DNA from: Antennarius striatus
Lineage: Eukaryota; Chordata; Actinopteri; Lophiiformes; Antennariidae
DNA: 64,000 nucleotides
Reading direction: 5' to 3'
Assembly (NCBI RefSeq): GCF_040054535.1
Contig: NC_090795.1
Location: forward strand, 979,501-1,043,500
Part shown: piece after piece, positions 1-64,000 of the stretch
How positions within the stretch are numbered: position 1 is the first letter of the stretch
How the letters are laid out: every line of letters starts with the position of its first letter
Translations under genes and position numbers: made by a program
The notes under the pieces: model-generated
The model's database searches: none
Told to the model about the DNA's origin: nothing
Seen by the model: the letters and a program-made list of their open reading frames with translations, nothing else

Positions 1-3000
1 GCCGTCTCTTCAGCCATGCAGACGTCTGGAGGAAGGAAGATATGTCACAAACCCAGCAAAAGAAAGTCGACCCGATGAAACCTGAAATTCACAGTAGGGA
101 CTCACCCCCAGCAGCTGCTGACTCCCGTTCCGTTTGTTGGTTTGGCTGGGGGCTGGCAACCGATTGGCTTCCAGGACTAAGACCAGCATTAGGCTCCACA
201 CGGCTTGTGGGAGCAGGACCCAGGCTGGGTGGAGACTGTTTGGTGTTGGCAACGGAATCTGGACCAGGACTCGCCTCACACCGGGTAGGGTCAACACTGG
301 GCATAGCAAGGCCAGGACTGTGACTAGCCTCTGATTTTTCAGGGCTGGTAGGGACAGGGGTAGGGCTAACCTGTGTGTCACCTGATTGCACGGGGCCACA
401 AGGACTAGCAACCGGGCTACTGTGTCCAGAAAGCACTTGAGGAAACAACGTCTGAGGAAGGCCAAACTGTGAGGGGGAAGAGGGTCGGGGACTAGCAGAC
501 TTTTCACTAGTGCAGATTGTGCTAGGCATCGCAGTATTATCCTGAGTGAGGCTAGAGTGGACAGGGCTGGCATGACTTGGACTACCATGTGTGCAAGTTG
601 GATCGACTGAGCTTTGATGTAAAGGGCTTCCAGGGCCAGTGCTTTGTTGGGTTTCAACAGCAGACTGGTTCACACTAGCCTGGTTGGGGGTAAAAGTAGC
701 CGAATCATCGGGCAGGGTACCGGAAGGTGTTGGGCTCATCTGGCTAGGACTAGCAAGACCAGAGTCAAGGTGAACCACATTGGGAAGAGCAGACTTCTGT
801 GGTTCAGAACTGGAAACCATGTCCATAATAAGACTTGAACGAGCTACATCAGGGCTCAACTTTGCCTCAGTAGAGCCAGAGCTGGTTCCAGTGTCAATCG
901 CTGGGCTAGCATGTGGGCTACGATATGTTTCACTAGCCTGAGCTGGACTTTGATACGGGCTACCACAAGGGGCTGCTGAGTTGGCCGGGCTGCTCTTTGT
1001 TGAGTTAGCCAATGATGAAGCTTCTTCAGGGATTGGGCCTGAGGGGGAAGGACTCACTTGATTAGCAGGACTAGACCTGGGTGGACTGTGGATGATGCCA
1101 AAGTCTGTTACGCAAGCCGCACATGAACTTGTCGGGCCACTATTGCTCAGACTGTGGCTAATAGGGCTACCAGCTGGGCTACTTGACCTACAGTGTGGAG
1201 GACTAACGTTCGATGGAGTGGGCAGTGGACTTCCCGGTATTGGAGAGGTCAGTGAAGGACTTGACTGGGGATGGACGGGACTTTGACTGCTCTCAGGTTG
1301 TGCAGGCTGTGCAGAACTAAAGACAACGGGACCAGTTCTTTCTGGAGATTCCAGACTCAAGTCGCCGTTCGCCTCGGTGTTGACTGGACTGGGATGGGAA
1401 GGACTTGAAGGATCTGGACTTTGTGGAGTGGAGGCTGGACAGCTTGGACTCCTCTCTGACTGAACAGGGTGGCAGCCAGCTACCTCCATCTCCTCTTCCT
1501 GACATGAGACAGGGTGGCTGGGGCTGGATAGTACCGCAGAGGGGCTGGCTGCCTGCTTTGAGGGTGTACTAGGTGGATCCAACGGGCCAATGGGTTGCTC
1601 AGAACGGCTAACGGGGGAAGGGATAGACTCTTTCAGCCCTGGGCTTGCACAGGCCAGATCACAGCTACCAGGGCTGGAAGGCATTTCAACGTTGTTTTTG
1701 GGGCTAGAGCTAGATGAGATATTCTGGATAACTATGAGACTGGCGTCATCTTCATTAGTCTCAGTGCACCGGGTTGGGCTGTCACAAGAAGCGCTTTTAT
1801 TAAGTTCGCTAGCTGGGGAAGGTATTCTCTCTGTTTCTTCAGCCGGAGAGCAAGCTAGGCGACTGTGTTCGAGCAAAGGGCTAACGTGAACAAGGCTTTC
1901 TGGTGTGGGAGCAGCAGAGACGTGAAGGGGGCCTGAATTATCCAGGATAAGGGCACTACCGTCAACAGGACTGACCTGGTTTTGGACTAGCCCATCTGTT
2001 CCGTGGCTATCAGGGGGTTTTGTTGACACACCTGTTGGGCTACAAGGGGCGGGGGTACTTTCCAGTGTTTGGCCATCAAGGATAAGAGGGCAATGTTCCA
2101 AGGACTTCAGCTCTATGGAACTGGTTTGGGGCCATTCCTTTGGGATACTTGATTGTGTAGCAAGGTGAGAAGACAGTAGGTTAACATTTGTGGAGTGGTG
2201 CCCAGTAGGACTCGAGGGTTGTGACAGACTACAAATGGTGGCTCTAGGTGGGGCTGGTGATGGGCTACATGGAGCTGACATTGGCTTTAGTGAGGTGTGT
2301 CTTCTTGCCGTCTTGGGAGGCTGACAGTCGACTGATGTCAGGTCCTGGTCCAGTGTAAAGATGTCCAGTGCAGCTTCACAGTGCAGCTGAGCAGGACTGC
2401 TTGATCCAGGACTTTCCTGGTCCAGTGTAGGCTCAGAATCCTGGGTGGGACTCTGTGGATATGACGTGCTGACTTGTACAGGACTATGAGGCGTAGGACT
2501 GTGCAGTTCTTGAGGGATATGCTGAGGTTGGATGATGTTAGCGCTGCATGGCTGATCAAGCTGGGTTTGCGGAAATCTTTGCTCAGGTTCTACATGTCCT
2601 GGCTGCAACTGGGTCAGACTTCTTTCTCCCTGTGTGGTACTTTTTGGAGAACATGCAAGGCTGCAATACAGACTGCCTTGATTTGGGTTCAGCTGAGACT
2701 CTTGTACTACGAAGCTATTCTGTGTGGAATGTTGGGTATGTGTCAAAGCCACATGGGTAGGACTTTGTCTCAGCTCGGGGAGACCCACTGTGCATGGTTT
2801 AGGACTTTCCTGAAGTTGTGATGGACTAGACTGAGATTGCGTGGAGCTTTGCACAAGCTCCGCAGGACTGAGGTGGGCAGGGACATTCTCCTGGTGTTCA
2901 GGGTTGACTGACGCACCACTGTCCTGGAGATCTGCAGGATCAGAGTGTGATGGTGCAGGACTTTGTGGAAGCTCTGCAGGTTCATGATGAGACTGGGAAG

Positions 3001-6000
3001 GACTTTCTATTAAGTTTGTTTTAAGCACTGTGTGCTCAAGATCAGATGGCAGTGGACTACACTGGACCTCTTTTGGATCAGATGGACTAGCTTGTAGATC
3101 TAGATCAGGCTGAGATGGCTGGGAAACAAGCTGGAGCTCTGAGGATTTAGGGGAAGATGGGCCAGGACTACGATGAAGCTCTTTGGATTTAGGATGTGAC
3201 GGTGCAGGGCTACGTTGGAGTTGTGTGGGTTCAGGGTGAGATGGTGCAGGACTAAATTCTGTGGATTCAAGGTGAGGTGGGGTAGAACTATGAAGCTCTG
3301 CTGGGGCAGGAGATGGGTTCTGAACCAGACAGAGCTCTGTGGGTTCTGGGCAAGGTGCTTTAGGACTGTGTTGGACTTCAATGGGTTCTGGGTGAGAAGG
3401 TGTAGGACTATGTTGAAGTTCTGGGTGTGATGGCGTAGAACTATGTTGCGGCCCAATGGGTTCAGGATGAGAAGGCGTAGGACTACGTTGGACCTCAATG
3501 GATTCTGGGTGAGTTGGCGTAGGACTACGTTGGCCCTCAATGGATTCCGGGTGAGGCGGGGTAGGACTACGTAGGGGCTCAGTGGTTTCTGGGTGAGATG
3601 CCGTAGGACTACGTTGGGGCTCAATGGATTCTGGGTGAGACGGCGTAGGACTACATTGGGGCTCAAAGGATTCTGGGTGAGACGGCGTAGGACTACGTTG
3701 GGGCTCAATAGTTTCTGGGTGAGACGGCGTAGGACTACGTTGGGGCTCAATGGATTCTGGGTGAGACGGTGTAGGACTACATTGGGGCTCAATGGATTCT
3801 GGGTGAGACGGCATAGGACTACGTTGGGGCTCAATAGACTCTGGGTGAAAGAGCGTAGGACTACGTTGGACCTCAATAGACTCTGGGTGAGAGGGCGTAG
3901 GACTACGTTGGACCTCAATAGACTCTGGGTGAGACGGCGTAGGACTACGTTGGACCTCAATAGACTCTGGGTGAGAGGGCGTAGGACTACGTTGGACCTC
4001 AATAGACTCTTGGTGAGACGGTGTAGGACTACATTGGACCTCAATAGATTCTGGGTGAGACGGCGTAGGACTACGTTGGGGCTCAATGGATTCTGGGTGA
4101 GACGGCGTAGGACAACGTTGGGGCTCAATGGATTCTGGGTGAGACAGCGTAGGACTACGTTGGGGCTCAATGGATTCTGGGTGAGACGGCGTAGGACTAC
4201 GTTGGGGCTCAATGGATTCTGGGTGAGACGGCGTAGGACTACGTTGGTGCTCAATGGATTCTGGGTGAGACGGCGGAGGACTACGTTGGGGCTCAATGGA
4301 TTCTGGGTGAGACGGCGTAGGACTACGTTGGGGCTCAATGGATTCTGGGTGAGACGGCGTAGGACTACGTTGGGGCTCAATGGATTCTGGGTGAGACGGC
4401 TTAGGACTACATTGGGGCTCATGGGATTCTGGGTGAGACGGCATAGGACTACGTTGGGGCTCAATAGATTCTGGGTGAGACGGCGTAGGACTACGTTGGG
4501 GCTCAATGGATTCTGGGTGAGACGGCGGAGGACTACATTGGGGCTCAATGGATTCTGGGTGAGACGGCGGAGGACTACGTTGGGGCTCAATGGATTCTGG
4601 GTGAGACGGCGGAGGACTACGTTGGGGCTCAATGGATTCTGGGTGAGACGGTGGAGGACTACGTTGGGGCTCTGTAGGGTCTGGGTGAGACGGAAGACTT
4701 TGCGATGGTGCAGGAGGGTCAGAGGTGGGACTTTGTGGTGAAAAGAGGGGCTGAACTGGACATGAGGGGGCGTGACTGATGGGCGGAGCCTCTGCCTGAG
4801 CTGGAATTGATGGCTCTGTAATGCTAACAGTTGCGGCCTGTGCAGGACTAGGTGGCAAGGCCACGATAGGACTTTGTGGTCTCGAAGTGTGTGGGGTCTG
4901 TCCCTCCTCCTGAGGCCTGCAGGTAGGGCAGACAAACTCTTCAGACATCGCCTTGCCCCCCCCAGCCTGGACAACGCACTCTGAGTGGACACCCCTGGGA
5001 TGACACACAAATAAACCAACATGAATGTCAACCAGGTCGCTTCCTGATGTTGACGAGGGGGCAGCGGCCTGTCCAGACACGATTACACCTACCGATAGCA
5101 GCGGACACAAGTCACATAGTCCTGTGGTGTGTAGAGGTCGGGGGCGTGGCCACAGAGAGGGCAGGGCAGGGTGGGGTCACATGACTCGCACAAAAATGGG
5201 TGATTAGCCCATTGGCCAGACGACCTCACGCCACAGCGCCGGCAGATTCTGCAGTTCTGGAGGACAGAGGTTTTAAAACACACACACTCTCTCTGACACA
5301 CACACACACACCCGTATGTCGATCTCACCTTGCAGCTCCAGCCGGTGTTCGGTGTGTGATCCAGCGGCGGCGACAGACAGTGTGTGTGGTACGCTTTGTC
5401 ACAACGGTCACACACCAGCAACGCCCTGTCGTCCCCTCGCAACCTAACACACACACACACACACTATTGACCAGGAATCTCAGGCTTCTTTCCTTAGCTG
5501 CTAAAGGCCAATGCTAGCACACGGACTGTGTGGATGACAGGAAGAACGGCCTCATGGGTAACAGACGTCTCACCTGCAGCTCTGACACACCCGACACTGC
5601 GGACACTGCCAGCCGGCCCTCAGCAGGGAGGAGGGGACCAGAGGGGGGTCCAGGCAGCTGCCATGGTAACAGTTACCACAGCTACAGCACATCAACATCA
5701 GGCTGACGTCGCCGCTGCCCGAACACGACACGCACCGCGAGGACGCTGGAACGAGGGGGGGGGTCAGTCAGTCGGGCGGTGCTTGCGTTGGATTGGCCCG
5801 CTTTCAAACAGGAAACAGGAAGTACCTGTTTGCGCGTGTCTTGTGCACAGTGTCTCTCTCCCGGTCCAGTTCTGGTGAGCTCCAGCGGCGGCGGCGCACG
5901 GGAAGTGGTAGCTCCGCCCGCAGCTCGTCTCCCGGCAACGAAGCGACGCCCCCAGCCGATGACAGAAAGCACAAACCTGTGCGGGAGGAGGGGCGGGGCT

Positions 6001-6160
6001 TAGCGAGGCAGTACGAGGCGCTGAGCGGACACTACGCTACGCTAACCCACCTGCATGCTTCCCGAGTCGATGGCTTTGTCCACATAGAGCAGCGATTGGC
6101 CCTCGCCCCGACACACCCCCTCCGACCACGCCGCGCACTGCAGGTGAGCACAGCACTGAC

Positions 6161-6198
<38 letters not shown>

Positions 6199-6619
6199 AT
6201 GTGGACCTGCACCAGGACGTAGAGGCGGAGCTAAGGAGAGGAACTTCCTGTACCTGTGGGGTCGAACAGTGATTGGACGTCGACGTCAGGCGGGAGGCCG
6301 ATGGGGCCGAGCTGCTCCACAAACGCCAAGGAAGACTCCTCCCCTGAAACATCAACAGGAAACAGTCATCAACACCTCCGATCAGAATCGGCGTGGGGGT
6401 GTGATTGATTATTGATCGGCATATAATCATCGGAAACGTTGATTTGAATTACAAATTAAAATGTAAAACGCAGACGTTTACTTTGAAAAGGGCAAGTTTT
6501 ACAAGTGGGCGGACCCGGGCCTTTAAGGACCGCCCACAGGGGGGCGTTCTGTTTAGAACCACATGATCATTTAGTGTGAGAGGAGAAACTCACCATCCTG
6601 TTGGGGACTGCTGCACCTA

Positions 6620-6675
<56 letters not shown>

Positions 6676-8632
6676 TAACATCACCACGTATGCGTCTTTT
6701 ATTTTGACGGCGGTGCAGAAGTGGGGATGGCTCACGTGGGCGGGGCCTGGTCGCCGTGGTAACAGTGGTCGTGGCAGTCGTTGTCCCGGTCGGCGGAGGC
6801 GCGGCGGTTCAGGACGTGGAGGGGGATGTAGCCGGGCGTCGGGCCGAACACAACCAGGCGGCCCTGGCCCATGGGGGGGTCGTCGCCGCGGTAACAGAAG
6901 GCACACTGCTTCAGCCTGAAGAGACACCAATGGACGGGGGGGTGAGAGACCGGCGGGGGCGTTCTGGTGTGTGATGACGTGAGCCGGGGACACGCCTACC
7001 GTTTCTCCACATGTCCCAGGCTGGGGGTGGGAGACCCCCCCGAGTCCTCCGACAGGCAGCGGGGCGACAACGAGTCCTCGTCCTCCAGGCGGGGGGGCGC
7101 CGGAGGGCTGCAGTAGGGGCTCCCCTCCGCCGGGCTGGACTTGCCCTCGTCCGTCTCCATGGGAACTGTGCTGGGATGGCAGAGGTCCTCTGCCGGAGGG
7201 GGGCCGCGACCCAGGCTGGGGGACGCCGGACCGACTCTGGGTACGTCCGCAGGACTGAGAACCGGTCCTGGGCTGGAGGCTGGGGGCGGGGCCGCAGGAG
7301 GGGGGCAGGGTCTGTCCACTTCCACCGCGGTAGGAGAGGGGTCAGGGGGGGGCACCTGCACTGGGCTCTCAGGGGGAGGGGCATTTGGGTCAGGGTCCAG
7401 CACGGGTTCTAGACCAGGACTGTCCCGGCCAGGTTCAGGATCAGGTTTAGGTTCAGGATCAGGTTTAGGTGCAGGATCGGGTTTAGATTCAGGATCGGGT
7501 TTAGATTCAGGATCGGGTTTAGCTTCAGGATCGGGTTCCAGAACCAGATCAGGGTCCGGGACCGACTCTGGTTCAGGTTCTGGATTGGGATCAGATTGAG
7601 GTTCGGGATCAGGATCTAGATCAGGATCGCATTTGGGATCAGACTCATGATTGGGACCAGGTTCTAGATCAGGAGTGGGTTTGGGATCAGGCTCATGATT
7701 GGGATCAGGTTCTGGATCGGGATCAGGTTCTGGATCGGGATCAGGTTCTGGATCGGGATCAGGTTCTGGATTGGGATCAGGCTCTGGATCGGGTTCGGGA
7801 TCAGGTTGAGGGGCTGCACTGGGTTTCCTCCTGGTGTTGGACCGCCGACGTCCTGTTGTCTTCTCTTTCACCTCTGGAGACACACACACACACACACACA
7901 CAGAACGTTCAGGGTCCGACACCAGCAGGACTTCTGGATGGACCCGCCCACGTGTGGGCGTCGACCCACTGAAAAGGGGCGGATCCAGGAGTTAGGTTAA
8001 ATTTGATACGGTGTGACTGGTACTAAAGGGCTTGGATTGTAATTACATGTAATAACATGGCACTGGTGACACCCCCACACCAGACCATCAGTCGCCATGG
8101 CGATCTAGCTGGGGGAAGGGGGGGCAACCCCCCCCTATCACTGAAGAACAAACAACCCGCAAACACATTCGTCCCAACAGACAGCTGTTATCTCACACAC
8201 ACACACCTGTCTTCTCGGGTGTTTTCTCCGTGGCGTCCGTGCTCTCTTCATCCTCTACCTGGGCTCTGCCTCGACTCCGCCCCCTGCAGAGAGACAGACA
8301 CACACACACACACACAGTTCAGATTGTTGATCGGTATCTGATTGGTTTTCACTAGCAGAGTGAGAAACTGAGGTTTGATCAGAAACAAACATCCCTGGGG
8401 GGCACGGGGGGTGTCTCACTTACTTCCTGGATTTGGGAGGTGGTGGCGGCGGCGGTGGGGGAGGGGCGGAGCGGCCGCCGCTGCCATCCTTCCGGGGGCG
8501 CCCGCGGGGGCGGCGCTCGGACGAGAGCTTAGCAGCAATTTCTTTGGCGAGCTGGGCAGAGCGTCCGGCCCGAGTGACGGGGGCCGCCGGGCCGCGGTCC
8601 CGAGGTTCCTGGGACTGAGCCTCGGACGGCAT
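1..8632 (-). CDS. kmt2c: Histone H3K4 methyltransferase KMT2C (MLL3), N-terminal part, partial
   Basis: Subunit of the nuclear COMPASS-like complex that monomethylates H3K4 at enhancers; only the N-terminal reader part lies here. Coding exons, 5' to 3' on the minus strand, are 8632-8424, 8283-8207, 7873-7000, 6915-6736, 6616-6594, 6343-6254, 6160-6051, 5976-5826, 5745-5574, 5443-5329, 5256-5093 and 4994-106; every junction is GT-AG and in phase. The start MPSEAQS leads into RRPRGRPRKDG, nearly identical to human KMT2C. Next come an acidic exon like KMT2C's second exon, a Pro/Asp/Glu exon, an extended PHD (CAFCYRGD to YHFPCAAAAG), then PHD fingers (GNCYHGSCLD, CDKAYHTHCL, CGVRSSGQW) and a last zinc-binding unit. 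The 4.9-kb exon is a Ser/Pro-rich region with a long tandem repeat. KMT2D is the alternative, but CGVRSSGQW, RPRGRPRKDG and the xrcc2/actr3b neighbourhood favour KMT2C. A further exon at 25-1 is possible but weak. SET domain and the rest lie off the left edge. Confidence 0.93.
3362..4692 (-). repeat. kmt2c: 42-bp coding minisatellite in kmt2c large exon (about 30 units)
   Basis: About 30 head-to-tail units of 42 bp each encode 14 residues, consensus SHPESIEPQRSPTP. Variants include QCSPTP, IEVQRSP and SPPP, and the units become ragged towards 3362. Because 42 is a multiple of three, copy-number change keeps the frame, and an opposite-strand frame is open too. Each unit offers Ser-Pro sites for proline-directed kinases. 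Adjacent units are almost identical at DNA level, which points to recent expansion or homogenisation. Confidence 0.95.
7430..7812 (-). repeat. kmt2c: Hexanucleotide coding repeat (Asp-Pro-Glu-Pro) in kmt2c exon 3
   Basis: On the minus strand this stretch of exon 3 reads as repeated Asp-Pro-Glu-Pro, Asp-Pro-Asn-Pro and Lys-Pro-Asp-Pro. On the plus strand it is degenerate GGATCAGGTTCT-type DNA. It sits between the basic N-terminus and the extended PHD finger, where human KMT2C has an unrelated low-complexity linker. It looks like an in-frame microsatellite that became coding. Confidence 0.85.
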
Positions 8633-10620
8633 TCTGGGTAAAAACACAGCAGAGGGAGGGGCTTCAGATGAGACAGGAAGTGGGGTCAAAAAAAGCATTA
8701 AACAAGTCAATGTGGATGCGAGTGATCGATCGATCGCAACTCGACTATTTATCCAGAGACACGTTTAATCACGTTGGTTGTATGTCGCGTTTGTCGTCCC
8801 ATGATCCTCTCTGTTCCACCGGACAAATGAGGCGAAGGCTTGATTATTGATCGGATCATCAGTTTAGAATCAAACGAGAACCGTGTGATTAAAGATGCTT
8901 CCCGACTGCATCAGGGTCTCCGGTTCTTCTAGAGACGCTTCAACCTAATCCAGATCCAGATCCTGGTTCCTCCACTTCTAGAACCTTCCTGCTCTTCCTC
9001 CTTCAGGTGCTCTAGAGGGGTCCCGTCATGTGACGCCTCCAGAACTTCTTCTGGAACCAGATCTCGGTGGACCCTGAGGTCTGCTGGGGATCTTTGTTCT
9101 TCCTGATCCATGATGGATCCGTCTGAACCGCTGCAAGTTTCTAGTGGACCCAGAACATCACTGAACCCCCCCCCCACCACGCTTCTAGTAGGGGGGCTTC
9201 CAGACACACGCCAGATCCCAAGCCCCCAGAGGCTCCCGTTCGGTTTCATGGCTCCACAGAACCGCATCCAGAACCTGGAGGGTCTGATCAGGTGGTTCTT
9301 CTGGATCAGAACTGATGGAGATCTGAGAGCCTGAACTAGATCCGATCTGATGATGACGATGATGATGAAGAGTCGTCTGGACGTCTGTGCTGAACGCAGT
9401 AAACAAACCCTGTTGTTTCCACACTGAACCTCCCCATGACCGATGTGTCTTTTCAACTAAACAGCTGATTAACTTCCGGGTTAGTTTTACCCCCTCAGGT
9501 GGGGCAGAATGATTCTCTGCGGGACCAGAGCACCTCCAGAACAAACAAGTCGGGCTCGAGCTGGAGTTCATGCTAACATTAGCCGAGGCTAGCTAAGCTA
9601 AGGCAGAATAAAGTCGTCCTTCCGGCGATGCTAAACACGTTAGCTTGAAACGGACGGACTTGTAACGCCACCGGAAACACTTTAACCACCAAACAACAAA
9701 CACAACATGTGTGTGAAGTCGTTTTTACATCCACACCACACGGACAAAGCTAACAGCTAGCTGCTAATAGCTACCTGCTTGCCATTAGCGGCTATCTGTT
9801 AGCGGCTAGCAGTTAGCTTCCCCCCGGACCGCCCAGTCGCAGCACTTCTGTTAGCATTAGCGTTAGCTAGCGGGTTAGCTGTTAGCGAATTCTCCGCCCC
9901 GCGTTCGACGTTAACGACCGGACTCAAGTTGGCGGAAGGAAAGGCCGCGAAAGTGCGGCTGAAAGCCCCGCGGGTGTCGGGGGGAGGCTGGGAGAGGATC
10001 CTTACTGATTCGAAGCGAGTCTCTTTTTCCTCTCCAGCTTTCCACACAACTTAAACCGATCCGTTCGAATCCAACAGCGAACTTCTCCGGAGGATCACAT
10101 CCGTTTCACAAGTCAGGCATGATGAGGGTCTCCGTGGAAACATTCCCGTGGATCGTGGAAGGAAAAATACGCGGTTTTGCGCTGGAAATAAGCGAAAAAT
10201 TAAAGTTGAAGCGGTCGCTCCATCATGGAGGCCATGTTTAGGAGCGACCGAAGCACCGCCTGTCAGCGACAACAGGAGAAGTAGGTCCCGGGGAAACATT
10301 CAACTCCCACACCGGGGCTTCAAGTTCCAAAAGGTTCGCGTTCACAAATGATGACCTCGACAGGTGAGGGTTTAACACCTGCACGCGTGTCTGTGCCCGC
10401 GTGCGTCACGGCGGGTTTATTTGTTTGTGTTGTGTAAAAAGTGTGTCTGACCTCGCGGAGGGATCTGGGGGAGGACCGATCTGGTGAAGCGGTCTCTGTC
10501 ATCAGGTCTGAAGTCCCGGACTGGAGTCGCGCGCCACGGAGCGGAGCTGCCGCCGCACGTGCGCCGTCCGACGCGGATCCGCGCGCTGTTCCCGTCACGC
10601 GCCGTGTAAACATGACGTCA
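8633..10620 (-). promoter_or_regulatory. kmt2c: kmt2c 5' region with candidate non-coding first exon and promoter
   Basis: A TTTACCCAG acceptor lies one base before the kmt2c ATG, so the coding start is probably in the second exon. A matching candidate donor (CA|GTAAGG, exon end at 10006) lies in a CpG-rich stretch at about 9880-10620, which I take as the likely promoter and non-coding first exon. The rest (8700-9560) is intron-like with no gene I can support, and 9560-9860 is dense in GCTAAC/TTAGC words. The transcription start is inferred, not seen. Confidence 0.4.
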
Positions 10621-10881
10621 TCCTGCTTTTAAAAGTCAATACGCTTGTTTTTTTTAAAACTGTGACGTCATCTCGGTGAATCAGATACACACGCGCGCGC
10701 GTGGTCTCCTAGGAGACGCGACCGCCGCAGCTTCTCCACGGAGAGAAGGTCAAGCTGGATCCGCGGCGTCTCATTGGTTCCCCCGCAGCCCGAAGTCACA
10801 CGAGCCGTCCAGGAGGAATCCACTCCGACACCGGATTACAGCCCGTTCACACACACACCTGACGTCACGGGGGTGACGTCA
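10613..10881. promoter_or_regulatory. Cluster of four TGACGTCA (CRE) palindromes
   Basis: Exact TGACGTCA occurs at 10613, 10663, 10860 and 10874, just upstream of the CpG-rich kmt2c 5' region. The full CRE palindrome binds CREB/ATF-family factors. Four copies in 270 bp are far more than chance would give, though the word is also common elsewhere in this window, so regulatory function is inference. Confidence 0.45.
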
Positions 10882-11034
10882 GAGGGGAACGAAACCCGTT
10901 AGCTTAAAGAGGGTCGAACCCAAGTAAACCAGAGCCTCTGTGGTGACGTAGTGTTTGACTCAGGGTACTTAGGTTACAGAGTAACTAAAGTATATTACTG
11001 CAGTTACTCTTTAATTAGTCCACTAGTAGCATCA

Positions 11035-11170
11035 GGTTTTCAACTAACTAGGTTTTTAACTAAATAACTAACTAGGTTTTTAACTAAGTAACTAAATAAC
11101 TAACTAGGTTTTTAACTAAATAACTAAATAACTAACTAGGTTTTTAACTAAATAACTAAGTAGGTTTTAA
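11035..11170. repeat. Short degenerate tandem repeat between kmt2c and xrcc2
   Basis: Repeated units of the type AACTAACTAGGTTTTT with extra AACTAAAT insertions. The surrounding gap 10882-11300 has no open frame worth calling and holds the boundary between the kmt2c 5' region and the xrcc2 3' end. Confidence 0.75.
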
Positions 11171-11303
11171 GGTAACTGGGTTTGAATCCGTCTCAGGTTG
11201 GGTTCTACTACTGACCCATCCTTCTGATTTCAGGCGGAGCCTCTCCACCAATCAGATCCATCGATCCGGCGGCGACACGAGCGCTCCTGGATCAAAACAA
11301 ACC

Positions 11304-11309
11304 TTTATT
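11304..11309 (-). terminator. xrcc2: Poly(A) signal AATAAA of xrcc2
   Basis: TTTATT on the plus strand reads AATAAA on the minus strand, about 90 bp beyond the xrcc2 stop codon, a normal spacing for a short 3'UTR. Confidence 0.6.
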
Positions 11310-11395
11310 GACAAACACATTCAAACGTCAAAAATACGCATAAAAAACTCTTTTTTTTTCTTTTCCATAAAGTCCTGATCGCGTCTGCAGACGCC

Positions 11396-12318
11396 TCAGA
11401 GGAACTCCACGCCGGCGTCCGTCACCCTGAAGCCGCTCCTCCTGGGGGAGCCGCTCCTCCTGGGGGAGCTGCAGTGGACGCTGAAGGTCTGTCTCCTCCT
11501 CGGCCCCCCGCCTCCTGGCGCCGCGGCCGCCGTGTTGTCGGCAGCTTCCTGTCTGGAGCAGAGCAGCCGGTGGCTCACCAGCCGTTGCCAGGGGCGACAA
11601 AGGTAGGGCCGGTCAAACTCCGAGGAGGAGGAGGAGGAGGAGGAGGAGGAGGAGGAGGACGGCCCCCTCCTGATCGCATGGCAGGTCGCAAAGACTGTGA
11701 TCCTGTAATCCCTGAAACAAGAACCGCAGCTGCTTCAGCCAGATTGAAGGTTCCTGATTGGTCACCTAGAACCCCCCCGTGACCCCCCCCGCAGGAGGAA
11801 CCGCTCCAAACTAATACCTGAGGAGGCGTCCCAGGAGCTCGGCGCACCTGCTGAGCTTCTCTTCCTGCTTGGCGACGCTGGCCCCGCCCTCGCTGCGATC
11901 CAGCCAATAGAAAGCGGAGATGCTGTCGATGAGGAGGAGGGCCAGGGTGGGCCGGGTGGAGAAGGAGGTCTCCAGGAAGTGGAGGGTGAGGAGGAGCTGG
12001 GAGGAGGAGGAGCAGTGGACGACCAGGAGGCGGGACAGACACGAACGCAACGCCGCCTCGTCCGAGTCAGGGGGGGGCGAGGTGGTGGAGTGAGCTGGGG
12101 GGGGGGCAGATGGGTATGTAGATGGTACTTACAGATTGAGGTCATGTGACTCCGGGTCACGCCTACCTGCGTTCAGCCGGCTGTCCAGGATGCTGACCAG
12201 TCGTAACATGTCCAGACTGTAGTCGGTGTCCATGAACGCAACGTCCACCTGCAGCCCCCCCGCCGCCACCGGCAGCACACAGCGACACAGCAGGTGGTAG
12301 AGCAGCTCCGTCTTCCCT

Positions 12319-12381
<63 letters not shown>

Positions 12382-12666
12382 GTGACGATCCAGCGATGGC
12401 TCCCAGGTGGAGCCGACTCCCGCTGGACGAGCTCACCTGTTCCCTCGGCTCCGTACAGCTCCACCACCTCACCTGGAGCGGAACGAATCAGCCAATCAGA
12501 TCGATCAATGGCGGTTGATAACAGGTTGATCAATAAGGTGTGAGGTCACGTGATGGCGGCGGACAGGAAGTGGATGTTAGTCACCGTGTTCGGGTCCTCC
12601 ATCCTCAGGGAACAGACGGGGTTCAACGTCCTTCAGGCAGCGACGGGCCTCCAGACGGGCGAACAG

Positions 12667-12752
<86 letters not shown>

Positions 12753-13129
12753 AATGAACTACATTAAACTTTTGGGATGCTAACGTTAGCCCATTAAAGC
12801 TAACTCATCTGAACTACACCTGATCTCTGGATGTGATGAAGATGATGCTGCTGCTGATGAAGATATCCCCGGGGGTCAATTATTTAGAGAATGACGTCAT
12901 GCATAAAAAAAAACACTTGAGTATCTGCTGTATTGATCATTGAAAATAACTGATCGTGAGTATCTACAGGGTTTTTCCACAGCTCCAGAGCTAGCATGTG
13001 CCATTAGCGGTAATGCAAACACGGTGACGTCACGACAAGGATCGACCGTCAACACACGTCAGTAATCTGATTACTTCCGGGGTGTAAAGTAACGTGTAAC
13101 TGTCTGACCTGAGCGCCAGTCTCAGTCAT
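11396..13129 (-). CDS. xrcc2: DNA repair protein XRCC2 (RAD51 paralog)
   Basis: RAD51 paralog of the BCDX2 complex, acting in homologous recombination in the nucleus. Six coding exons (13129-13109, 12666-12585, 12472-12437, 12316-12167, 12094-11818, 11711-11396) total 882 nt, giving 293 aa against 280 in human. The short first exon MTETGAQ matches the human first exon, which also ends just before [22 protein letters not shown], the Walker A motif GAEGTGKT (about residues 42-49), [59 protein letters not shown] and the C-terminal GVEFL all match human XRCC2 in order. An intron splits the Walker A motif just before its Lys. A run of about a dozen serines coded by TCC repeats replaces the human SSSSEEPSH segment. 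A basic Arg/Ser insert precedes the C-terminus. Identity is secure. Confidence 0.96.
12320..12379. repeat. (CA)n microsatellite in xrcc2 intron
   Basis: An almost pure CA tract of about 60 bp. Read on the minus strand it is (TG)n placed directly before the CAG acceptor of xrcc2 exon 4, in the position of a polypyrimidine tract. Confidence 0.95.
12669..12750. repeat. (CA)n microsatellite in xrcc2 intron 1
   Basis: About 80 bp of pure CA; on the minus strand it runs as (TG)n right into the GCAG acceptor of xrcc2 exon 2. Confidence 0.95.
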
Positions 13130-14104
13130 TTCGGCTCGAGCTCATCTTCAAACCCTCGAGACGAAGCCGCCACAGTTTGATCTCACTTCCGGGTTCTCCT
13201 GTTTTACCGTAAAGCGGGTTCGTGTCGCGAAAGACCGTCAGGGCGATGCTTGAAGGTCGAGTCTGAAGCAGCTGGATTGGATAATACCGTTTCATCCGAC
13301 AGGGCCCCCTCACCTCTGATTGGCTGTTGGGTTTTAGATCCCGCCTTTCAGGGTGTTACCGTAATATCCACTACGCGCGACGCCACATTCATTAAAAAAA
13401 CGCTAGGCGATTAATAACAAACGATTAATAATAAAACGATTTATTAAAATACATTTTAATAAATATTTTTATTACATAATTTAAATATTTATTTTTAAAT
13501 GTAATTTATTTAATATAGTAAATTTAACTAAATTAATTTAAAAAAAAGTATTTTATTGAAAACAAAAAGATATTCTCAGCTTCATGTAAAAAAAGTATGT
13601 AAATGAACCCTGCAGCATTGATGACGTCAGAAGCACAGTCCTGTTTGGTCACAATTTATTTCTGTTGAACAAAAAACGCAAAAGATTTTTCTTTCTGTCA
13701 CTAAATCACTTTGTCTCTAATCTTCCAAAACACATTGTGTAAAAACCAGCAGAGCAAAACCTCCTGAACAAAACAACCATCAGGGACTAACAGGCTTCTG
13801 TAACAGATTTTATGTCAGAAATATGATATAAAACATACAAATTCTTAGAAAATACTTCAGTGTTTGGGGTATAAGTGATAAATGACACCTCCATGCGTCC
13901 TATAAAAAAAAAAAAATAGTGCAAAACGCTGATCTGTTCCGTGAATCAACCTCTTACGGACAATCATGAACAACTACATCTCCCATAATGCTTTGAGGGA
14001 TGTAAATGACGAATTCAGTGACGTAAGCCTAACACTGCTGTTTGGAATAAAACCCCAGAGGAACCTGAACGTAACCTTTGACCCGCCCATAAATAATCGT
14101 CCAA
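13130..14104. other. Intergenic: xrcc2 promoter side and 3'UTR of the next gene
   Basis: 13130-13390 should hold the xrcc2 promoter and 5'UTR (the first coding exon begins at 13129). 13390-13600 is strongly AT-rich with no coding signal. 13600-14104 is the likely 3'UTR of the minus-strand repeat-protein gene, with AATAAA on the minus strand at 13655-13660. I see no further gene. Confidence 0.5.
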
Positions 14105-17100
14105 TCACAGGCGATGCAGTCGGACGCAGCAGGGGGAGACGACGCCCACCTGACTGCTCTTCCCGACTGGGGTCATGTGACCCATATGCCTCGATGCGTG
14201 GTCACACCCGCTGATCGTTGATGCCTTGCCCCCAGCTTTGCTCTTCAGTGGTTTTCTGCCCCGTTTAGAGACCCCACCTCTGACCTGATTGGTCGTTGAA
14301 GGACCATGTGACAGCTCTGACTCTAGGAGGTATCTGATTGGTGGGCCAACCCTCCTCCTCCTTGGCCTCTGAGGCTCAGGCGCCTCCTCTGTCACCTGTG
14401 TCTCCTTCCCCTGGCGTCTACCACTGCCCTCCTCCTCCTCCTCCTTAGCGTCTTTGTCTCCTCCTCCCTGCTCCTCTTCCTCCCTCCACCTCCTCCTCTT
14501 CCTCCCCCTCCGTCCCCCCACCTCCTGCCGGCCCCTCCTCCTCACGCGGGTCCGGTAGCTCCACCACAGCTGCAGGTTTCTATTCGCCGCTCTTCTACGT
14601 GCCGACCAATCAGGCACTGGGGTGGGCGGGGCTGGGACGAGCATTTTCTCCTCCTCCTGATGCTTCCTCCTCTGCTTCCCCTCGTCTTCCTTCGTTTTGC
14701 CATGATTGGCCGCCGACAGGTCATGTGACCACTCCTCAGACTGGAGCAGGTATCTGATTGGTGGACAGACCGCCCTCCTCCTCCTCAGCTGCCCCACCTT
14801 CTCGTTCTCCCCCGTTGGTTCGGGTTCGAGTCGGCGCTGGGACTCTTCATCAACAACGTGATTGGTTGGCTCCTCCCCCCTCTTCCTCTTCATCGCCACT
14901 GCTTCCTCTTGTTCTGAGGAGAACAGAGAATAAATCAAGAATCTAAAGTCGACTTTTATCACCAGAAGTTTTGACATGTGTGTTTTTGTCGCTGCAGTCA
15001 GGATCAATGACCTGATCAATAATCTATCAGGTTATTGGTTTTGTTTCAACACTCTTCTGAACTTACTGTCGTCTCGATCCAAACCCTCCTCCTCTTCCCG
15101 ATGCTCCCGCCCCTTTGCGCCTCTTGCTCCGCTCTCATTGGCTGGTGACAGGCTGACTGCCCGCCCCTCAGACTCCGTCGAGGATCCGATTGGTCGACAG
15201 ATTGTTGCCCGTCCTCCCGCCTTCAGCTCCTCTGTTTTCATTGGCTGGACAAGCTCATCCTCCTCATCCTCCTCTTCGTACTTCCTCCTCTGCCTCAGCA
15301 GCATTTTCTTGGCTCCTCCCACTTCACTCTGATTGGCCAGATTAAACTCATACCAGCGTTCCTCAGACTGAATCAGGTACCTGATTGGAGGACCGACCGC
15401 CTTCCTCCTCGGCCTCAGCTTTCTCTCCGGTTGGACACCTTCCTCCTCCTCTTCCTCCTCTTTCCGGAGCGTTATTTTTACTCCTCCTGCTTTGCTGTGA
15501 TTGGCCGTTGACGGGTCATGTGACTGCTCCTCAGATGGTGGATCACCTGTGCTCCTTCCTGGCTTCTTCGTCTCCTCTTCCACGTCCTCCTTGTCCTCCT
15601 CCTCTGTCCACAGCCTCTCTGCGTTCTGTCCTCTCTCCTCCCCGTCATCGGCCAGTGTTAGGGGGCGTGTCCAGTCCTCCACTGGCTCTCTGATTGGTGG
15701 AACAGCCGTGCTCCTCCTCGGCCTCCCTGCCCGCGTCGTCAGGCCTCCTTCATCACCACCCGTCTCCTCCTCATCCTCCCTCCACAGCCGCCTTTTTGCC
15801 TTTTCTGCTCTTGTCCTTCTGTGATTGGCCAGTGAGAGGCCATGTGACCGCCCCTCCGACTCCGTCAGGTTTTTAATTGGTGGATCATCTCTGCTCCTTC
15901 CTTCTCCTGCCTGCTCCATCCCCCTTGATCGTTCCTTCTCTTCCTCCTGCTCCTCATCCTCCCTCCACAGCCTCCTTTTTGCCTTGTCTCCTCTTGCCGC
16001 TCTGTGATTGGCCAGTGAGAGGTCATGTGACCGCACCTGAGACTCCTTCAAGTGTCTGATTGGTGGACCGACTGCATTCCTCCTTGGATTTCCTGTGTTC
16101 TCCTCTGCTTCCGCTCCACCCCCCTCCTCTTCCTCCTCCTCTTCCTCCATCAGCCTCTGCGACATCATCTCACCTTTGTCTTCTCTTGCCTTGCTGTGAT
16201 TGGCTGCTGATAGGTGTGTGTTTGAGTCACATGACCTAACAGGTAACCCAACTCCACCCTCAGTGTTTTGCTCCTCCTCCTCCTCCTCCTTTTCATCTTC
16301 CTCACGTTCCATCCTCGGCCGACTTTCCGTGCTTTCTCCTCTTGGTTTGCTGTGATTGGCCGGCGACAGGCCATGTGACCGGAGCAGCTGAGGAGCTTGT
16401 GGCCTACACAGAGGCATTGTGGGTAACTGTAGGTGCGTGGGGGGGCAGCAAAGCAGGTAGAGGGGCAGGAGGTGGGGCCCATCTGGGTGGTGTGTGCAGC
16501 AGCCTCCTGGTGGGTCCTCTGGTCTGACGGCGACGCACGGCCACGCCCTACCACACACACCTGACACACACACACACACACACACACACTTCACAATAAA
16601 GAAAACGGTAAAGGGTACCCGGACGCAGAGCCGCCAGAAACGATGATTTTGATCGTCGACCAATCGGATCAAACTGAAACTTAATGTCATTTGTTTTTAG
16701 CATCACATGAGCTAACTAGCCAGTTAGCTGCTAATATTAGCAGCTGATTAGCCAGTGCAGGGGGGGGGGGTCAAACTCATTTTCACTGAGGGTCACATCA
16801 GCATAACGCCTGTCCCCAAAGGGCCACATGTAACTAAATGTAATGTAACTAAATGTAATGTAACTAAATGTAATGTAACTAAATGTAATGTAACTAAATG
16901 TAATGTAACTAAATGTAATGTAACTAAATGTAATGTAACTAAATGTAACTACTCCTTGATGTTAAATAACTGAATTTATTATTTATTCAGGTCACAAACA
17001 TTACAGTTAGACAGAAGAACATGTTTGTTTGTGTGTTCCCACAGACGAGAGACACCGGTACCAGACAGATGAAGGATGGCAGCCGTGACACAGCTCTGAC

Positions 17101-18492
17101 TGTGAGTCGGTGGAACAACACCTGATTTCTCAACTGGGGGACCTGGAGATTAATATCGATCCGGATCAGATGGAGACATGTCACCCACTACCATCTGGAG
17201 GTAGGAGACCACCTGCGGTGCTGATAAAATTCCTAAATCACAAGTACAAAATTGGTCTTCTGAAACAAGGCCCTGAACTGACAGGAAAAGACGCCTACAT
17301 CAACGAGAACCTCACCAAACAGAATGCTGATATCGCTAAAAAGCTCGTCAGCTGAAGAACAACGGGCTGATCCACAACACCTGGACCAACACCTGGACCA
17401 ACACCTGGATGATCTTCATCAGAACAAAGGGGCTTTATCCAGAGCAGATGAAAACAATGATGATCAAAAATGTGGACGAATTGGAGAAATTCGACCGATA
17501 AGGTCTGACCAAAAACAAAAACTGTGTAACTTGGATTTCTGCTTGAAGGGATAACGATAAGTTTGAGACTTTAAATCGCACGTATAACTGTTGAAGTGTG
17601 TGTAACGAACGCGTTCATTCTAGGGTAAACACCGTCTGGAAGAGGTGACTATGATCAGTATATTCCTGTGGAGAACACTGGAAGGTCAACTTCTTGTTTT
17701 GACCATCTATGATGTCAACAAGCCTTGTTGTTCCTAAAAAGAATGTAAACATGGTTATTCTCTAGGTTATATCGGAGACAAAGGCTAATATCTGGAAGTG
17801 GATCAGAGTACCAACGTCTGTCAGAATTCAATGTCTGAGCGTGTTGACATGTTGTAACCAGATGTTTGTTGGTTCCTACTGGCTTCTACCCATCAGCCCT
17901 TGTTGTTGTTGTTGTTGTTGTTGATGAAGGAGTGACGTCTGTTATGGTAACATGTCCGGAAAAAAATTAACTACATAGGTGTTATTAGTAATAAATCCAG
18001 GAGCTCGTGCGTCGCGGTTTTGATTGTGGACCAATCACAGCGGGTGGGCGTGGCCTCACTGGGCGTCTCACCTGGACAGGGACCACAGCTGAGCTGCTGA
18101 GTCAGCAGGTCCACCTGGACAGCAGCATCTCTCCTGGGGGGCGAGTCGCTCTGACAGCCCACGGTCCTCCTCTGCTTCCCACGCCGCCCCCCGGGGCTGC
18201 CCCCCTCCTGGAGGTTCTCCTGCGGGGTCAGGGAGGAGAAGAAAATCACTTCAGGTCTGGAAACAGGAAGTTGAATAAGACTAACTTCCGGTGTGGATGT
18301 CTGCACGCTGCTAGACGTCGGAGACTTGATAAAGTTGTTTCTCCACGCAGACTAATAAAGTTTTATTCAAACTCAGTTAGCTTCTGTGTAGCTAGCCGGG
18401 CTAGCTGTCTTGACAGACAATAACGGGAACCCGGAGCTCCTCCGGTGTTTTCAGTCACAACGACACGGGTAACGTTCACTCACCGGAAACAT
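14105..18492 (-). CDS. Unrecognised four-exon gene: charged protein with about ten degenerate repeats
   Basis: I do not recognise this gene. Exons 18492-18484, 18219-18072, 16560-15067 and 14913-14105 are joined by GT-AG introns in matching phase and total 2460 nt, giving 819 aa. The N-terminus (MFPENLQEGG, then RRTVGCQSDSPPRRDAAVQV) and a short Cys/Pro-rich stretch are non-repetitive. From about residue 90 some ten units of roughly 45-130 residues follow. Each opens with a basic Arg cluster and (A)VGPPIRYL, then SEERSHDLSxANHSKARGDK, then a long Glu/Asp run. There is no signal peptide or membrane segment. The C-terminal unit has an AT-hook-like KRGRKP. The basic/acidic alternation suggests a nuclear protein, but that is inference. 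It is flanked by xrcc2 and histone H2A. Support comes from long uninterrupted frames, repeat conservation across an intron, and phase-consistent splicing; expression is unproven. Confidence 0.65.
16757..16835. mobile_element. Short hAT-like repeat fragment (GGGCCACATG family)
   Basis: The stretch starts CAGGGGG(G)n, continues TCAAACTCATTTTCACTGAG and ends GGGCCACATG. This resembles the ends of non-autonomous hAT elements that open CAGGGGT...CAAACTCAT and carry GGGCCACA. Similar words recur near 38800, 54040 and 57720. The fragment lies in the second intron of the repeat-protein gene. The family call is by eye only. Confidence 0.4.
16831..16950. repeat. 15-bp tandem repeat TAACTAAATGTAATG, about 8 copies
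   Basis: Eight near-perfect head-to-tail copies, directly after the hAT-like fragment. A related TAACATTTAGTTACATTTAG stretch follows the similar fragment at 54040-54130, so the repeat seed may belong to the element. Confidence 0.9.
17010..17560 (+). mobile_element. Degenerate retroelement ORF1-like fragment
   Basis: A plus-strand open stretch (17110-17355) encodes a peptide with RPPAVLIKFLNHKYKIGLL and KDAYINENLTKQNADIAKK. This pattern resembles the nucleic-acid-binding C-terminal domain of retrotransposon ORF1-type (Baculo_FP-like) proteins found in fish and invertebrates. Further related sequence follows to about 17510. The copy is old and broken (at least one break), has no visible reverse transcriptase, and sits antisense in an intron of the repeat-protein gene. 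Family assignment is uncertain. 17560-17960 holds nothing I can name apart from a (TTG)n run near 17900. Confidence 0.45.
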
Positions 18493-19084
18493 CGTCGGTC
18501 TCCCCGGTCCTCAGAGCCCCGATCACACGTCACCGGTGAGCGGTCGGTGCGGCATACCGGGGACCGGAGACGGTGAAGTCAGTCCAGACGCGTCAAACAC
18601 AAAGTTTGGGAAGTTTACGTCCTTCCTCGGTTTCCTTCAGGAACAGCAGCGCCAGCAACAAGAGGGGCTCTGCTGCCCCCAGTGGACCGGAGGGGTGTAG
18701 CACCGATAAATAGATGCAGCGCGGGGGTTTCTTTTTGTCTTCATCAGTTTTTGTTTTTTCATTTCTGTCTCATGACAGGAATATAATGTATTTATTAACC
18801 CAGTACACTACACTATATCACAGTTGACATTTCTCAATATATTTTTGTATCTTCTATCACATGATTTAATATCCATTTTTTAATTATATTTTTAAATTTT
18901 ATGACATAGTCGTTACTTTCGTACTGAACTTATATTTTATTTTGTTTATTATTTTCTCGTCATAGTACTATTATAATCAGACATTTATTTTGAAATAAAG
19001 TTAATTTCGATTTTAATTTGAAAATCTGGCACATGGCAAAGCGGAAGCAATGGCCTGAATAAACAAATTGACGTCATGGTCTCT

Positions 19085-19585
<501 letters not shown>

Positions 19586-19615
19586 GACCCAGCGACAGCG
19601 AACCCCAGAACCAAC

Positions 19616-19631
19616 GGCTCTTTTCAGAGCC
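19616..19631 (+). terminator. Histone mRNA 3' stem-loop
   Basis: GGCTCTTTTCAGAGCC matches the replication-dependent histone stem-loop consensus (6-bp stem, 4-nt loop) and lies 30 nt after the H2A stop. The mRNA is therefore expected to end here without poly(A), processed by SLBP and U7 snRNP. Confidence 0.95.
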
Positions 19632-19885
19632 ACTCACTGGGCTAGAGAGCGGATGACCGGCGGGACGTTAACGTCTCCGACCAAAACAATACATAAACAT
19701 GTACATACGTCATTTAGCAATGAAAAGGCTCTTTATAAATGTTGAATTAAGAGAAATTCCTTGGTTGATTAATGTTAATTGATTGTAGCATCAAAGTAAA
19801 ATAAATCTAATAATCGGGGAAAATGGGTGGGGTCTATTTTCTGGCGGGTACAGTTTATTAAGCACAACCGAACCCACAACCAGCT

Positions 19886-20035
19886 TCACGAAGGTCCTCC
19901 AACGGGCCAGTACCAGGTTGCTCCGTATGGGTCATACCCGGGCCGGTACCGGTGGAACTTCATCGCGCAGCCGGGGACTTGTATGCGCACCTTTCCTCCG
20001 GTGGACTTCGGGCCGGTCTGCTTGGTTCCGGCCAT
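19886..20035 (-). pseudogene. Histone H3 remnant (5' part)
   Basis: The minus strand opens MAGTKQTGPKSTGGK, then keeps HRYRPG, clearly from H3 (MARTKQTARKSTGGK...HRYRPG). R2 and A7/R8 of the tail are changed, the segment between residues about 16 and 39 is replaced or shortened, and the frame ends after 49 codons with no histone fold. It lies convergent to H2A and is likely a decayed member of a former histone cluster. It could also encode a small H3-tail-like peptide, but nothing shows selection for that. Confidence 0.75.
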
Positions 20036-20065
20036 TGTTGTTCTAAACGGAGCGGCCGCCCAACT

Positions 20066-20212
20066 CCAGCTTATAAAGGCCCTGCCGGTGAAATCGCAGC
20101 GCTGATTGGTCTGGACCAGGCACGCGCCCGTTGCAGCTCAGACGCTGTTGGACGGCGGGCCTTCCCGCGGCATGCAAATCCGAGTGCGGGGTCGCTCGCT
20201 CACGATTGGCTG
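20066..20212 (-). promoter_or_regulatory. Retained histone-type promoter of the H3 remnant
   Basis: Reading on the minus strand towards the remnant ATG there are two CCAAT boxes (plus-strand GATTGG near 20104 and 20204), an octamer ATGCAAAT (plus strand 20172-20179) and a TATA box (TTTATAA around 20071). The set is complete and well spaced although the coding part is ruined. Confidence 0.65.
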
Positions 20213-20340
20213 ACTCATCTAGAGTTTGCGCACGTGCTCCTTTCATAGTTCCGCCCCCCACCGGAGCGGTCTGATCCTCCGAGACATTAAAACATTGATT
20301 ATAAATTATGTACATTTTCTTAAATGAACTGGAAGTGATC

Positions 20341-20346
20341 TTTATT
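20341..20346 (-). terminator. actr3b: Poly(A) signal of actr3b
   Basis: TTTATT on the plus strand is AATAAA on the minus strand. It lies about 1.15 kb past the actr3b stop, which makes 20340-21499 the likely 3'UTR, holding a long (CA)n and several GCTAAC-rich stretches. Confidence 0.5.
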
Positions 20347-20730
20347 AAGTGGTCACAGATAAAACACAGGAAGTAAAATAAAGATGTTTAACATTAGTTA
20401 TTGTTGGCCTCAAAAGTGCGTTAAAGGTGTTGACTCATCATCATCATCATCAAATCTCACTCTATTTGTTCAAATTCAGCTCGACCACAAAAATATGATT
20501 TCACTGTGTCAAAAAACTAAATATCTCTTCTGTACACGTCAGAACCAAAAGGTCACCTGATCAATCAGCTGTTCAGGTCCTGTAATCAATACAAACCAGC
20601 TGGACCAATAGATGAAGCCATCAGCCATTGTCCCTGAACGCTGTGCTCCTTGTGGTTCTGATCCTGGATCAGATTTTATTAACATCTCATTTCAACTACA
20701 AATATAAACTCTCTGAGTGGAGGAGGATGT

Positions 20731-20732
<2 letters not shown>

Positions 20733-20823
<91 letters not shown>
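20733..20823. repeat. (CA)n microsatellite, about 90 bp
   Basis: Pure CA dinucleotide tract within the likely actr3b 3'UTR. Confidence 0.97.
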
Positions 20824-20828
<5 letters not shown>

Positions 20829-21499
20829 ATGATGTAGCAATTCTATTCAAACTAACAAATAAATACAAACAACAAATGAAGGAACAGCGAGGATCTCGAT
20901 CGACCAATCCACAACCCAGATTGAACCGGTTCCAGGTGTTAACTCCCCTGACTCCGCCTCTTTTCAATCATAATTTTCAGTGTTTGTGCTAACGCGCCAG
21001 CAGCAACAGACACAAAGAAGATGACAAGAAAACAAAAGAAACGCAGAAGAGGAGACGGTCCCTTCTCTCCTGACCTCTGACCTCTGACCCCTGGAGGTTA
21101 AACGGACCTGGTTTGAGCTCCTCAGTCCAGACGGACGAGAACAGAACAACAACTTCAGCTTCATGCTCAGCTACGCTACATTTCTGAAGACGGCTAACAG
21201 GATAGCAGGCTGTCAGCTATGCTAGATCTCACCCTTAAAAGTCACACGTTGCTAAAATAACTTTTGGTTTTGCTGCCATCAAACCGACGTCTGTGCTTCA
21301 GGAGCTAGGATGCTAACAGTCTCGTAGCATGACGGGAAAGTCTGAACGGGGCGGGTGGCTAACTGTTAGCTAAGTGGCTAGTGGGAAGCAGGTGAACTAG
21401 CCAGGAAACCAACTGGAGGGGGCAGGCTGGAGACCGACGGGCTAATGATGTGTCAGGCTAACAGGCTAACAGGCTAGCCGCCTGTCGCTGGCGGCGCCA

Positions 21500-22732
21500 T
21501 CAGGACATGATGCCGAACACGGGGTTGTGTCGACAGATGCTGGGGCCGATCTCATCGTAGTCCTTCTTGGAGTGACACACCTGACGGAATTCCGGCTGCA
21601 AACACAGCGTCATGTAAACAAACAAACAAACAAACAAACAGGGCCATCTCTGTTCAGGTTAGCATCGTGGTTAGCTTACAGTGGACGCTAACATGGAGCC
21701 TCCGAACCAGACGGCGTAGCGCTGCATGTGATGCGTGACGACCTGGACCTCCATCGGCTTGGGCTGCAGACAGACACGCAGTTACCCGTCTGTCTGCCTC
21801 CCCGTCTCTCTGCCCGTCTGTCTCCCTCCTGTCTCACCTTGATGCGTCCTCCACTCAGCTCCTGGCTGGCCCTCAGACGGGCGTCCACCACCCTCTTCAG
21901 GTCTCTCTGCAGCCGCCGCCCGAAGTCTCTGAACATGGTGGATCCTCCGGAGAGCACGATGTTCTGAGGCAGACAGGGGAGACGTGAGGGGCGTGGCCGG
22001 GGGCGGGGCGTGCCCGGGGGGGGGCGGTACCTTGTAGAGCGGCCTCCTCACGTCGATGGGGCAGCTCTGGACCACCTCGTCCACCACGTCCCACAGCGGC
22101 TGCACGAAGTCCGGGTTGGCGAACTGGAAGAGACGAGTTGGCGTCAGTGAGGCCACGCCCCACAACCCGCGGGGGCGTGGCCAGGAGGAGGAGGAGCTCG
22201 GGGCGTCACCTCGGGATGGAAGAAGATCTCGGGACCCAGGAAGCGCTCGTAGCCCACGTCCACCAGGAAGGAGGTGCGGCTGACGGCGTCGACGCCCCGA
22301 AACTGTTTGATCCAGCGGGACGGGTCAGAGTCGAATTTATAAAACTCCTTCAGGAGGTCAGGACAGACGTAACAGAACCGCTCCTGAGGAGGAGGAGGAG
22401 GAGGAGGAGGAGGAGGAGGAGGAGGAGGAGGAGGAGGAAGTGGAGGAGGAGGAGTTGATAAAAGACGCAGATGATTCGGAGTTGAAGGAACAGATGAGAT
22501 GAGGTGATGAGGAGTAAAGAGAAGGGGGCGGGGCAAGAGGCGGGGCTACCTTGATGGCCTTGGCGGTGTCCAATGACTGCTCCGGTGGAATCCCCGCCTC
22601 CCTGTCTCTGAGCAGCTGTTGGATGAAGAAGGTGATGTCGCGCCCCGCGATGGGGATGTGTTTGATGCAGCTGCCAATCACGTAGCCCTCCGCCTGCCGA
22701 CCAGCAGCCAATCAGAGAGCAGAGAGCCTCCG

Positions 22733-22769
<37 letters not shown>

Positions 22770-22903
22770 TCACCACAGGGATGGCGTGTGTGACTCCGTC
22801 TCCGCTGTCGATCACGACGCCGGTCAGGGTCCTCTGTCCCACCTGACGGGACGTCCAGGACGCCGCCAGCGCCAACACGGCCTGATGGGCAGCACGCTCG
22901 TGT

Positions 22904-22953
<50 letters not shown>

Positions 22954-23090
22954 CGTGGGGCGGCACCAGTCTCACCTGCACGGCGATGTAGAGCCCGGGG
23001 ACGTTGAAGGTCTCAAACATGACCTCAGCCAGGTACTCCCGGTTCTCCGGCGTGTTGAGGGGCGGCTCCGTCTGCACACACACACACACA

Positions 23091-23135
<45 letters not shown>

Positions 23136-24215
23136 CTCTGATTGGCTGGCGGGTCGGTAGCCGTAGTGACGGCGGCGCGGCGGTACCCACCATCAGGAAG
23201 CGGTGGTCCTCCGGCTCGGCGCGGAGGTACTTGAAGATGATCTGCTCCAGGAACTTCTCCATCAGGTCCCAGTCCTCCACCACCCCGTGTCTGATTGGCC
23301 ACTGGACAAACAACACGCCGATTGAGGGCGGGGCAACCGGCGGCGAAGCCACGCCACCTGCGTGACCTCACACCTACCTTGGTTGCGTAGTTGGGTCTGT
23401 CGACGGCGTCGTCTCCGATGTGGAAGTCCAGGTCGTCGACGCCGCGGGTGACACGCCTCTGGGCCAGCTCGCCCACTCCGGCCCCCTCCCTGATGGCCAC
23501 ACCTGACAATGAAGAACAGCCAATCAGAGCGCAGAGTGCCTCCACCTGCTCACGGGTCAATGAAGGTCACTGGGGCGGGGCTTACAGGAGGGCATGATGA
23601 ACTGGGGCTCCGTGTTTCCGGCGTAGCCGATCTTGGTGTACCTGCAGGGAGGAGGAACCCGTCAGGAGGACTCAAAGGACCAGAATGCATTGCGGCCCGG
23701 TCTAGTCCCTGCAGCTGTCCTTCATTCAGACCAGAATAGACCGATCCGGATCGGCGTGTTCCCATCTGTCAAGCCACACCCAGTCGGACGGACCAGAAGG
23801 AACCCTGGGAAATAGTTCCAAAACGGACACGCCCACTGGGACGGACACGCCCACTGGGACGGACATGCCCACCGAGATCAAAGGGACACCAGAACCAGAA
23901 CCCCCAATCAGAAACAAAAAACAAACAAACAAACAAACAAACAACCTCCATTTCTGTTCAATAACAGATGTTTACAAACATATTGTTTACAGTAGTGCAG
24001 TCGTAAACACGTTATAAACGGTTATTAACGTCTGCCGTCTCCACGCCACTCGGTGCCGTCAGATGACGTCATGTGAAAACAGGCCCGAGCCCTCCGGACC
24101 CGCTAACGCTCAAACATCCCCGCACGTGACGTCACAGCCTCTGCGGCGTGCGCATCGGCGCGTGTCCTCACCCGGTCCCGCAGTCGATCACGCACGCGGG
24201 GAGCTGCGCAGCCAT
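21500..24215 (-). CDS. actr3b: Actin-related protein 3 (ARP3B type), Arp2/3 complex subunit
   Basis: ARP3 subunit of the Arp2/3 complex, which nucleates branched actin filaments in the cytoplasm. Twelve exons (24215-24172, 23641-23586, 23502-23378, 23301-23191, 23071-22976, 22881-22774, 22693-22550, 22383-22210, 22123-22031, 21963-21838, 21763-21680, 21595-21500) sum to 1257 nt, giving 418 aa, the same length as human ACTR3B. Landmarks in order: [10 protein letters not shown] phosphate loop, [140 protein letters not shown], and the end [10 protein letters not shown]. Splice phases all agree. ACTR3 and ACTR3B are close relatives; I choose ACTR3B because kmt2c and xrcc2 are neighbours as on human 7q36. 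Residues around the nucleotide site look intact. Confidence 0.93.
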
Positions 24216-24313
24216 GTTGGGGTCGCGTGCGGTCCGGTGGTTCCGGTCCCCGGGAGAGACGGTCGGTTGGTTTGTTATGACCGCAGAGCGCGAGGCGGGG
24301 CGTGATGACGTCA
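24064..24313 (-). promoter_or_regulatory. actr3b: actr3b promoter region with three TGACGTCA palindromes
   Basis: Exact TGACGTCA at 24064, 24127 and 24306 surround the actr3b start codon (24215) in a GC-rich stretch. Taken as CREB/ATF-type sites they may drive actr3b; that role is inferred from motif and place. Confidence 0.45.
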
Positions 24314-24429
24314 CGGACCGGACCGGACCGGCTCTCGGTGGTTCCGGGTCGGAGGGACGGAACAGAAACACATCTGACCCCTCCGGTAACCGGGGAGGCG
24401 CGTGCCTTTTTAATGATGCGTTCACGTGA

Positions 24430-26100
24430 TCAGCTGCACCGTTTTTAGACCCTCTGCCTGTCAACCCACGAATCACTGCGCCCCTGGTGGTAGACAGAGG
24501 AACAACACGAACATTATTATCATTATAATTACTGTTATAATAATAATAATAATAGTATTATTATTATTGTTATTACTACTACTATTATTATTGTTGTTAT
24601 TATTCTTGTTATTAGTATAACTATTATTATTTTTATTATTACTATTATGATTATTATCATTGACCTAAAATTTTAGTGGAGAAAAATGTTTAAGATAAAT
24701 ACAGTCAGTGGAGCTCAGAAAAAAACTTATAGAAGAAAAAACTCAAATACATAAATAGGACGACTAGAATATTAATAACACTGAAAATACTGCTGCAAAA
24801 AAAATAAAAGAAGTATAAACTAGCATTAAAGTACAAGTATAGTGTATTAAATCCACTTAAATACTCTACACATCATAGCTGAATGAGAACAGGATACATA
24901 AAAATTACAGTATATCATATTTATATACTATAAATGAAGGTGTTTGTTGTAACTGACCCACGTGTCCAAGAGGTGGCAGCAAAAACACTAAAGACAGAAA
25001 ATTCTTTCATACATTCTTTAATGTTAAATAAATAGAATTAAGTTAAATTTATGAACAGATTTACATAGAAAATATTGAAATAATCAGAGCTGCACAAACA
25101 AAGTATTCTCGATATATCACACGATCAATAATTAAAAGTATAACTGTCATACTATTGTTACACTATAACAGAAACACATTTTTGTTAATAAGTCAAATAT
25201 AATCTGTTTAAAAAGATGTTGTTTGTTTTGTGGCATCCATCAAATCCAGAATATGAATGAAAACAAAACTAAAACACAAACAGAATAAAAAATAATAAAA
25301 AGTGGAAGTAAATTATTATAAATTATCTTATCAATATATTATACATATTATAATATTATATACTATATTACATCATAAATTATTTCGACCACAAACATCA
25401 TTTATAAAGCATTGAAACCAAAAATAAATAGACTCCAACTAACAAAACCAATCAACTATCAAAAGGATCGGACGCATTTCAGCGCGGGTGATCGTCCCAG
25501 ACCAAGCCGAACGGAGTCGAACAGAACCGAACCCCCTCCAGGTGAGATGAAGACCGGAAAGCACCTTCCTCCTCTTCATCTTCATCATCATCGGAAAGTT
25601 TAGTCGTTTTTCTGACTGGAGTCTGGCGCGGATCGTTTCAGGGGAACCCCGAGGGGGCGTGGCCGGCGCGCGGTGCGTGTCCGCGTGCAGCACCTGCGTC
25701 CTCACTGAGGGCGCGAAAGCCGGAGTTGATGCTACTTCTGTCTCAGAGCCCCAATTCCGGATTATAATTCAGATTCATTATGGATTATCGATCCGTAGAA
25801 ACTGATTGATCTCCTGTCTTCCTTTCCAGTCGTTTCCTGTGCGTCACGTGACTCCAGAGCTCGCCATCAGCTCTCAGATGTCATCGGTGGATTCATCGAT
25901 CATCACCTCTGATTGATGACGTCACCATTGGAACCAATCTGAAAGCAGATCCTCTTCAATCCAATGTGTTGATCACTTTTTCAAATTCAGGTTGAATTAT
26001 TTCTAACTTGGATTAAACGGTGGGCGCCTGTTTTCTTCACCTGTGACACGTCAGCAGCTGCTATGCCCCCATTGGACCGTCTCCGCTGGTAGGCGTGGAC
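24430..26100. other. AT-rich intergenic DNA between actr3b and the bcl2-like gene
   Basis: 24510-24660 is a degenerate (ATT/TTA)n tract. 24660-25440 is AT-rich with no convincing exon. 25480-26100 becomes GC-richer and should hold the promoter and 5'UTR of the divergent bcl2-like gene, with a TGACGTCA at 25917. Confidence 0.6.
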
Positions 26101-26102
26101 AC

Positions 26103-27154
26103 ATGGCTGCGGCCTATCAGAGCCGGGACATCGTGGAGGACTACCTCCGTCACAAACTGCTCCACCGCGGGGCCGAGGCGCGGCGCGTCCGCTGGTGGCG
26201 GAGAGACGAGGCAGTGACGTCACCACCACCATCATCATCATCACCATCATCATCATCGAGATCAGCGATGACGTCACAACCAGGACTCACTGGAGCAGGT
26301 GAGGAAGCGTTGTCATAGCAACTGTTAGTGGACATTTAAAGGACCCAGATATTCATGCATGCCCCTAGTGGCCAGGTGAGGTAGAGCAGGAGTCGCATTT
26401 AATGACATGAAGTGGGTTTAATAGAACAAACAGCTGCTTGAAGACAATGTAAACCCTTTAAAAGTTGAATTACACGTACACATCCTCATACTCAACGCCT
26501 GATTGGCCAGCAGACTTCTGACCAATCACGTCTCTCCTTGTTGAAGGAACTATTTGAGAACCATCTGCCTTGTTTTTTGAGGTTGTTTGTTGGTTCATTA
26601 GCGTTAGCATTTGCTTGCCTGTTCCAACTTCCTGTTAGAAGCTTGGGCTTCCTTGAAGTTTGGTCTCCACCTTTCAGATCCCGGCCGGGCCACGCCCCCG
26701 CTCCAGGTGGTTCTGCGGTGCGCCGGCGACGAGCTACAATGTCGCTACCAGGACGACCTGGCAGCTCAGGTGTCGGCACTGTCGCCGTGCGGTGCGGAGC
26801 GGCGGCGAGGCCTGACGGCGGTCAGGGACGAGCTGTTCAGTGGCGGGGTGAACTGGGGGCGGATCCTGGCCATGATGGAGCTGGGCGGAGCTTTGTGCAC
26901 AGAGGCGGTCCAGAGAGGGGAGGCGTGGCAGGTGGACGACATCGCCGATTGGATGGAAGAGAGTTTGGAGTCACCGCCGCTCCGAGGATGGATAGAACAC
27001 AACGGAGGATGGGTAGGAGGGGGCGGGGAAAAGGGCGGAGTCTCATCCTCATTCAGTGACGTTTCACAAATACGTTCTTTCCTTTTCCATCTTTCTGTCG
27101 ACTGAAACACTTTTCTTTGTTTTTCGTTGATGCCATGAACGAAGTGTGGAAGAA

Positions 27155-27231
<77 letters not shown>

Positions 27232-27324
27232 TTTCGGTGGTGAGATAATATTTAAAAAAAATTGTATTTTGGTTTGAATGCAAATTATATGCAGAGTGTA
27301 GAAAATCCCTAAAACTCCTGAGAG

Positions 27325-27400
<76 letters not shown>

Positions 27401-27889
27401 GGTTAGCTGATGAAGAACGGATACCAATGACTTATTTCAACGATTTTTTTTTCATCGCAGTTCAGGTTCAGGTTTAATTTTTGGTTCTGGTTCTGGTTTA
27501 AGTCCAGGTCCAGGTTTTTGTTTAAGTTCAGGTTCTGATTCAGGTTCAGGTTTAATTTTTGGTTCTGGTTCTGGTTTAAGTCCAGGTCCAGGTTTTTGTT
27601 TAAGTTCAGGTTCTGATTCAGGTTCAGGTTCTGATTTAAGTTCAGGTTGAGGTTCTGGTAAGTCCAGGTTCAGGTTTTTGTTTAAGTTAAAGTTCAGGTT
27701 CTGATTTAAGTTCAGGTTCTGGTTTAAGTTCAGGATCAGGATCAGGATCAAGTTGGGTCAGACCAGGACCAGATGAGTTTCTATTTATATTCCGTTGCCG
27801 TGGTTTCTGTGTTGACGTTCACGCCGCGGTTTTACCTCGAAACACCTCCTGATGAGGTTCCGCTCAAACTCCAGAAGTAACAGCTGAAT

Positions 27890-27971
<82 letters not shown>

Positions 27972-28066
27972 CTACGCATGTTTGTGGTGTGTGTGTTGGT
28001 TTGCTCAGCTGCTTTCTCAGAATTTTGTACCAAAAATTTCCATGGTGTCGTACAGATACACCAGAT

Positions 28067-28125
<59 letters not shown>

Positions 28126-28542
28126 TTAGACCTCTACTTTAAGTGACTTGTGGGAAACATTGACTGAAAGTTTGAAAACATGAAATATTTTCTCTACCGT
28201 GTTGATTTAAAAACTCATCTCCTTCCATCGTGGATCCCTCCAGCTAGCTAGCGTGGCGACCTAGCTCACTAGCTAGGTCGCCGTCATATTCGTGCTAAAC
28301 AAATCAGAATTACAAATAATTAACAGCTAAAAACATTTTTATACTCTAGAATTATTTCCACCTTTCAGAAAATGTTTTTTTTTTTAGAAATATTAAGATA
28401 TAAAATTCTTAAAATGTCTCCTAAAGCCGGGAAAAATAGAAACTCCCACGCTCCCTGAACGAGTCGTGGATCAGTTGATTCTTCTTCTGCAGATTCATTT
28501 ACCAGCTGTCAGTCGGTCAGCGAGTCTTCATCCATCACTGGA

Positions 28543-28604
<62 letters not shown>

Positions 28605-28799
28605 ACAGGAAACGCAAATAACCCACCTAAACTAAACTGACATTTGCTTCCTACCTCCGTTATTTCCCAGGATGCCTTTGTGCTGCTGTATGGCGAGCCC
28701 TCCCCCCCAGACTGCCTCTGGTCCGTGGGGACGCTGGTGGGCGTGGCCTTACTGGGAGCAGCTGTGGTCACACTGGGAGCTCTGCTCGCCAGGAGGTAA
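26103..28799 (+). CDS. BCL-2-like anti-apoptotic protein
   Basis: Multidomain BCL-2 family protein expected to block BAX/BAK at the outer mitochondrial membrane. Exons 26103-26298, 26678-27012 and 28671-28799 sum to 660 nt, giving 219 aa, with phases matching. BH4 is SRDIVEDYLRHKLLHRG near the N-terminus. BH3 is VVLRCAGDELQCRY. BH1 is ELFSGGVNWGRILAMMELGG. BH2 is PPLRGWIEHNGGWDAF. A tail anchor (about 20 hydrophobic residues, GTLVGVALLGAAVV onward) ends in ALLARR. The BH2 exon boundary after GGW is the conserved family splice position. The loop after BH4 is short and coded by a TCA/TCC-rich microsatellite (Pro/Ser run). Closest overall to BCL2 itself, so possibly a teleost bcl2 paralog such as bcl2b; BCL2L1 and BCL2L2 fit less well. 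Confidence 0.88.
27160..27230. repeat. (TG)n microsatellite in bcl2-like intron 2
   Basis: About 70 bp TG tract with one TATG interruption; a second TG tract of about 70 bp follows at 27330-27398. Confidence 0.95.
27452..27751. repeat. Hexamer-based minisatellite (CAGGTT family) in bcl2-like intron 2
   Basis: Repeated CAGGTT/CAGGTC/GGTTCT/GTTTAA hexamers, with a higher-order unit of about 90 bp present twice. The minus strand reads as an open Lys/Pro/Glu repeat frame, which I regard as a by-product. The same hexamer family is coding in kmt2c exon 3 and in the prkag2 tail. Confidence 0.85.
27894..27964. repeat. (TG)n microsatellite
   Basis: About 70 bp pure TG in the bcl2-like intron 2; another of about 60 bp follows at 28068-28126, and a (CA)n of about 40 bp at 28559-28601. 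Confidence 0.95.
28255..28282. repeat. Perfect inverted repeat (12-bp arms, 4-nt loop)
   Basis: GGCGACCTAGCT (28255-28266), loop CACT, then AGCTAGGTCGCC (28271-28282). A perfect 12-bp hairpin inside the bcl2-like intron 2, next to further AGCTAGC words. Confidence 0.9.
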
Positions 28800-29040
28800 A
28801 AGCTTCCAGGCAGCAGTTCCTCCAGCGGACACCAGAGGGCGCTGCGACCAAACGGGGAGAAACCAGAAGTGAACTCACAATGACGTCACTACTGACCCCG
28901 CCCACTCAGCTGGAGCGCAAGCCTTGACACCTCAATGATTTCAGCTTGTTTTTCCTTTTTTGTTTAAACTCTTTTTAATTTTTAACTGTTGGAGCTCTGA
29001 GCTATTCATGACTTCATGTGATCAATACGCATCGGAAGAC

Positions 29041-29046
29041 AATAAA
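29041..29046 (+). terminator. Poly(A) signal of the bcl2-like gene
   Basis: AATAAA about 240 bp after the stop codon. 29050-29800 beyond it is intergenic with no gene I can support; 29728-29830 is a (TAG)n-type tract. Confidence 0.5.
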
Positions 29047-30116
29047 AATGACATAATATTTAACGCAGCTTTGAATGAACAGATTCTCGAAGTATGTTAA
29101 TCATGTTTTAAATAGATTCAGGGATTTTAAGGATATATAAATGATACATGTTATAAATTACCCTAAAACGGCTCCATAAATCAGACTACTGCCACCTGCT
29201 GGTGTGGAAGGTCATTACTGGACCAGCGCTCTTCTTCGTGATGCGTTCAAGAGCAGCATTCAGGCGTACAATTTAAATCTGGCTGCTGAGGACTGGTTGC
29301 AGCGCATTTCTTTAATCTGTAATGAATGACCAGCATTTAACTAGACTTCCTTGTGTTGAATTTAGTTAGAATTTATTCTGTACTTTGACAAATTACTCAT
29401 TAAATTTAAAAAGTAGTTTAATGTATTTTCTTGCTGTTGTCTTCCATCTTTTAATATAGTTTCTGTCCTGCAGACCAGCCTTCATCTGGCGAACAGCGCC
29501 CCCTGCTGTCCAACAGAACCGTTACAAACGGTTCCGGTGTGTTAACTGAAAGTTATAACTTCAAACTTTTTCTTCACGATAAACCAACAGATTTAAAAAC
29601 GATCATTCGGTTGATTCAAGCAGGAACTTTGACTTTTATATAAAATCCTCCTGATAATAAACGAGTTGATTGTTATTGACGGGGTTCGCGCCTCAGTGCA
29701 GACTAATATCCGGCTGTGCCCAGCATATAGTAGTAGTAGTAGTCGTAATAGTAGTAGTAGTAGTAGTAGTAGTATAATAGTAGTACTAAAGTGACAGTAG
29801 CAGTAGTCATAGTAACAGTAGTACTCCCTCTCCAAACCGGAGCGCGCCGTGCTTCGTGCGTAATCAGTGTTCGCGCTGCTGTCGGCGGCGCTGCGCTCCG
29901 TCATGGAGCCGCACTCCGCCGCCCCGAGTGTCTGCGGATCCAGCCGCCCCGGTTCTAACTTATAACCGGGACCTGGTAGTTTCGACCCCCGGGAACCGAC
30001 CGACCCGGAGCCGCGGAGCGGCGGTGGAGGACAGGAACGACCCCCCAGCGTTAAAACACAACTCCGGACCGGGATCACATCATCATCCCAACCCGGTACC
30101 GGCAACACTCAGGTAG

Positions 30117-30238
30117 GACTACAGAGTCCAGGTATCAGGACTACAGAGTCCAGGTATCAGGACTACAGAGTCCAGGTATCAGGACTACAGAGTCCAGGTA
30201 TCAGGACTACAGAGTCCAGGTATCAGGACTACAGAGGC
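30117..30238. repeat. 22-bp tandem repeat AGGACTACAGAGTCCAGGTATC, about 5 copies
   Basis: Near-perfect copies immediately upstream of the first prkag2 coding exon, in the probable 5'UTR or promoter. A GC-rich patch at 29830-30060 may be the promoter. Confidence 0.9.
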
Positions 30239-30283
30239 GCTGAGATAATCTGATAATCGAGTTAGAGGATTTTCGGAGTGGAG

Positions 30284-46010
<15,727 letters not shown>

Positions 46011-46998
46011 CAGCATCACCTGGCGTACCTGTGAACTTAACCGCTGCAACGGAATCACGCCACTCACCACAGAAGAAGAAGGACAGGAAGAGGCGGAGTC
46101 ACAAAGTGCTGACAGGACGCTTACCTACTGGTTGGCTGAGAGGCTCCGGGAGCAGAACAAGTTTTTATTGGCTGTCGCTTGGAGAGCGAGGGGTGGGCGG
46201 AGCCAGTTAGAGAATGTTCAGAGGTTTCCTGAGTTCCATGAACGTAAAACGTTACAAACTTTCAGTAAATAGACGAAAACAACAAACACAACGAAGAATT
46301 TCATTTAAATTCTGGAAGTTTTCCTCTTCCTGTTGATTTATTGTCACAGGTTTATGCTAGCTGTAGCTCCGTAGCGGGGCTGACGTCACCAAGGAATTAT
46401 TATCGTATATTCACTAGTATGTCATTATTAGCATCATGTAAACATATTATTCTCATTTATATTATTATAATTAAATGGCATGATGCTAACACGGGGGGGG
46501 GGGGGGCGGTAAGTCAGGAAGTAGCTACAGCAAACGTAGCTTAGCATCAGAAGTTTCGATTTATGCAAAGATGCAGCCGACGCTCCTGCAGGAACATTAT
46601 TAATGGCAGAAACAATCACTTCTTATTGGTTGTGCTCTTTCTGTGATGTCATGAAGGGTGTGTCCATCACGTTGTCATGGTGCCTTCATGTTAGAGAGTT
46701 AAATCATTGTTTGAATAGTTTTTATTCCTGACCTCACTGAAACACTATTTATCTGTTGTACCTGAGATTGTCAGATATATAATATTAATATTCCTGTATG
46801 TAAAGATTGTATTTAAATTGTTTTATAAAAAAAAGGATTATGACTTTGGTGTAAATTTTTAAATGAATCTGTACAAACGAGATTTTATTGTTAATTGATG
46901 TATTTATAGTCTTTAGTTGTGTAACATGAGGTTTTGTAATTCAGTGAGCCTGTAGGGGGCGCTCCAGCTGCACACAGTGGATTGATTTGAAGTGAAAT

Positions 46999-47004
46999 AT
47001 TAAA
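46999..47004 (+). terminator. prkag2: Possible poly(A) signal of prkag2
   Basis: ATTAAA about 1 kb after the stop. The neighbouring acvr2b transcript ends from the other side near 47460, so the two genes are convergent with about 450 bp between them. Confidence 0.35.
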
Positions 47005-47460
47005 TTGCTGACTTCAATTGCTCCTGAATGTTTGTGGGAATTCTGGGAAATGCAGTTGTGAAAGCAGAGCAGGAAGTGGAGTCAGAAGCATTGACAGTTG
47101 TGAAAACGAGGAGTTATGATGATGAACGGGACGGCGGTGTGTGACGTCATTAATACATCACATGTGGGCGGGGTTTATTTTTAATATCTTTGCGTCCATA
47201 AGGCGACACTGCCCCCTAAAGGTTACTGGTGGTTCTGCTTCGTTTTGTCCAGAACATTTCAGGAAATGTACAAATTATGTTGAAACTAAAATTAAAATGA
47301 ATTCAAATTCAAATTAAAAAATTTAAATGAAACTTTCTCAATGATTCTAATGGACTTGTCGTGTTCAGGATGGCATCACAGCGTCGGATTCTAGCTAACG
47401 TCCACCAATGAGTTCACTCAGGAAACACACGGCAGAAGTTTGTAAAATTATTTAACAGTA

Positions 47461-50400
47461 TTTATTGTTTATTTCCATATACAAAAAGATAAAACTGAAA
47501 TAACCCTTCTTTCTACAGTGATTTCATTTTATTTTTCAGAAACAGGTTGTGTGTGTGTGTGTGTGTGTACTTTTTTGTGTATCAGTGTGTGTGTGTACGC
47601 TTGTGTGTGTGTGTGTGTGTGGTAGTCATTCATACAATACTGATCCTGGCACTGGGTTAAGAGAGGAAGATAGAAACAGATTTACATTTTACAAAATAAA
47701 GACACAAAACACACACACACACACAAGCAGGAGATTTTGGAGATTTTCTCTACAAACCACCACAGTTACAAAAAAACGTTCATTCCTAAGGAGGATCTTC
47801 ATCACTGGGAATCAAAAATCTATGTTACACCGATCGATCAATCGATCGTCGCTTCTCCAAAGGAAATAAGAAAATAAAAGAACAGCTTTTAACAGGATAC
47901 CTGGGGAGGAGGCTTTTATTTTTTTGAGTTATTTCTTCCTGCCTGGACGTGTTCCGTCTGCTCTATTCGTACATATATATTTATATATTTATCTTCAGTC
48001 CATAACACACGACGGGTGGTTCTGTTATTTTACAGGGATGGCCCCGCCCCTTGGCTAGGAGGCGGAGTCTTTTTTTTTTTTTATAGCATATTAGTTTTAT
48101 CAGTAGTACAAGTTTGTCTCTGTGGTCTACAGTTGAGCTACAACAGTGAAACATAAGGTACAAGATTTACATTTCACACCATCATCATAACCATCATCAT
48201 CATCATCATCATCGTGGTCATCGTCCTTCTGCTGGTACCGGAAAGAGGGCCGCCCCTCAGGTTGGCTGAGATCGTCACCACGAGGTTCGTGTGTCGTTAA
48301 AGCCGTTCAAAGATTCAGGAAATCGGAAAAAAAAAGAAAAAATTCGCTTTTGTTTCATCGATAAGTGTCGGGGGGGGGCGTGGCCAAGATTTGAAGCCGC
48401 TGACCAATCCGGGACAGCGTGCGGAACGGAGGCGGCCGTCTTTACGCACCTGTTTATTCAGGATAAGAAGGGAGGAAGTCATGTGACTCACGCCGTGCAC
48501 CCTCTCCCACCCCCGTAACGCCCCCTGGGGCAGAGGAGTCCACAGCAACCCCTTGACAATATGCCTGGGAAACCCCTTACAGCTTCTCTGACCAATAGGA
48601 GCCCTGAACATGTGCCTTCTTCGTTGTGTTGACATCCCGTTGCTATGGAGATTTCAGGGTTAAAAATCTGATCTCCAGTCTGTTCGTAAAAAGTTTCTGT
48701 TGTTTTCTACAGTTTGGGATAAAATCAGTATAAAAAGAGGGAGGAAGCTGAGGAAGAGGAGGTTTCACACAGTCAAGGGGTCCTTTGTGAGTCCTGACAC
48801 CACTTCACACAGGTTTACGCTAATATGTGCCACAGAATGCTAAACCGCCGCCGCTGCTCGTCATCGACGACGACCCACGTTTTACTAAAACAAGATTCTT
48901 TTTGATGTTCAGAGGAAATCAACTAGCGCTCACGTCTGATTTCTCCTCACAGGCACTTGACTGGCCACAAAAAAATGGAAGCATCACTTGCACAAAGTGA
49001 AAACAAGCTTCTACATGGTGACTTTAAATTTTGAATTTGTGAACGCAAAAAACCAGGGAAATGCTAATCGCCGTGTCATCCCGCTCGTTAGCATCGAGGC
49101 TAAACGGCTCCACCGTCGCATCTTGGTTGGATTCAGCTGGTTAATCCAACTAGTTAACGTCACGTTTGATGTTTATTCGTTAGCTGTCGGCGCCGGCTAA
49201 TGTCTGCTAGTCTAGCTAACGCCAGCCAAAATGACGATACAAAAATTTTAGCACTAATGCACAAGAGGCATAAATGTTAAAAATGAAATAATTTAAAAAC
49301 TTGTTTTGAAAAATATATTTTTTTATCTAAATCGTGCTCTAGAATGAGTCCGTTTGATCCGAAATTCAAATTTCAAATTAAAAAAGTGCGGGATTTTGTT
49401 GTTGTTGTTAATTAGAATCTGAACGTTTATAAATTTAAAGCACGCTGAAAACTAATTTACGCCTTTAATCAAAGCCATTTGACCAATCAGAACAAGGTGG
49501 GTCCAAAACAACTTGACACCCCCCTGCTGGCTTGTCTGGGTATTGCGATGCTGGAAAACCTGATAAATCTATTACGGAATAAAATCAGAGAAAACTTTTC
49601 TAGAAGTTTTGCATCTGCGTTGAAAACTATTTTAATCTATTTGTTTTACGCGATGAAATGTTGCTAGCTAAAACGCCCCGCGTCCGAAGGCGGAGCCGAG
49701 TGGGACGACTCAGACGACGTTAGCTTCTCCTGAAGGAAGTGGAAGCCCGGAAGCGCCGCTACGTCGAGCTAGCGCGTCTCTTTTCACTCTCTACCATAAA
49801 CTCAGTTAATGTTTTGTTTAGTCACCATAAAGTTACTAAGGTAGCACTATACAAATGTGATATGTTAGCTAACTCAATGCTAACAGTACGAGTTAACTCT
49901 GAGTTCAAACAGTTGACATGAGGGGTTAAAAATGAGGGGTTTTATTGATGTGAATTTATTTTAAGCGTCGCATGACGGAGAGGAAATATCTGCTGTTTTG
50001 GCACTTGGGTTAGCTAACGATTATTTAACATTCTAGCATTCAACACATTAGCCCCCTTTCCATAAGCTAACATTAGCGGTCGCCTCTAAATGCTGGATGT
50101 AAGAAATATTTCCTCCTCACAGCGCGACGCCTTCAGCTCAACGATTCGACCTCGATGTGAACGAAATATCAGTTGAAGGTTTTGGTTTTCGGTTCCATCC
50201 GCGTGAAAATGAGCCCGTGTTTCTCAACCTGGAACCCCGATTGGTAACGATGCGTTCGTAACATGCCATGTCTGCCCGTGTGGCTTGAATGAGGTAATAT
50301 GTTCCTGAAAAACACCTGGAAACACCTGGAAAACACCTGGAAAACACCTGGATCTGAGTCAGTCGGTCAGGTCGGTTGTTTGTCTGAGGTTATGATGGAG

Positions 50401-51675
50401 GTCACACCTGGATATGAGTAAAAAAAAGAAAAAAGAAATACATCTGAGCCGAACGGACTCAAACGTGGCATGATGTCACCGATGATGTCATCATCCTTCA
50501 GTTTGAATCAGATGCTTTAGATGTATTTGGACGTAAATGATCTCAGGTGTGATGTTCAGGAAGAATCGGCTTCTACATTCACAGGAAGGACAGAAGGGAT
50601 GAAGGAAGCTCCGGAGATGAAGGCGAATGAAGGCACCACATCAGATATGTTCAAGGAAACTAGAACCCTCTTTACACAGAGACGCGGAACTGCACCGCAA
50701 CGAGGAGAGGTGTGACGACCGAGAGATCACTGAAACAATTTCAACGCAAATACAACGATTTAAAACTACAGAAGAACCTCGAGATACGAGCAAAAATCTG
50801 AGATACTTCAGGAAACCACCACGTGTTGGCGGATGGATACGACATCAGTGAGACCGGATCTCATTCTTTACCACGTGTTGGCGGATGGATACATCAGTGA
50901 GACCGGATCTCGTGTGTTCTTGTGATTTTTGCGTTTCTTTTCATTCTCTATCATTGTTTACGTAACCTATATATAATTAATTATACACAGGTAAAGTCTG
51001 CGTGTCTATTGGTTGATGGTTTTTTTTGGGGGGGGGCTTTTTTTTCAAGGCTTGAACGGACGATCACCTCTTCAGCGTTTAGTAACCAAAACAACTGTGT
51101 AAAAGGGGCTGAAGGAAGATGGAGTGAGATGAGAGGTGGGGAGGAGAGGAAAGAGGAGGGGAGGTGGGCGGAGTCATCCAGCTCAGTCCAGGTGCTTTAA
51201 TGATCGGCAGTTCAGTTCAGACTAAAATTAAAAAAAAAAAAACTTTATTAATATTTACAACATGGAGGTTTGACTCTAACCTGGTAGAATTTCTTTTTCA
51301 ATCAGTTTGGAGACTTTAAGTAAAAAAAAAATAAAAAAAATTAACCTCTAATCATAAAATCCACAGAATAAAAAGCTCACATTAAATATTATGTGACTAC
51401 AAGTCGTCAAAGCAACTAATAAAATATAGAAACAGAACTTTAACATGTAGAAAAGTCTTCTGAGGTAATTCTGGTGTACTGAGGTGATCTGAGGTTCATG
51501 AGTATTGTTTTGATGTGTTTTTTCACTTGTTATTATTAGTCGGCGTCTTTCTTTCCCACGTTCCCCGAACGCCTCGTCTCCTTTCACTGACTTCTTAGAG
51601 TTGCATGTGTTCAACGCGCCGAAGGTGGATGAAAATGTACAGAAATATATTCATCTTTGAGCTTGAGTCACTATC

Positions 51676-51707
<32 letters not shown>

Positions 51708-53576
51708 CATCATCGTCAGCAGCAGCATCGTAGACATTCACTGTTTACATGTATGGCAACACAGAAGGAACAGAACACACAAAACAAAAACACACAAACA
51801 AGACAATTTAAAAACGTATTCTTGTTTCTAGTCCTCATCGTTAGCGACGCCGCGTTTTACCGTAAACGATGAAGCCAACTGGACTCGTCGCCGCCAGTTT
51901 CCGTGGCGACAGACGGACGCCACGGTTTGGTCCCGGTTGAAAGAGAAACAAACGAGAGTAAAAAAGAGAATATGACTGGTGACCTTTGACCTTTGCATTG
52001 AATTTTTTTTTTTTTTGTCACGACAATCATTTCCTGGTTAGCTTAGCTTAGCTGCAAGCTAACTGGTTCCAGACTGATGATGTCAACATTTAGGTAAGAT
52101 TAATAAATACTTGACAGTTTCACCTGTTTACTGAATAAACATCTTGTTTATTATTTACTGTTTTTTGTGGGACTATTTTTTGCGGTGGATGAATCCAGAT
52201 GATTCAGTAGCTTATCAGACGTTAGCTTATTATTTTTTTTAAAAAAAGGTCGTGTGCGAATCGACTGATTTAAACAGCTCCAGGTCAACTGGAGGGTAGC
52301 AATGCTGACAGAGGTCAAAAGGTCAAACCGGTGCGTCGCTTACTTCCTGGTAAGACACAACGAGAATGAAAATATGAAACAATCAGTAAAAAATAAAAAA
52401 AAATCCCAAATAAAAAACAGAATTCATGCGTTATGTCATGTGACCGTTCACATTTGATCACACACACACACACACTCACACACACACACACACTCACACA
52501 CACACACACACGCTCTCACACACACCGACCTGAACGCATCAGCGATGCATTCGAGGTCTTGCACCTTTTGAATGTGTTTTCCCATCTTGGGCAACTTGCA
52601 AATTGACACATTTAGGACAGCCAATAGGCTTTGAGCACCCTCATATAAGCTCCACCCACTAGTCGTTGGCCCCACCCCAGTTGTCGCCACGTCACCTCGA
52701 GTCCCCTCCCCCCCTGACCCCTGTAGATCTGGTTACCTGAGAAGTTTTATTTCTGAACCAACCAAAATGCTGTGGTTGAGCGCAGTCAGCCAATCAAATC
52801 TCTGCATGCAAGACGTTTTACTTCCTGGTTCCTGAACAGCAAAATCCTCTCAGATTTCTTTGTCTTTAAATTATAATAGTAAAAAAAAAAAAATTTTAAA
52901 AAAGGAGCCAAAGAGAGAGAGAAAGGAAACCCTAACGTTTAACTCCGTCCAGTCACTTCTGACCTTTCTGACCTCACTTCCTGTTTCCTCTATTTTTTTT
53001 GGATACAACCCGTTGGATCCGAAGGTATGTCGCTTTGTGAGCAAGTTAGAGGAGAGGAACCGAAAAGAAACGAGTCAGAGGAAAGGTAGAAAAAACAAAC
53101 AAACTAAAGGTAGTCCGTCGGTATTTGCTGAGTAACAGTCGTCGTGTTTTTGCAGCATCGCAGTAAAAAGAAACAACAAACAAAAACAAACAAACAAACA
53201 GTAGGTTGATGGTTGCTAGGTGACGCCGTCGGTAGAAAAAGTCCAGATGTGAAGAAAGGTGAAACGTAAAAGGAGGAAGTGGAGTGATGGAGGTGGTCGC
53301 TGAGGTAACCTGCAGATAGGAGAGCATTCACTGAGTCGGACCTGAATGCGTTTCTGTTAGACTGAGAAAAACTTTTGAGAAAAAACGAGGACATGTGCTG
53401 GTAATATTTGTCCCAGAGGACGAAGAAGAGAAAAAAGAGTAAAAGAAGAGTCCAGAGATCAAATAGCAGCTGCTTCATGTCGTATTTCTGGTTCAGGTTG
53501 TAAAATATTCCACTGAGAAAAAGATAAACGTGTGAATCTGCCTTTAAAAAAAGTGTTCTGACTTCCTCTGTTTTTT
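47461..53576 (-). other. acvr2b: Probable long 3'UTR of acvr2b
   Basis: No open frame or splice-framed exon is visible over 6 kb after the acvr2b stop. TTTATT at 47461-47466 gives AATAAA on the minus strand as a plausible end. Human ACVR2B also has an unusually long 3'UTR. The stretch holds short CA, CAT and A/T tracts, several GCTAAC-rich patches and a 52-bp duplication near 50820-50915. Intergenic DNA is the alternative. Confidence 0.45.
50819..50912. repeat. 52-bp tandem duplication
   Basis: CCACGTGTTGGCGGATGGAT and the following ACATCAGTGAGACCGGATCT occur twice in tandem with only a short indel between copies; recent and local. Confidence 0.85.
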
Positions 53577-60231
<6,655 letters not shown>

Positions 60232-60928
60232 CTGTGGCACAAACAGGAAACGGTCAGCAAGCGAGAGCTGGCCCCGCCCCCGCCCATCAGTCAGGAAGTT
60301 ATGGAGCCAAATGTGACCTTTGACCTCTGAGAACAGGAATAAGGTCACCACAGAAGAAGCAAAGCGGCATGATGTCGCCGTAAAAACCATGTGAAGCCCC
60401 AATGTGATCTGGATCCAAGATCTGATGGTGATGTCATCAGGTCGGGTTCAACCAATCACAGCAGACGTCGTCCAGAACGATAAAGGAAACCTTTTTTATT
60501 CATCAGAATAATGAGCTCAAACTGAATAACATGAATAAAAAAATAGATTTATCCCTTTAAATTCTAATAAATTCGTTATTGGATTCTGTGATTGTTTGAA
60601 GATAAAACAGCAAATATTTTTTTAAATCAAACCCGGTTTGACATAAAATCACAACACAAAGCAACTCAGATTGTTTTTCGTGAAGAAAAAAAAAACTACA
60701 TTCAGGAGAAGTGGAAGAAAAGAGGAAATATTGAAGAAGAAGAAGAAGAAGAAGAAGAAGAAAAATGAAACAAAAAAAGAAAAAAGTTGGAGGAGAGAAG
60801 TTGGAGAGAAAGAGACGGGATCTGGCAGCGAATCACGGCGACAGATGTTACAGCCAATCTGTGCTTTAACTGTCGCTAGGCAACCGGAAATGTGGAAGTA
60901 TTCACTCACCCCCCCCCTCGACCCCATC

Positions 60929-60983
<55 letters not shown>

Positions 60984-61620
60984 CTAACAGCACAGCTGCA
61001 GTGAACCATCCTGTCGGTGTAACAACTGCTGCTGGTGAACTCATCATAATCCGCTGTTGTTCCTGTCAGTGTTTAAATAAAGTTTGGATTGAAAAACACT
61101 CTGAAGGTTGTTGACATTTAAATTCTCAGGCTGGGATGTTATTTTTGAACTGTTTTGGTCATAATTCACACAGTTTGGGATAACTATTTTTAACTTCTTA
61201 AAAGACACCTCGACGCCGTCGCCGGGGAAACGAGGCCTGATCTTGATTGATTGATTGATTGATTGCTGGAGGTGGGTCACTCTGGTGGCGATTGACCAAT
61301 GACACGCGACCTCCTGGATCACGTTAGGCGTCCAGAACCCAGATGCTTGATGGTACTGGATGGTACCAGGCCTGGAAGGATATCGCTATGGTAACAGCAG
61401 TACGACCGCCAACGGGAATGGGAGGAGCTAATTCACCAGTTTTCTGTCATGTTTGAGTCGATTATGACCAGATGCATGATGGGAGATTGGAATGGGCAGC
61501 AACAAGTACCTGCAGGAGCGCTGGAGTACTACTGCAGTACCTCGTCTGAACCTCATCAGTATTCTGGAGGTCGACTTTGGTCACCATGGAGATATGTGAG
61601 CTAATGGGCCAGGCAGCTGT
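60232..61620. other. acvr2b intron 1 or upstream DNA, no gene seen
   Basis: Contains (CA)n at 60935-60980, (GATT)n near 61245-61265 and AAGAAG-rich DNA around 60730-60770. No exon could be supported on either strand. Confidence 0.6.

Positions 61621-61621
<1 letters not shown>

Positions 61622-61693
<72 letters not shown>
61622..61693. repeat. (TG)n microsatellite
   Basis: About 70 bp of pure TG. Confidence 0.97.
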
Positions 61694-61696
<3 letters not shown>

Positions 61697-62011
61697 GAGT
61701 TGACATTTAGTCCAACTTCTTTTTCAATTAAAAAGTTGAGCGACGGGTTACAGAAAGTTCAGGAGGAGACGAACGAGTCGAGGACGCCGCCGCTAAAACT
61801 GATTCTGCTCTCGTCGCTAATTAAAGGGACAGTACACCGATTCCACCCGGCGCACACAGAACGGTCCTGACAGTCTGGTGCGGCTGGAGTTTCCCCATCA
61901 GCCTCTACAGCTGCTACTGCTGCAACCAGAGCTCAGCAGCTCCACCGGTCCAGTTTGAAACAATGATACTGATCTGGATTCAGAGCCAGATCTAAACACA
62001 GAGACCAGATC

Positions 62012-62130
62012 CAGGTCACACCAGATCCAGGTCACACCAGATCCAGGTCACACCAGATCCAGGTCACACCAGATCCAGGTCACACCAGATCCAGGTCACA
62101 CCAGATCCAGGTCAAACCAGATCCAGCTCA
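62012..62130. repeat. 16-bp minisatellite CCAGATCCAGGTCACA, about 7 copies
   Basis: Near-identical tandem copies, the last ones diverged. Confidence 0.92.
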
Positions 62131-62162
62131 CACCAGATCTAGTTCAGACTAAGACCACACAA

Positions 62163-62650
62163 ACACTGCAGTATTATAGTATACACACTGCAGTATTATA
62201 GTATACACACTGCAGTATTATAGTATACACACTGCAGTATTATAGTATACACACTGCAGTATTATAGTATACACACTGCAATATTATAGTATACACACTG
62301 CAGTATTACAGTATACACACTGCAGTATTACAGTATACACACTGCAGTATTACAGTATACACACTGCAGTATTACAGTATACACACTGCAGTATTACAGT
62401 ATACACACTGCAGTATTATAGTATACACACTGCAGTATTATAGTATACACACTGCAGTATTATAGTATACACACTGCAATATTATAGTATACACACTGCA
62501 GTATTACAGTATACACACTGCAGTATTATAGTATACACACTGCAATATTATAGTATACACACTGCAGTATTACAGTATACACACTGCAGTATTATAGTAT
62601 ACACACTGCAATATTATAGTGTACACACTGCAGTATTACAGTATACACAC
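62163..62650. repeat. 22-bp minisatellite ACTGCAGTATTATAGTATACAC, about 22 copies
   Basis: Highly uniform array with two main variant sites (TATAG/TACAG and GCAGT/GCAAT) that alternate in blocks. Each unit carries the palindromes CTGCAG and GTATAC. Confidence 0.97.
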
Positions 62651-62655
62651 ACAGA

Positions 62656-62740
62656 AGCCATGGGAACTGGTCACACATAGATCTGAATCATTAATCTTCA
62701 CATGCAGGAGGTCTCACTCTGAGAGGAATCCACGGGACAG
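62656..62740. repeat. Direct repeat, copy A (partner at 63304-63387)
   Basis: AGCCATGGGAACTGGTCACA through GGAGGTCTCACTC to GAATCCACGGGACAG is repeated about 650 bp downstream with some drift in the middle. The two copies bracket the GGTATC repeat and other DNA. Confidence 0.88.
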
Positions 62741-62756
62741 TATCAGCAGCAGTACC

Positions 62757-62872
62757 AGCATCAGTAGTGGTATCAGTAGCGGTATCATTGGCGGTATCAG
62801 TAGCGGTATCATTAGCGGTATCAGTGGCGGTATCATTAGCGGTAGCGGTATCAGTAGCAGTACCGTCTGCCG
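62757..62872. repeat. GGTATCAGTAGC-type 12-bp repeat
   Basis: About nine copies with GGTATCATTAGC and GGTATCAGTGGC variants, between the two direct repeats. Confidence 0.88.
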
Positions 62873-63303
62873 ACAGGACAGATGCATGCTGGGAACAGAG
62901 GAATCATCAGGGCTCATCCTTCAGACTGAAACCGGTTCTGGTAGCAGCTGCAGGATTAGCATCAGACGCAGACAGAACGGGTTCATTCAGTCACATCTTC
63001 CAGCTGCAGACACACAACCCCATCACACACACACTAACACGTCTACCCCGCATGTGTGTGTGTGTGTGTGTGTGTGAACGTGTGTGAACGTGTGTGACCT
63101 CTGACCTTCATTGTTTCCACCATGATGTGGATTCGACCGGGTGAAATGCAAATCATGACTTTATCATGCAAAATGACCGCATACCAATTATTAGAAGTCT
63201 TTATTCGCTCAAGACACGAGGGTCAGGGGTCACACACACACACACGGCCCGACAGATGCCTGTGTGTGTGTGTCACTGAGATCACACAACAGATGAGATG
63301 CAA

Positions 63304-63387
63304 AGCCATGGGAACTGGTCACACATAGATCTGAACCAAGAACGGTCACAAACAGGAGGTCTCACTCAGAGACGAATCCACAGGACG
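63304..63387. repeat. Direct repeat, copy B (partner at 62656-62740)
   Basis: Second copy of the segment starting AGCCATGGGAACTGGTCACA. From here to 64000 I see no gene, although the acvr2b first exon might lie in this region or beyond it. Confidence 0.88.
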
Positions 63388-64000
63388 GTGGGAGAGAGAA
63401 CCGACACACACGGTCGGAACGTTTGGATCAAAGATACTTTCAGTGATTATTTTACGCTCCACTGGCTGATCCCGCCTATGGGGGGTTTGGGGGGGATGAC
63501 CCCGTCTCATATAGATGTTAGGACATATAAATCTATGAAGTGAACACGGTTCTAAAGGCCTTTGGACGCTCCTCGTCTCTCCTGGCGTTCGTCCAGCTGG
63601 ATCCCTAAACGGGCTTCCCCTCCTCCCCGAACCCCCCAACACACATAGCCTCTATTTATAGACGCTTAGTCGGCCTGAACGCCGCTCAGCTCCTCTCTGT
63701 GAAAACGATAAGTGCTCGTCTCGGACCGCGTCCCCTCCATCACGGCGCCGTCATGGCCGACAATAGAGCTGACCTCCAGGACGACCGGCCTCGCTGCATC
63801 CTGGTCGGTTTGATCTGTTTCAGCCGTCCTACAACGAGCTGGCGTCTCATCCGGGGTGTAGCCAGCTAAGAATATTAAGTCCTGGGACAGACGAGCCAAT
63901 GGGGAACAAGGATGACTCCCTCATCCTTTAAGACGTCCTGTTGTTTCCTCCTCAGACGCGTTCGGCGGTTCCGTCATGACCAGCAACCATCTGTCAGCCT

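Follow-up and report, generated by a model that had tools for sequence, protein, structure and literature searches.

Does the minus strand at 18492-14105 of the window (the whole 64,000-nt stretch of Antennarius striatus DNA analysed here) encode a protein and, if so, of what kind? The locus appears to be a genuine gene and is ordinary in kind, except that the best-conserved core of its repeats doubles as gene-switch DNA motifs. Our preferred reading, to which we give about even chances, is a genuine charge-block repeat protein, under weak constraint and mostly disordered, that grew by in-frame duplication and would serve as a multivalent nuclear scaffold, like the repeats of Ki-67 but without membership in the Ki-67 family.

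Exon structure and repeat units

Four minus-strand exons join in frame at GT-AG sites, with intron phases 0, 1, and 1 (Table 1). The coding sequence is 2460 nt long and comprises 819 codons plus TGA. Rebuilding it from the exon joins reproduces the four-exon, 819-codon frame of the original prediction, with the same matching phases and splice sites. Exons 1 and 2 are free of repeats, and their support comes entirely from splice-site quality and phase. In particular, the exon 1 donor ranks in the top 0.35% of the window's minus-strand GTs, and an in-frame TGA, located by reading, lies 21 nt 5' of the ATG. The gene's neighbours are XRCC2 (PDB chains of XRCC2 match at E 3.8e-13) and Arp3, and a histone H2A gene is ~3 kb off. 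The proposal that charged repeats are encoded by a gene lying between xrcc2 and the histone gene is supported.

The ten predicted repeats can be aligned as ten mutually related units with a frame common to all, to which we add a further half unit as the eleventh (PTNHV at codon 567). The eleven anchors are spaced 41-139 codons apart, and all ten distances keep one frame. A shared core, VGPPIRYL...SHDLSxANHSK, had also been predicted. It is present across the units but is less uniform than described, with PPI intact in six of the ten and ANH likewise in six. A DNA profile from the ten units recovers all ten within the window and nothing else at E values under 0.4; this recovery is not independent because the profile was trained on those units. 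Tandem Repeats Finder picks up a portion of the array, as 2.2 copies with a 183-bp period. At the DNA level, each unit has two purine tracts, the first of GGA type, and between them a CCAAT box (PPIR) followed by SHDLSxANHS, which holds a CACATG E-box and the other CCAAT box.

Table 1 Features of the repeat gene, in window positions; unit coordinates were converted by hand from the codon ranges of the aligned units
Feature	Positions	Strand	Signals or basis
Exon 1, coding part (MFP)	18484..18492	-	ATG at 18492, donor GTGAGT
Intron 1, 264 nt	18220..18483	-	
Exon 2, 148 nt, N-terminus without repeats, GC 0.69	18072..18219	-	donor in top 0.23%
Intron 2, 1511 nt	16561..18071	-	
Exon 3, 1494 nt, bears units 1-8	15067..16560	-	UG-rich acceptor; donor in top 2.26%
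Unit 1 (SHGLSPANHSK and acidic run)	16271..16396	-	alignment and DNA profile
Unit 2	16115..16258	-	alignment and DNA profile
Unit 3 (VGPPIRHL...SHDLSLANHR)	15920..16090	-	alignment and DNA profile
Unit 4, nearest to unit 3 (dN/dS 1.06)	15746..15904	-	DNA profile
Unit 5, core degenerate, GCCGAT replacing GCCAAT	15569..15724	-	DNA profile
Unit 6, 6 codons shorter 5' of SHD	15425..15565	-	DNA profile
Unit 7	15239..15415	-	DNA profile
Unit 8	15068..15223	-	DNA profile
Intron 3, 153 nt, GC 0.37, separates unit 8 from half unit	14914..15066	-	GTAAGT...CTCCTCAG
Exon 4, 809 nt including stop TGA: half unit, units 9-10, basic tail	14105..14913	-	
Half unit (EEPTNHVVDEE, ACCAATCAC), additional to the ten predicted	14840..14881	-	
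Unit 9 (VCPPIRYLLQSEEWSHDLSAANHGK)	14627..14788	-	DNA profile
Unit 10 (VGPPIRYLLESELSHGPSTTNQ), without acidic tail	14225..14368	-	DNA profile
First AATAAA past stop, 444 nt downstream	13655..13660	-	

Coding status and selection

The repeats are coding. Exon 3 holds 497 open codons, with 13 and 27 stops in the other two sense frames, and none of 1000 dinucleotide shuffles reaches that length (longest, 355). Exon 4 alone is weaker, with 1 of 1000 shuffles reaching 269. Among the ten units, pN/pS in the true frame is 0.71 (bootstrap 0.59-0.81), against 1.00 and 1.03 for the two alternative sense frames; on a nucleotide alignment, the corresponding values are 0.75, 1.01, and 1.01. An antisense frame is also low (0.80, a figure without bootstrap). 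Neutral simulation at 0.1 changes per site yields a mean of 8.5 stops in 713 codons, with 1 of 300 runs stop-free, and the real units have diverged to a pS of 0.556. In addition, the 18 sense-strand CCAAT words of the coding sequence use just two of the three codon phases, each class keeping to its own. The way in which the units have changed indicates that selection holds the frame open and mildly restrains the amino acids.

These results bear on the reading that there is no gene here, only a non-coding minisatellite with a stop-poor, purine-rich strand and chance splice sites. We consider it very improbable. The strand is indeed purine-rich and the openness of exon 4 is matched by that single shuffle, but the shuffles as a whole, the in-frame anchors, the neutral simulation, pN/pS, and the CCAAT codon phases all oppose it, and we reject it on the frame, spacing, and pN/pS tests.

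It is possible, though unlikely, that the frame is coding yet almost functionless. The gene would then be an orphan, either young or in decay, with selection acting solely against truncation or aggregation, and its charges would arise partly as a side effect of a GGA-type microsatellite, whose codons are GAG (Glu) and AGG (Arg). Such an orphan would hardly have kept its frame so long despite deep silent divergence, or show a pN/pS that is clearly under 1 when read in the true frame yet not in either of the alternative sense frames. However, the closest pair, units 3 and 4, has a dN/dS of 1.06, and the overall pN/pS is no lower than 0.71. Pure-purine tracts of at least 12 nt contain 52 of the 122 Glu codons and 22 of the 105 Arg codons, and AGG accounts for 53 of the latter. 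Consistent with an orphan, we find no second copy of the gene in its own 548-Mb genome.

Relatives, charge pattern, and proposed role

Homology searches covered the fish's own genome, Pfam, NCBIfam, and PDB sequences. As had been anticipated, the protein has no accepted match to a named family in these three databases, the PDB comparison of exon 3 being made solely through the unit profile. Pfam at E 10 returns nothing for the exon 3 and exon 4 frames, the N-terminal 112 residues, or a 59-residue stretch, and NCBIfam returns nothing for exons 3 and 4. The best E values among PDB sequences are 1.6 for the unit profile, 0.35 for exon 4, and 0.81 for the 59-residue stretch. The open frame around exon 2 (17971-18351) gives two Pfam matches far under the curated cut-offs (E 0.091 and 0.15), which we take as chance. 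Rfam gives nothing at 12-22 kb of the window. In open PMC text, a search for VGPPIRYL finds no paper, and we recognised nothing describing the gene.

Elsewhere in the genome, contig C6 carries a single isolated unit in decayed form. Used as a query, it retrieves only itself and this locus, and the best profile match in 20 background loci has an E of 1.9; a dispersed repeat family is rejected. Two paralogue candidates with weak matches (L027 and L029) are Glu/Pro-rich low-complexity sequence, the former with stops, and are rejected as well.

Three presumed adenylyl cyclase-like exons match the core, and in its own reading frame, with nhmmer scores of 24.8-26.1 bits. The gene could have originated by capture of a scrap of such an exon (WSHDVTLANH), later amplified, an origin that we find barely credible. 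Outside the motif pattern, 46-57 of 131 bases of these exons resemble unit 3, against at most 43 for eight other loci (L033 aside), but the compared loci were preselected by that pattern. Moreover, the likeness spans about ten residues and ends there, the 41-44 bits that these exons score stay below the shuffled-flank maximum of 46.8 (a null built for L033), and the PDB profile search ranks a cyclase at E 2.1. Pfam finds no class III cyclase domain in the exon 3 and exon 4 frames.

As for its own character, 37% of the residues are charged, with a net charge near 0. Charge segregation over residues 104-819 is 0.129, against a mean of 0.069 and a maximum of 0.097 in shuffles (0 of 2000 as segregated). 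The head of the unit is more positive than the tail in ten of ten units, and in six of the ten the head is positive and the tail negative. With tandem units whose positive and negative blocks are segregated beyond chance, the protein has the charge pattern of the charge-block tandem-repeat disordered proteins, a class that denotes a way of working and not a homology family. Mean hydropathy falls below the Uversky boundary. AlphaFold2 finds no globular fold in the two segments modelled, exon 4 (mean pLDDT 58.5, pTM 0.29) and a single unit (58.5 and 0.17). Residues 102-149 of exon 4 are nevertheless modelled as a single long helix, with block means of 80-96, and therefore disorder need not cover the whole protein.

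Ki-67 (MKI67) is defined by an FHA domain and Ki-67 repeat homology, and neither an FHA domain nor any other Pfam match is seen here at E 10 (exon 3 and 4 frames, N-terminal 112 residues). Nopp140 and treacle are disordered nucleolar proteins with alternating basic and acidic stretches, the acidic ones being Ser-rich CK2 targets. Basic and acidic stretches alternate in our protein too, but it has 11 S/T-x-x-D/E sites in 819 residues and its acid is mostly Glu. One source, in which Nopp140 and treacle are also named, describes the Ki-67 repeat domain as tandem disordered charge-block repeats, a positive block then a negative block, in which exact charge positions matter little (PMC9106583). The likeness lies in this order of blocks within tandem units; the difference is that the negative blocks of Ki-67 come from mitotic phosphorylation (PMC9106583), whereas here they are encoded as Glu. 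If the gene has orthologues, it would be a further charge-block candidate with acidic blocks encoded rather than made by phosphorylation.

Hemogen is a vertebrate nuclear factor diverged between fish and mammals, with acidic coiled-coil repeats of 21-25 residues in varying number, on zebrafish chromosome 1 and human 9q22 (PMC6124579). Both proteins contain repeated acidic units, but the 41-139-codon spacing and the locus beside xrcc2 and the Arp3 gene differ from the repeats and synteny given for hemogen (PMC6124579).

In our preferred reading, a charge-block scaffold, the units would have arisen by in-frame duplication, each having a head that bears the core and is more basic, and a tail that is more acidic; the 819-residue product would be largely disordered. 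The basic clusters hint at a nuclear location. A CENP-C-like nucleosome motif, suggested by P-x-x-Y following arginines, was considered and dropped. By analogy, the protein may act there as a multivalent electrostatic scaffold whose basic blocks hold nucleic acid or histones and whose acidic runs hold the protein itself or basic partners; length and charge pattern would outweigh exact sequence. The case suggests how joining purine tracts to promoter-type words in frame can yield a long protein that is charged and probably disordered.

DNA words in the repeat core

PPIR is spelled by CCACCAATCAGA, and SHDLSxANHS by CACATG and GCCAATCAC. CCAAT boxes and the CACATG E-box overlie the core where it is most conserved. 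That conservation is in part silent, and the core may therefore not be a protein motif alone. CCAATCA occurs 15 times at 14105-16560, against 0.34 in shuffles (maximum 3, n = 200), and 14 of the 15 are on one strand. In 20 background loci there is no genome-wide enrichment (32 against 42.4 expected). S21, H22, A27, and N28 use an identical codon in all 102 same-residue pairs, against 336 of 560 in the 37 non-motif columns counted, although the columns were picked after the motif had been seen (permutation p 0.003 for six columns).

It is rather improbable, but conceivable, that the repeats also form a putative array of NF-Y (CCAAT) and E-box sites within the exons, nearly all in one orientation, acting as an enhancer or promoter for the gene itself, xrcc2, or H2A. 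The one-sided CCAATCA excess and the fixed silent sites of the SHD/AN box argue for it, and a protein-only account leaves this fixation unexplained. However, apart from the post hoc choice of columns, the first CCAAT box is not unusual (29 of 45 and 15 of 21 same-codon pairs in the P and I columns), some non-motif columns are fully fixed (28 of 28 at a Glu column, for example), the same words are enriched elsewhere in the window, and duplication carries sites along without selection. Improbable, and a shade more so, is the fuller version in which the exons carry two codes, the protein repeats and a near one-directional array of ~18 CCAAT boxes with CACATG E-boxes, kept partly at silent sites, which would serve as a built-in platform to regulate xrcc2 and the histone gene nearby. 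If true, a single duplication process would have lengthened charge-block protein and regulatory array alike. The ten internal copies could let protein constraint be separated from DNA-word constraint within one repeat.

Exonic enhancers (eExons) carry regulatory motifs within coding exons (PMC4745165). The likeness is that a cluster of factor-binding motifs lies in coding exons here too; the difference is that this cluster is known from sequence words and its copies are explicable by duplication.

A composite element with a fixed N11 spacing is not clearly special genome-wide, which also weighs against a regulatory array: outside the locus there are 18 matches, against 11 at N12. Those 18 include the three presumed cyclase-like exons and the relative on C6.

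Gene model and neighbourhood

The lengths of the four exons of the candidate repeat gene sum to 819 codons plus TGA. The introns are bounded by GT-AG and have phases 0, 1, and 1, in accordance with the original prediction of a single 819-codon frame with agreeing splice sites and phases. Scored with a manually entered consensus matrix, donors 1–3 fall within the top 0.35%, 0.23%, and 2.26%, respectively, of the minus-strand GTs in the window. The earliest AATAAA is located 444 nt 3′ of the stop codon.

The downstream neighbour, on the same strand, is XRCC2 (E 3.8e-13 to PDB XRCC2 chains). Upstream, the neighbour is a plus-strand histone H2A gene, with an Arp3 gene beyond it, which supports the proposed position between xrcc2 and a histone gene. 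In this genome of 548 Mb and 42 contigs, contig C20 begins ~1 Mb before the window. A stretch adjoining the H2A gene (MAGTKQTGPKSTGGK...FHRYRPG) resembles, on visual inspection, a degenerate histone H3; neither Pfam nor PDB search of it yielded a match. Intron 2 contains 8.1 perfect copies of a 15-bp minisatellite (ATGTAACTAAATGTA) and, by eye, a relic of the first open frame of a LINE, for which a Pfam search gave no match.

Coordinates of the gene, of other features in the window, and of loci read elsewhere in the genome (L numbers)
Feature	Position	Strand	Remark
Exons 1–4	within 18492–14105	minus	9, 148, 1494, 809 nt
Introns 1–3		minus	264, 1511, 153 nt
Minisatellite	16828–16948		
LINE-like relic (by eye)	17041–17500	plus	
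H3-like stretch (by eye)	19889–20034	minus	
Tandem array with E-box word	56810–57140		
Cyclase-like exon	L030:1485–1542		WSHDVTLANH common to repeat core, same frame
Cyclase-like exon	L035:1485–1540		as for L030
Cyclase-like exon	L038:1488–1542		as for L030
Unit relative	L033:1488–1606		contig C6; lone, non-coding

Reading frame and selection

All 497 codons of exon 3 are free of stops in the true frame, and the other sense frames have 13 and 27 stops. None of 1000 dinucleotide shuffles of exon 3 reaches 497 open codons (longest, 355). Exon 4 alone is weaker, as its 269 open codons are reached by 1 of 1000 shuffles. The eleven anchors (the A-N position of the ten units and the half unit) share one reading frame, with successive distances of 52, 64, 61, 59, 49, 56, 65, 41, 52, and 139 codons. 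CCAAT is present at all of them except that of unit 5 (GCCGAT), that is, at 10 of 11. The 18 sense-strand CCAAT words of the coding sequence occupy two codon phases (10 in the ANH class and 8 in the CCA-AT class, the latter including one outside a unit core), leaving the third phase empty.

With an alignment derived from proteins, pN/pS over the ten units is 0.71 in the true frame (bootstrap 0.59–0.81), compared with 1.00 and 1.03 for the two remaining sense frames and a range of 0.80–0.96 for the antisense ones. Repeating the estimate on a nucleotide alignment gives 0.75 for the true frame versus 1.01 and 1.01 for the other sense frames. In a neutral simulation with 10% of sites changed, 713 codons acquire 8.5 stops, and a single run out of 300 stays stop-free; the silent divergence between the real units is pS 0.556. 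The rival that matters most is selection on little besides the open frame: units 3 and 4, which form the closest pair, have a dN/dS of 1.06, and this counts against strong constraint. Pairwise dN/dS spans 0.24 to 1.06 among the 21 of 45 pairs with pN below 0.40, one of the 21 being not computable owing to saturated silent sites. Taking the frame, pN/pS, and simulation results together with the closest-pair value, the frame therefore looks real and under selection, and the amino acid residues look only mildly selected. Retention of the coding frame by selection is supported, as is the relatedness of the units, all in one frame and with segregated charge. The array probably grew via in-frame duplication.

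DNA words in the repeat core and across the window

The conserved core doubles as DNA words, a CACATG E-box and two CCAAT boxes. PPIR is in most units CCA CCA ATC AGA or a near variant, and the second part of the core is TCA CAT GAC CTG TCx xxx GCC AAT CAC AGC, with changes. CCAATCA occurs 15 times at 14105–16560, 14 of them in the same orientation (shuffles, 0.34; maximum, 3; n = 200). The boldest alternative is a dual code, in which the repeats would also be predicted NF-Y and E-box sites. Among pairs of units with the same residue, the codon is also identical in 102/102 cases for the SHD and AN boxes (columns S, H, A, and N), in 44/66 cases for the first box (columns P and I), and in 336/560 cases for the 37 other columns counted. 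Mean codon sharing at the six motif columns exceeds that of random columns (p 0.003) in a post hoc test, devised once the motif was known, and fixation is also complete at several non-motif columns. Therefore, the silent-site fixation at motif columns is suggestive.

A regional bias argues against the dual code. Outside the gene (window positions 1–14000 and 18601–64000), promoter-type words are over-represented, with counts versus shuffle expectations of 44 versus 9.1 for CCAATCA, 21 versus 1.2 for TGACGTCA, 27 versus 2.6 for ACTTCCTG, and 12 versus 0.3 for GTCACATGAC; CAATTCA is absent (0 versus 11.2). In contrast, 20 background loci totalling 195 kb show no enrichment of CCAATCA (32 versus 42.4 expected); the raw counts of TGACGTCA and ACTTCCTG there are 5 and 22. 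A second tandem array carrying the E-box word has TCACATGA six times at a 66 bp period, and may contribute part of the GTCACATGAC count of the window. The charged blocks derive partly from purine tracts: runs of at least 12 purines contain 52/122 Glu codons and 22/105 Arg codons, and AGG makes up 53/105 Arg codons.

Predicted product and relatives of the repeat

The predicted product (92.5 kDa, 37% charged, net charge ~0) has a hydropathy below the disorder boundary and a charge segregation exceeding all 2000 shuffles, with basic clusters at residues 559, 594, 675, and 735. The unit head is more positive than the tail in 10/10 units, with opposite signs in 6/10; unit 10 lacks the acidic tail. 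AlphaFold2 gives exon 4 alone a mean pLDDT of 58.5 and two helices, the longer at exon 4 residues 102–149 (block means, 80–96), and gives one unit with ten rows a pLDDT of 58.5 and a pTM of 0.17. The product is probably a nuclear multivalent scaffold.

The nearest well-characterised parallel is Ki-67. According to PMC9106583, its disordered repeats turn into positive-then-negative diblocks that drive condensation, and the precise charge positions are of little importance. Unlike in Ki-67, the negative block here is mostly Glu and does not require phosphorylation. Membership of Ki-67 was rejected, because Pfam searches of the exon 3 and 4 frames and of the N-terminal 112 residues gave no match at E 10. 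The gene is well read and ordinary in kind.

When a fragment around unit 10, the exon 3 protein, and 201 bp spanning unit 3 were searched against its own genome, no second gene appeared among the best candidates, to which scoring is confined. TCACATG-N11-GCCAATCA has 23 matches genome-wide, 5 at the gene and 18 elsewhere (reversed control, 0). The N12 version has 11 (control, 0), so the N11 spacing is not clearly special. Twelve of the 18 outside matches were read; three of these are presumably adenylyl cyclase exons (GVDINMRVGVHSGN...VWSHDVTLANHM), and one, L033 on C6, is related to the repeat unit. L033 is 82% identical to unit 6 over 61 bp and 70% identical to unit 3 over 117 bp, and scores 58.3 bits versus a maximum of 46.8 in 150 core-keeping shuffles. 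Used as a genome query, it matches itself and the gene locus only (E 3.5e-8). It is isolated in AT-rich DNA, with a stop shortly 3′ of the core, and we take it as a probable stray copy or remnant.
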